A stretch of 64,000 bases of DNA from Chloroflexota bacterium. Lineage in GTDB: Bacteria; Chloroflexota; Dormibacteria; Dormibacterales; Dormibacteraceae. Shown here piece by piece: positions 1-64,000 of the stretch (the stretch's first letter is position 1; each line of letters begins with the position of its first letter). Below the pieces are notes generated by a model, which was not told the DNA's origin, made no database searches, and saw only the letters and a list, made by a program, of their open reading frames with translations. Made by a program: the position numbers and the translations under genes. The stretch is from contig VBHJ01000004.1 of assembly GCA_005887685.1 (NCBI GenBank), positions 1 to 64,000 on the forward strand, in the 5' to 3' direction.

Positions 1-848
<848 letters not shown>

Positions 849-852
<4 letters not shown>

Positions 853-1121
853 GGCGCGGGGGAAGCAGGCCTCCCCCGCGCAACCCCCTCCGTTGCAAAG
901 GATGTTTGACGGCGTTTGGAAGCTCAGATGCAGGGGACGGCCGGAGTAAATCCGGCCTACAGCCCCACTTCGTCTACTGCGAACTAAGGCGCGGGGGAAG
1001 CAGGCCTCCCCCGCGGAACCCCCTCCGTTGCAAACGATGTTTGACGGCGTTTGGAAGCTCAGATGCAGGGGACGGCCGGAGTAAATCCGGCCTACAGCCC
1101 CACTTCGTCTACTGCGAACTA
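849..1121. repeat. Tandem direct repeat, about 135-bp unit x2 (849-983 / 984-1121), each with two hairpins
   Basis: ctaaggcgcgggggaagcaggcctcccccgc...ggacggccggagtaaatccggcctacagccccacttcgtctactgcgaa repeated at offset 135 with only a few mismatches. Confidence 0.95.
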
Positions 1122-1122
1122 C

Positions 1123-1164
1123 GTAGAACGGCCCCCGCGCAAGCACGGGAACATACCTCTCTAG
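1123..1164 (+). pseudogene. Second, diverged copy of the carboxylase C-terminal 13 codons (VERPPRKHGNIPL*)
   Basis: gta gaa cgg ccc ccg cgc aag cac ggg aac ata cct ctc tag translates identically to 811-852 (gtc gag cgc cct cca cgc aag cac ggc aac atc cct ctc taa). Confidence 0.85.
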
Positions 1165-1224
1165 AAAAGGCTCCTCCCCATTCATGGGGAGGTGGCGGGC
1201 GAAGCCCGCCGGAGGGGCAGCTAG
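1165..1224. repeat. REP-like double hairpin
   Basis: cctccccattcatggggagg (1173-1192) and ggcgggcgaagcccgcc (1194-1210), enclosed by gctcctcccc/ggaggggcagc. Confidence 0.6.
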
Positions 1225-3206
1225 GAACCCGTCTTTCTGCGAAAGGCCAATGCCTTCTTGCAATAGTCGTCGACCGTGACGATGAACTCGGCGTGCGACC
1301 ACGTCAGCGGCGAAACCGACAGCGGCGCTCCGGTGTTCGGATCCAGCTGCTCGGAAAGCAATCCGCCCGGCATCTGGTGCCCGACCACCCAGTCGATGAT
1401 GTCGCGCGCCGGCTGCAGGTCGGCCGCTGTCTTCGCGGTGGCGATGTACCACTGCGCAAGCCACATCGTGCACATGAACCACGGGTTGCCAGGCACCTTC
1501 CTGCTGTCGGACTCGACCCTGAAGTAGTAGTCGTCGGTGTATCGCGCGATGCCGCCGCATTCCGCTCCGTTCCTGAGCTGGGTCCCGATCGCCTTCATCG
1601 TGTCGGTGATCCGGCTGTCGTCAGGCGGGTACATGCCGAATCGCCACAGGCCGTAGATCGCGCTGTCCAACACAGTGTCGACCGTGACCGACTCATCGTC
1701 TTCGATCGTGATCCGGCGCGGAAACCGCCCGAGCTCGGCGCTGTAGAGGTGGGTGTCCGAGGCTTCGCGCAGCCTCTCCGCGGCGTCGCGGTACCGCACA
1801 TAGGCTCCGACGTCGCCGAACAGGTCGGCAAAGCTCCGTGCCGCGTCAAGGCCTCCCCACACCGATCCGACCGTGAATGCGTGCACGCCCCAGCGCTCCT
1901 CCCAGAGATCCCACGAGGGCATGGGCAGGCCGTTGCGCTCGTCGACGTAGGAGACCATCCAGTCGGCCGCGGGCACGATCAGATTTGAGTAGAGCCCGAC
2001 GACGAAGTCGAGGTTTTGATGGATGCGGTAGTGCTGCCAGAGCGACCAGAGCACAAGGCCGGTCTCGTCTTCCTGGATCGGAAGCGTCCGCACACCATGG
2101 GAGTCGATCCAGGGCAGCCAGGAGCTGCCCGGCTGGCCGTACGGCGTGTACTTGTGCAGGAAGAATCCTTCTTCGACGAGCGACTGCTGAGAAAAAGTGA
2201 AGAACGCTCGCGTGACGTCCTCGTGTCCGGCCCGGTCGAGCGCGTTCGCGACCAGCGCACCGTCACGGGGCCATGCGTATGCATACGTGTCGCGGGCGAA
2301 CTTCGTGATGTCGAAATCGGTCGAGGCGATGACGGCCCCGTGGTTGTCGACGTGCGTGCGTGCGGTCAGGACGCTCCGGCGGTACAGGTCCGTGGCTGCC
2401 TGGCCGAGGTCTTCGTCGATGTGGCGATGATCCTTCTCCGACCAAACCTGCCAGTAGGTCAAAGTCCTGCCGCGATACGTGTCGGGTCCTTTGCCGACGA
2501 TCAGGTCCTGCCCGAAAACCGTCACCTCGCTTAGGCGAGAGCCCATGCACAGCCAGTGCGTCATGCGGCGCGGCTGGCCGGCGACGACCGAGCCGAGGTC
2601 GAACCCGACCGTGCAGTCCACCGAGCCTTGCTCGATCGGGTTCTTGCCGAGGACGCCATCCTCCGCGTCGACCCAGGTGCCCTCCGCGCCATTTCCCTTC
2701 TTTCCGTTCGCCCATGAGCTGATGCCGTAGTCGGCATCGACCTGGCCGCCGATCAAGAAGTAGCGGTTGGCCTTGTACGCGATCACGCTGCGGTGCTTGG
2801 GCTCGTAGAGGACCGTGTTGCCGATATCGGAGCCTTCGATGAACCAGTCGTAGTGAAAGAAGGCGCGCCCGACCCCAAAGCCCGACGGCGAGGTGACCTC
2901 GAGGTTTCGGATGAACCAGTTGCGAGCGAGATCCACGAAATCCTCGAACCTGACCGTGATTCCAAGTCCTGGGTGGGTCAGTGTCACGTCGCTGACAAGT
3001 GAATCCTCGACGTAGCCGAATTTTCTCTGCCACGCGGGGTCATCGAGCCAGGCGAACTTGCCGTCGATGAAGAAACCTGTTCGGCAGACGTTGCCCATCG
3101 TGTGGTTGGCGTCGCCTACACGCGGATAGAAGATGTCGCGCACCGAATAGTTGGCATCGAAGCCCACTAGCGAGTTGCCGTTTCCGAGGACGAGGCTTCT
3201 GGGCAC
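1221..3206 (-). CDS. Glycoside hydrolase family 15 (glucoamylase-like)
   Basis: 661 aa; MPRSLVLGNGNSLVGFDANYSVRDIFYPRVGDANHT..., YAYAWPRDGALVANALDRAG, LWEERWGVHAFTVG. Confidence 0.88.
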   Translation of the reverse strand: MPRSLVLGNGNSLVGFDANYSVRDIFYPRVGDANHTMGNVCRTGFFIDGKFAWLDDPAWQRKFGYVEDSLVSDVTLTHPGLGITVRFEDFVDLARNWFIRNLEVTSPSGFGVGRAFFHYDWFIEGSDIGNTVLYEPKHRSVIAYKANRYFLIGGQVDADYGISSWANGKKGNGAEGTWVDAEDGVLGKNPIEQGSVDCTVGFDLGSVVAGQPRRMTHWLCMGSRLSEVTVFGQDLIVGKGPDTYRGRTLTYWQVWSEKDHRHIDEDLGQAATDLYRRSVLTARTHVDNHGAVIASTDFDITKFARDTYAYAWPRDGALVANALDRAGHEDVTRAFFTFSQQSLVEEGFFLHKYTPYGQPGSSWLPWIDSHGVRTLPIQEDETGLVLWSLWQHYRIHQNLDFVVGLYSNLIVPAADWMVSYVDERNGLPMPSWDLWEERWGVHAFTVGSVWGGLDAARSFADLFGDVGAYVRYRDAAERLREASDTHLYSAELGRFPRRITIEDDESVTVDTVLDSAIYGLWRFGMYPPDDSRITDTMKAIGTQLRNGAECGGIARYTDDYYFRVESDSRKVPGNPWFMCTMWLAQWYIATAKTAADLQPARDIIDWVVGHQMPGGLLSEQLDPNTGAPLSVSPLTWSHAEFIVTVDDYCKKALAFRRKTGS

Positions 3207-3242
3207 GGGTGTTGCGCGGCAAATCCTACAATTCGGCCGCAG

Positions 3243-3728
3243 ATGCCGCCGGTCCGCATCATCACGTCCCGCAAACGGCGCCGCACCGTCGCCGCGCGCC
3301 TGCGGTCAGGTGTCCTCGAGCTTTTGGTTCCCGCGACGATGCCTCACTCGGAGAGAGAGCATTGGGCCGAGGTCATGAGCCGCCGGCTCGAGCGGCGAGC
3401 CGAGCGGTCACGGCCTTCTGATGAGAGGCTGCAGAAGCGCGCGGCGAAGCTCAACCTGCGGCACTTCGATGGTGCGCTCAGCTGGACGGCGATCGGATTC
3501 GGCGACATGGAAAGGCTGTGGGGCAGCTGCACCTTCACGGACGGCGCGATCCGCATCGCCCGACGCGCCGCGTCGCTGCCGGACTGGGTCCTCGACTACC
3601 TGCTCGTGCACGAGCTCGCTCACCTCGTGCACAGCGATCACGGAGCCGAGTTCCACGAGCTGGAGAACCGCTACCCACTGACCGAACGGGCGAAGGGATA
3701 CCTGCTGGCGATCGACTCTTTCCGGTAA
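3243..3728 (+). CDS. SprT/YgjP-like M48-type metallopeptidase domain protein
   Basis: LWGSCTFTDGAIRIARRAASLPDWVLDYLLVHELAHLVHSDHGAEFHELENRYP; HELAH zinc motif. Confidence 0.85.
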   Translation: MPPVRIITSRKRRRTVAARLRSGVLELLVPATMPHSEREHWAEVMSRRLERRAERSRPSDERLQKRAAKLNLRHFDGALSWTAIGFGDMERLWGSCTFTDGAIRIARRAASLPDWVLDYLLVHELAHLVHSDHGAEFHELENRYPLTERAKGYLLAIDSFR

Positions 3729-3745
3729 GACGAGGTGGGGCCCTA

Positions 3746-3846
3746 GGCCGGATTTATTCCGGCCGTCACCCAGCGTCTATTTCCTATACACACCAGACAC
3801 CGCAGTGCACGGAGGGGGTTCCGCGGGGGAGGCCTGCCTCACCCGC
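3746..3846 (-). repeat. Bipartite two-hairpin intergenic element (reverse orientation)
   Basis: ggccggatttattccggcc (3746-3764), about 41-nt spacer, acggagggggttccgcgggggaggcctgcctcacccgc (to 3846); reverse complement matches the 849-1121 repeat at both hairpins. Confidence 0.8.
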
Positions 3847-3851
3847 GCGTT

Positions 3852-4889
3852 CTATGGGGTCAGGACGATCTTCGTCGCCTCGCGGGCATCGAACATCCGG
3901 TAGGCCTCTTCGGCGTCGTCGAGCTTCATGCGGTGGCTGATGATCCTGTCCGGCGCCAGCCGGCCGGCCGCAATCAGGTCCAGCAGCGGCCGCATGTACA
4001 GCTGGACGTTGCACCAGCCGGCGCGAAAGGTCAGCGACTTGAGCCACATGCGCATGTAGGGAAACTCGCCTAGCACCGCACTCGGCACGCCCACCATCGA
4101 GACCGTACCCCCGCCGCGCACGACGTGAATCGCGGTGTCCACAGCCGGCAGGAGGCCGACGCACTCGATGCTGGAGTCGGCCCCGATCCCACCTGTGGCG
4201 TGCTCGATCGCCTGCACCGGATGGACCTCTCTCGAATTGATCGGGATGCCGCCGAGCTCCTGGGCCACCTCGAGGCGGGAGTCGACCATGTCGATCACAA
4301 AAGTTCGCGCCGGCCCGAACAGCTGCGCGCACATCGTCGCCATCAGGCCCACCGGCCCGGCCCCGATGACGGCCGTCACGTCGCCGGGCTTGATCTCCGC
4401 CCGCTCGGCGCCAAAAAAACCGGTGGCCAGGATGTCCCCCACGAAGATGGCCTGCTCGTCGGTCATCCCGGCGGGAATTTCCTCCATCGTGTGGTCGGCG
4501 TTGGGCACCACGACGTACTCGGCCTGTCCGCCGCCGAGACCGCCGAAGTACTCACCGTGGCCGAACGTGCCCTTGTCGACGCACTGGTTGAACCAACCTT
4601 TGCGGCAAAGCGCGCAGTGGCCGCACGAAGTGAAGAAGCTCGAGACCACGCGGTCGCCGGCCTTGAAGCGTTTGACCTCGCCGCCCACCGCTTCGACCAC
4701 GCCCACGAACTCGTGGCCCAGCACAGCGCCTTGATTCATCGGTGTATGGCCGTGGAGGATGTGAAGGTCCGAGCCGCAGACAGCCCCAAGCGTCACTTTG
4801 ACCAGCGCGTCGCCTGAGCCCTTGATGCCGGGTTTGGGAACGTCTTCGACCTTGACGTCGCCCTCGCCCCGAAAAGTCAGCGCCTTCAT
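3852..4889 (-). CDS. Zinc-dependent alcohol dehydrogenase (MDR family)
   Basis: MKALTFRGEGDVKVEDVPKPGI...GAVCGSDLHILHG...GHEFVGVVEAVGGEV...CGHCALCRKG. Confidence 0.9.
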   Translation of the reverse strand: MKALTFRGEGDVKVEDVPKPGIKGSGDALVKVTLGAVCGSDLHILHGHTPMNQGAVLGHEFVGVVEAVGGEVKRFKAGDRVVSSFFTSCGHCALCRKGWFNQCVDKGTFGHGEYFGGLGGGQAEYVVVPNADHTMEEIPAGMTDEQAIFVGDILATGFFGAERAEIKPGDVTAVIGAGPVGLMATMCAQLFGPARTFVIDMVDSRLEVAQELGGIPINSREVHPVQAIEHATGGIGADSSIECVGLLPAVDTAIHVVRGGGTVSMVGVPSAVLGEFPYMRMWLKSLTFRAGWCNVQLYMRPLLDLIAAGRLAPDRIISHRMKLDDAEEAYRMFDAREATKIVLTP

Positions 4890-4909
4890 CTGAAGGCGAT
4901 GATAGGTCG

Positions 4910-5689
4910 ATGCGTCTGAAGGGAGCGGTCGTCGTCATCACAGGCGCGTCGAGCGGCATCGGTGAAGCGACCGCCGTCGCCTTTGCGAAACGTGGCGCGC
5001 GCCTCGAGCTCGGCGCGCGGCGGCTCGACAAGCTGAACGCCGTCGCGCAGAGATGCCGCCAGGCGGGTTCGCCCGATGTGAACGTGAGGCTGCTCGACGT
5101 GGGCCTGCGCGGCTCGGCCCGGGCCTTCATCGCCGCCACGCTTCGCGACCACGAAAGGCTGGACATCCTGGTCAACAACGCCGGGACCGGATGGGTCGGC
5201 CGCGTCCACCAGATGCCTGAGGAAAAGGTCGACGAGCTCATTACGACCAACCTCAAGGGCGTGATCAACACGACCCAGGCGACGCTGCCCTGGATGCTCG
5301 AGCGCCGTCGTGGCGTGATCATCAACGTCGCGTCCGTGGCCGGTTTCCGACCCTCGCCGTACTCCGCGGTCTACGGCGCCACCAAGCACGCGGTGGTCGG
5401 CTTTTCGCACGCCTTGCGCGGCGAGCTGTCCGGATCCGGCATCAAGGTTTGCGTTGTGTATCCAGGCGTGACGTCGGGAACAGAGTTCTTCCAAGAGAAG
5501 GAGCCACCCATCGGGGTCCTTCAGTATCCGGCGACCTGGGTCGCCAACCTGATCGTCCGGACCGCCCGTTTCCCACGGCGGGACGCCATGGTCGCGCCGC
5601 TGCGCCTCCTGCACGTGGCCGAGCCGGTGCTTGGCGGGTTGGGGGATCACCTCCTCGGAGAGGCCAGACGCCGCGCGCTGAAGGACTGA
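4910..5689 (+). CDS. SDR family oxidoreductase
   Basis: VVVITGASSGIGEATAVAFAKRGARL...NNAGTGW...YSAVYGATKHAV. Confidence 0.9.
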   Translation: MRLKGAVVVITGASSGIGEATAVAFAKRGARLELGARRLDKLNAVAQRCRQAGSPDVNVRLLDVGLRGSARAFIAATLRDHERLDILVNNAGTGWVGRVHQMPEEKVDELITTNLKGVINTTQATLPWMLERRRGVIINVASVAGFRPSPYSAVYGATKHAVVGFSHALRGELSGSGIKVCVVYPGVTSGTEFFQEKEPPIGVLQYPATWVANLIVRTARFPRRDAMVAPLRLLHVAEPVLGGLGDHLLGEARRRALKD

Positions 5690-6592
5690 CTACTTGTGCC
5701 ACGCCTCGAGCAACCGCTCCAGCTGCTGGGCGTTCTTCACCGAGTAGTTCGAATAGTTGTTGTTCATCAAGGCGTGGACCCGCCCCGCCGAGCGCTCCAT
5801 CTCCTTGATCCGCGGCACCCATTCGGACAGCTCCTGCTCGGTGTACTCATAGCGAAACCGGACGTTCGGGGGCACGCCCCTGAGGTCCCACGTTTCGTGG
5901 TTGCGGCCATGGAACCGCACGACCGCGAGCTTGGCCGATGTCACCTCGAAGACGGCCGGCATGCTCGTCCGGTGCCCTTCGGGCACGTCGACCGCGACGT
6001 ACGGAATGTCGCGGGAGCGGAGGAACGCGAGCGTGCCGTCGCGGTGGCGAGCGTCTAGCCATTCGGGTCGGCGAAACTCGACCGCGACCTGGAATCCGAA
6101 CATGCGCTCCTGGCACTGCTCGACGTACGCCAGCGACCTGGACGAAGGCAGGAACCAGGGAGGGAACTGGAAGAAGACCGCCCCCAGCTTTCCCGCGGCC
6201 TGCAGCGGCTCCAGCGCCGCCCGAAATCGGTCCCACGCCTCGTCCAGCAGCTCATCCGGCATCTGCTCGACGTAGATGTTCTTTGCGCGGAGGTTGGGAG
6301 GCAGCTGCTCCCGTAGGTCCGGCGGGAGGGACAGAGGCTTGGTGGGGTGGTTCGTGAAGAGCGAGAACGACTTCACGTCGAAGGTGAAGTCCGCCGGCGT
6401 CTCTGCCACCCACGCGGTGGCGCTCTCGGGTTTCGGGATGCCGTAGTAGGTCGAGTCGACTTCCACAAGCGGAAACTGCGATGCGTAGAAGCGCAGCCGG
6501 TCGGCGGACGCCTTCACATGGAGCGGGTAGAACAGCTTCGAGTCGATCAGGGACTTGTCGACCCATCCCGCGATGCCGCACTGGACTCCCAC
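5690..6592 (-). CDS. DUF72 (YecE-like) domain protein
   Basis: CGIAGWVDKSLIDSKLFYP...FPLVEVDSTYYGIP...FTFDVKSFSLFTNH...VAVEFRRPEWL. Confidence 0.85.
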   Translation of the reverse strand: MGVQCGIAGWVDKSLIDSKLFYPLHVKASADRLRFYASQFPLVEVDSTYYGIPKPESATAWVAETPADFTFDVKSFSLFTNHPTKPLSLPPDLREQLPPNLRAKNIYVEQMPDELLDEAWDRFRAALEPLQAAGKLGAVFFQFPPWFLPSSRSLAYVEQCQERMFGFQVAVEFRRPEWLDARHRDGTLAFLRSRDIPYVAVDVPEGHRTSMPAVFEVTSAKLAVVRFHGRNHETWDLRGVPPNVRFRYEYTEQELSEWVPRIKEMERSAGRVHALMNNNYSNYSVKNAQQLERLLEAWHK

Positions 6593-6615
6593 GCGGATAT
6601 GATCCGTCGCACTTG

Positions 6616-8784
6616 GGCCGCTACGTCCGGTACTGGTACACCTACCGCACCGCTGTGGCGGTCGTGATCGCGCTCGTCCTCTCGGTCCTGATGTACGCGC
6701 TCTACACCCAGCAGGTGGCTTGCGACTCTCATCTAAACACCTGCTACGTCAACATCGCGGTCCATCCGGAGGATCGGTTGTTCAGCACCTCCAGCCCCAA
6801 CCCGGGCATCGTCGTCGTCGGCATCGACGACGCCAGCGTCAACAAGATCCACACGTTTCCGGTGCCGCGAAACGTCTACGCCCTGGCCTTGCGCAACCTC
6901 GAGGCCGCGGGCGCTTCGGTCGTCGGCTTCGACGTCAGCTTTCCCGACCCCCGCGACAGCGGCACGGATGGCGACTTCGCGAAAGCTCTGAGAGACAGCA
7001 AGATCCCGGTGCTTCTCTCCTATCCCGGAGAACAGAACCTGTCCCGGAGCGGCTACGTCCAGCAGGTCTCGCCGAAGACGAATCCGGCGGGACTCGACCA
7101 GGTCCCGCTGAAGGAGTTCTGGTGCGCGGACGCCAACACCAACTCCGACCTTCCCTGTCAGACCCCGGACAAGAACGTGATCCTGGCCTCGACCGATGTG
7201 ATCACCGACTCCGATGGAGTTGTCCGTCGCATCCCGATGTTCGTGCAGCCGGCGTGCTTCAGCGCGGGCACATGCACTGACGCGACTCTCAATCCGATCG
7301 GCTTTGGCGCGTATCGCGCCCAGCAGCTAGGCGCCGACTTTGCGACCACCAACCTGCAGGAGTCCGACGGCAAGGCGACCTTCGGCACCGCCTGGCTCAA
7401 CCCGCTCCAGGTCGATGGCACCGGGGCCGCTCTCATCAATTACGTAGTCGGGCCGGGCGGCTTCAAGGGCACCGGCCAGTACCTCTCCCTGGGAGACGTC
7501 TGGGACGGATCCTTCTCCAGCGACAAGGTGAAAGACAAGGTTGTGCTGATCGGCGCGTACGGCCTCACTGGGGTACACGACGAGTTCCTCACTCCCGCCG
7601 GCAACGGGACCCCGATGCCCGGCGTCGAGCTCCACGCCAACGTGCTGAACATGTTTCTGCCTCCGCCGGCTCAGCCCAGGTTTCTGGTCTCGGAGGCTCC
7701 GGCACTGTTGTTCTTGATCATGCTGCTGCTCGCGCTCGCGACCGCGGTCGGGGTTGCCAGGGTCACCGTGCTTTGGGGCTTTGCAGGCTCTGTCGGCGCG
7801 CTCGTGCTCTTCACGGTCGCCATGTCTGCGCTGGCGGTCTTCAACGGCTGGGTGCCGGACCTCTTCCATCCCTGGCTCGCCATCGCCCTGACTTATTCAG
7901 GGGTTACCGCGTACCGTTTCCTTTACGAGGACCGCGAGAAGCGCAAGGTCACCGCGCTCTTCGGTCACTATCTGAAGCCCGAGATCGTGGCCGAGCTCGC
8001 CAAGACTCGCGGCGGCGTGGATGACATCCTGCGGGGCGGCGAGCGGCGCGACGTCACGTTGATGTTCGTCGACATCCGAGGCTTCACGTCGATGTCGGAG
8101 TCGATGGCGGCGGGCGATGTGACCGAGGTCGTGCAGATGTACCTCGACCACCTGAGCGGGATCATCTTCACGTGGGACGGCACCGTCGACAAGTACGTCG
8201 GCGACGAGATCATGGCCTTCTGGAACGCTCCCCGGCTGCAGGAAAACCATGCGCTGCTCGCCGTCCGCTGCGCCTACGACCTGGTCAATCGCGCGCATGA
8301 GCTCCAGGAGCGTTTGCTCGCCAAGGGCCTGCCGCCGATCCGCTGGGGCATAGGCATCAACAGCGGACCCGCCGTCGTCGGCAACATGGGATCGCGCAGC
8401 CGGCTGCAGTACACAGCACTCGGCGACACGGTCAACACGGCGGCGCGCTTCTGCTCGCACGCGCCCGCGTTCCAGGTCCTGATCGGCCAGCAGACCTACG
8501 AGATGTGCCGGGACTACATCGCGGTCGACCTGGTCCCGGGCGTGCAGCTGAAGGGAAAGTCGGCCGAGACCTTCCGCATCTACGAGGTCACCGCGGTGCG
8601 ACAGGCGCCCGATTCACCGTGGGTGCAGTTTCCGACCCAGCTGGCCACCCAGTCGCACCACACCTACACCGCCCAGTACACGCAGCAGACGGTCATCGCC
8701 GCGGGAGAGTCCGGCTCGAGCGACATCCTGATCGGCGACGATGCACGCGAAGCGCTCGCCCGCCAGGCGCAATCGCCGAACTAA
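6616..8784 (+). CDS. CHASE2 domain adenylate/guanylate cyclase (class III)
   Basis: CHASE2-like VVGIDDASVNKIHTFPVPRNVYALALRNLEAAGASVVGFDVSFPDP, C-terminal class III cyclase VTLMFVDIRGFTSMSESM...VDKYVGDEIMAFWNAP. ORF track start 6481 overlaps the divergent gene; true start (possibly TTG near 6616) uncertain. Confidence 0.87.
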   Translation, partial: GRYVRYWYTYRTAVAVVIALVLSVLMYALYTQQVACDSHLNTCYVNIAVHPEDRLFSTSSPNPGIVVVGIDDASVNKIHTFPVPRNVYALALRNLEAAGASVVGFDVSFPDPRDSGTDGDFAKALRDSKIPVLLSYPGEQNLSRSGYVQQVSPKTNPAGLDQVPLKEFWCADANTNSDLPCQTPDKNVILASTDVITDSDGVVRRIPMFVQPACFSAGTCTDATLNPIGFGAYRAQQLGADFATTNLQESDGKATFGTAWLNPLQVDGTGAALINYVVGPGGFKGTGQYLSLGDVWDGSFSSDKVKDKVVLIGAYGLTGVHDEFLTPAGNGTPMPGVELHANVLNMFLPPPAQPRFLVSEAPALLFLIMLLLALATAVGVARVTVLWGFAGSVGALVLFTVAMSALAVFNGWVPDLFHPWLAIALTYSGVTAYRFLYEDREKRKVTALFGHYLKPEIVAELAKTRGGVDDILRGGERRDVTLMFVDIRGFTSMSESMAAGDVTEVVQMYLDHLSGIIFTWDGTVDKYVGDEIMAFWNAPRLQENHALLAVRCAYDLVNRAHELQERLLAKGLPPIRWGIGINSGPAVVGNMGSRSRLQYTALGDTVNTAARFCSHAPAFQVLIGQQTYEMCRDYIAVDLVPGVQLKGKSAETFRIYEVTAVRQAPDSPWVQFPTQLATQSHHTYTAQYTQQTVIAAGESGSSDILIGDDAREALARQAQSPN

Positions 8785-8798
8785 GGCTCGTCTGAGCC

Positions 8799-10121
8799 CT
8801 AGCGAATCAGGTTTGCCGCCAGGACCCCCAGCGCGGCGGTCGCCAGAACGAGCAGACCGATCACGCTCAGGCAGCTCATCGACTTCTTGGCCACGGGCTT
8901 GACCGGCGGCGTCGGGTTGTAGACGACGTGGGAATGCGGCATCGCAGCCCCCTGCCGAGCGATTGCGATGCCGATAGGGGTCGACGGGATGGGCGTCGCC
9001 GGCGTCGCGACGGGCACCATCCGGGACAGGTCCGCGCCCGGCTCGAGGCTGCGCTGCCACCCGGGTGACATCTGGTCCGCGACCCGTGACATCGCCTCGT
9101 CGAACTCCTGTCCCGTCTGGAAGCGGTCTTCCGGCCGCTTGGACAGCGACTTCAGGATGACCTGCTCGAGCTCGGGGTTGAGGCCGGGCCGGAAGACCGA
9201 GGGCGGCTTGGGGGGCGCCTGGACATGCTTGGCCATCAGCGTGAACGGGCCGTCGGCATCGGAAGCGGTGAACGGCGGCTGGCCCACGACCAGCTCGTAG
9301 AACATGATGCCGGCCGAGTACAGGTCGCTTCGCCCGTCGACCTTGCTGGATGCGACCTGCTCGGGTGACATGTACTGCGGTGTGCCGACTGTCGTCCCGG
9401 TCTTGGTCGCCGTCCCGCCGACTCCTGTGTCATCGGTCAGGCGCGCGATGCCGAAGTCCGCGACCTTCACCATGCCCTCATCCGAGATGAGCACGTTCTC
9501 CGGCTTCATGTCGCGGTGGACGATGGCGTGACGGTGCGCGTAGTCGAGGGCTTGCAGCACCCCGTGCATCACGGCGAACACCTGCGGTGGAGGCAGCTGG
9601 CTCGCCATCATCCAGTCGCGCAGGGAACGACCGCGGACAAATTCGAGGACGAGGTAGTTGATGTTGCCCATCAGCTCCATGTCGTGAACCTGGACCAGGT
9701 TGGGGTGGCTCGTCCGAGCCATCACCTGCGCCTCCTGCAGGAAGCGCTTCAGGGCGACCGGGTCGGCCGACTGGATCAGCTCCTTGATGGCGACCTCGCG
9801 GCCGAGGCCAGGCTGCTCGGCAAGGTAGACCGTGCCCATGCCGCCACGGCCAAGCTCGCCCTTGACGCGGTATTTACCGATGTAGCGCTCGCCAGGGACC
9901 TGGGGCGGAGTGGTTATGGAGTTGATCGACGGTGGAGGCGTCGCCGGAGGCGGGACAGGTATCAGGCGCATCGTCGCCGCAACGTCGGCGGCGAATGGCG
10001 ACTCGGCCGAGGGGGATTTCGGCTTGGCCGGGTCGGGCGGATCGGTCTGGTCCGGGGTTGGCGCCCATGAAGGAACGTCGTGCTGTGGCGAGGGTTTTGG
10101 CGGTTGACCGGGGTCGGTCAT
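8799..10121 (-). CDS. Serine/threonine protein kinase (PknB-like) with C-terminal TM segment
   Basis: IGKYRVKGELGRGGMGTVYLAEQPGLGREVAIKEL...IVHRDMKPENVLISDEGMVKVADFGIAR...GTPQYMSPEQ. Confidence 0.93.
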   Translation of the reverse strand: MTDPGQPPKPSPQHDVPSWAPTPDQTDPPDPAKPKSPSAESPFAADVAATMRLIPVPPPATPPPSINSITTPPQVPGERYIGKYRVKGELGRGGMGTVYLAEQPGLGREVAIKELIQSADPVALKRFLQEAQVMARTSHPNLVQVHDMELMGNINYLVLEFVRGRSLRDWMMASQLPPPQVFAVMHGVLQALDYAHRHAIVHRDMKPENVLISDEGMVKVADFGIARLTDDTGVGGTATKTGTTVGTPQYMSPEQVASSKVDGRSDLYSAGIMFYELVVGQPPFTASDADGPFTLMAKHVQAPPKPPSVFRPGLNPELEQVILKSLSKRPEDRFQTGQEFDEAMSRVADQMSPGWQRSLEPGADLSRMVPVATPATPIPSTPIGIAIARQGAAMPHSHVVYNPTPPVKPVAKKSMSCLSVIGLLVLATAALGVLAANLIR

Positions 10122-10249
10122 CTCGTGGGCGAGCCTAGCAGACAACGTTCGCAGTCGATGCCGCCTTCGAACTCGCGTGCGCTATAGCCTTTTGCGGGGA
10201 ATCCACCGATAATCTGGCCCGCAACAGCCAGCCACCAGGAGGAGATTGA

Positions 10250-10660
10250 ATGTCGCAGATGCCACCGCCGCCCCCCGGCCAGCCGGCGCCCATGCCGGGC
10301 CCGATGCCCGGGGCGAGCAACCCGGTTGGAACAAACAAGAAGACCTATTCCGTGCTTGCGTATCTGGTCGGTTGGCTCACCGGCATCATTTTCTTGTTCG
10401 TTGGCAAGGACGACCCCGACGTCAAGTGGAACGCTGCCAACTCGATCGTGATCTTCGGCGGGCTCTCGATCATCATGTTCATCTTTTCGTTCATTCCCTT
10501 CATCCACTTCCTCGTCTATCCGTTGTGGCTGATCGGATTTGTCTACTGGCTTGTGTTTCTGGTGCAGGGTCTGCAGGGAACCGGCCAGAGGCTGCCGGCC
10601 CCGGTCATCGGGACGTACATCAATACGTACGTGGACCAGCTGGCGAACTCGGTCAAGTAA
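10250..10660 (+). CDS. DUF4870-like small membrane protein
   Basis: SD aggagga upstream of ATG; TYSVLAYLVGWLTGIIFLFVGKDDPDVKWNAANSIVIFG...TYINTYVDQLANSVK. Confidence 0.7.
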   Translation: MSQMPPPPPGQPAPMPGPMPGASNPVGTNKKTYSVLAYLVGWLTGIIFLFVGKDDPDVKWNAANSIVIFGGLSIIMFIFSFIPFIHFLVYPLWLIGFVYWLVFLVQGLQGTGQRLPAPVIGTYINTYVDQLANSVK

Positions 10661-10667
10661 AAGAACC

Positions 10668-10708
10668 CCAAGCCAAGGCCTCGCTCACGGGCGGGGCCTT
10701 TTTTCTTC
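10668..10708 (+). terminator. Rho-independent-like terminator after the DUF4870-like gene
   Basis: aaggcctcgctcacgggcggggcctttttt: GC stem with trailing T-tract. Confidence 0.7.
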
Positions 10709-10991
10709 AGCCCTCGGCGGTCAGCTTCTCCAGAGCTCGCTCAATGCCGGCGCGCAGCTCGTCTCGATCCTCACGCATCCGGTTCACCTCGGCGCGCGCC
10801 GAGGCCAGCTGATAGCGCAGCCGCTCGATCTCTTCTTGCAGCTCACGAAGGCGGGGATCAGGTCCGCCGGAGTTGGACCGCGTGTCGGCCAGGTCGAGCT
10901 TGAGCCGCTCGACCGCCACCTTCAGCTCGCGGCGCTCGGCGAGCAGTTGCTGGACGAGCGACTCAGACGGCTTGGTCTGCTCTTTCGACAT
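10707..10991 (-). CDS. Small coiled-coil protein
   Basis: MSKEQTKPSESLVQQLLAERRELKVAVERLKLDLADTRS...ELQEEIERLRYQLASARAEVNRMREDRDELRAGIERALEKL; internal ATG preferred over the ORF-track start. Confidence 0.6.
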   Translation of the reverse strand: MSKEQTKPSESLVQQLLAERRELKVAVERLKLDLADTRSNSGGPDPRLRELQEEIERLRYQLASARAEVNRMREDRDELRAGIERALEKLTAEG

Positions 10992-11259
10992 AACGGCAAA
11001 GTCCGGGCTGGAATTCGCGCAAGCGAAGGTGTTCCATCTCGCCGCGCAGGTAGCGGGCTTTGATCGCCAGGCTCCTGATGCCCCTGCTGCTTTCGAAGGG
11101 GAAGCGATACAGCTTGCCCGAATCGACCAGAAGGCACACCGCGAGTCTGGGGCCCTCTTTCTCGATGACGTGCTTGTAGCAGGGGACGGTGCGGCGTGCG
11201 ATCTCCATCTTCTTGAAGCCGCCCACCCTTCCGGCAAGGACGTCGATGGGGCTTCTCAT
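10963..11259 (-). CDS. Conserved hypothetical, 98 aa
   Basis: MRSPIDVLAGRVGGFKKMEIARRTVPCYKHVIEKEGPRLAVCLLVDSGKLYRFPFE; overlaps next gene end as in compact operons. Confidence 0.5.
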   Translation of the reverse strand: MRSPIDVLAGRVGGFKKMEIARRTVPCYKHVIEKEGPRLAVCLLVDSGKLYRFPFESSRGIRSLAIKARYLRGEMEHLRLREFQPGLCRYVERADQAV

Positions 11260-11271
11260 ATGTGCGAAATG

Positions 11272-12192
11272 CTAGTTGAGGAGGGTGAGCTGCTCCGGCT
11301 CGGGCGGCGGTTTGAGGATGACGCGACGGTGGTCGGAGACGCGGTGATGGGCGCGAAGGCGCGCGACTTCCTGCATCGTTTTCTCGCCAAAGGAAGACGG
11401 TAGGTAGGCGCGATCCCGGTATGCCTGCTCGTAGCGCGGCACGAGGTCGGGCCAATGCTTGGCGAGGACCGACATGAAGTGTTCGCGAGTCCCGTCCTTC
11501 AAGTGCAGCATCCCGGCCCAAAGACCGGTCGCCCCGGCGGCCCGAGCGGCCTTGACGACCCGCTCGAGCTGCTCGGGTCGGTCGGACAGTCCAGGCAGGA
11601 TCGGCGCCATGCCGACGCCCACGTCGATCCCCGCCGCGGCGAGCTTTTCGATCGCCCGGAGGCGCTGCCTGGGGTGCGCTGTGCCGGGCTCGGTCTTGCG
11701 CCAGATCTCGTCGTCGACGGTGGGGATGCTGAAGGTGATGTGCAGCTCGGCGCGGGTCGCCAGCTCGCTCAGCACGTCGAGGTCACGCACGATCATCGGG
11801 CCGCGCGTGATCATGGCTGTCGGGTTCGCGAATTCGCGCAGGACCTGCAGACACTGGCGGGTCAGGCGGTACCGGCCCTCCGCGGGCTGGTAGGGGTCGG
11901 TCGCCGCTCCGATGACGATGGTCTCCCTGCGCCACGAGCGACGCGAAAGCTCGCTCCGCAGGACTCCCGCGACGTTGACCTTGACCCGGATGGTGCGGCC
12001 GTAGCGGTCATCGGAAGGCCGGTCGGCCCGGAGCTCAAAGGCTCGGACGTAGCAGAAGGCACAGCGGTGCTCACATCCGGTATAGGGGTTCAGGGACCAC
12101 GCAAAGCCCATGTTCTTGACCGGGTTCAGCGCCGACTTGCACTCGACCTCGAGGTAGTCGACGTCGGCGAGCCGAGGCTCGGGGGCGGCCAC
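11272..12192 (-). CDS. Rv2578c-like radical SAM protein
   Basis: NPVKNMGFAWSLNPYTGCEHRCAFCYVRAFE (CxxxCxxC) and NVAGVLRSELSRRSWRRETIVIGAATDPYQPAEGRYRLTR. Confidence 0.88.
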   Translation of the reverse strand: MAAPEPRLADVDYLEVECKSALNPVKNMGFAWSLNPYTGCEHRCAFCYVRAFELRADRPSDDRYGRTIRVKVNVAGVLRSELSRRSWRRETIVIGAATDPYQPAEGRYRLTRQCLQVLREFANPTAMITRGPMIVRDLDVLSELATRAELHITFSIPTVDDEIWRKTEPGTAHPRQRLRAIEKLAAAGIDVGVGMAPILPGLSDRPEQLERVVKAARAAGATGLWAGMLHLKDGTREHFMSVLAKHWPDLVPRYEQAYRDRAYLPSSFGEKTMQEVARLRAHHRVSDHRRVILKPPPEPEQLTLLN

Positions 12193-12233
12193 GTCTCCGA
12201 TGCTAGAACAAACGTTCGCCTGTTACAAGATCC

Positions 12234-12974
12234 TCAGGCGAGCTTGATGTCCGAGTTCGGCGCTTCGCCAATCGGCCTGCCCCGGCGCATCCTGCGGTTT
12301 GGCCTCGTCAGCGAGGAGGGGCAAAAATCGTTCAGCGCACACTCCTCGCACCGCGGGCGACGGGCGTCGCACACTCGTCTTCCGTGGAGGATCAGGCGCA
12401 ACGAAAGTGCGGTCCACTCCTCTTCCGGCACCATCGAGCAGACCTGGTATTCGATCTTGACCGGGTCCCTGGTTTTCACCAGCCCCAGCCGGTTGGTCAG
12501 CCTGATCACGTGCGTGTCGACGGCAAACCCGGGTACGCCGAAACCCGCGCCCAGGATCACGTTGGCCGTCTTGCGCCCGATCCCGGGCACCTTGATCAGG
12601 TCCTCCATCGTCTTCGGCACCTCGCCGCCGAACAGCTCCACCAGCTTGCGGCTCGCGGCGATGATCCTCTGGGTCTTGGCCCGAAAGAACCCCGTCGGCT
12701 TGATCAGCCTTTCGACCTCGGCCGGGTCGGCGGCCGCGAGCTCTTCCGCGGTGGGGTAGCGCCGGAACAGCTCCGGTGTGACGAGATTCACCGAGCGGTC
12801 AGTGGTCTGCGCAGACAGGATGGTCGCGATCAGGAGCTGGAACGGGTTCTCGTGCACCAGCTCCGTGACCGCGGGATAGAGCTTGGCGAGGCGTTCCACC
12901 GTGAGCTTCGCGCGCGTCCTCGCGCCCCGCGGGGGCGCCGGCGTCATCCACGATTTCTTTGGCCTAGGAGCCAA
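12234..12974 (-). CDS. nth: Endonuclease III
   Basis: NPFQLLIATILSAQTTDRSVNLVTPELFRRYPT...LIKVPGIGRKTANVILGAGFG...VDTHVIRLTNRLGL; C-terminal CxnC cluster CDARRPRCEECALNDFC. Confidence 0.94.
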   Translation of the reverse strand: MAPRPKKSWMTPAPPRGARTRAKLTVERLAKLYPAVTELVHENPFQLLIATILSAQTTDRSVNLVTPELFRRYPTAEELAAADPAEVERLIKPTGFFRAKTQRIIAASRKLVELFGGEVPKTMEDLIKVPGIGRKTANVILGAGFGVPGFAVDTHVIRLTNRLGLVKTRDPVKIEYQVCSMVPEEEWTALSLRLILHGRRVCDARRPRCEECALNDFCPSSLTRPNRRMRRGRPIGEAPNSDIKLA

Positions 12975-13419
12975 GCAGCCTGCGCGCTACACCCGCGATC
13001 TGTGTGCCGTCGGCCCTGCCGGCGAGGCGGGCGGTAGCCGCCTTCATCACCTGTCCGAATCCCTTCGGACCGTCAGGTTTGACCTCAGCGATGACGGCTC
13101 GCACCTCGGCCTCGATCTCCTGCTCGCTCATCGCAGCGGGCAGGTACCGGCGCAGCACCTCCATCTCCGATTCCTCGCGACGGGCTGCATCCTCACGGCC
13201 TGCCTTGCGGTAGACCGCGATCGCCTCCTCCCTCCGCTTCACTTCCTTGCGCACAACCCGAATCACAAGGTCGTCGTCGATGCTTCCGGAGGCGCCTCCG
13301 TCCTTGCTCGCGCGTACAAGCTCGCTCTTCAGCAGGGACAGCGTGTCGAGCCCGACTTCGTCGCGCTGCAGGCGAGCGTGGACGGTTTCCGACTGAATGC
13401 GATCGTAAAGAGCCACCAT
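12964..13419 (-). CDS. GatB/YqeY domain protein
   Basis: VIRVVRKEVKRREEAIAVYRKAGREDAARREESEMEVLRRYLPAAMSEQEIEAEV...GQVMKAATARLAGRADG. Confidence 0.9.
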   Translation of the reverse strand: MVALYDRIQSETVHARLQRDEVGLDTLSLLKSELVRASKDGGASGSIDDDLVIRVVRKEVKRREEAIAVYRKAGREDAARREESEMEVLRRYLPAAMSEQEIEAEVRAVIAEVKPDGPKGFGQVMKAATARLAGRADGTQIAGVARRLLGS

Positions 13420-13462
13420 TCGCGATTGTCACACATGGACCGATCCCGGATAATCGGCGCCT

Positions 13463-14296
13463 ATGGCGTACCTGGTGGCGGGGCCCCTCGTAGCCCTTGT
13501 CGGCATCATGGCGATCTTTTTCGTGTTGCGGCGCAAGTCGGTGGACAAGCGCTCCATGTACTCGGCGCGCCGATCTCAGATCGAGCACAAGGTGCGAGCC
13601 GCGCGCCAGCGGACCCTGACCCCTCACGGCCGGGGCGAGAAGCCCGCCGAACAGCCCGCCGAAGCAGCCTCGCCGTTCGCCCAGACCCAGGTGCAGCCCA
13701 CCATCACCTACCAGGCGTCCGCCTTCGAAGCGCCGCCGGCAGCTCCGCCCGCTGCGCCGCCCTCCCGGCCGCACCAGGCGCCTGAGGCGCCGCCGTGGGA
13801 GCAGAGCCCCATCCCGCCGTCGGCGCCCGCGCCCAGCTTCGACTACCCCGTCGCTCAGCCCGAGCCGTTTACCCCGGCGCCCTCGGAGCCCTTCCGGCCG
13901 GCGCCTGCACCCAGCCCAAGGCCTTCACCGAGCGAACCGTCGTGGACACCGGCGCCGAAGCCCGCAGAACCGCTTCCCCCCGCTGAGCCGGTGGCCCCCG
14001 TCGCTCACGCCGCCTCGAGCACCGCCGCCGGCGGATGGTCCGTTGTCAGCTCGGCCAAAGACGATTCCGTCAGCCCCGACGGGAAATCGAAGAAGAAGAA
14101 AGACAAGGGTGGCGACGCGACCGGGTCGTGGGAGCTCGCGTCCGGCGACTCGCCGGGGATGGAATCGGACGAGCCTGAGGGAAAACGCTCGAGCGGGACC
14201 GTGATGGCGGTCGCTCAGTACGCGGTGCTGGTCGTCGGCCTCGTGATGGTCCTCATCGGCGTCCTTGTGATGGTGGCCAACTCACACGTGACCTAG
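13463..14296 (+). CDS. Hypothetical membrane-anchored protein with Pro/Ala-rich linker
   Basis: N- and C-terminal hydrophobic segments around a long PAPSEPFRPAPAPSPRPSPSEPSW-type low-complexity region. Confidence 0.65.
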   Translation: MAYLVAGPLVALVGIMAIFFVLRRKSVDKRSMYSARRSQIEHKVRAARQRTLTPHGRGEKPAEQPAEAASPFAQTQVQPTITYQASAFEAPPAAPPAAPPSRPHQAPEAPPWEQSPIPPSAPAPSFDYPVAQPEPFTPAPSEPFRPAPAPSPRPSPSEPSWTPAPKPAEPLPPAEPVAPVAHAASSTAAGGWSVVSSAKDDSVSPDGKSKKKKDKGGDATGSWELASGDSPGMESDEPEGKRSSGTVMAVAQYAVLVVGLVMVLIGVLVMVANSHVT

Positions 14297-15187
14297 GACG
14301 GCCAGGGCAAGAGCAACGCCTCCGTCGCGCATCACCGTGTCACATACGAGCGTCCTGTAACCGAGTTTTTCAATCGCGCCCGTCAGCTCTCGGTCCCTAT
14401 GGTCGAGGACAAAGGTACCGGCCACATCGCGATACAGACGCGCGACCTCGACGGGGTTCGGTGCGGGTCCTAGCGCTCGCATCATCTCCACCGTCGGGCC
14501 CTTCAACGCCACCCCCCTGACAATCGGAGTGACGGCAACGGTGCGCTCGCGAACGAGCACATCTCGTGTGAGGCCAAGGATGGGAGCGATCGATATCAGC
14601 GGGTTGGATGGACCGATGATCACGACGTCGGCCTCTCGCAGCACGGCCGAAGCCTCCGAAGAACGCCGGGCGGACGCCATGCCGGCGAAATCAATGCCGA
14701 GGAGCCGTGGCTTCAGGCGTTCTCGCACGAAGTATTCCTGGAAGGACAGCTCGCCGCCCTCCGTGGCAAAACGCGTCCGCACACAGTCGTCGGTCATCGG
14801 AAGCACACGAGTCGTGACTTGGAACCGCTTGCAAAGCTCGTGTGTGGCTTCGGTCAGCGTTCCACCCCGACGCAGTACCTCTGCCCGCAGCAGGTGCGTG
14901 GCGAAATCCCGGTCGCCGATGCGAAACCAAACGTCCTCGCCCACCTCGGACAGCCCCTCGAGGACGTGGAACGTGTCGCCCTTGACGCCGTATCCGGCGT
15001 CCGTGTTGAAGACGCCCGCCAGCCGGTAGATCACCGCGTCGATGTCCGGGCACACGAGAAGTCCCCAGAACTCGTCGTCGTCGGCGGTGTTCGCGACCAC
15101 CGTCAGCTCGACATCCGGCATCGCGGTGTGAATCCCCGCAGCCAGCGCGGCGCCGCCGGTGCCTCCCGCAAGGACGGCGACTTTCAG
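14282..15187 (-). CDS. cofD: 2-phospho-L-lactate transferase (CofD/FbiA); proposed CTG start
   Basis: Extending upstream of ATG 15121 gives (L)KVAVLAGGTGGAALAAGIHTA-MPDVELTVVANTADDDEFWGLLVCPDIDAVIY, the expected CofD N-terminus; only CTG available, overlapping the cofE stop. Confidence 0.9.
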   Translation of the reverse strand: MKVAVLAGGTGGAALAAGIHTAMPDVELTVVANTADDDEFWGLLVCPDIDAVIYRLAGVFNTDAGYGVKGDTFHVLEGLSEVGEDVWFRIGDRDFATHLLRAEVLRRGGTLTEATHELCKRFQVTTRVLPMTDDCVRTRFATEGGELSFQEYFVRERLKPRLLGIDFAGMASARRSSEASAVLREADVVIIGPSNPLISIAPILGLTRDVLVRERTVAVTPIVRGVALKGPTVEMMRALGPAPNPVEVARLYRDVAGTFVLDHRDRELTGAIEKLGYRTLVCDTVMRDGGVALALAVLGHV

Positions 15188-15921
15188 CGGAAGAGGTCCT
15201 CATCTGCCGGTCGGATCAGGTCCCGCCCGGAGCCGGCGCCTTGCAGAGCGAGTCCGCGCACGACCACGGCGGGCGTCCGCGCTGTTTTGCCCATCGCAAG
15301 TCCGGCGCTCGCCGCGATGTCGTCCGCGATCGCAAGGACGGTGGCATGCAGCGGCAGGCCCGCGTCGTCATTGGTGCCCCGCAGGTCGAGCAGCGCAGGC
15401 AGCCCTGCGAGGCCCAACGCCACGTTGACGATGCCCAACCGCCAGGGCCGGCCGAAGGTATCCGAGACGATTACACCCACCTCAGCTCCGGTCAGCTCCC
15501 GCAGGCCCGACCGCAGTCGCTCGGCGCTTGCGTCGGGATCGAGCGGCAGCAACGTCACGAGGTCCGCGCCTCCGACATTGGAGTGGTCAACCCCCGAGTT
15601 CGCGCACACATAGCCATGCCGGGTCTCGGTGATCAGCACGCGATCCGATCGCAGCACCCTCACGCTCTCGTCGAGCACGACCTGCACCATGCGCGGATCG
15701 GGTTTGGCGATCAACCGGGCGGAGATTCGCACGGCCTCGTCACCTGCTTTGACGTGGGAGAGCTCGACGAGGCGGCCTTCCGCCTTGGAGACGACCTTCT
15801 GCGCCACGACGACCACGTCGCCGGCCTGAAGCGCGGCGTGTTCGGAGATCATGCGGCTGAGGTCGTCTCCAGGTCGAACCTCGGGCAGGCCCTCGACGGC
15901 GATGAGTTCGAGGCGCCTCAC
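15184..15921 (-). CDS. cofE: Coenzyme F420-0:L-glutamate ligase (CofE), standalone
   Basis: VRRLELIAVEGLPEVRPGDDLSRMI...VVAQKVVSKAEGRLV...GYVCANSGVDHSNV...GVIVSDTFGRPWRLGIVNVALG. Confidence 0.93.
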   Translation of the reverse strand: MRRLELIAVEGLPEVRPGDDLSRMISEHAALQAGDVVVVAQKVVSKAEGRLVELSHVKAGDEAVRISARLIAKPDPRMVQVVLDESVRVLRSDRVLITETRHGYVCANSGVDHSNVGGADLVTLLPLDPDASAERLRSGLRELTGAEVGVIVSDTFGRPWRLGIVNVALGLAGLPALLDLRGTNDDAGLPLHATVLAIADDIAASAGLAMGKTARTPAVVVRGLALQGAGSGRDLIRPADEDLFR

Positions 15922-16517
15922 ACCGCGGCGCTGAGACGAGCCAGGTCGGACGGTTCGTCGAGGTCGAGCGCGATCGCGTCCGAGTGAAAGACAACGAACT
16001 TCACTCCTAGCTCCTCGGCGTCCTCCTGGAACCGCGCCAGGGAGTCATCCCCAAAGTGCAAGCCGATCGCGCTGGGCGGGCGCAGGTAAAGCGCGTTCGT
16101 CCCGCCGCGGCCGATCGCCGGCACCGCGACGGCGACCGGCGACGCATGCTGGACCGCAGCACGCACCAGCCGGCTCACCGCATCAGGAGTCACCAGCGGG
16201 AGATCGCTGGAAAGCAGAAGCACAGCGTCCGCTCCCCGCGCCTGCGCACGCTCGATCCCGCGCTGCGCAGCCGGGTTCTGGCCGTCCTCGCGCGGCTCGA
16301 CCAGAACGTCGGCGCCCCATGCCGCGGCCATCTCCGCCACCTCATCGCTCCCGGTCACCACGAGCACGTGCCCGCCGGCGGCCGCGGCGCTCACCGCGAG
16401 GTGGGCGTTCCGCCGCGCCAGTGCGCGCCGCGACTTCGTCCCCAGCGCCGGCGTCAGCCGCTGCTTGGCCGAGTCGAAGTCCTTGACCAGGACGACGACC
16501 CATGTGTTTATCCCCAC
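15918..16517 (-). CDS. cofC: 2-phospho-L-lactate guanylyltransferase (CofC/FbiD)
   Basis: VVVLVKDFDSAKQRLTPALGTKSRRALARRNAHLAV...LLLSSDLPLVTPDAV...GRGGTNALYLRPPSAI...HFGDDSLARFQEDA. Confidence 0.92.
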   Translation of the reverse strand: MGINTWVVVLVKDFDSAKQRLTPALGTKSRRALARRNAHLAVSAAAAGGHVLVVTGSDEVAEMAAAWGADVLVEPREDGQNPAAQRGIERAQARGADAVLLLSSDLPLVTPDAVSRLVRAAVQHASPVAVAVPAIGRGGTNALYLRPPSAIGLHFGDDSLARFQEDAEELGVKFVVFHSDAIALDLDEPSDLARLSAAV

Positions 16518-17515
16518 TGCTTGCGAATCCTCGGGAGGATCTGAGCTCCGTACAGCTCGAGGAAGCGTCCCTGGCCGTCCCCCGGCGAATGGAAGACCAG
16601 GTGATTGAAACCAAGCTCCAGATACGGTCGCAACTGCTCGATGTGCTCATCAGGATCGCTGGAGACGAGCCACCGGCGGTGTGCCACGTCTTCCACGGTC
16701 GTGGCAAGACGCTCCATCTCTCGAGGATCGTCGATGCCCGCCTTAGCCTCAGCCGGGAGCGCGAGGGCGGCCCAGATCTTGGTCTCCTCCATGGCCCGGT
16801 TTCGATCTGTGTCGAACGAGACCTTGACCTCGATCATCTTGTCCAGCTCAACCGCATCGCGGCCCGATTCCTTCGCTCCATCGCTGAATGACGGGAGCAA
16901 CTGCTCGGAGTACAGCTCCATTCCTTTGCCTGAGGTGCAGATGAGTCCGTCCCCGGCGCGCCCGGCGTACTTCGCAACCTGGGGTCCCCCGGCACCGACG
17001 TAGATGGGCACGGGCTCGTTGGGACGGTCATAGATCGTTGCTTTCCGCGTGTGGTAATACTCCCCGTCGAAAGTCACCGACTGGTCGGTCCAGAGAAGGC
17101 GGATCAGCTTGACCGCCTCGCGGAGGCGAGCAAAACGCTCGCGGTTGTCCGGCCACTGCACGCCGAGCGCGCCCTCGTTGAGGTGCTCGCCGGTGCCGAC
17201 CCCGAGGATCATCCGTCCTGGAAAGAGCACCCCCAAGGTGCCAAAGGCCTGCGCGACTATCGCAGGGTGGTAGCGAAATGTCGGCGTTACGACCGACGTG
17301 CCGAGCGCGACGCGCGCAGTGCGCTCGCCCGCGGCTGCGAGCCACGCCAACGCGAAAGGCGCATGGCCGTCGGAGTGGCGCCACGGCTGGAAATGGTCGC
17401 TCACGAAAACCGAATCAAATCCATTGGCTTCGGCCGCGATTGCGAAATCCAACAGCTCGCGAGGTCCGAACTGCTCGGCGGAGGCCTTGTAACCGAGCCT
17501 GAGATTCAACGCCAC
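16508..17515 (-). CDS. fgd: F420-dependent glucose-6-phosphate dehydrogenase-like LLM oxidoreductase
   Basis: LRLGYKASAEQFGPRELLDFAIAAEANGFDSVFVSDHFQPWRHSDGHAPFALAWLAAAGERT...GTSVVTPTFRYHPA...KYAGRAGDGLICTSGKG...HLVFHSPG; closely resembles mycobacterial FGD1 as I recall it. Confidence 0.85.
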   Translation of the reverse strand: MALNLRLGYKASAEQFGPRELLDFAIAAEANGFDSVFVSDHFQPWRHSDGHAPFALAWLAAAGERTARVALGTSVVTPTFRYHPAIVAQAFGTLGVLFPGRMILGVGTGEHLNEGALGVQWPDNRERFARLREAVKLIRLLWTDQSVTFDGEYYHTRKATIYDRPNEPVPIYVGAGGPQVAKYAGRAGDGLICTSGKGMELYSEQLLPSFSDGAKESGRDAVELDKMIEVKVSFDTDRNRAMEETKIWAALALPAEAKAGIDDPREMERLATTVEDVAHRRWLVSSDPDEHIEQLRPYLELGFNHLVFHSPGDGQGRFLELYGAQILPRIRKQWG

Positions 17516-17516
17516 G

Positions 17517-17705
17517 CTAGGGACGCTTGTAGTAGCGCTTCCAGCTGAATGCCACGCCGCTGATGGCGGCGGCTGCCACCACGACTCCAAGCGCGATCAG
17601 GCTGTGGCTGTCGAAGCTCGAGATTCCGGCAGCCGTGAGCAGGACGATCACGCCCGCGGCCAGCACCATCATCACCACGAGCGCGATGGCGCGGTGGAGT
17701 TTCAT
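17517..17705 (-). CDS. Small two-TM membrane protein
   Basis: MKLHRAIALVVMMVLAAGVIVLLTAAGISSFDSHSLIALGVVVAAAAISGVAFSWKRYYKRP. Confidence 0.5.
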   Translation of the reverse strand: MKLHRAIALVVMMVLAAGVIVLLTAAGISSFDSHSLIALGVVVAAAAISGVAFSWKRYYKRP

Positions 17706-17727
17706 CGTCTCGGTTAGCTTACCGATC

Positions 17728-18339
17728 GTGGGTAAAGCGGAAGTTTTGCGCCTGGAGTCGGTCACTTCGACGCAGGACGTGGCGCGCGACCTGCCGCTCG
17801 GCTCGATCGTGATCGCGGAACATCAAACCGCGGGACGGGGACGCCTCGAGCGGCGTTGGGAGGCTCCGGCGGGCTCCGCCCTGCTGGTGTCGTTCGTGCT
17901 CGAGCCCAACCCACTGCTCAGCCTCGCCGCGGGCGTTGCCGCGGCGGAAGCGTGCGGTCCTCAAGTCACGCTCAAATGGCCCAACGACCTACTTGTCGGC
18001 GAACGCAAGCTGGGCGGAATCCTGGTCGAGACCACGCCGAACAGGGCGATCTGCGGCGTCGGCATCAACCTGAGCTGGGCGCCGGATGGCGCGGCGCGGC
18101 TGGATCAGCCGCGCGATGAGGTGCTCGAGAGGTTGCGCGAAAAGATGGCTGTTTGGACTTCCGCTCCGCCGGCGCGTGTCCTGGCCCGCTGGCGAGAGCT
18201 GTCAGCCTCGCTCGGCCGGCGCGTCCGCGTTGAGATTTCCGGGCGCGCCACCGAAGGCCTCGCCGAAGACATCGGCCCCTCCGGCGAGCTGATCGTCGAC
18301 GGTCACCCTTTCATCGCCGGCAGCGTCACCCACCTGTGA
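17728..18339 (+). CDS. birA: Biotin--[acetyl-CoA-carboxylase] ligase
   Basis: VLRLESVTSTQDVARDLPLGSIVIAEHQTAGRGRLERRWEAPAGSALLVSFVL...LKWPNDLLVGERKLGGILVE. Confidence 0.92.
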   Translation: MGKAEVLRLESVTSTQDVARDLPLGSIVIAEHQTAGRGRLERRWEAPAGSALLVSFVLEPNPLLSLAAGVAAAEACGPQVTLKWPNDLLVGERKLGGILVETTPNRAICGVGINLSWAPDGAARLDQPRDEVLERLREKMAVWTSAPPARVLARWRELSASLGRRVRVEISGRATEGLAEDIGPSGELIVDGHPFIAGSVTHL

Positions 18340-19069
18340 GAGCGGCGAGGTGGGGCAGCACCTCTCCTGAGCGACCATGGATGACGACGTGCGCGAACCG
18401 GTCGAACGGCGTCGGCTCGGCGTTGACCACGATCATGCGCGCGCCGGCTCGCAGCGCCACCAGCGGGACCTCGGCGGCCGGATAGACCACCAGCGACGAT
18501 CCGACCACCAGGATCACGTCCGCATTCCGGGCGAGCTCGAACGCCTCCTGGACCGCGGCGGCCGGCATCGGCTCGCCGAACAGGACGACGGTCGGCTTCA
18601 ACCTCGTTCCGCCGCATTGCCGGCAGCGCGGGGGCATCTCGACGTCGAGCCGCTCCTGCACCTCTGATCGCGGCTCGACACGTCCGCAGTCGAGACACAC
18701 CACCTTCCGTCCAGACCCATGCAGCTCGATCACCCTCTTGCTGCCCGAGTCCTGGTGCAGGCCGTCCGTGTTCTGAGTGATAAGGGCGACCAGGCGGCCG
18801 GCCGCCTCGAGCTCCGCCAGGGCCAGGTGGCCGGGATTCGGCTTGGCCGCGAGCGCAACCCGGCCCCGGTCTCGCGACACCCTCCAGTAGGATGCCGGGT
18901 CGGCCAGAAAGGTGTCGATCGACGAGACCTTGACCGGGTCGTACTTGGCCCACAGGCCGCCCTCGCCCCGAAAAGTCGGGATCCCGCTTTCGGCCGACAC
19001 GCCGGCCCCCGTCAACGCCACGGCTCGCCGGGCCGTAGACAGCAGCTCCGCCGCACGTTCGACCGTCAT
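18326..19069 (-). CDS. Sir2-family NAD-dependent deacetylase
   Basis: AVALTGAGVSAESGIPTFRGEGGLWAKYDP...ITQNTDGLHQDSGSKRVIELHG, CxxC zinc pairs; start at MTVER inside the ORF-track call. Confidence 0.92.
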   Translation of the reverse strand: MTVERAAELLSTARRAVALTGAGVSAESGIPTFRGEGGLWAKYDPVKVSSIDTFLADPASYWRVSRDRGRVALAAKPNPGHLALAELEAAGRLVALITQNTDGLHQDSGSKRVIELHGSGRKVVCLDCGRVEPRSEVQERLDVEMPPRCRQCGGTRLKPTVVLFGEPMPAAAVQEAFELARNADVILVVGSSLVVYPAAEVPLVALRAGARMIVVNAEPTPFDRFAHVVIHGRSGEVLPHLAALTGG

Positions 19070-21012
19070 GCGAAGACGGACTGCGTGGTGTACAGCTGTC
19101 GCTTCGCCGTGTAGGCGGTCGTCGCCGCGTCCGTCGGCATCGGCACCCACGGTGAGGCTGTGTCCTCGCGGATGGCGGTCACCTTGAAGATCCTGAACGT
19201 CTCCGCCGATTTGCCCTTCAGCTGCAGCCCGGGCAGCTCGTCGACCGCGATGAAGTCCGCGCACGCCTGGTATGTCGGCCAGCCGACCAGGACGTGAAAT
19301 GGGGGCGCGGCGCTACAGAAGCGGGCAGCAGTGTTGACCGTGTCACCGAGCGCCGTGTACTGGAGGCGGTCCTGGCTTCCCATGTTCCCGACCACGGCGG
19401 TTCCGGTGTTGATTCCGATGCCCCAGCCGATGGGCGGCAGTCCGCGTGCCGCCAGCTTGGCCTGCACCGAGGGCGCGCCGTTGATCAGGTCATAGGCGCA
19501 GCGGATCGCGAGCAGCGCGTGGTTCGGTTGCGCGAGGGGTGCATTCCACAGCGCCATGACTTCATCGCCCACGTACTTGTCGATGAGCCCGTCCCACCTG
19601 AGGATGAGCTTGCTCATCTCATCAAGGTAGTCCTGGATGACCGCGAGGACGTCGTCAGCGCGCATCGACTCGGCCATCGCCGTGAAGCCGCGGATGTCCA
19701 TGAACATGACGCTGAGGTCGCGACGTTCTCCGCGTGAGATCAGGTCGTCCACAGAGCGCGTCGCGGCAAGCTGGCGCGCGACCCGCGGATCGATGTAATG
19801 GCCGAAGATGCGCTCGACCTTGCGCCGCTCATGCTCCTCGAGCACGTAACGCGCCCCCAACGAAAACGTCGCCGCCAGCACGATCGCCATGGCCGCGTAG
19901 AGCGGATCAGCGAGATAGCCCTGCTGGCCGAGAACGTAGATGGCCACGTAGTAGGCGGTGAGGACGCCCGCGGTGAGCAGCATCCCGGCGCGGAAAGGCA
20001 GCAGGTAGACGATGAGACCGACGATGGCCGCGAGCAGCAGGATCGCCAGCTGTATCGAGACTGTCGGTTGGACTCTGAGGTACCTGTTATTGAGGATGGT
20101 GGTCATCGCATCACCCTGGATTCGGTAACCGTAGTTCTGGCTGTCGAGCATGCACTGCGGCCGGCCAGGAGAGCAAAAAGATCCGTCGTGCTTGAAAGCA
20201 ACGGCCTGCGAGTAGACGTCGCCGGCGTCGATGAGCTTCGTGCCGACGACCACGATGTGATTGGTGATCAGCGCGGGACGCGGACAGCTCTGGTTGTAGG
20301 CGTCGACGTACGCGCACGTTGGGCTCGATCCGCGTGTGAAGTTGACGAGCATCTGGTTGCCGACGAGCGGGATCCGGTGGCTGCCGAAAGTGGCTTCGGA
20401 ATTGCGCACCACGATGGGAGCGCTGATGCCACCGGCGAAGCGCAGCGCCAGGACGAATGCAGGTTCGTCGCTCTCGTTTTCCGGGCAGGTGGAGCTGGGG
20501 TCGGGGCGCAGCACCACCCCGCGAACCGTGTTGGCCTGGTCCGGAATGCCCAGCCCGCGCTCGCCCACCGCCGCGGCGACGGTCGAGAACTCGCCCTTCG
20601 GCGCGTCATCGACCGTGCACACCAGCACCACGTTCCCGGCGGCGCTGATCGCGTCCGTGAGCTGCTTGTCGGTGTTCTCACCCGTTTCGACGTCGCTGAA
20701 AGTCAGGTGGTCGAGCACGACGTCGAACAGGATCACCTTGGGGTGCAGGCTCGCCAGGTAGTTGATCACCCTCGCGTGGTAACCGTTGTTGAACGGATAC
20801 GCGCCAATGTCCTTTTGGCTGCGTGAGTCGATCTCGACGAAGCTGACCTGCGGGTCCGGCGCCGGCGCCGGAAAGAGCTGATCTTGCCCCGCTGCGAATG
20901 TGGGGTCGGTGATTCCGGTTTGTAGAAGGGCGATGACCAGAAAGCCGGCGACCAGGCCCGCGAGCACGAAGCGCCAGGCGAGGCGCCAGTCGCCTATGCG
21001 GTCGCGAACCAT
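19066..21012 (-). CDS. CHASE2 domain adenylate/guanylate cyclase (class III), second paralog
   Basis: PQVSFVEIDSRSQKDIGAYPFNNGYHARVINYLASLHPKVILFDVVLD...LSVMFMDIRGFTAMAESM...IDKYVGDEVMALWNAP. Confidence 0.9.
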   Translation of the reverse strand: MVRDRIGDWRLAWRFVLAGLVAGFLVIALLQTGITDPTFAAGQDQLFPAPAPDPQVSFVEIDSRSQKDIGAYPFNNGYHARVINYLASLHPKVILFDVVLDHLTFSDVETGENTDKQLTDAISAAGNVVLVCTVDDAPKGEFSTVAAAVGERGLGIPDQANTVRGVVLRPDPSSTCPENESDEPAFVLALRFAGGISAPIVVRNSEATFGSHRIPLVGNQMLVNFTRGSSPTCAYVDAYNQSCPRPALITNHIVVVGTKLIDAGDVYSQAVAFKHDGSFCSPGRPQCMLDSQNYGYRIQGDAMTTILNNRYLRVQPTVSIQLAILLLAAIVGLIVYLLPFRAGMLLTAGVLTAYYVAIYVLGQQGYLADPLYAAMAIVLAATFSLGARYVLEEHERRKVERIFGHYIDPRVARQLAATRSVDDLISRGERRDLSVMFMDIRGFTAMAESMRADDVLAVIQDYLDEMSKLILRWDGLIDKYVGDEVMALWNAPLAQPNHALLAIRCAYDLINGAPSVQAKLAARGLPPIGWGIGINTGTAVVGNMGSQDRLQYTALGDTVNTAARFCSAAPPFHVLVGWPTYQACADFIAVDELPGLQLKGKSAETFRIFKVTAIREDTASPWVPMPTDAATTAYTAKRQLYTTQSVFA

Positions 21013-21021
21013 GTCGCCGGT

Positions 21022-22266
21022 ATGTTAGGTGCGGTGACCTCAGCCGTCCCCGAATCCCGGCGCATGGTCTTTCTCTACATCGCGGCAGGGGCCGTTTTCG
21101 CGACCATCGCAGCGCGCGGCCTGACAGTTCCCCTGTATGCCCACGACCTGGGCGCGAGCCGGTTTGCGGTCGGCGCGCTGTTCTCCGTGGCCACGATCGC
21201 CGCGGCGATCCTCTCGCTGCCATCAGGCGTGCTGGTGGATCGCTTCGGCGCCCGCACGCTGCTGGGCATCTCGCTGGTGCTCACGGCCGTCTCGCAGGTC
21301 GCGACCGCGCTCACACCGAGCGTGGCTCCGCTGTTCCTGTGGCAGATCATCGGCGGTCTCGCTGCCGGCGCCCAACAGTCAGCCGTGTTCAGCGCGGTGA
21401 CCGAATCGGTGCCGAGGGGAAAGTTGGGACGCGCCATGGGATGGCTGACCCTTTCGATGCAGCTCGGCTTCACGCTGGGCCCGGCCCTCGCCGGCCTTGC
21501 GCTCCGTTGGATCGATGTGCGAACCGACATCGCGGTGACGACCGCGCTGCTCGTCTTCACCATCCCCGGTGCGCTGGCCACGAGCCGGACGCGTCAACAG
21601 ACCGGGCAGGGCTTTTCGCTGCGCGCTCCTCTGCGGGCCCTGGCCAAGCAGGCGGCGTTCACGCCGGTCGTCATCGGGCTGATCAGCGTGACCTTGATCT
21701 GGGGCACCTTTGGCGCCTTCATCCCCATCTTCGCGCGGGAAGGTCTCGGGCTCCAGAGCGCCCAGGTCGGCTACCTGCTTGCGCTGCAGGCGGTGTTCAA
21801 CGCCGGCTCACGACCGATCGCGGGCCGGCTGGTGGATCGGGCACGCCAGCGCTGGCCGATCGTCCTGACCGGCGTGATCGTCTGGTCGGCAGCCATGGTT
21901 GTGATCGGTCACCTCTCCGGGTTCCTGGCGCCGGCGATCGTGATCGCGATCGGAACGCCCTTCATGGCGGCGGCGTTCGTGGCGATCGGCGTGGTGTTCG
22001 GCGACCTCTCGAGCGCGTCCACTCGCGGTGTCACGATGGGGATCTACGGAACGGTTCTGTTCATCGGCCTTTCAGCGGGGCCGCTGATATTCGGCCCGAT
22101 CGTCCAGGGAGTCGGCTACGCGGCCGGGTTCACCGCGTGCGCGGCGGTTTCGGTGATTCTTGGGCTCGTGATGGCGGGAATGCAGGCGGCACCCCTGCGC
22201 CGGCGAAGCGCGCCAGCACCTCTCGGTGACTCGGAAACGCCAGGGGCGGCAACGCGTCAGGTGTGA
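21022..22266 (+). CDS. MFS transporter
   Basis: 12-TM-like pattern; LPSGVLVDRFGARTLLGISL...GRAMGWLTLSMQLGFTLGPALAG. Confidence 0.87.
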   Translation: MLGAVTSAVPESRRMVFLYIAAGAVFATIAARGLTVPLYAHDLGASRFAVGALFSVATIAAAILSLPSGVLVDRFGARTLLGISLVLTAVSQVATALTPSVAPLFLWQIIGGLAAGAQQSAVFSAVTESVPRGKLGRAMGWLTLSMQLGFTLGPALAGLALRWIDVRTDIAVTTALLVFTIPGALATSRTRQQTGQGFSLRAPLRALAKQAAFTPVVIGLISVTLIWGTFGAFIPIFAREGLGLQSAQVGYLLALQAVFNAGSRPIAGRLVDRARQRWPIVLTGVIVWSAAMVVIGHLSGFLAPAIVIAIGTPFMAAAFVAIGVVFGDLSSASTRGVTMGIYGTVLFIGLSAGPLIFGPIVQGVGYAAGFTACAAVSVILGLVMAGMQAAPLRRRSAPAPLGDSETPGAATRQV

Positions 22267-22681
22267 AAACCGCGACCTCGAGCATCTCGGGGCCCGGGCT
22301 GATCGAACCTCCATCGACGACTCGACCGCGGTACGCGATCCCGATGATGCTCGAGACGGACCGCTTTGCCACGTGATAGGTGCCGAGTAGGGCCGTCAAC
22401 TCGACGTCGGCGTTGATTTCCTCGCGACACTCGCGGATCGCGGCACTCGCGGGGTCTTCGTCGTGGTTGACGAACCCGCCGGGCAGGCACCACAGGCCGT
22501 ACCCAGGCTCGATGGCGCGACGGCCCAGCACGATGCCGCCCTGCGACTCGACGACCACCGCGGCCGCGACCTTCGGATCGCGCCACAGGACGAAGTCGTC
22601 GTTGGGACATGCCTCTACCTCACGTCCATCGAGCGTCCGCAAAACCAGCGCCGCGCCGCAGTTGACGCAGAAGTGGCCCAC
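22130..22681 (-). CDS. NUDIX hydrolase with N-terminal zinc ribbon
   Basis: FCVNCGAAL...ACPNDDFVLWRDPKVAAAVVVESQGGIVLGRR...GLWCLPGGFVNHDEDPASAAIRECREEINADV. Confidence 0.9.
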   Translation of the reverse strand: MGHFCVNCGAALVLRTLDGREVEACPNDDFVLWRDPKVAAAVVVESQGGIVLGRRAIEPGYGLWCLPGGFVNHDEDPASAAIRECREEINADVELTALLGTYHVAKRSVSSIIGIAYRGRVVDGGSISPGPEMLEVAVFTPDALPPLAFPSHREVLARFAGAGVPPAFPPSRAQESPKPPRTR

Positions 22682-22691
22682 CGAGCCGAGC

Positions 22692-23849
22692 TTAGACCGG
22701 TTCGGCCTCCGGCCTTGCCGCGTGAGGCTTGGGCGCCGGACCTTTCATGTCGGCGACGCGAACCTGGTTGCGGCCGCCCTGCTTGGCGGCATAAAGGGCC
22801 TGGTCGGCGCGGTCGATCAGCTGCGTGAAGAGCGCCGGATCATCGGTCGCCGCCACCCCGAGGCTGATCGTGAGCTTCAGACCTCCCGGAAAAGTGGCGG
22901 ACGCGACCTTGGCTCGAATGCGCTCGGCCAGGGTGCGCGCACCCGGCTCCGTCGTCTCATGGAGGATCAGCGCGAACTCCTCGCCGCCATAGCGCGCGCA
23001 GACGTCGGACTCGCGCGCTCCGGTTTTCAGGATCTGCGCGAGCTCTGCCAGGACAGCGTCGCCGTTCAGGTGGCCATATGTGTCGTTGACCTGCTTGAAG
23101 TGGTCCAGGTCGATCATCAAGAAGGCGATGGCGTTGTGGTGCCGCCGCGCTCGCTGCATCTCCTGGAGAAACTGCTGGGCCAGATGTCTGCGGTTGGGCA
23201 GCTTGGTGAGCTCGTCGGTTAGCGCGTTCTCCTCCTGGGCCTCGAAGAGTTGGGCGTGGCGGATGGCGATCGCGGCTTGGGAGGCCACCCCGTTCAGCAG
23301 GTCGGCCTGGTCCTCGGACAGCTCCCGCCAGGCGTTGAGGTAGAGCTCCATGGCACCCATGAGCTGCCCCGACCGCTGGATGGGAACCACCAGGACGTGT
23401 TGGGGGTGGCCGCCGCTGTCCAGGCCCGGCGCGGTGTGCTCGTCGAGCTTGACGACCAGCGGCCGCATCGCGGAGAGGGCCGAGCTGAGCGGTTCCTCGT
23501 CGATCTTTCGCATGCCGCCGCGCGCGCGGGTGGTGAGGTTGTAGGAGGCCTCGCGGTACATTTCGGCCCTGCCTGTTCGCACGAGGTACATGGCGCCGGC
23601 GACAGCGCCCATGATCCGGCCGGCATGGGTCAGGGCGACGTTCAGCACCTCTTCCAGGGCGAGCGAGGAGTTGACCGCGGAGGCGATCGCGAGCAGGAGC
23701 GCGGCCCGATCGCGGGCTCCGCTCTCGTCGGCCAGCGCGGCTTCGAGCTCGCGGGTCGTGCCTCGATTTCGCATGAGGGACACGGTCAGCAGGATGAAGG
23801 CCGCGACTAGAAGGACCGAGGTGATCAGGAGTACGGCGGCGAGATCCAA
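22692..23849 (-). CDS. GAF + GGDEF diguanylate cyclase
   Basis: FLMIDLDHFKQVNDTYGHLNGDAVLAELAQILKTGARESDVCARYGGEEFALIL. Confidence 0.94.
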   Translation of the reverse strand: MDLAAVLLITSVLLVAAFILLTVSLMRNRGTTRELEAALADESGARDRAALLLAIASAVNSSLALEEVLNVALTHAGRIMGAVAGAMYLVRTGRAEMYREASYNLTTRARGGMRKIDEEPLSSALSAMRPLVVKLDEHTAPGLDSGGHPQHVLVVPIQRSGQLMGAMELYLNAWRELSEDQADLLNGVASQAAIAIRHAQLFEAQEENALTDELTKLPNRRHLAQQFLQEMQRARRHHNAIAFLMIDLDHFKQVNDTYGHLNGDAVLAELAQILKTGARESDVCARYGGEEFALILHETTEPGARTLAERIRAKVASATFPGGLKLTISLGVAATDDPALFTQLIDRADQALYAAKQGGRNQVRVADMKGPAPKPHAARPEAEPV

Positions 23850-23920
23850 GAGTCACTCCTATGGGGGCCGGAAGTTGCCATAGGTTAACGCGGCAAACTT
23901 GGAGTTGGTTCTATCAGAGC

Positions 23921-23947
23921 GCGGGGGAGGACAGACGTCCTCCCCGC
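23921..23947 (+). repeat. Partial copy of the bipartite element (GC hairpin half)
   Basis: agagc|gcgggggaggacagacgtcctccccgc|gaaaccccatccctcc resembles gcgggggaagcaggcctcccccgcggaaccccctccg. Confidence 0.5.
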
Positions 23948-24049
23948 GAAACCCCATCCCTCCCCAGGCGCGCCGGGAGGCGCCTGGTAAGCAAGGCCCC
24001 ACTCCCGTCCACCAGCCAGGGTGTCCGTGCGGGATATACTCGGCCCGAT

Positions 24050-24832
24050 CTGGAGCCCCTTTCTTTCGACGATCTCCCCCTCGGCGGCGAGTGGACGACG
24101 CGCCGCCGCACCGTCTCCGACGCTGAGATAGCACTGTTCGCCGGCGTCGCCGGCGACCTCTCCCCGCTCACCATCGAGGCGCAGGGAGACGGCCGCCGTC
24201 CCGCGCCGCCCGCGCTGGTGGTCGCCATGGCGGTCGGCCTGGGCTCGATCGACACGCCCGTGCCGGCGGTCGCCGAGTGGGAGTGGCTGAACTGGAAGTT
24301 CCCCCGTCCGGTGCACGCCGGGGACACCATCTACGCCCGCTGGACCCTCACCCAGAAGCGACCGCCCGCCAGCGGTGCGCCGTCCGCCATCATCGTCTGG
24401 CGAGTCGACGTCCACACCCTCGACGGCGCTCTTTGCGCCGAGGGCGAGATAGGCGCCAAGGTCAAGCGCGGGGTGACCGCGGAGCGCCCCCGCCCGTCAT
24501 CCCCCGAGCAGCCGGCCGCGCCCAGCGCTCCACGGCGCCGGCGACGCCGCCCAAGGGCCAACGGGACGCTGCCCGAGCCGCCGGCGGTGGCCGCCCCACC
24601 CGCAGCCGCCGCCAAGCCAGAGCGAACCTCCGGGCCCTCCCGAAGGCGACGCCGCCGGCGTCCGTCAGGCTCCAGCGCACGCGAGGAGGAGCATGAGCCC
24701 CGAGCGGCGCATGTGCCGGAGACGACCGCGGCCCCATCCACCGCGCCCGCTCCCGCCACCCCGGCGCGGCCGGCCGGCCGATCCGGTCTGGGCGGCGTGC
24801 TGAGGCGCCTGCGGAGGCCGACGCAGACCTAG
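24050..24832 (+). CDS. MaoC-like hotdog domain protein with Arg/Pro/Ala-rich C-terminal tail
   Basis: LEPLSFDDLPLGGEWTTRRRTVSDAEIALFAGVAGDLSPLTIEA...FPRPVHAGDTIYARWTLTQKR; then PRRRRRRPRANG and PSRRRRRRRPSG tail. Start uncertain. Confidence 0.65.
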   Translation: MEPLSFDDLPLGGEWTTRRRTVSDAEIALFAGVAGDLSPLTIEAQGDGRRPAPPALVVAMAVGLGSIDTPVPAVAEWEWLNWKFPRPVHAGDTIYARWTLTQKRPPASGAPSAIIVWRVDVHTLDGALCAEGEIGAKVKRGVTAERPRPSSPEQPAAPSAPRRRRRRPRANGTLPEPPAVAAPPAAAAKPERTSGPSRRRRRRRPSGSSAREEEHEPRAAHVPETTAAPSTAPAPATPARPAGRSGLGGVLRRLRRPTQT

Positions 24833-25698
24833 GCCGGAACTTCGAGCGCTTCGAGGTACTCGATGACGCGGCGGGTGAGCTGGGTCGGAGTCGATGCGCC
24901 GCTGGTCACGCCGACCTTCGTCGCGCCCTTGAACCAGGCCAGGTCCAGGTCCTCCATCCGGTCGACCAGGTAGGCCGGCTTGTGGCCCAGCTTCTTGACC
25001 ACCTCGACAAGGCGCAGTGAGTTGGAAGAACGCGTGCTGCCAACCACGATCACCAGGTCGACCTCTTTGGCCGCCTCGACCGCCGCCTCCTGGCGCTCCT
25101 GAGTCGCGCGGCAGATCTCGTTGTGGACCTCGGCCTGCGGGTACCGCGCCTTGACCTTGCCGATCAGGTCCTCGGTGTCCCAGACCGAGAGGGTCGTCTG
25201 GCAAGTGACGGCGATGCGGTCGCCCTTGAGCTCCAGCGCGTCGATGTCTTCGGGCTCCTGGACGAGGTACACGTTGCCCGGCGCCTCCCCCACCACGCCC
25301 TCGGGCTCGGGATGTCCCTTGCGGCCGATGTACACGACCTCGTATCCCTTGCGGGCAAGGTCGGCGACGAGCTCGTGGGTCCGGACGACGTCCGAGCACG
25401 TGGCGTCCACCGGCGTCAGGCCGAGCTCGATCGCGCGCTGCTTGACCTGCGGCGAGACGCCATGCGCGGTGAAGATGACGGTGCCGTCCTTGATCTGTTC
25501 GAGGCCGGCCAGCCGGTTGGGCTGATCGACCAGCTCGATGCCCTGCCGCTGCAGGTCGTCGGTGGCGTGCGTGTTGTGGACCAGCATGCCCAGCATGTGC
25601 ACGGGTCCTTGCGTCTCCTCTCGCACGCGCTTGGCGATGCGGAACGCGTCCACCACCCCATGGCAGTACCCCCGCGGCGTGATCTTCAGGACCTGCAT
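24829..25698 (-). CDS. ispH: 4-hydroxy-3-methylbut-2-enyl diphosphate reductase
   Basis: ITPRGYCHGVVDAFRIAKR...MLGMLVHNTHATDDLQRQGIEL...FTAHGVSP...VDATCSDVVRTHEL...VGSTRSSNSLRLVEV. Confidence 0.94.
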   Translation of the reverse strand: MQVLKITPRGYCHGVVDAFRIAKRVREETQGPVHMLGMLVHNTHATDDLQRQGIELVDQPNRLAGLEQIKDGTVIFTAHGVSPQVKQRAIELGLTPVDATCSDVVRTHELVADLARKGYEVVYIGRKGHPEPEGVVGEAPGNVYLVQEPEDIDALELKGDRIAVTCQTTLSVWDTEDLIGKVKARYPQAEVHNEICRATQERQEAAVEAAKEVDLVIVVGSTRSSNSLRLVEVVKKLGHKPAYLVDRMEDLDLAWFKGATKVGVTSGASTPTQLTRRVIEYLEALEVPA

Positions 25699-25725
25699 CG
25701 CGGTTCCGAGTCTACGAGAGGCGCC

Positions 25726-26532
25726 CTAGCTGATCCCCGCAAACAGGTCCGGTTCAGGCAGGTCTGAGCCGGCCTTGCCGCGCACGAGCTGGTAGTACTC
25801 CGTTCCAAACGCCAGCTCGTAGATCTGGCTCGCCATGGTTGCGAACCACGAGTTCGGATCGTTCTGGCTGACGTGAGCGCGAAATGCGTCGCGCTTGCGC
25901 TCGACGTAGTCGTGGACGTCGATCTTCGTCGTGACAAGCTCGTCTGGAGTGCCCGCGATGCGCATGTTTCCGCTCATCGCGCGCTGAGCGTCCTCCGGCA
26001 TCTGCTTGACGAACGCCTCCATCATCGACCGCGGTATCGCGGTGTAGTAGAGCTTTTTCGGCTGCAGCCCCTCTCGCTCCAGCATGTCGAGGGCGGCATT
26101 GGTCACGAAGTGCGCCTTGATGTGGTCGGGGTGTCCGTACACTCCGTCCTCCGCATAGGTCACCACCACATCGGGGCGCTCTTCGCGGATGAAGACGGCA
26201 AGCCGGCCCGCCGCCTCATCGAGCGGCGCCTGGTGGAACGAGCGCGGGTCCTTGTTGTCTGCGGTGTCGACCATCCCGGAGTCGCGGTAACCGAGGAACT
26301 CCTGACGGTCGACCCCGAGGATCTCGCCCGCCGCCTTCAGCTCCTCCGTCCGGATGTCGCCAAGGCGAGGCCGCGACGCCGCCTCGTCCATGTTGTAGAT
26401 CTCGCCGGCTTCGCCACGGGTCGCCGTGATGTTCACCACGCGATGCCCATGTGCCTTGGCCTTCATCATCACGCCGCCTGTCGAGATGGCCTCGTCGTCA
26501 GGGTGCGCGTGGACCAGGAGCAGCGTGCCCAT
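25726..26532 (-). CDS. PIG-L (LmbE/MshB/Mca-like) deacetylase
   Basis: LLVHAHPDDEAISTGGVMMKAKAHGHRVVNITATRGEAGEIYN...VVVTYAEDGVYGHPDHIKAH. Confidence 0.9.
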   Translation of the reverse strand: MGTLLLVHAHPDDEAISTGGVMMKAKAHGHRVVNITATRGEAGEIYNMDEAASRPRLGDIRTEELKAAGEILGVDRQEFLGYRDSGMVDTADNKDPRSFHQAPLDEAAGRLAVFIREERPDVVVTYAEDGVYGHPDHIKAHFVTNAALDMLEREGLQPKKLYYTAIPRSMMEAFVKQMPEDAQRAMSGNMRIAGTPDELVTTKIDVHDYVERKRDAFRAHVSQNDPNSWFATMASQIYELAFGTEYYQLVRGKAGSDLPEPDLFAGIS

Positions 26533-27276
26533 CTAATGGAGCAACGCGTCGGCGAGCTTTTGGATTCCACCGTGGCCCGGGCCGGGTATCGTCTGGTCGG
26601 CGGCGGCGATCACTTCCGGAGCCGACCCTTCGACCGCGATGCCGAGGCCGGCCCACGCAATCATCGATGCGTCGTTGCGGCCGTCGCCCACGGCAACCAC
26701 CTCGCCTTGCGACACGCCGAGGCGGTCCGCAAGAAAACGCAGCGCAGACGCCTTGTCGCTCTCGACGCTCGTGAACTCGATGTACTGCGGCACCGATGTC
26801 GCCGCGTTCAGCCGCCCTGCCCAGCGGTCTCGAACATCGGGCAGGAGTGTCTCCGCCTTTTGCGCCGAGGTCACGATGACAACCTTGGGCGTGGTCGGAC
26901 CCATCGCCTTGTCCAGGTCGCCCACGACGTGGATCTCCATGCCGGCGTGGTCCGCGTACTGGTGCGCCTCGGGTCGGTCACGCTCGACGATCAGCTGGTC
27001 ATCGCGGTACGCCTGCACATGCAGGTCTCGCTCGCGCGCGTAGCGGACCACTTCCATCGCCAGATCGTGCTCGACACCGTGATCGAGCATGACTGCGCCG
27101 TCCAGCGTGCGGACCTCCGCGCCCTGGTAGCAGATGATCGGGCCCGGCAGGCCGAGGCGTTTCACCCAGGGCACTGCGCCGGGAAAGGGCCGACCGGTGC
27201 AGGCGACCGCCATGACGCCGGCGGACACGATGTGACTCAGAGCTTCGACGTCGCGCGGGTCGAGGTTCAGCTTCAT
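26533..27276 (-). CDS. HAD-superfamily Cof-like hydrolase (N-terminus may extend upstream)
   Basis: ICYQGAEVRTLDGAVMLDHGV...KASALRFLADRLGVSQGEVVAVGDGRNDASMIAWAGLGIAVEGSAPEV. Confidence 0.85.
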   Translation of the reverse strand: MKLNLDPRDVEALSHIVSAGVMAVACTGRPFPGAVPWVKRLGLPGPIICYQGAEVRTLDGAVMLDHGVEHDLAMEVVRYARERDLHVQAYRDDQLIVERDRPEAHQYADHAGMEIHVVGDLDKAMGPTTPKVVIVTSAQKAETLLPDVRDRWAGRLNAATSVPQYIEFTSVESDKASALRFLADRLGVSQGEVVAVGDGRNDASMIAWAGLGIAVEGSAPEVIAAADQTIPGPGHGGIQKLADALLH

Positions 27277-27332
27277 GTCCAGGATCGTGCCGTCCAGGTC
27301 CAGCGCAAGCAGCCTGTAACGAAGGGCCAGAG

Positions 27333-28283
27333 CTATCGCTTGGCCTCGGGGTTGACCAGGTTCGGCGGGCGGCCCCCGCGCACCGCGGTCGCCATGTTGC
27401 GCGCGGCCATGGCGGACATCTCAGAGCGGGTTCGCACGGTGGCGCTCGCGATGTGCGGCGCGAGCACCACGTTGGGCATTGGAATGAGATGAGGATGAAC
27501 CGCGGGCTCGCGCTCGTAGACGTCAAGGCCCGCACCGGCCAGCTTGCGCGCTTTCAGCGCTTCCACCAGAGCGGCCTCGTCGACGACCGGACCGCGCGAC
27601 GTGTTGATCAGGATGGCGTTCCTTTTCATCGCGTTGAACTGCGCGGTGCTGAGGAGATGGAGCGTCTCCTTGGTCAAAGGCACGTGGACCGAGATGAAAT
27701 CAGACTCGGCGATCAGCCGATCCAGGCTCGAGCGCGTGGCGTTCAGCTGCTGCTCTGCCTCCGGCGGGAGCGGCTGTGGATCGTAATACAGGACCCGCAT
27801 GTTGAAGCCTTTCGCGCGGTGAGCCACGCCGCGTCCGATTCGCCCGATGCCGATGATGCCAAGCGTCGCACCGTACACGTCCTGGCCGAGCATCATGTCG
27901 ATCGCCCAGCCGTGGAAGCCCGCGCTGCGCGTGAAGTTGTCCGCCTCGACAACCCGACGTGCCGTCGCCATCAAGAGGGTGAAGGCGAAGTCGGCCGTCG
28001 CGTCATCGAGAACTCCTGGCGTGTTGGTCACCATCACCTTGTGCGCGGTGGCGGCCGCAACGTCGATGTTGTCGAAGCCGACCGCGACGTTGCTCACGCA
28101 CCTGAGGCCCGGGCTCGACAGCACCGCTTCGCGGATCGGGTCCATCAGCTGGCTCACGATCCCGATGCAGCCTTCCGCGGCCTGGCGGATGTTCGCCTCG
28201 TCGAGCGGGCGGCCGGGCGGATAGGAGATGACTTCCGCGGCCTCGGCGAGTATGGCGGGACCTGGGTCGAGGATCGGATGCAT
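27333..28283 (-). CDS. D-isomer-specific 2-hydroxyacid dehydrogenase
   Basis: VTNTPGVLDDATADFAFTLLMATARRVVE...ATLGIIGIGRIGRGVAHRAKGF...INTSRGPVVDEAALVEALK...GAGLDVYEREP. N-terminal start approximate. Confidence 0.9.
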   Translation of the reverse strand: MHPILDPGPAILAEAAEVISYPPGRPLDEANIRQAAEGCIGIVSQLMDPIREAVLSSPGLRCVSNVAVGFDNIDVAAATAHKVMVTNTPGVLDDATADFAFTLLMATARRVVEADNFTRSAGFHGWAIDMMLGQDVYGATLGIIGIGRIGRGVAHRAKGFNMRVLYYDPQPLPPEAEQQLNATRSSLDRLIAESDFISVHVPLTKETLHLLSTAQFNAMKRNAILINTSRGPVVDEAALVEALKARKLAGAGLDVYEREPAVHPHLIPMPNVVLAPHIASATVRTRSEMSAMAARNMATAVRGGRPPNLVNPEAKR

Positions 28284-28491
28284 CAGCAAAACTCGAGACC
28301 GCCCGGGCGTGCTCACGGCCGGAGACCTCGTCGAGAGATTCGGTGCACAGGTGGCTGAGATGCTAGGCGCGGGCGAGCACCGGAGCGAGCGCATCCGTCG
28401 ATGCGTGAGCGAGGAGCGCAGCCCGCAACGACGCAGATGGGCCGCATGGGCGCCGAAGATCCGGCGAGGGGCTCCGGCCGGGAGCGCGTGC

Positions 28492-29061
28492 TCATGGATT
28501 CAGTCCTAGCTCCTGTGCGATGGGCTTCAGGGCATCGCGGACGATCTCCACGTGCTCGTCGAAGGGTATACCGAGTTGCTCCGCACCGGCGATCAGCTCT
28601 TCGCGATGCACTCCCCGAGCGAAGGCTTTGTCCTTCATCTTTTTGCGCACGGTGCTCGGCTCGACCGCGCTCAACGACTTGTCCGGCTTGACCAGGGCGC
28701 ACGCGATGATGAACCCGCACATCTCATCCACCGCGTAAAGCGCCTTGCGCGCATTGGTGTCGCGCGGCACGTCGAGATAGTCGGCGTGCGAGGCGATGTC
28801 ATCGAGGATGTCCTCCGGCCAGCCCTTTTCGCGCAGCATCTGCATGCCACGAGTTGGATGCTGCTCCCGGGTCGGCCCCGACTCGTAATCCCAGTCGTGG
28901 ATGAGCCCGAGGACCGCCCAGCGATCTTCGTCCTCGCCGAAGCATCGGGCGTAGGCGCGCATCGCAGCCTCGACGCTGCGCATGTGACGTCGCAGCTGGT
29001 CCGATTTTGTCATCGAGGTGACGAGCTCCCAGGCCTCATCTCGCGTCGGCATGGTGCTCAC
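28492..29061 (-). CDS. HD-domain hydrolase
   Basis: LRRHMRSVEAAMRAYARCFGEDEDRWAVLGLIHDWDYE...DDIASHADYLDVPRDTNARKALYAVDEMCGFI. Confidence 0.82.
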   Translation of the reverse strand: MSTMPTRDEAWELVTSMTKSDQLRRHMRSVEAAMRAYARCFGEDEDRWAVLGLIHDWDYESGPTREQHPTRGMQMLREKGWPEDILDDIASHADYLDVPRDTNARKALYAVDEMCGFIIACALVKPDKSLSAVEPSTVRKKMKDKAFARGVHREELIAGAEQLGIPFDEHVEIVRDALKPIAQELGLNP

Positions 29062-30104
29062 AGGATCTCCTTGAGGGCGGCCAGTAACTTGTCGTGCTGG
29101 TCTTTGGTACCGACCGTGATGCGGATCCAGCCCGCGATCGGCTCACGATCGTAATGGCGGACCAGGATCTTGCGCTCACGCAGCGCCGCAACGACCTCAG
29201 CGGCCGGCTTGGGCGGCTTGACAAAAACGAAGTTCGCCGACGACGGCACGAGGTCGAAACCCAGGTCGGCGAGCGCGCCCGACAGGTTGCCCCGATTCTT
29301 GACCACCTCGGAGACGAGCTTGCGGTGGTGCTCCTCATCCTCGATCGCAGCGACCGCCGCGGCCGTGGCGAGCCGGTCGACGTTGTACGAGTCCTTGACT
29401 GAATCGATGGCCTCGATCACTTCAGGCGGGCCAAGCGCGAAACCGATGCGCAGGCCGGCCAGTCCGTATGACTTGGAGAAAGTCCGGAGCAGCAGCACGT
29501 TTTCGTGATGCTCGAGCAGCGGCAGGCATGAATGCGGCGCAAAGTCCACATAGGCTTCGTCTATCGCGACGATGCCCGAGGATGCGCCGACGATCGCCTC
29601 GACCTCCTGAGTCGCAAAGAACGCGCCGGTCGGTGAGTTGGGGTTGGCGATGAGCTTCAGCGAGGCGGGGTCGGGCGCGAGGCTTGGGGGCAGCTCCCAC
29701 GGAAGTTCGGTCGGATGGGGTGACGGGATCGCCTCGTGGATACGACACAAGGGCTCGAACAGGGGATACGTCGGCGTTGGAAAAGCCACACGGTCGCCCG
29801 CGTCAACGAAGGCCCGGAAGCACAGATCGATGAGCTCGTCACCGCCATTACCGATGGCGACCTGCGTCGCATCGAGCCCAAATCGGCGGGCGATAGCCTC
29901 CCGCGCGGGCGCGGCGGTCGGGCTCGGATAAAGCCTCAGCGAGTCGTTGGCCGCGGCCTTGATCGCCTCGATCACCCTGGGCGATGGAGGCAGCGGCGAC
30001 TCGTTGGTATTGAGCTTGACCCAACCCTCGCCGTCGGGCGGCTGCTCGCCCGGCGTGTAGGGCCGGAAGCCCGAGAGGGACTTTCTTACGAGGCTTTTCG
30101 GCAT
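29058..30104 (-). CDS. hisC: Histidinol-phosphate aminotransferase
   Basis: MPKSLVRKSLSGFRPYTPGEQPPDGEGWVKLNTNESPLPPSPRVIEAIK...VAIGNGGDELIDLCFRAF...TFSKSYGLAGLRIGFALG. Confidence 0.92.
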   Translation of the reverse strand: MPKSLVRKSLSGFRPYTPGEQPPDGEGWVKLNTNESPLPPSPRVIEAIKAAANDSLRLYPSPTAAPAREAIARRFGLDATQVAIGNGGDELIDLCFRAFVDAGDRVAFPTPTYPLFEPLCRIHEAIPSPHPTELPWELPPSLAPDPASLKLIANPNSPTGAFFATQEVEAIVGASSGIVAIDEAYVDFAPHSCLPLLEHHENVLLLRTFSKSYGLAGLRIGFALGPPEVIEAIDSVKDSYNVDRLATAAAVAAIEDEEHHRKLVSEVVKNRGNLSGALADLGFDLVPSSANFVFVKPPKPAAEVVAALRERKILVRHYDREPIAGWIRITVGTKDQHDKLLAALKEIL

Positions 30105-31047
30105 TCGAGCAAGAACGTTTCCAGGGCCAGGCGAGGGCTGACATTCTGCTCGAGGTAGCCGAGCGTGTCGTAAGAGAGCTCGAGCAAACGCGCCCACCGT
30201 CCCTTCTCGCGTCCGTGCGTCGCCAGCATGCGGCGCCGGAGCTCGATCTGCCAGCTCGCGATCGCAAACAGGGCGGGATCCTCCTCGTCGCCTTCGCTGC
30301 GACGCCAACCCATCTGCTCGGAATCCAGCTGAGCCGCGACATGGAGGGGGACGTCCGCCGGCGCGCCGAATACCTCTTCCAACCGACGGGTCCACGCGTG
30401 GTGCAGCTCGATCACGCTCTCGTCGCGGGCCCTACGCAGCGCCCAACCCGGCCTTCCACCTGAGAGCTCGGCCAGCAACCTCGCCCGCGCCGCCTCCATG
30501 CCGTGCGCAACGAGCAGCTTCTCGATCTCGGGCGCCGGCACCGGGTGGAAGAACACGCGCTGGCAGCGCGAGACGACGGTTGGCAGAACGACGAACGGGT
30601 TGAGGCTCGGTGTGGTCAACACGATGACGCGGTGCGGGTGCGGCTCCTCGAGCGTCTTGAGAAGCACGCCCTGGTCCTGGTCGCGAAGCCGGCCGACGTT
30701 GACGACGAGCGCGACTCGCCGCGTTCCGACCGCGGGCTTCAGGTTGAGGAACGCCTGCAACGAAAGCTCGTGGAACTCGGGCGGCTTGTCCGGCAACAGG
30801 CGGATCTCGTTGATCGACAGCGGCTTGATCCGATCGTCTTCCCAGTAATCGGGATGCCTCACCAGGCGCGCTTCCGGAAGCAGCGCCCCCGCCAGTGCGC
30901 GGCCGGCCATCGACTTGCCGAGGCCCGCCTCACCGACGAACAGGTAGGCGTGCGCGAGGCGGTCTTTGGTGAGCTGCGATCGCAGCTGGTCGAGGGCCTG
31001 GGTGTGCCCGATGACACCTTCGAATGGGTCTGGCCCAGACAATGCCA
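30086..31047 (-). CDS. holB: DNA polymerase III delta' subunit
   Basis: PFEGVIGHTQALDQLRSQLTKDRLAHAYLFVGEAGLGKSMAGRALAGALL...KTLEEPHPHRVIVLTTPSLNPFVVLPTVVSRCQRVFF. Confidence 0.87.
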
Positions 31048-31098
31048 CAGACAAAAGGTATCGCCGGTCTCGCAGCGGGTGCGCCTTAACCTTCAAAC

Positions 31099-32022
31099 AT
31101 GGCCTCCGCGCGCGACCCTTCGGCGCTCCCGCTCGCCGGCCGGACGCTTCTGGTCACCGGCGCATCGAGCGGCACCGGGCTGGCCGGCGTGCTGGCCTGG
31201 CACAAGCTCGGCGCGGACATTGTGGTCGGGTCACGCAGCGCGGCGAGCTGCGCCGGCGTGGCGGACCGCATGGGCAATGTCAAGGTTCATCCCCTCGTTG
31301 CGGATCTTGGCGATCCCTCCAGCGTCGACGCCGCGCTCGACCATCTCCGGGCCTCGGGCGTGGCGCCGACCGACATCGTCCATTTCGCGGCGGGTGGCCT
31401 CGAGCCAATCCTGCGGCCACTGCTCCGGATCACGGCCGGACTCCGGCGCATGGCTCCCTCCGAGGCGCGCGACCGGGCCCTCGCGGAAGGAAGGGCGGAG
31501 CTCGAGCGACTGGTCGCCTCGACCGCGGCTGCGGGCATGGCCGTCAACTACGACGGCCCACGACGGTTGCTGGAGCGGCTTGGGCCCGCACTGCCTCGAG
31601 GCGGCCAGATCATCCTTTTCGCCAGCGTCTGGTCGGAGATGGCGGGTGCCGGCTGCCCGGCGTTCTACCACTCGGTGGCCGACAGCAAGACGCGCCTCGA
31701 ACGGTGGCTCGACACCCAGATGCTGGCCTGGGCGTCCCGGGACGTCACCGCCACCGTGGTGGTGGCGCACGTCATCAGCGACACCAGCACGGGGAAGCTG
31801 ATCGACCGGAACATCGCGCCCCTCATGTCGGCGCAGGACCAATCCGAGTTTCGCGCGGCTTACGTGACCACAGAGCAGACCATCGCCGCGACCAGTGGGC
31901 TCCTCCTGAGGCCGGCAAGCCCGGCCGGGATGCTGCGCCGGGTCTACCAGGTGGGATCCGACGAGTTGACCGACGCTATCGCTCCTGAGGTTCGGGCCGT
32001 GGCGTCACGGGTCCCCCTGTAG
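31099..32022 (+). CDS. SDR family oxidoreductase
   Basis: GRTLLVTGASSGTGLAGVLAWHKLGADIVVGSRS...GGQIILFASVWSEMAGAGCPAFYHSVADSKTRLERW. Confidence 0.8.
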   Translation: MASARDPSALPLAGRTLLVTGASSGTGLAGVLAWHKLGADIVVGSRSAASCAGVADRMGNVKVHPLVADLGDPSSVDAALDHLRASGVAPTDIVHFAAGGLEPILRPLLRITAGLRRMAPSEARDRALAEGRAELERLVASTAAAGMAVNYDGPRRLLERLGPALPRGGQIILFASVWSEMAGAGCPAFYHSVADSKTRLERWLDTQMLAWASRDVTATVVVAHVISDTSTGKLIDRNIAPLMSAQDQSEFRAAYVTTEQTIAATSGLLLRPASPAGMLRRVYQVGSDELTDAIAPEVRAVASRVPL

Positions 32023-32701
32023 GCGACCGCGAGGGGGCTGCGGCGAGGCTTTCGCCGCCTCGGCGGCCTGGCCGGGCCCCGGCGTCCTCGCGCTCCCTGG
32101 CGAGCCGCTGGGCGCGGCCCTGCAGCCAGACCTCGCGGATGCGCTGCAGCGCCGTGATATTGGTGACGATGGCGAGCAGGAAGACCACGCCGTAAAGCAC
32201 GGGGCCCCCGATCAAAAGCCCGATCACGGTCACGACGACGCGTTCCGGCCGTGCGAACAGGCCGGTCTCGCAGGTGAAGCCGAGGCTCTGGGCCCGCGCG
32301 CGCACGTAGCTGACCAGGAACGACCCCGCCAGGGCGGCCATCGTCGCGAGGACCAGCCATCGCTGTAGAGGGCCGCCGACAGTCACGAAGTACGCCGCGA
32401 GGCCCAGGTAGACCGCCCCTTCCGAGTAGCGGTCGAGGGTCGAGTCGAGAAACGCGCCGTAGGGGTAGCTCGCTTTGGTGGAGCGCGCGAGCGCGCCGTC
32501 GAGGATGTCGCAGGTGCCGGCGAAGATCAACACGACCCCGGCCCAACGGAGCTGTCCGAAGGCGGCCAGGCCCGCGGCGACGAAAGTCAGCGCCACCCCG
32601 ACCACGGTGATCTGGTTGGGCGTCAGAGGTGTCCGGCCGAGGGCGGACATCAGCGCCTCGGCCCGGCGCCGAACCCACGCCTCAAACCGCGTTGTGAACA
32701 C
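31976..32701 (-). CDS. CDP-alcohol phosphatidyltransferase, PIP synthase/PgsA-like
   Basis: Contains D-x2-DG-x2-AR-x8-G-x3-D-x3-D: DILDGALARSTKASYPYGAFLDSTLDRYSEG. Confidence 0.9.
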   Translation of the reverse strand: MFTTRFEAWVRRRAEALMSALGRTPLTPNQITVVGVALTFVAAGLAAFGQLRWAGVVLIFAGTCDILDGALARSTKASYPYGAFLDSTLDRYSEGAVYLGLAAYFVTVGGPLQRWLVLATMAALAGSFLVSYVRARAQSLGFTCETGLFARPERVVVTVIGLLIGGPVLYGVVFLLAIVTNITALQRIREVWLQGRAQRLAREREDAGARPGRRGGESLAAAPSRSPTGGPVTPRPEPQER

Positions 32702-33851
32702 GTGACACCTCCAATGCCACCGCGGGTTGCGCGGCGAGCGCCTTGCGCGCTTCCTGATAGACCCCGACGATCTCTGACGCGACGACCTCCCAGGAATACC
32801 TGCGCGCCTTGTGCAGCGCGTAGTCCGACAGGCGACGGCGCAGCTCGGCGTCGCGGGCCAGGATCACGAGCGAGGCCGCCAGCTCGCGCCAGTTCTTGGG
32901 CGGCACCGTGATGCTGTCGCGCCCTGACTCGAGGACGGACATGTATCCGGGGACTTCGGTGGCGACCACGGGAAGACCGCTGGCCAGGGCCTCGAGGAGC
33001 ACGATGCCGAAGCTTTCGGCTCCAGTCGCGGGAGCGCAGAAGATGTCGGCGCTCGTGTAGTAGCGCGGCTTTACGGTTTCGGGGACGTAACCCGCCATCA
33101 CGACGTTGGACAGCCTGTGCCGGGCGATGTATGACTCGGCGCGTCCGCGAAGGGGGCCGTCGCCGACGATGACCAGCCGCGCATGCGGGATGCGCGAGAT
33201 CATGGCTCGATACGCACGCAGCAGGTCGCCGAGTCCTTTGCGCTTCTCGAGCCGGCCGACGAACAGGATGTTCAGGTTGTCGTCGCGAAGATGGCGGATA
33301 GGAGTGACGTCAGGGTTGTAGACGTCGAGGTCGATGCCGTTCGGAATCACCTGCATCGGGAAATCGGGGAAGTAACGATTCACGAAGGCGCGTGCCGGCT
33401 CGCTCACCGCGATGGCCCGATGCAGGTGCCCGAGGTACGGCTGCAGCAACGGGCGGCCGTAGTAGTAGCCGATGTTCGACCGCGCAAACGCGTGAAAAGT
33501 CCCCACGTTGGCTGTGTTCGACATCCGAAGCATCGTCATGGGCAGCGCGGGCATGAGCGGCTCATGGAAATGAAGGACGTCGAATCGCTCGTCGGCGACG
33601 ATGGCGGCGACCTGGTTGGCAAGGTGAAAGCTCAGCGTGATCCGGGCGACGGAATCGTTGGCGGGAATGGCTATCGGGGTGCCGATGCGATAGAAACGCG
33701 CCTTGTCGAAGCCGACGTCGGCGCGGCTCGAGGGGGCGAAGATTCGCGCCTCATGCCCGGTCTCGCTCAGGTGACGAGCCAGGTGGCGGACGTGATCGTT
33801 CACGCCGCCCGGCGACGCGAAGTCGTAAGGCGAAACCAGCCCGACCCTCAT
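32682..33851 (-). CDS. GT4 glycosyltransferase, PimA-like
   Basis: MRVGLVSPYDFASPGGVNDHVRHLARHLSETGHEARIFAPSS...DVLHFHEPLMPALPM...VIPNGIDLDVYNP...GAESFGIVLLEALASGLPVVATEVPGY. Confidence 0.9.
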   Translation of the reverse strand: MRVGLVSPYDFASPGGVNDHVRHLARHLSETGHEARIFAPSSRADVGFDKARFYRIGTPIAIPANDSVARITLSFHLANQVAAIVADERFDVLHFHEPLMPALPMTMLRMSNTANVGTFHAFARSNIGYYYGRPLLQPYLGHLHRAIAVSEPARAFVNRYFPDFPMQVIPNGIDLDVYNPDVTPIRHLRDDNLNILFVGRLEKRKGLGDLLRAYRAMISRIPHARLVIVGDGPLRGRAESYIARHRLSNVVMAGYVPETVKPRYYTSADIFCAPATGAESFGIVLLEALASGLPVVATEVPGYMSVLESGRDSITVPPKNWRELAASLVILARDAELRRRLSDYALHKARRYSWEVVASEIVGVYQEARKALAAQPAVALEVSRVHNAV

Positions 33852-33870
33852 GCAGATGCCCCCGGCCTTT

Positions 33871-34776
33871 TCATGGCGAGCCGGCCCAGATGCGGTGCGG
33901 CACGTGCCACTGCTCGGGGTGCTGCTGGATGAACTGCTCGATGCGGCGCAGCAGCGCCTGGGTTGCCTTGACCTGGTCGGCCCGCGCATTGCCCGTCGAC
34001 TCCGCGAAGATCAGCGGCGCCGCCTCGACCTGGTAGGTGTCGTCCGGCAACCGGTACACGCACACCGGAAAGAGTGGTGTCCCCAACCGCAGCGCGATGG
34101 CCGCGGGCCCGAGCGGGATCGGGGCCAGCTTGCCGAAGAAAGGCATCAGGTAGCCCGTACCCGTGATGTCGCGGTCGATCGCCGTGATCACCATCTCCTG
34201 GTCTCGCAGCGCGTCGAGGACCTTGCGGATTCCGCCGTGGTCGAGCGTGAGCACGCTTATCCCCAGACGCGCCCTCGTGTCGCGATACCACTCGAACAGC
34301 GGACGCGGCTCCAGCTCCTCGGCGAAAAAGCTCACCGGCGCAAGCGTGGCCGACCAGATCGCTGCGGCGACTTCGTACGAGCCCATGTGACACGAGACCA
34401 CGAGCACCCCTCGACCAAGCGCCCGCGCCTGCTCGAGATATTCCCAGCCGCTGACCTTCAGCCAGGGACGCATCGCTTCGACCCTCGCCAGAGGCAGCTG
34501 CATCAGGTCCGCGTAGGCCTTGGCGTGATCGCGGAAGTTGAGCCATGAGATGCGACGCAACGCGTTGCGATCGTTGGCCAGCTCGGGACACGCGACCTTG
34601 AGGTTGAACTCGAGGCGCGGACGCGCCAGCGGCGAGAACCACCAGGCGAAACGCGCCGCGAAAACCGCGAGCGCGTAAGCCCACGGTCGCGGCAGGTGCT
34701 GCACGATCGACTGCACAGTCTTGAAGCCGCGGTACTGGACCGCCGTGAACGCTCGCGAGAGGCGATAGCGCCACAA
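33871..34776 (-). CDS. LpxL/PatA-like lysophospholipid acyltransferase (1)
   Basis: RISWLNFRDHAKAYADLMQLPL...GRGVLVVSCHMGSYEVAAAIWS...PLIFAESTGNARADQVKATQALLRRIEQFIQQHPEQWHVPHRIW. Confidence 0.87.
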   Translation of the reverse strand: MWRYRLSRAFTAVQYRGFKTVQSIVQHLPRPWAYALAVFAARFAWWFSPLARPRLEFNLKVACPELANDRNALRRISWLNFRDHAKAYADLMQLPLARVEAMRPWLKVSGWEYLEQARALGRGVLVVSCHMGSYEVAAAIWSATLAPVSFFAEELEPRPLFEWYRDTRARLGISVLTLDHGGIRKVLDALRDQEMVITAIDRDITGTGYLMPFFGKLAPIPLGPAAIALRLGTPLFPVCVYRLPDDTYQVEAAPLIFAESTGNARADQVKATQALLRRIEQFIQQHPEQWHVPHRIWAGSP

Positions 34777-35685
34777 CTAGCTGAACATGGGGCGAAAGGC
34801 GTACCACTGGTCGGGTCGCTCCTTGATGAATTCTTCAAAGCAGTCGATGATCCGTTGGGTCAGGCTTTCCTTGGTGTCCGCCGCCGACCACGTCAATGGT
34901 TGGTGCACGTGGCCGCGGTACTTGCCGTCCCCGATCCCGTACACAAAGGTCGGGACGAGCGCGGCGCCGGTCTTCAACGCAAACGCTGCAGGGCCGGCCG
35001 GAACGACAGCGTTGCGACCGAAGAAGCGCACCTTCACGCCGGGACCTTGCTCCAGGTCGCAGAGCAGAGCGACCATCCGGTTCGCCGCAAGCGCGGCCGT
35101 GATCGATCTGACGGCGGACCGGCCGAGCGGGATGACCTCCATGCCCAACCTGCGGCGCGTCGAGATCACTGCCTCATCCAGCGATCCCGGAAAGCGTTCC
35201 GCCACGGCGCTGATGCGGTAGCCCTGCACCGAAGCGAACGCGGCGGCCATGTCCCAGGAGCCCATGTGCGGCAGAGCCAGGATCAAGCCGCGCCCCGCGG
35301 AAAGGCTCTCGTCGAGGTGATGCAGCCCGTCCACCGACACGCGGGCGTTGACGTCGTCCGGCGAGAGGTCGCCCATCAAGAGAAAGTCCATGAGCATGCG
35401 CCCATAGTTCTGGAAGGCCCGTTTGGCGAGCTGCCCCACGCGAGGGTCGGACCGGTCGACGCCGAGTACCGTCGCGTAGTTGTCGAGGGCTGCGCGGCGC
35501 TGGGCCGCGCTGAGCCAGAACCATGCCGTCCCGCCCGGCGTTGCGGCGGCGCGCCGGAGCCCGGCTGGAACAGCGCCGAGCACCCGCGCCCCTGCCTTAT
35601 AGCTAGCGGCGAGCAGTCGCGGCCGGCTTCGCGCGGGCGACGCGGCGGTCGCGCTCGTCGCGCCCATTGACTCCCGCCTTATCAC
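34777..35685 (-). CDS. LpxL/PatA-like lysophospholipid acyltransferase (2)
   Basis: [19 protein letters not shown]...[22 protein letters not shown]...[43 protein letters not shown]. Start may be downstream. Confidence 0.87.
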
Positions 35686-36799
35686 CTTCGATGAACTCCT
35701 CGACCAACCTCCTGGCCTCGTTGTCGCTGTACTGGACCGGGGGCGACTTCATGAAGTACGAGCTCGGCCCCTCCAGCGCCCCGCCGATGCCGCGGTCCAG
35801 GGCGAGCTTCGCGCAGCGCACAGCGTCGATCACGATCCCCGCCGAGTTTGGCGAGTCGACGACCTCGAGCTTGAGCTCCACGTTGAGCGGAACGTCGCCG
35901 AAGGATCGGCCCTCGAGCCGGATGTAAGCCCATTTGCGGTCGCTCAGCCAGGGCACGTAGTCCGACGGACCGATGTGGACGTTGTCGGCCCCGATGTCGT
36001 AATCGAGCTGTGAGGTGACCGAGCGCGTCTTGGAGATCTTCTTGGACATCAAGCGGTCCCGCTCCAGCATGTTCAAGAAGTCGGTGTTGCCGCCGAAGTT
36101 GAGCTGGTACGTGCGCTCGAGCTTCACGCCGCGGTCCCTGAAGAGCCTCGTCAAAACGCGGTGCACGATCGTGGCCCCGACCTGCGACTTGATGTCGTCG
36201 CCGATGATCGGCAGGTTCTTGTCGAGAAAACGCTTCTGCCAGTAGGGCTCGCGGGCGATGAAGACGGGAATGCAGTTGACGAACCCGACTCCCGCTGCCA
36301 GCGCCTGCTCGACGTACCACTTGGTCGCCTCTTCCGAGCCGACAGGCAAGTAGCTCACGACCACGTCCGCTTTGGTTTTCTTCAATATCCCGACGACGTC
36401 GGAGGTCTCGCCCGGAGCCTTGTGCACCACGTCGGCGAGGTACTTGCCGATTCCGTCGTGGGTCATCCCTCGCTGGACCTTGACGCCGATGCGTGGCACA
36501 TCGGAGAACTTGACCGTGTTGTTGGGCTTGGCGAAGACCGCTTCGGAGAGGTCCAGGCCGACCTTGTTCTTGTCGATGTCGAACGCCGCGACGAATTCGA
36601 TGTCACGGATGTGATAGCCGCCCAGATCGACATGCATGAGACCCGGGACCGAGTCCTTGGACGACGCGTTGCGGTAGTAGTGGACTCCCTGGACCAGCGA
36701 GGAGGCGCAGTTCCCTACCCCCACGATCGCCACCCGGACCTTCTTGTCGTGACCGTTGCGTTGGCCGTTGCGCCGGCCGTTGCGTTGACTGGCGCTCAT
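35603..36799 (-). CDS. ino1: Inositol-3-phosphate synthase
   Basis: [26 protein letters not shown]...[34 protein letters not shown]...[17 protein letters not shown]...[21 protein letters not shown]...[33 protein letters not shown]. Confidence 0.95.
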
Positions 36800-37119
36800 G
36801 CGCCCACCTCCTCACGAACTTTCACTCTGGACGACATGCCGAGCATCTGGTCGAGGCGCTCGCGGTAGCGCCTGATGTTCTCCGCGTCGATCGAGCAGTA
36901 GACCTGCCGGCCTTCGCGGCGGGTCCTGATCACCCCGCCGACCCGCAGCATCCGCAGGTGCCAGGAGATACGCGGCTGGCTCATGTGGAGGTACTCGGCG
37001 AGGTCGTTGACGCTCACCTCGCCGGCCTGCGCGAGACGCTCCAGGATGCGCAGGCGCGTCGGGTTGGCGAAGGCCAGGAAATGGTCCGGCAGCTCGTTCC
37101 GCGGGTTCTGGAGAAACAT
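36796..37119 (-). CDS. ArsR-family winged-helix transcriptional regulator
   Basis: [78 protein letters not shown]. Confidence 0.9.
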
Positions 37120-37135
37120 AAAGGTTCCTTTATGT
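37116..37135. promoter_or_regulatory. Operator-like inverted repeat 1, ACATAAA-N6-TTTATGT, over the ArsR start codon
   Basis: acataaaggttcctttatgt; arms perfectly complementary; contains cat (reverse ATG) at 37117-37119. Confidence 0.8.
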
Positions 37136-37138
37136 CCG

Positions 37139-37144
37139 AGTATA
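37139..37144 (-). promoter_or_regulatory. Candidate -10 element TATACT
   Basis: agtata on + strand, TATACT on - strand, 19 nt before the ArsR ATG and between the two inverted repeats. Confidence 0.5.
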
Positions 37145-37165
37145 CATAAAGGCTGGTTTATGTAT
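37142..37165. promoter_or_regulatory. Operator-like inverted repeat 2, ACATAAA-N6-TTTATGT
   Basis: atacataaaggctggtttatgtat; same half-sites as repeat 1; overlaps the stop codon of the upstream CPBP protease gene. Confidence 0.8.
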
Positions 37166-38006
37166 CGGAGGCTCTGACGAGGCGGCGCTGACCCGTTGTC
37201 AGCACCACCGCGCACGCAGCAATCACAAGAAGTGCAACCACAATCGGATCTGCGTGGTCGCCCGTGACGCCCGGGACGAGCCGGACCCCGAGGTCGTATC
37301 CGGCGTGCGCGATCATCACGATCAGGAGGCTGCCGGATGTGCCGTTGTACAGCCAGGCAAACAGGACGGCCAGCGCGGTCAGCCGGATGAGGGTCAGAAC
37401 CCCATCGCCCCACGTGGTATCACCGAGGCCGCCGGGAGCAACCGTGGGCCATAGATGCCACAGACCCCAGACCACGCCCACCACCAGCGCCGCCGCCAGA
37501 GCACCGTGATGAGTTTGCAGGCGATGCTGGCCAAAACCCCGCCATCCGACCTCTTCGCCGAAGGCGCCCGCCAGCAGCGCCCCGACGAGGAAGGCCACGG
37601 CTCCGATCCCGGGAAACGTCAGCCAGTGACCAGGCAGAGGCGCATGGACAACTGCACGTACAGCATCCGCGACCAGAAAGATGACCGTTGACCCGGCCGC
37701 AGCCAGAACGTACCAATGGACGCCGGCGCGCCACCGAAGCACCGGTCGGAGCAGGCGCCGAATGCCTCGTGGTTCTCGTGATGCGGCCACTACCAGCAGC
37801 GCGGCAAGGGTCGGAGCGTATGCCGTCAGCTCGATGCCGATGCCGGCGGCGAGTGGGATCGAGCTGGAGAACGTGAGCTTGCTCAGGTCGACCCGATATA
37901 CGTAGAGCGGGAGCATGCCAAGCGCGGTGATGCCGAACACCGCCACGATCCACGCCAGAACGATTCGGTCACCGGCGTCCCACATGCGACGAGCGGTTCG
38001 CTCCAA
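37158..38006 (-). CDS. CPBP (CAAX) family intramembrane metalloprotease
   Basis: GALLAGAFGEEVGWRGFGQHRLQTHHGALAAALVVGVVWGLWHLWPT; EExxxR and HxxxN/H-like motifs. Confidence 0.85.
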   Translation of the reverse strand: MERTARRMWDAGDRIVLAWIVAVFGITALGMLPLYVYRVDLSKLTFSSSIPLAAGIGIELTAYAPTLAALLVVAASREPRGIRRLLRPVLRWRAGVHWYVLAAAGSTVIFLVADAVRAVVHAPLPGHWLTFPGIGAVAFLVGALLAGAFGEEVGWRGFGQHRLQTHHGALAAALVVGVVWGLWHLWPTVAPGGLGDTTWGDGVLTLIRLTALAVLFAWLYNGTSGSLLIVMIAHAGYDLGVRLVPGVTGDHADPIVVALLVIAACAVVLTTGQRRLVRASDT

Positions 38007-38019
38007 CGTGGTCCTGGGG

Positions 38020-38598
38020 CTAGGTCCTCCTGACCAGGTCCAGGAATTCGGCTCTGGTGCGCGGGTCGCGCCGGAAGGTCCCGAGCATGCAGGAGGTCAT
38101 CATGTGGCCTCCGTGCGTCTCGACCCCGCGCATCTCCATGCACAGGTGGCGGGCCTCCACGACCACGCCGACACCCCGAGGCGCCAGCGCTTCGTTCAGC
38201 GCTTCCGCGACCTGCTTGGTCAGCTGCTCCTGGATCTGGAGCCGGTGCGAGAAGACCTCCACGAGACGTGGGATCTTGCTGAGGCCCACGACCCGGCCCT
38301 TGGGCAGATACCCGACATGGACCTGCCCGAAGAAGGGCAGCATGTGGTGCTCGCACAGGCTGTAGAAGTTGATGTCCTTCACCACGACCATCTCGTCGTA
38401 GTCCTGGTCGAAGATGGCGTCCGCGATCACTTCCTCGGGGCGGACGCCGTAGCCGTTGGTCAGCTCGCGCAGCGCGCGCGCCACCCGGTCCGGCGTGGCC
38501 TTGAGCCCCTGGCGCCCTGGGTCTTCCCCCAGCTCGACAAGCAGCGATTCCACCAATTCTGGGATCGGATCGCCGGGCGCCGGTTTCGGAGTAGCCAC
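38020..38598 (-). CDS. folE: GTP cyclohydrolase I
   Basis: LKATPDRVARALRELTNGY...VVVKDINFYSLCEHHMLPFFGQVHVGYLPKGRVVGLSKIPRLVEVFSHRLQIQEQLTKQVAEALNEAL. Confidence 0.96.
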   Translation of the reverse strand: MATPKPAPGDPIPELVESLLVELGEDPGRQGLKATPDRVARALRELTNGYGVRPEEVIADAIFDQDYDEMVVVKDINFYSLCEHHMLPFFGQVHVGYLPKGRVVGLSKIPRLVEVFSHRLQIQEQLTKQVAEALNEALAPRGVGVVVEARHLCMEMRGVETHGGHMMTSCMLGTFRRDPRTRAEFLDLVRRT

Positions 38599-38617
38599 AG
38601 TTCCTCACACAATTTAC

Positions 38618-39631
38618 GTGTTGGATGCGATTGCAGCGGCCCAGGCACTGTCCGAGATCGGTTACCTGCTTCGCCAGGATCCGAAGGAAGTCTTCCGCGC
38701 CAAGGCATTTTCGGCGGCCGCGTGGTCGCTTGCCTTGCAGCGGCCCGACCTCGAAGCGCTGCACAGGGACGGCAAGCTGACGTCGATCGAGGGTGTGGGC
38801 GCCGGCATCGCCAAGGTGCTGGCCGAGCTCGTGGAGGCAAGCCAGAGCCGCTACCTGGCACGACTGCGCGAGGAGATGAAGCAGCCCACGAGGGACGACG
38901 AGTCCGGGCTCGATTTCAAGAGTTACCAGGGTGACATCCACTCGCATACCGAGTGGAGCGACGGCCGGGCGACGATGCTCGAGATGGCGAAGGGCGCGAA
39001 GGCCCTCGGCTACCACTATCTCGGAATCACCGACCACTCGCCACGAATCAAGGTGGTCAACGGCCTGGACGCGGAGCGCCTGGTGGCGCAATCGCGGGAG
39101 ATGGCGCAGGTCCAGTCGCAGGTCGAAGGCCTGACCTTGCTGCAGGGCATCGAGGTCGACATCCTCGAAGACGGCGCACTCGACCTCCCGGACGCCGTGC
39201 TCGAGATCCTCGACGTGGTGATTGCCTCACCGCACGTCAAGCTCCGTCAGGATCCCGCTGCGATGACAGAGCGGATGCTTCGCGCCGCGGCGCATCCGCA
39301 TGTCGACGTGATCGGCCATCCGACAGGGCGGAGGCCGGGGTCGAGGGAAGGCGCGACGTACGACTTCGAGGCGGTATTCAAGGAAGCGGCCAAGAATGGC
39401 GTGGCGCTGGAAATCGATTGCGACCCAGCCCGGATGGACCTGTCACCGGAGATGGCTCGGCTCGCCTATGAGTCCGGCTGCAATTTTGTCGTCGACGCCG
39501 ACGCGCATGCACCGGCAGAATTCGCCTACGTGCCGATGGCATTGTGGATGGCACGTCGCGCCGGCATCCCGCAGGACCGCATCCTCAACTTCCGGCCGCT
39601 CGATGAACTTACGATGGCCTTCGAGCGATGA
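38618..39631 (+). CDS. HhH + PHP domain protein, PolX-like but without the polymerase domain
   Basis: PolX-type N-terminal HhH (DPKEVFRAKAFSAAAWSL...LTSIEGVGAGIAKVLAELVE) joined directly to PHP (GDIHSHTEWSDGRATMLEMAKGAKALGYHYLGITDHSPRI...FVVDADAHAPAE). Confidence 0.83.
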   Translation: MLDAIAAAQALSEIGYLLRQDPKEVFRAKAFSAAAWSLALQRPDLEALHRDGKLTSIEGVGAGIAKVLAELVEASQSRYLARLREEMKQPTRDDESGLDFKSYQGDIHSHTEWSDGRATMLEMAKGAKALGYHYLGITDHSPRIKVVNGLDAERLVAQSREMAQVQSQVEGLTLLQGIEVDILEDGALDLPDAVLEILDVVIASPHVKLRQDPAAMTERMLRAAAHPHVDVIGHPTGRRPGSREGATYDFEAVFKEAAKNGVALEIDCDPARMDLSPEMARLAYESGCNFVVDADAHAPAEFAYVPMALWMARRAGIPQDRILNFRPLDELTMAFER

Positions 39632-40536
39632 CGCAGATCGGGATCATGATCGAAGGCCAGGAAGGGCTCAGTTGGGAGCGCTGGAGACGCATCTGCCAGG
39701 ACACCGACAGCCTCGGCTTCGCATCGCTGCGCCGAAGCGATCACCTCGTCTCCCTGATGTCGTCCCCGGACCGGGATTGCATCGAATGCTGGACTTCGCT
39801 TGCGCTGGCGGCAGAATGGACAAAGAGGATCGAGTTCGGTCCGATGGTGAGCCCGATGACGTTTCGGCTGCCGGGTGTGCTCGCGAAGATCGCGGCGACC
39901 GTCGATGCTCTTTCCGGCGGTCGGCTCATCCTCGGAGTGGGAGCCGGCTGGAACGAGAACGAGCACCGTCTGTTCGACATCCCCTTCTACACGGAAAAGG
40001 AGCGTTTCGAGCGGCTCGACGCCGGCATCAAGAAGATGCGCGAGATCTGGGATGCGACGTATCCCAAGCCGGTGCGCAATCCGATACCCCTGCTGATCGG
40101 CGGCAAGGGCGCCAAGCGCACCCTTCCGCTGGTGGCGCGAGAGGCGACCGAGTGGAATCTCTCGAGGCTCGACGCCGCGATGTTCAGGCAAAGGCGCGAG
40201 ATCCTCGAGCAGTGCTGCCGCCAGATCGGCCGCGATGCCACCACCATCCGGCGATCGGTGATGACGACGTACATCATCGGTCGTGATCGGGACGAGCTGC
40301 GCGAGCGCGCGCTGAAGCTGCGCGATGTGATCCCTTCCTTGAAGGGCCTGGACGCCGAGCAGGTCCTGGAGAAGATGAAGCAGCAGGCTTTCGTCGGGAC
40401 TCCCGAAGAGATCTCGGCACATGTCCGAGAGCACGCCAAGCTCGGGGTCGACCTGTTCATGCTGCAGCACTTCGTCCTCGACGACTCGGATGCCCTTCAG
40501 CTGCTGGCGCAAGAAGTGCTTCCCGCCGTGGCCTAA
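39628..40536 (+). CDS. LLM class (F420-dependent) oxidoreductase
   Basis: TQIGIMIEGQEGLSWERWRRICQDTDSLGFASLRRSDHL...LSGGRLILGVGAGWNENEHRLFDIPF. Confidence 0.87.
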   Translation: MTQIGIMIEGQEGLSWERWRRICQDTDSLGFASLRRSDHLVSLMSSPDRDCIECWTSLALAAEWTKRIEFGPMVSPMTFRLPGVLAKIAATVDALSGGRLILGVGAGWNENEHRLFDIPFYTEKERFERLDAGIKKMREIWDATYPKPVRNPIPLLIGGKGAKRTLPLVAREATEWNLSRLDAAMFRQRREILEQCCRQIGRDATTIRRSVMTTYIIGRDRDELRERALKLRDVIPSLKGLDAEQVLEKMKQQAFVGTPEEISAHVREHAKLGVDLFMLQHFVLDDSDALQLLAQEVLPAVA

Positions 40537-40545
40537 GGTAGCGGC

Positions 40546-41691
40546 GTGGACTTCGAGCTCAGCCCCACCGAGACGGCTTTTCGCGACGAGGTGCGAGCCT
40601 GGCTCAAGGCCAACGCGCCGCGCGACACCGACGGAACGGGGGACATGAAGGAATTCATCGCCAGCCGCAGGGCATGGCAGAAGAAGCTCTACGACGCCGG
40701 CTACGTCGGCCTCACCTGGCCGGAGGAGTACGGCGGCCAGGGCCGCAGCTTCATGGACCAGCTGATTCTCAACGACGAGATGATCCTGGCCCAGGCCCCC
40801 GACCCTATCAACGTCATCGGCCTCGGCATGGGCGGACCAGTGGTCATCGCGCACGGCACCGAGGAGCAGAAGAAGCGATACCTGGCGCCCCTCCTCTCCG
40901 CCGAGGAGATCTGGTGCCAGGGCTTCAGCGAGCCAAACGCCGGAAGCGACCTGTCGGGACTCCAGACCCGCGCCGAGGACAGAGGCGACCACTACGTCGT
41001 CAATGGGCAGAAGGTCTGGACCACGCTCGCGCACGTCGCCCGGTGGTGCATGCTCCTCGCCCGCGAGCGCAAAGAAGCCAACCCACGCGATGGGCTCACC
41101 TACCTGCTCGTCGACATGCAGAGCCCTGGCATCGAGGTGCGCCCGCTGGTCCAGATCACGGGTGATGCGGAGTTCAACGAGATCTTCTTCAAGGATGTGA
41201 AAGTTCCGAAGTCGCAGATCCTCGGTGAAGCGGCGAAGGGTTGGACCGTCGCCATGACAACGCTGCTTCACGAGCGCGGCACCCTTGGCCTTGCCCTCGC
41301 CACGCGAGCGCAGATCACGGCGGCCGAGCTGGCCGAACGGGCACGCAAGCTGGGCAGAGGCTCGGATCCGCTGGTCCGGCAGAAGATCGCACAGCACACA
41401 ATCGAGGCCCGCGCCCTGCAGCTGAACGGCTATCGCGCTGTGACGGCGGTCAAACGAAACGGGATCCCGGGACCGGAAGGCTCGATCCTCAAGCTGATGT
41501 GGTCTGAGCTCAACCAGCGCATGACCGAGACCGCGGTCGACATGGGAGGGCCCGCGTCCCAGGTTGGCGACGGCGACGGCTGGAAGTACCAGTTCCTGCG
41601 CTCGCGCGCCAACACCATCGAGGCAGGCACGTCAGAGGTGCTGCGCAACATCCTCGCGGAACGCGTGCTGGGTTTGCCGCGGAGTCGTTAA
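40546..41691 (+). CDS. Acyl-CoA dehydrogenase
   Basis: AGYVGLTWPEEYGGQGRS...WCQGFSEPNAGSDLSGLQTRAEDRGDHYVVNGQKVWTTLAHVARWCMLLAR...IEAGTSEVLRNILAERVLGLPR. Confidence 0.93.
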   Translation: MDFELSPTETAFRDEVRAWLKANAPRDTDGTGDMKEFIASRRAWQKKLYDAGYVGLTWPEEYGGQGRSFMDQLILNDEMILAQAPDPINVIGLGMGGPVVIAHGTEEQKKRYLAPLLSAEEIWCQGFSEPNAGSDLSGLQTRAEDRGDHYVVNGQKVWTTLAHVARWCMLLARERKEANPRDGLTYLLVDMQSPGIEVRPLVQITGDAEFNEIFFKDVKVPKSQILGEAAKGWTVAMTTLLHERGTLGLALATRAQITAAELAERARKLGRGSDPLVRQKIAQHTIEARALQLNGYRAVTAVKRNGIPGPEGSILKLMWSELNQRMTETAVDMGGPASQVGDGDGWKYQFLRSRANTIEAGTSEVLRNILAERVLGLPRSR

Positions 41692-41702
41692 CCTAGGTTT
41701 AG

Positions 41703-43254
41703 ATGACCGCTGTCGCCACGAAGGCGACCACCACGACCGCACAGAAAGGCATCGACCGCGGCGTGATGGCCGTCTTCGCCGGCTTGATGCTCGGTTCGCT
41801 GATCGCGTCACTCAACATGACGCTGGTCGCGCCCGCGCTGCCGACGATCGTCGCCGAGCTCGGCGGGCTGGCCGACTACAGCTGGATACCGATCTCCGCG
41901 ATGCTGGCGTCGACCATCGTCGTGCCGGTGGCGGGCAAGCTCTCGGACATCTACGGCCGCAAGCCGCTGTATATGACCGGGATCGTGGTCTTCGCGGTCG
42001 GATCGGCGCTGTCGGGCATTGCACCGAACTTCTGGTTCCTGGTGTTCGCGCGATTCGTGCAGGGCGCTGGGATGGGCTTCATCATGCCGCTGTCGCAAGC
42101 GATCATCGGCGACATCATCTCGCCGCGCGAGCGAGGCAAATATCAAGGCATGATGGGCGCTTCATTCGGCCTGGCCTCGATCGTGGGACCGGCTGCGGGC
42201 GGTTTCATCACCGAGCATTTCACCTGGCGTTGGCTGTTCTTCGTCAACCTGCCGATTGCGATCCTCACGCTCATCGTCATCTGGTTCTACATGCACGTTC
42301 CAAACGAGAGGCGCAAGCACGCGATCGACGTCTGGGGCAGCGTCACCCTCTCGGGCGGTATCACGTGCTTACTGCTCGGCACCGTGTGGGGCGGCGTCCG
42401 GTATCCGTGGGCCTCTTGGCAGATCGTCGGACTTTACGCGGCCGGTGCGATTCTGCTGGCCGGGTTCGTCTGGGTCGAGATGCACGCGCCCGAACCCGTG
42501 CTTCCGCTCCGCCTGTGGAAGAGCAGCATCTTCACGTTCTCCAACATCGCGAGCATCGGCGTTGCGATGGCGATGTTCGGCGCCATCTTCTTTCTTCCCG
42601 TTTTCGTCCAGGGAGTGATCGGCAACAGCGTTACGAACTCGGGCGCGATCCTGGTGCCGATGCTCCTCGCGATGATCGTCACCAGCGTTGCGGGTGGTCA
42701 GTTCATCTCGCGCACCGGCAGGTACAAGGTGCCGCTGCTGATCGGCCTCGCGCTCATGGGTGATCGTGGCCATGATCGTCATCGGTCTCGGTCTGGGCCT
42801 GACGATGCAGACCTACACGCTCGTGGTCCAGAACTCGGTCGATCGTGCCGACATGGCTGTCGCGACCTCGGCAACGCAGCTGTCGCGCTCGATGGGCGCG
42901 GCGATAGGTCTCGCGATCCTCGGCACGATCCTGAGCCAGGGGATGGTCACCGCGATCGCCCGGTACCTGCCGGAATCAGCGATTCAGAAGCTTCAGGCCG
43001 CGGGCGGGGGAGCCACAGCCACCGCCGTGTTCGATCCCGCGCAGCTCGCTCAGCTTCCGCCGGCGATCGCAGCGGGCATCCGGCATGGGCTCGCCGACGC
43101 CCTGCATCCGGTGTTCATGGCGAACTTGCCGATCATCGCGGTCGCGTTCATTGCGACCCTCTTCATCCGCGAGCTGCCGCTGCGCCAGACCGCACATGTG
43201 GCTGCCGGCCGCCAGGTAATCGGCGGATCGGGCAAGGCTGAAGAAACATCCTGA
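41703..43254 (+). pseudogene. DHA2/EmrB-type MFS transporter, frame broken near 42757
   Basis: Frame 1 gives ...RTGRYKVPLLIGLALMG then nonsense; frame 2 gives VIVAMIVIGLGLGLTMQTYTLVVQNSVDRADMAVATSATQLSRSMGAAIG... Confidence 0.85.
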
Positions 43255-43304
43255 TTCGGTAACCGGCTTGTCTTGCGGCGTCCCGAAGGACAGAATTCCG
43301 GGAC

Positions 43305-43976
43305 GTGAATCCATCCCTGGGGCAAGAGCAGCGGAGAATCTGGTCGATCTGGGCGGCGGCCGGGCTGGTCGTGCTTGGCGGCTTGATGCCTCTCATATTC
43401 GGTGGCACCTCGAGTCGCGTCGCCGGCGTGATCATCCCGTTCGGGGTCGCCGCCGTCGCGATCGCCGCCTGCGGGGTGTTCAGCACGCAGAGCAGGACGG
43501 TCTTGTCCGCGGTCTACTTCGTCGCAGGCCTGGCGATCGTGTTCGGCCTGCTCTCGATGTTCACCCTGCCCATCCGCCTGGCAGTCCTGGGAACGTGCCC
43601 CGTCGCACCGGCCCCGTGCCCCACCGGCCTGCCGCGCCCCCTCACCGACGGGGAGAACACGGGGATGGGTGCCGCAGCCGCGCTGGGGATCGCCGCGCTG
43701 TTCCTGGGTTTTTACGGCCTCGCCACCATCTTTCGCGGGGCCGTGATTCCGCAGTTGGCGCCGAGGGCGCGCAAGATCCCGCCGATGGCCCCCGCGGTGG
43801 CGGCTGAGCCGGCGCCCGTCGCCGTGGCAGCTGAGCCGGCGCCCGTCGCCGTGGCGGCTGAGCCTGCGCCCGTCGCCGCGCCGGAGGCGCTCCAACCGGA
43901 GCCGGAGCTTCCTGCGCACGAAGAGGTGGAGCTCCCCGAGCTTCCGCCACACGAGTCCACTTCCTCCACGACCTAG
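43305..43976 (+). CDS. Hypothetical membrane protein with AEPAPVAVA repeats
   Basis: Four hydrophobic segments followed by acidic/Pro-rich tail; initiator VNPSLGQEQRRIWSIWAAAG. Confidence 0.6.
   Translation: MNPSLGQEQRRIWSIWAAAGLVVLGGLMPLIFGGTSSRVAGVIIPFGVAAVAIAACGVFSTQSRTVLSAVYFVAGLAIVFGLLSMFTLPIRLAVLGTCPVAPAPCPTGLPRPLTDGENTGMGAAAALGIAALFLGFYGLATIFRGAVIPQLAPRARKIPPMAPAVAAEPAPVAVAAEPAPVAVAAEPAPVAAPEALQPEPELPAHEEVELPELPPHESTSSTT
43797..43877 (+). repeat. 27-bp coding minisatellite x3
   Basis: gtggcggctgagccggcgcccgtcgcc repeated three times with 1-2 mismatches (VAAEPAPVA). Confidence 0.92.
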
Positions 43977-43990
43977 ACTCTCGTTTCGTC

Positions 43991-45121
43991 GTGGACTTCG
44001 CTTTTTCTGAAGAGCAGGAGATGCTGCGGCGCTCCGCGCGCGAGTTCCTCGCCAAGGAATGCAGCCCCAAGACCGTGCGCAAGCTCATGGAGAGCGAGGA
44101 CGGGTTCGACCCCGCGATGTGGAAGAAGATCGCGGACCTCGGCTGGACCGCCCTTGGCATCCCTGAGCAGTACGGAGGCGTCGGCACGTTCCTCGACCTC
44201 GTGGTCGTGCTCGAAGAGGCCGGGCGCGCGCTGCTCCCCGGGCCGTTCTTCTCGACGATGGGGTTGGCCGTCCCGGTCCTGATCGAAGCAGGTACAGAAG
44301 CCCAGAAGAAGGATGCGCTCGCCACCATCGCGTCCGGTGACGCAAGGGCGACCCTCGCTTTCACCGAGCCGTCAGGCCGATGGGACGCGAGCAGTGTGAC
44401 GCTGACCGCCAAACAGTCGGGCGGTGGCTGGCAGCTCGACGGAGTCAAGCTCTTCGTCCCCGACGCGCACACGGCCGACTACATGGCCGTGGCCGCGCGG
44501 AGCCGCGGCGAGGGTGAGGAGGGCATCACGCTGTTCCTGGTCAAAGGCAGGCCGAAGGGCATGAGCGTCAAGCCGCTGGAGACCCTCGACATGACGCGGC
44601 GGTGGTGCGAGGTGCGGTTCGAAGGCGTGCAGCTTGACGCAGACGCGGTCATGGGGGCTCCCGACAAAGCCTGGCCGCGCCTGAGGCGGGCCCTCGAATG
44701 GGCCACTGCCGCGCTGTGCGCGGAGATGGTCGGCGGCGTGCAGAAGGTGCTCGAGACATCGACGGAGTACGCAAAAACACGCCAACAGTTCGGCAAGCCG
44801 ATCGGCATCTACCAGGCGGTTTCACACAAGCTCGCCGACATGCTCGTTCTGTCCGAGAGTGGGAGGTCGGCAACCTACTACGCCGCGTGGGCGGTCGATG
44901 CCGACGCGCCCGATCGCTCCCTTGCCTCCTCGATGGCCAAGGCTTACGTCTCCGACGCATACCGGAAGGTCGCGGGGGACGGCATCCAGGTGCACGGCGG
45001 CATCGGCTTCACGTGGGAGCACGACATGCACCTCTACTTCAAGCGCGCGAAGTCGTCAGAGGTGACGCTGGGCGACGCCACCTACCATCGCGAGCTGGTC
45101 GCGCAAGCCCTCGACCTATAG
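43991..45121 (+). CDS. Acyl-CoA dehydrogenase (second)
   Basis: VDFAFSEEQEMLRRSAREFLAKEC...LGWTALGIPEQYGGVGTFLDLVVVLEEAGRALLPGPFF...QVHGGIGFTWEHDMHLYFKRAK. Confidence 0.93.
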   Translation: MDFAFSEEQEMLRRSAREFLAKECSPKTVRKLMESEDGFDPAMWKKIADLGWTALGIPEQYGGVGTFLDLVVVLEEAGRALLPGPFFSTMGLAVPVLIEAGTEAQKKDALATIASGDARATLAFTEPSGRWDASSVTLTAKQSGGGWQLDGVKLFVPDAHTADYMAVAARSRGEGEEGITLFLVKGRPKGMSVKPLETLDMTRRWCEVRFEGVQLDADAVMGAPDKAWPRLRRALEWATAALCAEMVGGVQKVLETSTEYAKTRQQFGKPIGIYQAVSHKLADMLVLSESGRSATYYAAWAVDADAPDRSLASSMAKAYVSDAYRKVAGDGIQVHGGIGFTWEHDMHLYFKRAKSSEVTLGDATYHRELVAQALDL

Positions 45122-45128
45122 GAGCGCG

Positions 45129-45455
45129 ATGCCCTGGGTGCTGCTGGTAGCAGCGATCGCCACCGAGGTCGCGGGCACGCTGGCGCTTCGCGGATCGGAT
45201 GGCTTCACCAAGCTGGTCCCGTCGTTGATCACGGTCGCCGGCTACGTCGCGAGCTTCGTGCTCCTGGCGATCGTGCTCAAGTCGCTGCCGGTCGGAATCG
45301 TCTACGCGATCTGGTCGGCCGTCGGCATCGCGCTCGTCGCGGTGCTGGGCAAGTTGATCTTCGGCGACCCGGTGCCGCCGCTGGCGATGGCCGGCATGGT
45401 GCTCATCGTCGGCGGGGTGGTGCTGGTCGGGCTGTCAGGCGCGAAGACGCACTAG
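45129..45455 (+). CDS. Small multidrug resistance (SMR) family transporter
   Basis: MPWVLLVAAIATEVAGTLALRGSDGFTKLVPSLITVAGYVASFVLLAIVLKSLPVGIVYAIWSAVGIALVAVLGKLIFGD. Confidence 0.93.
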   Translation: MPWVLLVAAIATEVAGTLALRGSDGFTKLVPSLITVAGYVASFVLLAIVLKSLPVGIVYAIWSAVGIALVAVLGKLIFGDPVPPLAMAGMVLIVGGVVLVGLSGAKTH

Positions 45456-46726
45456 GGGCGAACTGTCCCCACGACGAGGCCCGAGAATCCCATCGAGTTG
45501 GCTGAGGCCGGCGCGCTGGCGGCGACATAGGCCAGCGGGAACGGCGGCAGCTTGAGTGGATCCGTGTTGAAGTCGCCCGCATAGGTGGATGAGTCGAGCC
45601 AGGCAGAGCCGTACAAGCCTCGGGCCAGCGCGACCCGGCTGCCATCTCGACCGATCACGAGCTCTCCAAAACCGCCCGAACCATCATTGGCGCAGCACAT
45701 CATCACGTGCTGGCCGTCCGGCGCCAGGACCGGAGAAGACGGAGCAGTGGCGCCTGAAGCTGTGAAGTGCCACAGCTCGGTCCCATCGGCCTGGCGAACG
45801 CTCACCGGCTCGACCACGTTCTGCTGCGGCGTGCCGCCGCCCGTGATCGTCGAGTCGCCGGTGCAAACGAATGCCCCGCTTGCCACCGATCCCCAGGCCA
45901 TGCACGAGCTTGGGTTTGAGAAGGTTTTGAGAACCTTGGCCGTCAACGGGTCGATCCGAACCAGGACACCAAGCGTCGATCCTGGACCGCCACCTTGCGA
46001 CGCCCATACGGTCGGATCTGTGCCGACCGGGCCCACTTCGTCCCATCCGGTCAGAGCCAGAACGTTCTGCGGTTTGGTCCAACTCTGGTGATACAACAGC
46101 TGGCTCGTTCCGCCGTTCGATGCTGAATAAGCATCAAAGGCGAACGGGCTCGTGGCCTGGGAGCCATCGCATGAGAACGCATTCGTCGGGATCGTGTAGA
46201 CGGTGCCCAGAAGCCTCGTGCCGTCGGGGCTCACCGCGAAGGACAGCATCTGCTGAGTCGAGGTCATATGGAAATCCGCAGCCGTCCGCACGGTTCCGTC
46301 GATCGAAAGGCTCCGGATGACGCCCTTCGCGTCGGCGTAGAAGACCTTGCCGGCCGCGACGTGGGCCGACGGAGGAATGATCGCCCCCATGCATCCCACG
46401 CTGGGCACTGGCATCGGCGTGAAAGTGGTTTTGGCCCTCGCGTATCCGTCGACACCGGCGATCGCGACCGTGTTGTAGCTCCAGCTGTTGGCGGTGCCGC
46501 TGGCTTCCAACACGGCGAACAGCAGTGTGGGCGAGGTCTTAGGCACCGGCAGAGGGCTTGTCGCGGGACTTGCGCCGGGACTCCCGGCAGGTGTGGCGCT
46601 CGGTTGCGCGCCGGCGGTGGCAGTCGGTGTGGTGATCGGAGACACAACCGTCGATGTCGGTTTGCCTTGCACCTGGCCGCACGCGACCGCCATCAGGAGG
46701 AGAGCGGCCAGGAGGATTGCTTTCAT
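45452..46726 (-). CDS. Secreted lipoprotein, beta-propeller-like
   Basis: MKAILLAALLLMAVACGQVQGKPTSTVVSP lipobox, Ser/Thr/Pro linker, then WD/TolB-like segments (FAVSPDGTRLLGTVY; SSPVLAPDGQHVMMC). Confidence 0.7.
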   Translation of the reverse strand: MKAILLAALLLMAVACGQVQGKPTSTVVSPITTPTATAGAQPSATPAGSPGASPATSPLPVPKTSPTLLFAVLEASGTANSWSYNTVAIAGVDGYARAKTTFTPMPVPSVGCMGAIIPPSAHVAAGKVFYADAKGVIRSLSIDGTVRTAADFHMTSTQQMLSFAVSPDGTRLLGTVYTIPTNAFSCDGSQATSPFAFDAYSASNGGTSQLLYHQSWTKPQNVLALTGWDEVGPVGTDPTVWASQGGGPGSTLGVLVRIDPLTAKVLKTFSNPSSCMAWGSVASGAFVCTGDSTITGGGTPQQNVVEPVSVRQADGTELWHFTASGATAPSSPVLAPDGQHVMMCCANDGSGGFGELVIGRDGSRVALARGLYGSAWLDSSTYAGDFNTDPLKLPPFPLAYVAASAPASANSMGFSGLVVGTVRP

Positions 46727-46758
46727 ATCAGCGACAACGGTCGGATTGTGAATTAGTT

Positions 46759-49143
46759 TCAACCAGATGCGAGCAGCCTGAAAACGACCAGGCCAAACAG
46801 CGCGCACGCCGGGATGACAAGCCCGCGGAACAGCGCCCAGTAGTTGGACCACGCTTCACGCAGCCGGTCGAGGCGTCGCCCCGAGCCGAAGACCAGCGAC
46901 CAGTAGATCGGCAGCGCCGCCCCTGTGTTGAGCGCGAGGGCGAGCACGACGCCCGCACCGGCGACCGCGAACCAAGCCTGCAGCGGCGCCGAGGGGCCAA
47001 AGCCGAGCTGCAGGCCCCACAGCCCTCCCACGGCGCCAAGGACCGCCACGGCCGGAACCCCCAGCAGGAAGAAGGCGGCAAAGCTCAAGACCACGAGCCC
47101 GAGCATCAGCGCGAGCGTCGCGACGATACCGGCCAGCCCGGCAGCCGCAACCGTGGTCGTGGTCGGGTGCGCTCCGGAGGTCTGCACCGTCGTCGACGCG
47201 ACCGGCGTGGGGTCGATCGGCGCTCCCGTCGCGGCGGCGCGGACGTCTGACCACGAGTGCCAGTGCGCGCCGGCGCTGATCGTCCCGGCGATGCCGGCGG
47301 ATGCCGCCGCGATGAGCACCCCGGCTGCGACGGCAGCCGCGTTGCGGCGGATCACGGCAACCGGCAGCCAGTTGCGGCGGCGCCGCGTTCTTCCGAGGCC
47401 CGTCTCCATCAACCGCTCGCGGTCGAACGCCGCGCCGCACAGCACCGTCAGCGCGAAGCAGGCGGTGAGCGGGAGCAGCAGCGATGCGTACGCCAGCGGC
47501 GAGCGGAAGACGAAGAGAGCGAGAGGCAGGTCGGCCACGGCGGCCGACACCGGCGAAAGCAGGAACGACCACGCACCGCCCGCCGCACCTTCGCGCGGGA
47601 AGAGCATGAAGCCCAGCATCCGCCCCATGGCGGCCCAGTACGAGGTGACGACCGCGACAAAGGCGAACACGGGCAGGAGATCCCAGGGCGCCGTCTGCCC
47701 GAACAGGCTCAGCAGCGCCATGCCCGCCGCCATCCACAACGTGACCCAGACGGTGCTGACAACCGCGCCCGGGAGCACCTCGAGCCAGATCAGCGACGGG
47801 TCGTCCACAGGCGTGTAGAGAAGGACTTCCAGCGAGCCCTGCGCCTTTTCCCACCAGATCCCGATCGAGCTCTTGATCGATTCGAGCAGGGCGAATGACA
47901 TGAAGAAGAGCGGGAGCAGCAGGCCCGCCTGAAGCGCGTTCCCGCCGGCCAGGCGTTGGGCCACCTGGCCTGCGGGCCCGGGCAGCTGGCCGAAAAGCGA
48001 CGTGCCCGCGACCAGCAGAAGCACGAACGCGTTCAGGTACATCACCCAGCTGAGGTCGCCCCGCCGCCACCAGGAGCTGACATAGAAAGGAAGCGAATGA
48101 CGCAGCATGTCGCCTTGCTCGCGCAGCGACGCAAACATGCGCGGAGCGCGAATTCCGGAAGAAACCTCGGTCGGTGTTGCGACCGGTTCGGCGTCCGCCT
48201 CGATCGCCACCGTCATCGCTTTCAGGTAGACCGATTCGAGCGTCGTCTGCCGCTCCTCGAGCTCGTGGAACGGCGCACCTTGCTTGGCCAGATGCGCCTG
48301 CAGCTCGGCCGCGAACTGGGCGCGATCGCTCACGCTCGCCTGCCACGGCAGCGTGTAGGAGAGCTCAGCGCCATCGAGGCTGTGCGCGCGGGTGCGCGAT
48401 GTCAGCCACCGCGTGATCGGTTCGGTGTTCGCCGGGTTGCGCGCGAGATGAGCGGTGAATCGCCGGCCCTCTTCCGCTTCCTCGCGCAGCTCGTCGAGCG
48501 TGCCCTCGGCGACGATGACGCCGCGTCGCATGATGGCGACGCGGTCGGCCATCAGCTCCGCTTCGCCCAGGACGTGAGTGGTGACGATGAGGGCTGCACC
48601 ACGTGCCTTCTGCTCGCCGAGATAGCGGCGCATGTCCGCCGCGGCCACAGGGTCCAGGCCCGCGGTGGGCTCATCGCAGAAGATCCAGTCCGGCTCGTGG
48701 AGGGTGGCTCGGATGAGCGCCACCTTCTGCGCCATGCCGCGCGAGTAAGCGGCGAGCACGGTGTCGGTGCGGTCGGCGAGCTCGAAACGCTCGAGCAGGG
48801 ACGCGATTCGCTCGCGGCGGATTTTCTCGGGAACTCCGTACAGGTAGCCAAAACGGTCGAGGTACTCGGTTGCGGTGTTGCGACCGTACAGGCGGGCCTG
48901 GTCCGGCACCACGCCCAGCCGGGATCGCACCGCGTCCAGGCGTTCGGGAAGGCGAAGGCCGTCGAGCTCGATCAGGCCCGCGTCGGGCCGCAATATGCCA
49001 CCGAGGCAGCGCAGCGTGGTCGACTTGCCCGCGCCGTTCTGACCAAGCAGGACGAGGATCTCGCCGCGCTCGACGTGAAGGTCCACCCCGGCCACGGCGC
49101 GCACGTCGCCAAAGCTTTTGCGCAGACCCTCGACCCTGATCAT
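46759..49143 (-). CDS. ABC-2 type transporter, ATPase fused N-terminally to permease (794 aa)
   Basis: NBD: LLGQNGAGKSTTLRCLGGILRPDAG...YSRGMAQKVALIRATLHEPDWIFCDEPTAGLDP...; C-terminal half with multiple TM segments. Confidence 0.88.
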   Translation of the reverse strand: MIRVEGLRKSFGDVRAVAGVDLHVERGEILVLLGQNGAGKSTTLRCLGGILRPDAGLIELDGLRLPERLDAVRSRLGVVPDQARLYGRNTATEYLDRFGYLYGVPEKIRRERIASLLERFELADRTDTVLAAYSRGMAQKVALIRATLHEPDWIFCDEPTAGLDPVAAADMRRYLGEQKARGAALIVTTHVLGEAELMADRVAIMRRGVIVAEGTLDELREEAEEGRRFTAHLARNPANTEPITRWLTSRTRAHSLDGAELSYTLPWQASVSDRAQFAAELQAHLAKQGAPFHELEERQTTLESVYLKAMTVAIEADAEPVATPTEVSSGIRAPRMFASLREQGDMLRHSLPFYVSSWWRRGDLSWVMYLNAFVLLLVAGTSLFGQLPGPAGQVAQRLAGGNALQAGLLLPLFFMSFALLESIKSSIGIWWEKAQGSLEVLLYTPVDDPSLIWLEVLPGAVVSTVWVTLWMAAGMALLSLFGQTAPWDLLPVFAFVAVVTSYWAAMGRMLGFMLFPREGAAGGAWSFLLSPVSAAVADLPLALFVFRSPLAYASLLLPLTACFALTVLCGAAFDRERLMETGLGRTRRRRNWLPVAVIRRNAAAVAAGVLIAAASAGIAGTISAGAHWHSWSDVRAAATGAPIDPTPVASTTVQTSGAHPTTTTVAAAGLAGIVATLALMLGLVVLSFAAFFLLGVPAVAVLGAVGGLWGLQLGFGPSAPLQAWFAVAGAGVVLALALNTGAALPIYWSLVFGSGRRLDRLREAWSNYWALFRGLVIPACALFGLVVFRLLASG

Positions 49144-49156
49144 GGAAAGTCCCGGC

Positions 49157-49486
49157 TCAGATCTTCTCGAAGGAATCCACCGGTACGACGAAAACAGTTG
49201 CGCCGCCCACCTGCACCTCGACGGGAAAGGCCATGAAGAATTCGCCGGGTTCGGCCAGCGGCGGGACTGGAGTCAGATAGCGGCTGCGCTCGTGACAGGT
49301 CTCGCGAATGACCTCGAGCGCGTCGGCAACCTGACCGTCATCGAGGCCGATCAACAGCGTGGCGTTGCCCTGCTGCAGGAAACCGCCGGTAGATGAGACT
49401 CGCGTCGAGCTGATCCCCTTGTCGGTCAATGCGAGCACCGTGCGCCCGGCGTCCTCGCCCTGGACCACCGCGATGATGAGCTTCAA
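49157..49486 (-). CDS. DarA-type cyclic-di-AMP receptor (PII-like)
   Basis: MKLIIAVVQGEDAGRTVLALTDKGISSTRVSSTGGFLQQGNATLLIGLDDGQVADALEVIRETCHERSRYL. Confidence 0.88.
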   Translation of the reverse strand: MKLIIAVVQGEDAGRTVLALTDKGISSTRVSSTGGFLQQGNATLLIGLDDGQVADALEVIRETCHERSRYLTPVPPLAEPGEFFMAFPVEVQVGGATVFVVPVDSFEKI

Positions 49487-50091
49487 TCCTTGCCTTCGAG
49501 GAGCGGCTTGAGGTGATCGCGGACCTCGAGGTGGATTTTGTCGCGAGAGCCGGTCGCGTCAAGCCGCACGAATCGCGACGGCTCCGCCGCCGCCAGCTTC
49601 TCGTATGCCTCGGCGACCTTGCGATGGAAATCGATCGACTCCTGCTCCATCCGGTCCTTGCTCTTGCCCGCCTTCTCGTGGCGGCCCAGGCCCGCCTCGA
49701 CCGGGCCTTCGAGGAGAAAAGTGATGTCGGGCCGGGGAAAGGTCGGCGGCCACGTGGTCGGTATGCCTCGCCCGCCCCCCTGATAGGCGAGTGTCGAATC
49801 GTGAAAGCGGTCTGCGATCACGACCTGGCCTGAGGCAAGCGCCGGCCCGATGACATCGGCGATCAGCTGCCGGCGCGAGGCCATGAAGAGGTACATCTCG
49901 GCTTCGGGGTCGATCTCGAGGCCCTTGTAGAGGAGGACGTCGCGGATCTGCTCCCCCAGCTCGGTGCCTCCCGGCTCCCGCACGACCACCGGGTCACGCT
50001 TGGCGAGCCACTCGCCCAAAAGCTCGGCCTGGGTGGTCTTGCCTGAACCCTCGGTGCCCTCGAACGTGATGAACAAACCGCGCTTAGCCAT
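49483..50091 (-). CDS. tmk: Thymidylate kinase
   Basis: GLFITFEGTEGSGKTTQAELLGEWLAKRDPVVVREPGGTELGEQIRDVLL...VVIADRFHDSTLAYQGGGRG. Confidence 0.95.
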   Translation of the reverse strand: MAKRGLFITFEGTEGSGKTTQAELLGEWLAKRDPVVVREPGGTELGEQIRDVLLYKGLEIDPEAEMYLFMASRRQLIADVIGPALASGQVVIADRFHDSTLAYQGGGRGIPTTWPPTFPRPDITFLLEGPVEAGLGRHEKAGKSKDRMEQESIDFHRKVAEAYEKLAAAEPSRFVRLDATGSRDKIHLEVRDHLKPLLEGKD

Positions 50092-50109
50092 CTGTGCGCG
50101 GGAAGCGTA

Positions 50110-51705
50110 CTAGGCGGGTTCCTCGGGAGACGGGGTTATGCGCAGGCGGCGCTGCGGCTCCTTCCCGGTGCTGCGGGCCGACAGCTCGTTCTCCGCGACC
50201 AGCTGGTGCTGCAGCCGCCGCAGGTAGGCGTTCTGGGGCGAAATCTCAACCGGCCGCAAGGTTGCCTTGACCTGCCGGATCGCCGCCGCCGCCTCAGCCA
50301 GGGCGCGCGTGGTCGCCTCGTCTTCCCTGTCGACGCCGTAGATGCGAGCCAGCGCGTCACGGACCTGGCTTACGGAGTTGCTCTTGAGGATATGGATCGG
50401 CAGGCCGCGGCTCTCAGCCTGGCGCAGGCTGTCGGGGCGGCGGCGGTAGTGGTTCTTCAAGGTCAGCACCGCGCCGGCGCCGTCCAGGTTGCCCAGCACC
50501 CGCACGGGGATGTCGAGCTCGCGGATCGACTGCTCGACGTGATGCCGGCTCACGCCGTAGGGAAAGATGCCGAGCGGCCGGTTGTTGGTGGCCGGGGCAG
50601 GCGGCTCGGACGCGATGCCTCCCGGGGTCCCCAGGCCGTGGACCTGGGGTAGCTCGACGTTCGAGATCACGCGGCCCTCTCGCGTGCGAACGCGGATCTT
50701 GGGCATCTGCAACGGGCCTCGCAGCGCGGTGTCCACCACGTCGGCCAGCGGTTGATGAATCGCGACGCGGTCGCGATCCTGGATCTCGACCAGCACGTCA
50801 AACGTCGGCGGTGCCTTCCGCTCGAGCACCGACTTCTGCGTTCCACGGCGGCGCGCCTCCTCGTCGGAAAGGGTGACGCTCTGGATGCCACCGAGCAGGT
50901 CGTTCAGCGTGGGGTTGACGAGCAGGTTCTCGAGCGTCTGGCCGTGCGCGGTCGCGATCAGCTGCACGCCTCGCTCGGCGATGGTGCGCGCCGCCGCAGC
51001 CTCGAGCTCGGTGCCGATCTCGTCGATGACGATGACCTCGGGCATATGGTTCTCGACCGCTTCGATCATCACCGCGTGCTGCAGGAGGGGGGTCTTGACC
51101 TGCATCCGGCGCGCCCGCCCGATGCCAGGATGCGGGATGTCGCCGTCTCCGCCGATCTCGTTCGACGTGTCGACGATCACGACTCGCTTGCGCAGCTCGT
51201 CGGCGAGCAACCGCGCGCACTCGCGCAACATCGTGGTCTTGCCAATCCCTGGACGGCCGAGCAAGAGGATGCTCTGCCCGCTCACGACGATGTCGCGGAT
51301 GATCTCGCCGGTCCCCGTGACCGCGCGCCCGACGCGCATGGTCAGGCCGACGATGCGGCCGGACCGGTTGCGAATCGCCGACACGCGGTGCAGCGTGCGC
51401 TCGATGCCGGCGCGGTTGTCGTCGCCAAACTGGCCGACGTTGTTGGCGACGTGATCGAGGTCGGACGCCGAGACCGGGTGGTCGGCGAGCAGAACCTCGC
51501 GCCCCGGGACACGCGCTTCGGGTTCGCGGCCGAGGTCGAGCACGATCTCCAGCAGCTCCCTTGGATCGATCCGCTCGTGCAGCGCCCTCGCCAGGTCCGG
51601 CGGCAGCGCCCTCGCGAGGAGCTCGACCTCCTCGTCCCAGTTCACCGCACGTGTTTGAATTGCGCCCTGCGCGCGACCGGCGTGCTGCCTGGCTTGAGCC
51701 ATCAT
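50110..51705 (-). CDS. SpoIIIAA/ycf45-like AAA ATPase with R3H domain
   Basis: SILLLGRPGIGKTTMLRECARLLADELRKRVVIVDTSNEIGGDGDIPHPGIGRARRMQVKTPLLQHAVMIEAVENHMPEVIVIDEIG; C-terminal R3H-like region. Confidence 0.88.
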   Translation of the reverse strand: MMAQARQHAGRAQGAIQTRAVNWDEEVELLARALPPDLARALHERIDPRELLEIVLDLGREPEARVPGREVLLADHPVSASDLDHVANNVGQFGDDNRAGIERTLHRVSAIRNRSGRIVGLTMRVGRAVTGTGEIIRDIVVSGQSILLLGRPGIGKTTMLRECARLLADELRKRVVIVDTSNEIGGDGDIPHPGIGRARRMQVKTPLLQHAVMIEAVENHMPEVIVIDEIGTELEAAAARTIAERGVQLIATAHGQTLENLLVNPTLNDLLGGIQSVTLSDEEARRRGTQKSVLERKAPPTFDVLVEIQDRDRVAIHQPLADVVDTALRGPLQMPKIRVRTREGRVISNVELPQVHGLGTPGGIASEPPAPATNNRPLGIFPYGVSRHHVEQSIRELDIPVRVLGNLDGAGAVLTLKNHYRRRPDSLRQAESRGLPIHILKSNSVSQVRDALARIYGVDREDEATTRALAEAAAAIRQVKATLRPVEISPQNAYLRRLQHQLVAENELSARSTGKEPQRRLRITPSPEEPA

Positions 51706-52648
51706 CCGAACGACGGCACCAGTCCTTTTTCACGTACGGGCTTGGGCACGCGCACCGCCAGCTCTTTGACCAGCAACAACTGTGTGAGCAAGACGTTAAA
51801 CCCACGCCCTCGAAGGGCGTCGATCATGTGCGAATCATAGTGACGGAGACTCGACCAGGCCGGCGCTTCGGAATCGCCCAGAAGCGAGATTCCGTAATCG
51901 GCCAGCTCGGCCGGCAGCGGGTTTTCCGGCAGCACCATGAACTGCAACGTGTCCGGACGAGCCCCCGTTCCGCGCTGCATGCGCACCCAACCGACGACCT
52001 CGATCCGATCGACGACCTCACCTCCGCTCAGCTCACCCGTATGCAGGGCCCTCCACTCGCGATACGTCGGCGCCTCCAGCTGGGACACCCCTTGGGGCGT
52101 GACCTTCCGATAGAGCTGGTAGAGACGCCGATCGTCGCCTCGTTTGGCGGGGCGCAAGCCCTGCGGATACTGGTCGCCGCGGCGCTTGGGGTCTTCCGAG
52201 TAGACGACCTGCTCGGTCGCGTACTGGCGAAAGCCCTGGAGGCGGAAGGCCGGCAGCAGCGCGTCGCGGTCGGGTAGGCGTACGAACAGGCGCAACGCAC
52301 CGCGCTCGAGAGCCTGGTTGCACAGATGCTGGACCAACGCGGGCGCAACCTCGTCCGAGTCCGCTTCATCCGCCACCTGCAGGTTCAGCACCTGGAGGAC
52401 GCGCGCCCGGCGCAGGTCGAGACTGAGCGGCTGGCCCGAAGCCTGGATGAAGCCCAGCACCTTGCCGTTTTCCTCCGCGACGTACATGAGCGTCTCCTGC
52501 GACAGGGGCAGCAGCGCGGAAAGCGTCGAGCTGAACAGCGACCACAATCGCGCCGCTGGAGGGGCGGCTTCGCTCAGCCGGATTTCAGACGACCGATGCA
52601 TCTCTTCGATCTTTGCCAGGTCGAGCAACCCGGCGGTGCGGACTCTCA
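51702..52648 (-). CDS. GNAT-like acetyltransferase
   Basis: MRVRTAGLLDLAKIEEMHRSSEIRL...MYVAEENGKVLGFIQASGQ...LHLCNQALERGALRLFVRLPDRDALLPAFRLQGFRQYATEQVVY. Confidence 0.62.
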
Positions 52649-53251
52649 TGGTCGCGCCATCGCGAGGCGCACGAACTCGCGGTGCAGGCGGAGATCCGAC
52701 GTGAGCTCGGGATGAAAACAAAGGGCAACGATGCGATCCTGCCTCACCGCCACGGGATGGCCTTCGTATGTGGCCAAGACCTTCACGTCGCCGGTGCGCT
52801 CGACGAGAGGCGAGCGAATGAATACGCCGGGGAACTCTTTTCCGTTCATCCCCTCGATGTGAAGAGGCGACTCGAAGCTCTCGACCTGGCGGCCGTAGCC
52901 GTTGCGACGGACGCCGATGTCCAGCAAGCCGAGTCCCTTTTGTTCGGGCATGCCGTCGGTGACGTCACGCGCCAGCACGATCATGCCGGCGCACGTGGCC
53001 AGTGTCGCGAGGCCGCCGCGGATCGCTTCCCGCACCGGCTCGAGCAGACCGACGCGCTCCATCAGCATCGTCATGGTCGTGCTCTCCCCGCCTGGCAGCA
53101 CGATGCCGTCCAAGCCTTCCAGGTCCGCCTGGGCGCGCACCAGGCGCGTGCGTGCCCCGGCGGCCTCGAGCGCGCGGACGTGCTCTGCGAAAGCACCTTG
53201 CATCGCGAGGACGCCGATGAGAGCGCGGTCTGTCCTGGCCGACCTGTTCAT
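52646..53251 (-). CDS. pdxT: Pyridoxal 5'-phosphate synthase glutaminase subunit
   Basis: IGVLAMQGAFAEHVRALEAAGARTRLVRAQADLEGLDGIVLPGGESTTMTML...GLLDIGVRRNGYGRQVESFE. Confidence 0.95.
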   Translation of the reverse strand: MNRSARTDRALIGVLAMQGAFAEHVRALEAAGARTRLVRAQADLEGLDGIVLPGGESTTMTMLMERVGLLEPVREAIRGGLATLATCAGMIVLARDVTDGMPEQKGLGLLDIGVRRNGYGRQVESFESPLHIEGMNGKEFPGVFIRSPLVERTGDVKVLATYEGHPVAVRQDRIVALCFHPELTSDLRLHREFVRLAMARP

Positions 53252-53279
53252 TGGTGCGCCCTGCCCGCGCGGCGGGAAG

Positions 53280-54221
53280 CTACCAGCCTCGGGCAGCGAG
53301 CAGCTCGTCCTTCGGGATGGCGGGGATCTCGAGACCGTGCATGGCCTTGCCCAATCCGGCTGAGACTTCGGCCAGCACCTCGGGCTTGTCGAAGTAGGTG
53401 GTCGCCGCGACGATCGCCTTGGCACGCTTCAACGGGTCCTCGGCTTTGAAGATGCCCGACCCCACGAACACCCCGTCGACCCCGAGCTGCATCATCAGCG
53501 CGGCGTCGGCCGGCGTCGCGATGCCCCCGGCGGCGAAGTTGACCACCGGCAGGCGGCCGAGCCCCTGGCACTCGACGAGCACCTCGACCGGCGCACCGAT
53601 CTGCTTGGCCTCGTGCACCAGCTCGGCGTGGTTCATGCCCTGGAGCTTGCGAATTCCGGCGTTCACCGCGCGCGCGTGCCGCACGGCTTCGACGACGTTG
53701 CCGGTCCCGGCCTCCCCCTTGGTCCGGATCATCGCCGCGCCTTCCGCGATGCGCCGCGTCGCTTCGCCGAGGTCACGGCAGCCGCAGACGAACGGAACCT
53801 TGAACGGGTGCTTGTCGATGTGGTTCTCCTCGTCCGCCGGGGTGAGCACCTCGGATTCATCGATGTAGTCGACCCCAAGCGCTTCGAGGATCTGGGCTTC
53901 GACGAAATGCCCGATCCGGCACTTGGCCATCACCGGGATGGTCACGGCGGCCATGATCGACTTGATCAGGTCCGGATCGGACATGCGCGCCACGCCGCCT
54001 TCCTTGCGGATGTCAGCCGGCACGCGCTCGAGCGCCATCACTGCGCACGCGCCGGCTTCCTGGGCGATGCGGGCGTGCTCGGGCGTGACGACGTCCATGA
54101 TCACGCCGCCCTTCAGCATCTGGGCAAGGCCTGCTTTGACCTTGAACGATCCCTTCACCGATTCGCTGCCATTGCGAGCCCCGTTGCCTTCGGCCACGCT
54201 CGAAATTCTACGCGGGCCCAC
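53280..54221 (-). CDS. pdxS: Pyridoxal 5'-phosphate synthase lyase subunit
   Basis: [53 protein letters not shown]...[32 protein letters not shown]. Confidence 0.97.
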
Positions 54222-54276
54222 AGCCCCCTTCCCCGCTTGCGGCCAAGTGCCGCCGGCGGCGGACGAGGCCAGGATC

Positions 54277-54834
54277 TTAGAGGCGCTCTAGAACGAGCGT
54301 GCGCTTGCTCGCGTATTCGTGGTCGGACAGCAGGCCGTCTCGGTGCAATCGAGTGAGCATGTCCATCTCTTCGAGCACATCCAGCAGCGGTGCCATGGTC
54401 CGCCGCGCGAGGTATGCGTCGGACGCGGTGCCCGCCTCTTCGCCCCGCGCGTCGAACTCGCGGACGAAGAAAAGTGCCTTGACGGCGGAGAAAGGAATGC
54501 CAAGCTTGCGGATCGGGCTGTCGCTTTGCTCGGCGTGCAGGTGCAGCACGACCCCGTATCGGTGACGCTCCAGGGTGCCGTCGAGATGGCCGCGCAAAAC
54601 CTCTCCGTCAAGGAAGCGGATCGCGACCTTGCGGGTCGGCGTGTCGGCCAGCTCCTTGTCACGCTGCAGCTCCACCCACTTGACCGCCGTGAGGGGGATC
54701 CATGCGGTTTCGTTGTTCTCCAGGCCGCCCGCGTCGTCGACCTCGACAAGGAAGTCAGGTTCGTCGAAATCGAGATCGCGAGCCACCCCTTCGACGGTCT
54801 CGTCGTCGAAAAAGCGCACGACTATCCTGGCCAT
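54277..54834 (-). CDS. Hypothetical with SHOCT-like C-terminal motif
   Basis: Two similar beta-rich halves ([29 protein letters not shown] / [30 protein letters not shown]) then [26 protein letters not shown]. Confidence 0.65.
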
Positions 54835-54856
54835 TTCACACCTACTGTACTAACCC

Positions 54857-55639
54857 TCATCGAGCTTCACTCCTGCGCTGGTCTCGGAGCTTTCTCCGGC
54901 CGAGTCGGCGGGCGCACTTGGTACACGTTGCTATGTGGTTTCGCACGGCTTCCGCCTGCGGGCGGCGCAGCTTTCCAGCGAGGTAGGGCGCCAGCAGCGG
55001 CACGGCCTCCTCGTGGGTGAGGTCGCCCTCGCGCTGCGAGGCCAGGTACTCCTCTTTGAACCGCAGACGCGCCCGGTAGAGCAGGGTCTCGACTGCGCTC
55101 TCGGACATCTTGAGGGTGCGGGCGATCTGGCGGTAGCTCATGTCCTGCAGCTCGCGCAGCGTCAGCACCAGGCGGTACTTCTCGGGCAAGCGCTGCGCGA
55201 CGTGCCAGACCTGCCGGCGGGTCTCGTTCGACTCCTGAACCTGAACCGGGTCGAAGGCCTTGGCCGTCGACGGCAGGTTCGACATCAGCTCGTCGTCTTC
55301 CTCCTCGGTCGTGCCGTCGGCCCGCAGGTCCCGCTGCCGGCGGCGCAGCTCGTCGTAGCAGAGGTTGCGCGCCACCGTGTGGATCCAACCGCCGAAGTTG
55401 AACGAGTCGTCAACCCGGTCCATCATCCGGAGGGCCTTCATGAAGGTCTCCTGGGCGATGTCCTCGGCCAGGAGAGCGTCCCCGAGCTTGCGACGGACCA
55501 GTCGGTAGATGGACGCGACGTAGCGGCGGTGCAGCTCTTCGAAGGCGTGAATGTCACCGTTCCGATACGCCCTGACCAGCTCAACGTCGCTAGGGCCGGT
55601 GCCCTCCTGCGTCGCGGGTTTGCTTTCCTCTACGTCCAT
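54857..55639 (-). CDS. ECF-type RNA polymerase sigma factor fused to ZAS-like zinc-finger domain
   Basis: Region 2 LVRAYRNGDIHAFEELHRRYVASIYRLVRRKLGDALLAEDIAQETFMKAL; region 4 LVLTLRELQDMSYRQIARTLKMSESAVETLLYRARLRFKEE; C-term LTHEEAVPLLAPYLAGKLRRPQAEAVRNHIATCTKC. Confidence 0.9.
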   Translation of the reverse strand: MDVEESKPATQEGTGPSDVELVRAYRNGDIHAFEELHRRYVASIYRLVRRKLGDALLAEDIAQETFMKALRMMDRVDDSFNFGGWIHTVARNLCYDELRRRQRDLRADGTTEEEDDELMSNLPSTAKAFDPVQVQESNETRRQVWHVAQRLPEKYRLVLTLRELQDMSYRQIARTLKMSESAVETLLYRARLRFKEEYLASQREGDLTHEEAVPLLAPYLAGKLRRPQAEAVRNHIATCTKCARRLGRRKLRDQRRSEAR

Positions 55640-56766
55640 TTGCGACTGCGGCAGGCTACTACGGCGGCACGAATTAGCATCCCCTCTGGGTCGTTTAAGG
55701 CCTCTTGCAGGTCCGCGCCGCCGTCGGTGAGCGTCACCACCGCGGTCACGCCTGACCGGGTCAACGCCTCCCACCCGGGGCCCTTGCTCCCGGCCAGAAG
55801 GATCACCGGCACCCCGGCTGCCTGGGCCCGCTTGGCCACCTCACCGGGCGCTTTGCCGTAAGCGGTCTGCTCGTCGACCCGGCCCTCACCGGTGATCACC
55901 AGGTCGGCGCCCGCGAGCTTCGCGTCGAACCCTGCCGCCTCGACCACAAGAGGTGCGCCCGGGACCAGCGACGCGTCGAGAAACGCCATCAGCCCGGCGC
56001 CCGCGCCGCCCGCGGCGCCGGCTCCCGGCACGTCCGCCACCCGTTTCCCGAGATCGCGCTCGACCACCCCGGCCAGCCGGGCAAGGGCCGCGTCGAGCTC
56101 CTTGACGGCGGCCGCGTCAGCGCCTTTCTGAGGCCCGTAGACCGCGCTGGCGCCCAGGGGGCCGGTGAGCGGGTTGGTCACGTCGCAGGCGACCTTGACC
56201 TCCAGCGCAGGCGCCCACGGTTCGAAACCTGAGGCGTCGATCCGCTCGAGTCGCGCCAGGGCGGCCCCTCCCCGCGGGAGGTCCTTGCCGGCTGCATCCA
56301 GCAGCCGGTAGCCGAGAGCCTGGGCCATGCCGGCGCCGCCGTCATTGGTGGCCGAGCCTCCGATGCCGACGATGAAACGGTCGGTGTCCGGCCGCCGTGC
56401 GGCGATGAGCAGCTGGCCGAAGCCGAACGTGGACGTCCGCCGTGGGTCGCGCCGCTCCCGGGGGATCAGCGTCAGGCCGCTGGCCGCCGCCAGCTCGACG
56501 ACCGCGACGGAGCCGATGCGGCCGTAGGTGGCCGTGACGGCATCGCCGAGCGGACCCTCAACCTTCGCGGTCAGGTATTCGCCGCGGTTGGCAGTGACAA
56601 GCGCTTCGACGGTGCCGTCGCCGCCGTCGGCGACCGGGACCTCGACCACCTCGGCGTCGGGAAAGACCTCGCGGACGCCACGCGCGATGGCCCTGGCTGC
56701 TTGTGAGGCGGTGAGCGTTCCCTTGAACGCGTTGGGCGCGACGACCACCTTCATCGCGGGCGCCAT
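55630..56766 (-). CDS. Glycerate kinase
   Basis: MKVVVAPNAFKGTLTASQAARAIARGVREVFPDAEVVEVPVADGGDGTVEALV...GIGGSATNDGGAGMAQALGYRLLD. Confidence 0.94.
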   Translation of the reverse strand: MAPAMKVVVAPNAFKGTLTASQAARAIARGVREVFPDAEVVEVPVADGGDGTVEALVTANRGEYLTAKVEGPLGDAVTATYGRIGSVAVVELAAASGLTLIPRERRDPRRTSTFGFGQLLIAARRPDTDRFIVGIGGSATNDGGAGMAQALGYRLLDAAGKDLPRGGAALARLERIDASGFEPWAPALEVKVACDVTNPLTGPLGASAVYGPQKGADAAAVKELDAALARLAGVVERDLGKRVADVPGAGAAGGAGAGLMAFLDASLVPGAPLVVEAAGFDAKLAGADLVITGEGRVDEQTAYGKAPGEVAKRAQAAGVPVILLAGSKGPGWEALTRSGVTAVVTLTDGGADLQEALNDPEGMLIRAAVVACRSRKWT

Positions 56767-56769
56767 GTT

Positions 56770-56783
56770 CGGTTAGTCCGGAC
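56770..56783. promoter_or_regulatory. Operator-like half-palindrome O2 CGGTTAGTCCGGAC
   Basis: Matches 13 of 14 positions of one side of the palindrome at 56812-56831. Confidence 0.55.
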
Positions 56784-56811
56784 GAATTGACATGAAGTCC
56801 GTCGCAAATCT

Positions 56812-56831
56812 CGGATAGTCCGGACTATCCG
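56812..56831. promoter_or_regulatory. Perfect 20-bp palindrome O1 CGGATAGTCCGGACTATCCG
   Basis: Read directly; self reverse-complementary; between ilvE-like and glycerate kinase genes. Confidence 0.8.
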
Positions 56832-56847
56832 GAAGGGGACCGACCAT

Positions 56848-57813
56848 CTAGTAGATGGGAATCGTCCAGTCCTTGTACTTCGGTGTGTCACCACGCACCG
56901 CGCCGAAGTAGATGTTCTGCAGCTCCTGCGTGAACTCTCCAACCCGACCGTTGCCGACGGGCCGGCGGTCGACCTCGATCACGGGCGAGATCTGCGCCCC
57001 CGTCCCGCACAACAGCAGCTCGTCGCAGGTGTAGAGCTCGGTCCGATCGATGCTTCGCTCGAGCACCGGCAGGTTCAGCTCGTCCTTGATGACCTTGATC
57101 AACAGGCTGCGCGTGACGCCCTCGAGGATGTCGTCGGTCACCGGAGGCGTGATGAATGAGCCGTCCTTGAGCATGAACAGGTTTTCCGCCGAGCCCTCCG
57201 AGACATGGCCGTCGACGGAAAGGACGATGGCTTCATCGAAACCGCTCTCCACCGCCTCCGACTTGGCGAGCGCTGCCTGGGCGTAAGAACCCGTGATCTT
57301 GGCGCGGGCGGGCAGTGCCTGGTCCGGGACGCGTCGCCACGTGCTGACCATGCATCGAATTCCGGCTTCAACCTCGACGTAGTTGCCGAACGGAATGGCA
57401 TAGATGAAAAAGCCGCGATTCAGGTTGTGGAGCCGGACGCCGATCTCTTCGCTCGACGTGTAGAGCAGCGGCCGCACGTAGACGTCGGACTTGAACTCGT
57501 TGCGACGCAACAGCTCGACCGTGTAGCTCACGAGCTCTTCGGTCGAATAAGGGAGCTTCATTCGCATCACGTTGGCGGAGCGATGCATGCGGTCGTAGTG
57601 AGCCGCGGACTGGAGGAGGAAGAGCTGTTCTTTCTTTTCGTTCCAGTAGGCGCGGATGCCCTCGAAGACTGCCGTGCCGTAGTGAAGCGCATGCGTCATG
57701 AGGCCGAGCTTTACGTCGTTGTAGCGAGCGAACTCGCCTTCGAAGAAAACCCACGTGTTCGGATGCGCCGCCGGCTTCTTCACCGCGGCCTTCGCTTTGG
57801 TATCCACACCCAT
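56848..57813 (-). CDS. ilvE: Branched-chain amino acid aminotransferase
   Basis: TWVFFEGEFARYNDVKLGLMTHALHYGTAVFEGIRAYWNEKKEQLFLLQSAAHYDRMHRSANVM...GSYAQAALAKSEAVESGFDEAIVLSVDGHVSEGSAENLF. Confidence 0.95.
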   Translation of the reverse strand: MGVDTKAKAAVKKPAAHPNTWVFFEGEFARYNDVKLGLMTHALHYGTAVFEGIRAYWNEKKEQLFLLQSAAHYDRMHRSANVMRMKLPYSTEELVSYTVELLRRNEFKSDVYVRPLLYTSSEEIGVRLHNLNRGFFIYAIPFGNYVEVEAGIRCMVSTWRRVPDQALPARAKITGSYAQAALAKSEAVESGFDEAIVLSVDGHVSEGSAENLFMLKDGSFITPPVTDDILEGVTRSLLIKVIKDELNLPVLERSIDRTELYTCDELLLCGTGAQISPVIEVDRRPVGNGRVGEFTQELQNIYFGAVRGDTPKYKDWTIPIY

Positions 57814-57884
57814 CCGGCTAAGTGTATTGGCCTACCCCGCTTGCGGGGAGGCGCCAGACCTGCACGGGCGGCCTGCCTTCTGTT

Positions 57885-58271
57885 ATGGATAGCGGCGTGA
57901 GCCTGTACGGCATCATCGCCGACCTCCGCCGCGAGCATCCGACCCCGGCCGCGATGCAAACGCTGGACCTGGTGGTGGCGGAGCTGGGGCGGACCCGCGA
58001 CAACCTGAAGGAGGCCGTCGCCAACCTCGAAGGCAAGAGCCTGCCACCAGGGGGAAAGCCCGTCCTCGACGAGCTCGTCCAGCGGGGGCGCGAGCAGGGC
58101 GTGTACGACCTCGACTATGGCCCGGATCCTTATGACAAGCCGCCACCCGAGCCGCTGGACGAGGCGACCGCGGGTATCGGGTTCGTCATGGCGATCTCTT
58201 CGCTGGCAGCCATGGCGCTCGCCGTCCTGGCGGTCGTGCTCGGACTGCGGGCGATTCTCAGCACGCAATAA
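57885..58271 (+). CDS. Hypothetical membrane protein
   Basis: MDSGVSLYGIIADLRREHPTPAAMQTLDLVVAELGRTRDNLKEAVANLEG... with C-terminal TM segment. Confidence 0.6.
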   Translation: MDSGVSLYGIIADLRREHPTPAAMQTLDLVVAELGRTRDNLKEAVANLEGKSLPPGGKPVLDELVQRGREQGVYDLDYGPDPYDKPPPEPLDEATAGIGFVMAISSLAAMALAVLAVVLGLRAILSTQ

Positions 58272-58273
58272 AA

Positions 58274-58765
58274 GTGGCCGAGTACTCCTTCGACGTCGTC
58301 TCCGAGTTCAACCCCGCCGAGCTGACGAATGCGCTCGACCAGGCACGACGGGAGGTCGGGACCCGCTTCGACTTCAAGGACACGGCGACCGTTTTCGACC
58401 ATCGCGAAGGCCTGATCGTCATCGAGTCGGCGAGCGAAGACAGGGCGAAGGCGGCACTCCAGGTGCTGCGCGAGAAGGCCGCCCGGCGCCAGCTCTCGGC
58501 CAAGTTGTTCAAATCCGACGACCCAAAGACGGTGGGCAAGGGACGGGGCCAGATCGACGTCCACCTGAACGCGGGGATCACCGATGACATCGCGCGCGAC
58601 CTGCGCAAGCGAATCCAGAACGTCACCAGCAAGGTCCAGGTCCGCATCCAGGGCGATCAGCTTCGCGTCGTGGGCAAGGACAAGGACGCGTTGCAGCTCG
58701 TCATCAAGGCGCTGCGGGACGCCGAGGACATCCCTGTGCCGCTTCAGTTCACGAATTACCGCTAG
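58274..58765 (+). CDS. yajQ: YajQ family nucleotide (c-di-GMP)-binding protein
   Basis: YSFDVVSEFNPAELTNALDQARREVGTRFDFKDTATVFD...GITDDIARDLRKRIQNVTSKVQVRIQGDQLRVVGKDKDALQLVIKALR. Confidence 0.95.
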   Translation: MAEYSFDVVSEFNPAELTNALDQARREVGTRFDFKDTATVFDHREGLIVIESASEDRAKAALQVLREKAARRQLSAKLFKSDDPKTVGKGRGQIDVHLNAGITDDIARDLRKRIQNVTSKVQVRIQGDQLRVVGKDKDALQLVIKALRDAEDIPVPLQFTNYR

Positions 58766-58784
58766 CGCGGTCTAGCCTCATAAC

Positions 58785-59489
58785 GTGCTGGTCATTCCCG
58801 CGATCGACATCCTCGGTGGACGCTGCGTTCGCCTGACCCAGGGCGACTACAGCCACCCGATCGTGTATGCGGACGATCCGGCGGAGGTCGCACAGCGCTA
58901 CGTGACTGCGGGTGCGCACCACATTCATGTCGTCGACCTGGACGCGGCACGCGGTTCCGCGAGCAACATGCCCGTCATCGCGCGCATCCTCGAGCTGCCC
59001 GGCATCGAGCTGCAGGTTGCCGGTGGCGTTCGCAGCGTGGAAGCAGTTGACGCATTGCTCGAGGGCGGCGCGCATTGGGTCGTGATGGCCACCGCCGCGG
59101 TCCGCGACCCTCACCTTTTTGAACGCTGCGCGATAAAGCATCCGGGCAAGGTCCTGGCCGCGCTCGACGTCCGGGACAACAAGGCCGCGGTGAGCGGATG
59201 GCTCGACACCGATCCAGTCGCCGTCGGCGCACTCGTCAGCCGCTGGGAATTTCTGCCGCTCGCCGGAGTGATCCTGACCTGCATCGACCGCGACGGCACG
59301 ATGTCGGGTCCGGATTTGAAGACGCTGGCTCGAGTCCGCAAGATGACCAAGCTCGAGCTGCAGTATTCAGGTGGCCTGGCTTCGGTCGACGACCTGACCC
59401 GCGTGGCGGCGGCTGGAGCGCAGGCGGCCATCCTGGGCAAAGCGCTTTACGAAGGGCGGATCACGCTGGAGCAGGCCCTGGCGCGATGA
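58785..59489 (+). CDS. hisA: ProFAR isomerase HisA
   Basis: LVIPAIDILGGRCVRLTQGDYSHPIVYADDPAEVAQRYVTAGAHHIHVVDLDAARG...ILTCIDRDGTMSGPDL. Confidence 0.94.
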   Translation: MLVIPAIDILGGRCVRLTQGDYSHPIVYADDPAEVAQRYVTAGAHHIHVVDLDAARGSASNMPVIARILELPGIELQVAGGVRSVEAVDALLEGGAHWVVMATAAVRDPHLFERCAIKHPGKVLAALDVRDNKAAVSGWLDTDPVAVGALVSRWEFLPLAGVILTCIDRDGTMSGPDLKTLARVRKMTKLELQYSGGLASVDDLTRVAAAGAQAAILGKALYEGRITLEQALAR

Positions 59490-59878
59490 ACAGGCTCGCG
59501 GTGGTGGCGGCCACGCTTCTGCTGGTCGCCTGCGGAGGCCGCGAGACCCCCGATGACCAGGGACTTCACAACGACATCCAGCAGAGCACCAGCGGGGCCG
59601 AGGTGACGTTCGACGCGACGGTGAGCACTGACCCGGTGCAGAACGGCGATCACGAAGTCTTCGAGGTGAAGACGACCACGGGCGAGTCGCTCGAGATCGA
59701 CCACAACACGAGCCTCGCGCAGAACGTGCCCCTCCACAAGGGCGATGCGGTCGTCGTCCACGGCCAGCTGTACATCGACCCCGGGCCACGCTACGGCGTG
59801 CACTGCACGCACGCCCACACCTCGAGCGGTTGCCCAAACCCGGGCTGGATCGAGTACAACACCAATTACTACGAATGA
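59486..59878 (+). CDS. DUF3465-like lipoprotein
   Basis: MNRLAVVAATLLLVACGG lipobox; VTFDATVSTDPVQNGDHEVFEVKTTTGESLEIDHNTSLAQNVPLHKGDAVVVHGQLYIDPGPRYGVHCTHAHTSSGCPNPGWIEYNTNYYE. Confidence 0.75.
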   Translation: MNRLAVVAATLLLVACGGRETPDDQGLHNDIQQSTSGAEVTFDATVSTDPVQNGDHEVFEVKTTTGESLEIDHNTSLAQNVPLHKGDAVVVHGQLYIDPGPRYGVHCTHAHTSSGCPNPGWIEYNTNYYE

Positions 59879-59882
59879 GAGC

Positions 59883-59987
59883 GCGGAAGAGGACTCCGTC
59901 CCCTTCCGCGGACCATCCCCTCTGCCGGCCACGATTGGGAGGCGCTTGGCCGGGAATCGCGAGGTGACGGCCGGAATGAATCCGGCC
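59883..59987 (+). repeat. Bipartite two-hairpin intergenic element
   Basis: gcggaagaggactccgtccccttccgc (59883-59909), about 42-nt spacer, ggccggaatgaatccggcc (59969-59987). Confidence 0.8.
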
Positions 59988-60047
59988 TTATAGCCACGCG
60001 CTTGTCTTACCGAACTGACCCCAGGAGTCGTAGGTGAAAATGGACAC

Positions 60048-60212
60048 ATGAGGGGGAGTCGACGAGTGCGCCCAGCGCCAGGTAGCTTCCTTCGCAACTT
60101 CCTTGCCGGGTCGTATGGCCCGCTCGAGCGGCTGCGGGTGATGTCGGCCAACGTGCAGAGAAAGCGCGGCGGAAAGGGGTGCTGCGGGAACTACGGGGAG
60201 CCGGGTTGTTGA
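60048..60212 (+). CDS. Small Cys-rich protein, 54 aa, C-terminus CCGNYGEPGC
   Basis: MRGSRRVRPAPGSFLRNFLAGSYGPLERLRVMSANVQRKRGGKGCCGNYGEPGC*; SD-like AGGTGA upstream; below the length cut-off of the supplied ORF track. Confidence 0.6.
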   Translation: MRGSRRVRPAPGSFLRNFLAGSYGPLERLRVMSANVQRKRGGKGCCGNYGEPGC

Positions 60213-60271
60213 ATGACCAAAGATGAGGCCCGTGCGGCCGGTCTGATCAGCTAGGGGATACGGCGCCGGCC

Positions 60272-61027
60272 CTAAGACTTGCGGCGCGGGGCCTTGCGCG
60301 CCACCTGCCATACGGTGGCCTGCGCGACCGGCCGGACCACGATCTCGTCGATGTCCACGTGCGGCGGTCGCGTCACGGCGAAGACGACGCAATCGGCGAT
60401 GTCCTCGGCTGTCAGCGGCTTCAGCCCCTCATAGACCGCTCGGGCCGCCTTCCGGTCACCGTGGAACCGGACCAGGCTGAACTCCGTCTCGACCAGGCCG
60501 GGCGCGATCTCGGTCACGCGAACGGGCTCGCCGTTGAGCTCCAGGCGCAAAGTTTTCGTGATCGCCCGGACCGCGTGCTTGGCCGCGGTGTAACCCGCGC
60601 CGCCTTTGTATGTCTCGAAGCCGGCGATCGATCCGATGTTCACGACGTGTCCGTGCCTGGCTTTGCGCAGCAGAGGCAGGCAGGCACGCGTCATCCACAT
60701 GAGGCCAAGCACGTTGGTCTTCCACATGCCGATCCACTCATCGTCGTTGGCCTTCTCGATCGGGTTGAGACCCAGGGCTCCGCCCGCGTTGTTGACGAGC
60801 ACGTCGATGCGTCCGAATCGTTTCCCCACCTCGCGCACGAACTGGCTGATGCTTTCCTCATCGGTGACGTCGAGATGCAGGGCCACGCCGTCTTCACCAG
60901 CAACGCGTTGCAGGCGATCGACCCGGCGCGCTCCGACCACCACTCGGTAGCCTTGACGCCCGAGTGCGATCGCGGTCGCCGCCCCGATCCCCGACGAAGC
61001 CCCCGTGATCACCGCAACTGGAGTCAC
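60272..61027 (-). CDS. SDR family NAD(P)-dependent oxidoreductase
   Basis: VTPVAVITGASSGIGAATAIALGRQGYRVVVGARRVDRL...NNAGGALGLNPIEKANDDEW...YTAAKHAVRAITKTLRLEL. Confidence 0.92.
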   Translation of the reverse strand: MTPVAVITGASSGIGAATAIALGRQGYRVVVGARRVDRLQRVAGEDGVALHLDVTDEESISQFVREVGKRFGRIDVLVNNAGGALGLNPIEKANDDEWIGMWKTNVLGLMWMTRACLPLLRKARHGHVVNIGSIAGFETYKGGAGYTAAKHAVRAITKTLRLELNGEPVRVTEIAPGLVETEFSLVRFHGDRKAARAVYEGLKPLTAEDIADCVVFAVTRPPHVDIDEIVVRPVAQATVWQVARKAPRRKS

Positions 61028-61089
61028 ATTTGCCTCTTTGGTCAATGCATGCAAAAAATCGTTGCCGCCCAAGCGTAACCTAGAGAAAA

Positions 61090-61548
61090 ATGCTCGATGC
61101 GGCCGTCGCCTTCCTGGTCGTCCTTCTGATTGGAGCGGGGATTGTCGTGATGCTGGGGCCGCGGAGCGTGATGCGGCGCATCGCCTTTTTCCGCCACCCG
61201 GGCAAGATGGCGTCGTTTTTCGAGCCGCGCCGGCCGGTGGAGGTGGTGCCCCCATCGCTGAACCCGAAGACGCAACGGGTCGTCGTCGCGGCCGGCCGTC
61301 TGTCCAACTGGATGCGAGCCCACGGTCATGAAGACGTCGCCCGCGACATTCGCAATGCCGCCGCGCGTCTCAACGGCAACGAGGCGGCCGGGCTCTACGC
61401 CTTGCAGACCACGCTCCGCCGGATTCGTGTGGTCAACATCTCAGACACGACCGCCCAGGAGCGTTTGAAGGCCCTGGTCGGTGAGCTTCGCACCGCCGTG
61501 GACGACCGCTTCGAGCAGCTCGAGCTGCTGCCATTCGGAAAACCCTGA
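61090..61548 (+). CDS. Hypothetical protein with N-terminal TM helix
   Basis: MLDAAVAFLVVLLIGAGIVVMLGPRSVMRRIAFFRHPGKMASFFEPRRP... Confidence 0.65.
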   Translation: MLDAAVAFLVVLLIGAGIVVMLGPRSVMRRIAFFRHPGKMASFFEPRRPVEVVPPSLNPKTQRVVVAAGRLSNWMRAHGHEDVARDIRNAAARLNGNEAAGLYALQTTLRRIRVVNISDTTAQERLKALVGELRTAVDDRFEQLELLPFGKP

Positions 61549-61940
61549 CCGAGATTCCCCCGCAGAGACAGCGAATCAGCTCCGGCAATCCGTTCGAGCA
61601 GTCCTTCGGCTACTGTCGCGCCATCCGCATCGGCGACCGCGTCATGGTCTCAGGCACGGCGCCGGTCTGGCCCGATGGATCGGTTCAATCCGACGCCTAC
61701 ATCCAGGCCAAGCGCTGCTTCGAGATCATCGGCAACGCCCTGGCTGAGGCCGGGGCATCGCTCGACCAGGTGGTCCGGACCCGCATGTACGTGACGGGGT
61801 TGGACTGGGTCGACGCCGTGGGCAAAGCGCACGGAGAAGCCATGGCCAACGCGCGCCCGGTCGCCACCATGGTCGTGGTCAAAGACCTCATCGACGAACG
61901 CTGGAAGGTCGAGATCGAAGCCGAAGCGGTTATTGCTTAG
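61545..61940 (+). CDS. RidA family protein; proposed CTG start
   Basis: (L)TEIPPQRQRISSGNPFEQSFGYCRAIRIGDRVMVSGTAPVWPDGSVQSDAYIQAKRCFEIIGNALAEAGASLDQVVRTRMYVTGLDWVDAVGKAHGEAM; no ATG/GTG/TTG before internal ATG 61644. Confidence 0.85.
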   Translation: MTEIPPQRQRISSGNPFEQSFGYCRAIRIGDRVMVSGTAPVWPDGSVQSDAYIQAKRCFEIIGNALAEAGASLDQVVRTRMYVTGLDWVDAVGKAHGEAMANARPVATMVVVKDLIDERWKVEIEAEAVIA

Positions 61941-62394
61941 GCTTCGGCCCCTTGCCCGACTCGATGTAGCGCTTCAGCGACTCCATGTTCTTGTGGATCG
62001 CGGCTGCGTACTGTGGCCCCAACAGACCGCCCGCGAAGCGAAGCAATCCGCCCAGCTCGTAATCCATCTCATACACAAGGCGCGTCGAACCGTCCTTGCG
62101 CTGCATGTAGGTGTAGGACCACGTTCCCTTGAGCGGGCCCTTGATGAGCCGGCCCGCACATTTCTTCGGTTTGCTGTAGACGTCCTGCTCCACCTCGAGC
62201 GTCACCTTGTTTCCACCCGGGAGGTTCAGCGCGTAGCGGTAGCGCGTGCCTTTGCCAGGCGGCCCGTCATCCAACTTTTCCACCTTCTCGAGGTAAGAGG
62301 TCCACTTCGGCGCGTTCTTCACGTCCTCCGCGACCACTGCCCACACCCGCTCCACGGGGGCGTCGACGTCAATCGACTCGCGGATCTTCGCCAC
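61930..62394 (-). CDS. SRPBCC (START-like) family protein
   Basis: AKIRESIDVDAPVERVWAVVAEDVKNAPKWTSYLEKVEKLDDGPPGKGTRYRYALNLPGG. Confidence 0.85.
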   Translation of the reverse strand: MAKIRESIDVDAPVERVWAVVAEDVKNAPKWTSYLEKVEKLDDGPPGKGTRYRYALNLPGGNKVTLEVEQDVYSKPKKCAGRLIKGPLKGTWSYTYMQRKDGSTRLVYEMDYELGGLLRFAGGLLGPQYAAAIHKNMESLKRYIESGKGPKPKQ

Positions 62395-62413
62395 GTTGGG
62401 ATCATCGCATCGG

Positions 62414-63703
62414 ATGAGTGACGTTGTTCAGGCTCGGGTGTTGGGTGCCCTCCGCCACCGCAACTACCGGCTTTTCTTCACCGGTCAGATCATCTCGACG
62501 ATCGGCACCTGGATGCAGAGCGTGGCCATGCCGTGGCTCGCCCTGCAGCTCACGCACAACGGCCTTCTGGTCGGCCTGGTGCTGGCCGCGCAGTTCACGC
62601 CGATACTGATCGGCGGCCAGTTCGGCGGCATCGTCGCCGACCGCTTCCGCAAGCGCCGGATCTTGCTCGTCACCCAGTCTGCGTTCACGATTCCGTCGTT
62701 TGCGCTGTTCGCCGTAAGCGCCGGCGGTCACGCCCAGTACTGGATGGTCATCATCGCCGCCCTCGCCACCGGCACCATCAACCTCTTCGACGTGCCCGCT
62801 CGACAGGCCTTCATCGTCGAGATGGTCGGCAAGCAAGACCTGATGAATGCGATCGCCCTCAACTCATCGGTCTTCAACGGCGCCGCGGTGGTGGGGCCGT
62901 CGCTCGCCGGCGTGGTGATCGCCCTGGTCGGCGTGCCCCTTTGCTTCCTCGCCAACTCGGTCAGCTATCTCGGCGCGATAGCGGCCCTGCTGCTGATGCG
63001 GGACTTGCCGAACGTGATCCATGAGCACCACGAGCAGCCCTTCCTGTCGCGGCTCGCGCAGGGTGCTTCCTATGCACGCCATCAGCCGGTGGTGGGAGGG
63101 CTGCTGGTGGCGGTGGCGGTCTTCTCGCTTTTCGCCATGAACCGGCAGACGCTCATGCCTCTCTTCTCGGACCAGGTCCTCCACACGGGCGCACAGGGAT
63201 TCGGCTTCCTGCTCGGCGCGATGGGTCTTGGCGCGCTCACTGGCGCGCTCACGTTGGCGTTCATGCCCCACCTCGGCGCCGACCCACGCCGGCAGCTGTG
63301 GATGGCGGGCATCTGGGTTGCCGCGCTGCTCGAGTTCTCGATCTCGCGCGTGTTCGTGATCTCGCTCGTGACCCTTTTTGTTGCGGGCTACTGCCAGATC
63401 TCGTTCCTGGCGACCACGAACAACCGCATCCAGACCATCACGCCTGACCATTTGCGTGGGCGAGTGATGGCTCTTTACGTGCAGGCGTTTGCGGGAGTCG
63501 GGCCGATCGGAGCCATGCAGGCGGGGTTGCTCGCCACGCTGTTCGGCGCGCCCTGGGCGATGGCGATCGGCGCCATCGCGGCGGGCGCGGTCGTGCTCGC
63601 GATCAGGCTGCTGGTGCCGGAAGTCTTCGGTCAGCCGATGAAGACTTCGAGCACCGCCGAAACCGCGAGCGCGGGCACCAGCCAGCGCAGCGCCCGTACG
63701 TAG
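62414..63703 (+). CDS. MFS transporter
   Basis: RVLGALRHRNYRLFFTGQIISTIGTWMQSVAMPWLALQLTHNGLLVGLVLAAQFTPILIGGQFGGIVADRFRKRR. Confidence 0.9.
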   Translation: MSDVVQARVLGALRHRNYRLFFTGQIISTIGTWMQSVAMPWLALQLTHNGLLVGLVLAAQFTPILIGGQFGGIVADRFRKRRILLVTQSAFTIPSFALFAVSAGGHAQYWMVIIAALATGTINLFDVPARQAFIVEMVGKQDLMNAIALNSSVFNGAAVVGPSLAGVVIALVGVPLCFLANSVSYLGAIAALLLMRDLPNVIHEHHEQPFLSRLAQGASYARHQPVVGGLLVAVAVFSLFAMNRQTLMPLFSDQVLHTGAQGFGFLLGAMGLGALTGALTLAFMPHLGADPRRQLWMAGIWVAALLEFSISRVFVISLVTLFVAGYCQISFLATTNNRIQTITPDHLRGRVMALYVQAFAGVGPIGAMQAGLLATLFGAPWAMAIGAIAAGAVVLAIRLLVPEVFGQPMKTSSTAETASAGTSQRSART

Positions 63704-64000
63704 TCGGCAAACGCCGCCAGCACCCGATCGGTCCAACCGCCGCGCGCGTCCATGTGGATCGCGGCGGCGCCGAGCTGGATGGCCAGGCCACCCGCGATGA
63801 TGGCTGCGGGGATTTCGACGATGCCGTTCGGCACGATCCCCGTGAGCGCGAGCGTCCAGGACGAAAGCGCGGCGGCAAAGCCCAGCAGGAACCCGGGCGC
63901 GAACGTGAGCAGGAACCCGCTCAGACCCGCCGTCGTGATAGCAAGCACAGCCACCAGCAGGAAAGCCAGCACGTTGTGGCTGAAGACGGTGGCGACTTCG
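63631..64000 (-). CDS. SpoIIM-like (stage II sporulation protein M family) membrane protein, 5' end beyond window
   Basis: VATVFSHNVLAFLLVAVLAITTAGLSGFLLTFAPGFLLGF...GIVPNGIVEIPAAIIAGGLAIQLGAAAI. Confidence 0.65.
   Translation of the reverse strand, partial: EVATVFSHNVLAFLLVAVLAITTAGLSGFLLTFAPGFLLGFAAALSSWTLALTGIVPNGIVEIPAAIIAGGLAIQLGAAAIHMDARGGWTDRVLAAFADYVRALRWLVPALAVSAVLEVFIG

Follow-up and report, generated by a model that had tools for sequence, protein, structure and literature searches.

Among dispersed bacterial repeats, REP/BIME elements of the GTAG and CGTC superfamilies are short palindromes, in tandem or in pairs, that sit close to gene 3′ ends in gaps whose genes converge or run the same way, as in Pseudomonas entomophila and Sphingomonas wittichii, and their termini can supply TAG stops (PMC3733652). 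The YPAL/RU-2 repeat of Yersinia (168 bp) is gene-less, intergenic and palindromic, with internal rather than terminal inverted repeats, no TA ends, and both empty and filled sites; its target duplications vary from 3 to 26 bp and its targets lie at or near dyad symmetries (PMC2229807). Longer direct repeats, of 8–514 bp and likewise variable, are reported to flank the insertion sequences IS1549 and IS1634, which measure 1.5–2 kb, carry a transposase gene and inverted repeats, and for which no mechanism has been proposed (PMC2266710).

Here we describe a repeat of the Dormibacteria (Candidatus Dormiibacterota), soil bacteria, that is dispersed, has inserted at formerly empty sites, is flanked by duplications in a subset of copies and lies close to stop codons. 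We conclude that it is probably a non-autonomous mobile DNA repeat belonging to one Dormibacteria family, and found no description of it in the literature searched, which was of limited extent. The closest precedents appear to be REP/BIME for position and YPAL/RU-2 for variable duplications. Compared with REP/BIME, the unit is long (120 bp), has two hairpins of unrelated sequence, bears the GTAG motif in a third of copies and lacks an accompanying RAYT; its long flanking duplications have no counterpart described for REPs in the excerpted parts of PMC3733652. It shares with YPAL/RU-2 the gene-less, intergenic and palindromic character, the internal rather than terminal inverted repeats, the lack of TA ends, duplications of variable length and the occurrence of empty and filled sites, a likeness of features between hosts in different phyla; it differs in its longer duplications (15–108 bp), in the fixed order of two distinct hairpins and in a strong preference for stop codons where YPAL favours dyad symmetries. 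The transposase gene and inverted repeats of IS1549/IS1634 are both lacking. ERIC/RU-1 (127 bp) and BOX are similar in size, dispersal, modular hairpins and tandem forms (PMC2229807 and general knowledge). The 7-bp inverted repeats and TA ends of ERIC are absent from the Dormibacteria repeat.

The window, the whole 64-kb stretch of DNA analysed, is part of contig C137 of a 3.05-Mb draft host genome (G000) in 264 contigs. Each repeat unit, about 120 nt long, is gene-less and consists of hairpin A (GCGCGGGGGAGGCAGGCCTCCCCCGCG) near the 5′ end, the segment CCCCCTCC, a spacer, hairpin B (GACGGCCGGAnTnAATCCGGCC) near the 3′ end and a tail (TACAGCTCCACTTCGTC), with the start of A and the B stem separated by 86.8 ± 6.7 nt (112 copies). 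The original prediction had named several places in the window with this two-hairpin architecture, and it is present at every one (Table 1), including a partial copy now recognised as a longer degenerate relic. All four full units that had been predicted exist. Two of them are tandem duplicates (135 bp) whose spacers are nearly identical, which reduces the count in the window to three independent insertions, besides the relic. Spacers had been described as unrelated, which does not stand, since a GGCGYYTGG core is common to them across the family. All full copies lie in convergent gaps, as predicted. The hairpin-B pattern matches seven times in the window against 0.07 expected from shuffles, a roughly 100-fold excess; a gapped pattern search for hairpin A returned mostly noise. 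Tandem arrays make up 18 of 152 blocks of copies. Between copy d and its original flank lie about 50 extra bases (60007–60055) with CTGACCCCAGGAGTCGTAGGTGAAAATGGACACATGA, resembling an insertion-sequence end.

Table 1 Copies of the repeat and associated duplications in the 64-kb window
Feature	Position	Strand	Description
Left copy of 42-bp direct repeat	811–852	+	3′ end of carboxyltransferase gene (pccB-like, PF01039) including stop codon; 83% identical to 1122–1163
Type-1 element, unit a	854–974	+	Hairpin A 854–880, CCCCCTCC, spacer, hairpin B 936–957, tail ..CCCCACTTCGTC; 122.3 bits, E 6e-21
Type-1 element, unit b	989–1109	+	Tandem copy of unit a, period 135 bp; hairpin B 1071–1092; 124.4 bits, E 2e-21
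Right copy of 42-bp direct repeat	1122–1163	+	Truncated duplicate of carboxyltransferase gene end
Type-1 element, copy c	3729–3848	−	Between the stops of two genes, one YgjP-like (+, ends 3728) and one for a zinc alcohol dehydrogenase (−, stop at 3852); 117.1 bits
Degenerate relic	23919–24009	+	Retains hairpin A and the tail but not the stem of hairpin B; 39.7 bits, E 1.4e-4
Type-1 element, copy d	59881–60006	+	2 nt after TGA of gene ending 59878; hairpin B 59966–59987; 86.6 bits

A covariance model (R1) built from ten host copies finds 24 matches in the host genome at E ≤ 1 and 12 at E ≤ 1e-3, which bears out the expectation of further genomic copies. Among draft assemblies, to which all comparisons refer, R1 copies occur in 37 of 42 genomes of the host family (host included), with 1–30 per genome, and in none of 59 genomes from other families of the class; owing to the stricter filters of this multi-genome search, the copy counts are lower bounds. 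Scanning 84,980 named species genomes for the exact hairpin-B core gave 104 stretches and, among the matches listed (80 of the 104), all belong to Dormiibacterota or ‘Chloroflexi bacterium’ MAGs except one on a Gemmatimonadetes-labelled contig (L189, 29–160), which is likely to be mis-binned. The same core is present 13, 23 and 31 times in three good family genomes. The viral contigs searched contain no element and thus provide no phage link. The spread of the repeat is confined to one family, and part of its copy number is vertical inheritance, as some occupied sites are common to several genomes and element identity there is above random (0.81–0.93).

Hairpin B also occurs in longer elements of 127–236 nt that begin with other, perfect hairpins (ATGAGAAGGAACC..GGTTCCTTCTCAT and variants), for example at L149, L190, L200, L136, L142, L124 and L196 and, in the host, at G000:C145:2650–2790. 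Some of these (type 2) combine a UUCG-loop hairpin with a GGATnGGAYTTACTGAWT motif, several stand directly after stop codons and two are flanked by repeats (32 and 36 bp); the longer elements seem to form a second family. With hairpin B constant and the 5′ hairpins exchanged, B is most likely the common recognition part. At L201 (about 650–1130) a third type is arrayed in tandem with a period of 114 bp, each unit comprising a CAAGAGGGGGGCAGGCCCCCCTCTTCC hairpin, a spacer and hairpin B.

The stems are maintained by compensatory change, as the original prediction had suggested from a few differences. Pairing holds for 96.4% of stem cells across 75 further copies, compared with 40–60% in slid controls, and double-sided changes affect 11 of the 18 pairs of stems A and B (75 cells versus 10.9 ± 2.8 in shuffles). 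G-U pairs account for just 5 of 1,316 stem cells, and for 9 of 1,306 in another set, and a T-C mismatch recurs at one position of stem A, which is unpaired in 29 of the 75 copies; a separate count gave 30 T-C cells. We read these stems as a palindrome that may be kept as DNA and is imperfect in a strand-specific manner, like hairpins recognised by single-strand nucleases. Beyond the window, at G000:C137:106858–106981, hairpin B precedes hairpin A, and a GGCC-to-GCCC change is compensated in stem B.

Conserved pairing could also mark a structured RNA, a reading also offered in the original prediction: a cis-acting 3′-UTR element or small RNA under selection, in which CCCCCTCC would serve as an anti-Shine–Dalgarno arm. 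In its favour, genera share two or three hairpins that differ by compensatory changes, CCCCCTCC is unpaired, type 2 has UUCG loops and the place after stop codons is conserved. The near absence of G-U pairs from covarying stems is, however, unusual for RNA and tends to favour a DNA hairpin. Moreover, both orientations relative to genes are common (among single copies with a stop on one side, 29 have it on the A side only and 43 on the B side only), Rfam gave no match at gathering in the window and, at E ≤ 1, only a tRNA in eight type-1 and type-2 loci, and the empty sites and flanking duplications described below show insertion. These weaken the RNA reading, which we regard as unlikely.

Empty and filled orthologous sites were found at all three window loci. 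At the site of copy d, relatives (G007, G008, G012, G002 and others) read TACGAATGA followed by unrelated flank with no element, and G011 has two units with TACGAATGA repeated after each. The site of copy c is empty in G006 and G009, where the two convergent genes overlap in CTAG with nothing between them. The carboxyltransferase gene end is filled in six genomes, including the host, and empty in eight members of the genus; the host array is bounded by the 42-bp duplicate of that gene end, which in G007 is single-copy and without an element.

Such duplications extend beyond the window. When the flanks of 147 blocks were compared, 30 scored above a level that mismatched flank pairs attain in 2.3% of cases, and 23 have direct repeats of 15–108 bp adjacent to the element edges, usually a duplicated gene end and mostly that of the gene on the B side. 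In these 23 blocks the repeats, which are 74–100% identical, lie 0–7 nt before hairpin A (most often 2) and 0–25 nt after the tail; the boundary rule is not exact, as the native stop is present in only one copy of some duplications. For one gene family, the duplication at the same gene end is 95 bp in one genome (L170) and 21 bp in another (L145), so that this end has been hit more than once. At most copies (about 84%) a flanking repeat is not recognisable, and this has to be explained by original duplications that were short or by decay. The long flanking repeats, together with the stop-codon positioning considered below, are the most informative features of the family and go beyond what had been predicted.

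Direct repeats of this kind raise the possibility of a MITE derived from a DDE insertion sequence of the IS1549/IS1634 kind. The 8–514-bp repeats of those elements (PMC2266710) match the lengths seen here, and a target-site duplication, as expected of a MITE, is present, albeit of atypically variable length. The repeat has no terminal inverted repeats (end-to-end alignment score 10.2, compared with 10.1 for shuffled sequences) and is thus not a classical MITE, nor was a transposase gene seen within the same ends in the loci examined. We consider this derivation improbable.

Gene models from a simple codon-score caller place 134 of 135 blocks between genes, in 50 convergent, 75 co-directional and 9 divergent gaps, and the edges of the blocks adjoin stop codons. 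There are 53 cases in which a stop falls −1 to 7 nt from hairpin A and 67 in which one falls −2 to 14 nt from the tail; a stop occurs within 8 nt on the A side or 14 nt on the B side for 90 of 118 single copies, compared with 8.4% of random intergenic positions. Taken together, TAA and TAG account for 79% and 76% of adjacent stops in the two sets compared, versus 53% of stops elsewhere (p about 2e-4 for each set). Most of this positioning is explained, although not rigorously, if the element prefers TA-containing stops as targets and gene-breaking insertions are lost. A function needed directly after stop codons would give similar positioning, and selection for it could be an alternative.

Gene 3′ ends are also where REPs reside, and hairpins A and B might each be a REP hairpin, paired in a single BIME that a RAYT (Y1 HUH transposase) mobilises. 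The tandem and paired arrangement of the units is in keeping with this, and on its minus strand hairpin B reads GTAG-GCCGGA..TCCGGC in a third of copies. The tag (CTAC, GTAG on the other strand) is present in 40 of 123 copies (33%) and so is not conserved, whereas an unpaired GTAG beside the stem characterises over 90% of members of most GTAG-REP families; A and B are, in addition, unrelated in sequence. The search for an associated RAYT that the original prediction had proposed found PF01797 (Y1_Tnp) in one of 42 family genomes, G027 (11 matches), itself without an element, and in none of the element-bearing genomes tested. Given the lack of Y1/RAYT and the GTAG frequency, the repeat falls outside the GTAG-REP definition. 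Target duplications are not known from IS200/IS605-type chemistry. Mobilisation by a RAYT is already largely refuted and, in our judgement, highly unlikely. What survives of the REP/BIME- or MITE-like assignment is the kind of element, a dispersed, tandem-prone, palindromic and gene-less repeat that inserts; its specific readings fail for want of a RAYT, a prevalent GTAG and terminal inverted repeats.

A role as bidirectional intrinsic terminators would account for GC-rich hairpins and for the convergent gaps in 50 of 134 complete contexts. Neither side has the U-tract, however: runs of at least five T in 8 nt follow hairpin A on the minus strand in only 9% of copies and the tail on the plus strand in 14%, and terminators seem a very doubtful explanation. 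A SINE-like retroposon would be transcribed in the direction B to A and its RNA reverse-transcribed at target nicks. This would yield variable target duplications along with a brief A-rich edge like the one at −3 to −1 (45–51% A, also where no stop is nearby), but such a retroposon is extremely unlikely, as there is no long poly-A or poly-T tail and RVT_1 (PF00078 model only) is found in just 9 of 42 family genomes, in neither of the element-rich G022 and G026 and with no tie to copy number.

Three further candidates were dropped: hairpin A with a minus-strand T-run as an RNA 3′ end (the A-rich edge is only about 3 nt), diversity-generating template and variable repeats (no consistent reverse transcriptase, and the few differences inspected are not adenine-only), and attC sites of integrons (no RYYYAAC/GTTRRRY ends, and two separate hairpins).

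For the mobile DNA repeat that we favour, we propose that an enzyme acting in trans would recognise the end hairpins A and B as single-stranded or extruded DNA and join the element to DNA nicked within or next to a stop codon, preferably TAA or TAG. A further nick, at differing distances inside the gene end, might then let repair duplicate the stretch between the two nicks. Because the duplication would restore the gene end, insertion could be harmless, and purifying selection against gene-breaking copies would sharpen the position further. The inserted hairpins are probably transcribed within 3′ ends, and any effects on termination, mRNA stability or translation would be secondary and putative. 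No candidate for the mobilising enzyme was found, and several non-REP palindromic repeats likewise have no known one. It is conceivable, if tentative, that the family represents a new transposition route, in which a host or mobile enzyme inserts hairpin-ended gene-less DNA at stops, duplicating 15–108 bp of the gene end and hence being automatically harmless, with different cargo middles and one recognition hairpin (B).

Target duplications of variable length lack a mechanistic model, as stated for IS1549/IS1634 (PMC2266710), and the Dormibacteria family supplies many insertions with matched empty sites. The tight stop-codon position and near-complete genomes without RAYT or RVT_1 narrow the search for the enzyme. 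Annotators gain a model of a repeat that can reach about 30 type-1 copies in a Dormibacteria genome; they are also warned against taking the gene ends duplicated next to it for real genes.

Two observations concern the genes next to the window copies. Within the carboxyltransferase gene, a perfect 110-bp tandem duplication at 419–639 (419–528 again at 529–638) breaks the reading frame; it is missing from genus relatives and is a recent mutation or an assembly artefact. Junctions orthologous to 3729–3851 (in G007, G008, G003 and G010) and to the carboxyltransferase and copy-d sites (in G009, G015 and G006) contain other short palindromes (ATTCCGCACGTCTGGCGCCGGCCGTGCGGAAT; CGCGAGCGCCGGCAGTCGCG; ATAGTCGCGACTAT), which marks these gaps as hot spots where several unrelated kinds of palindromic repeat occur.
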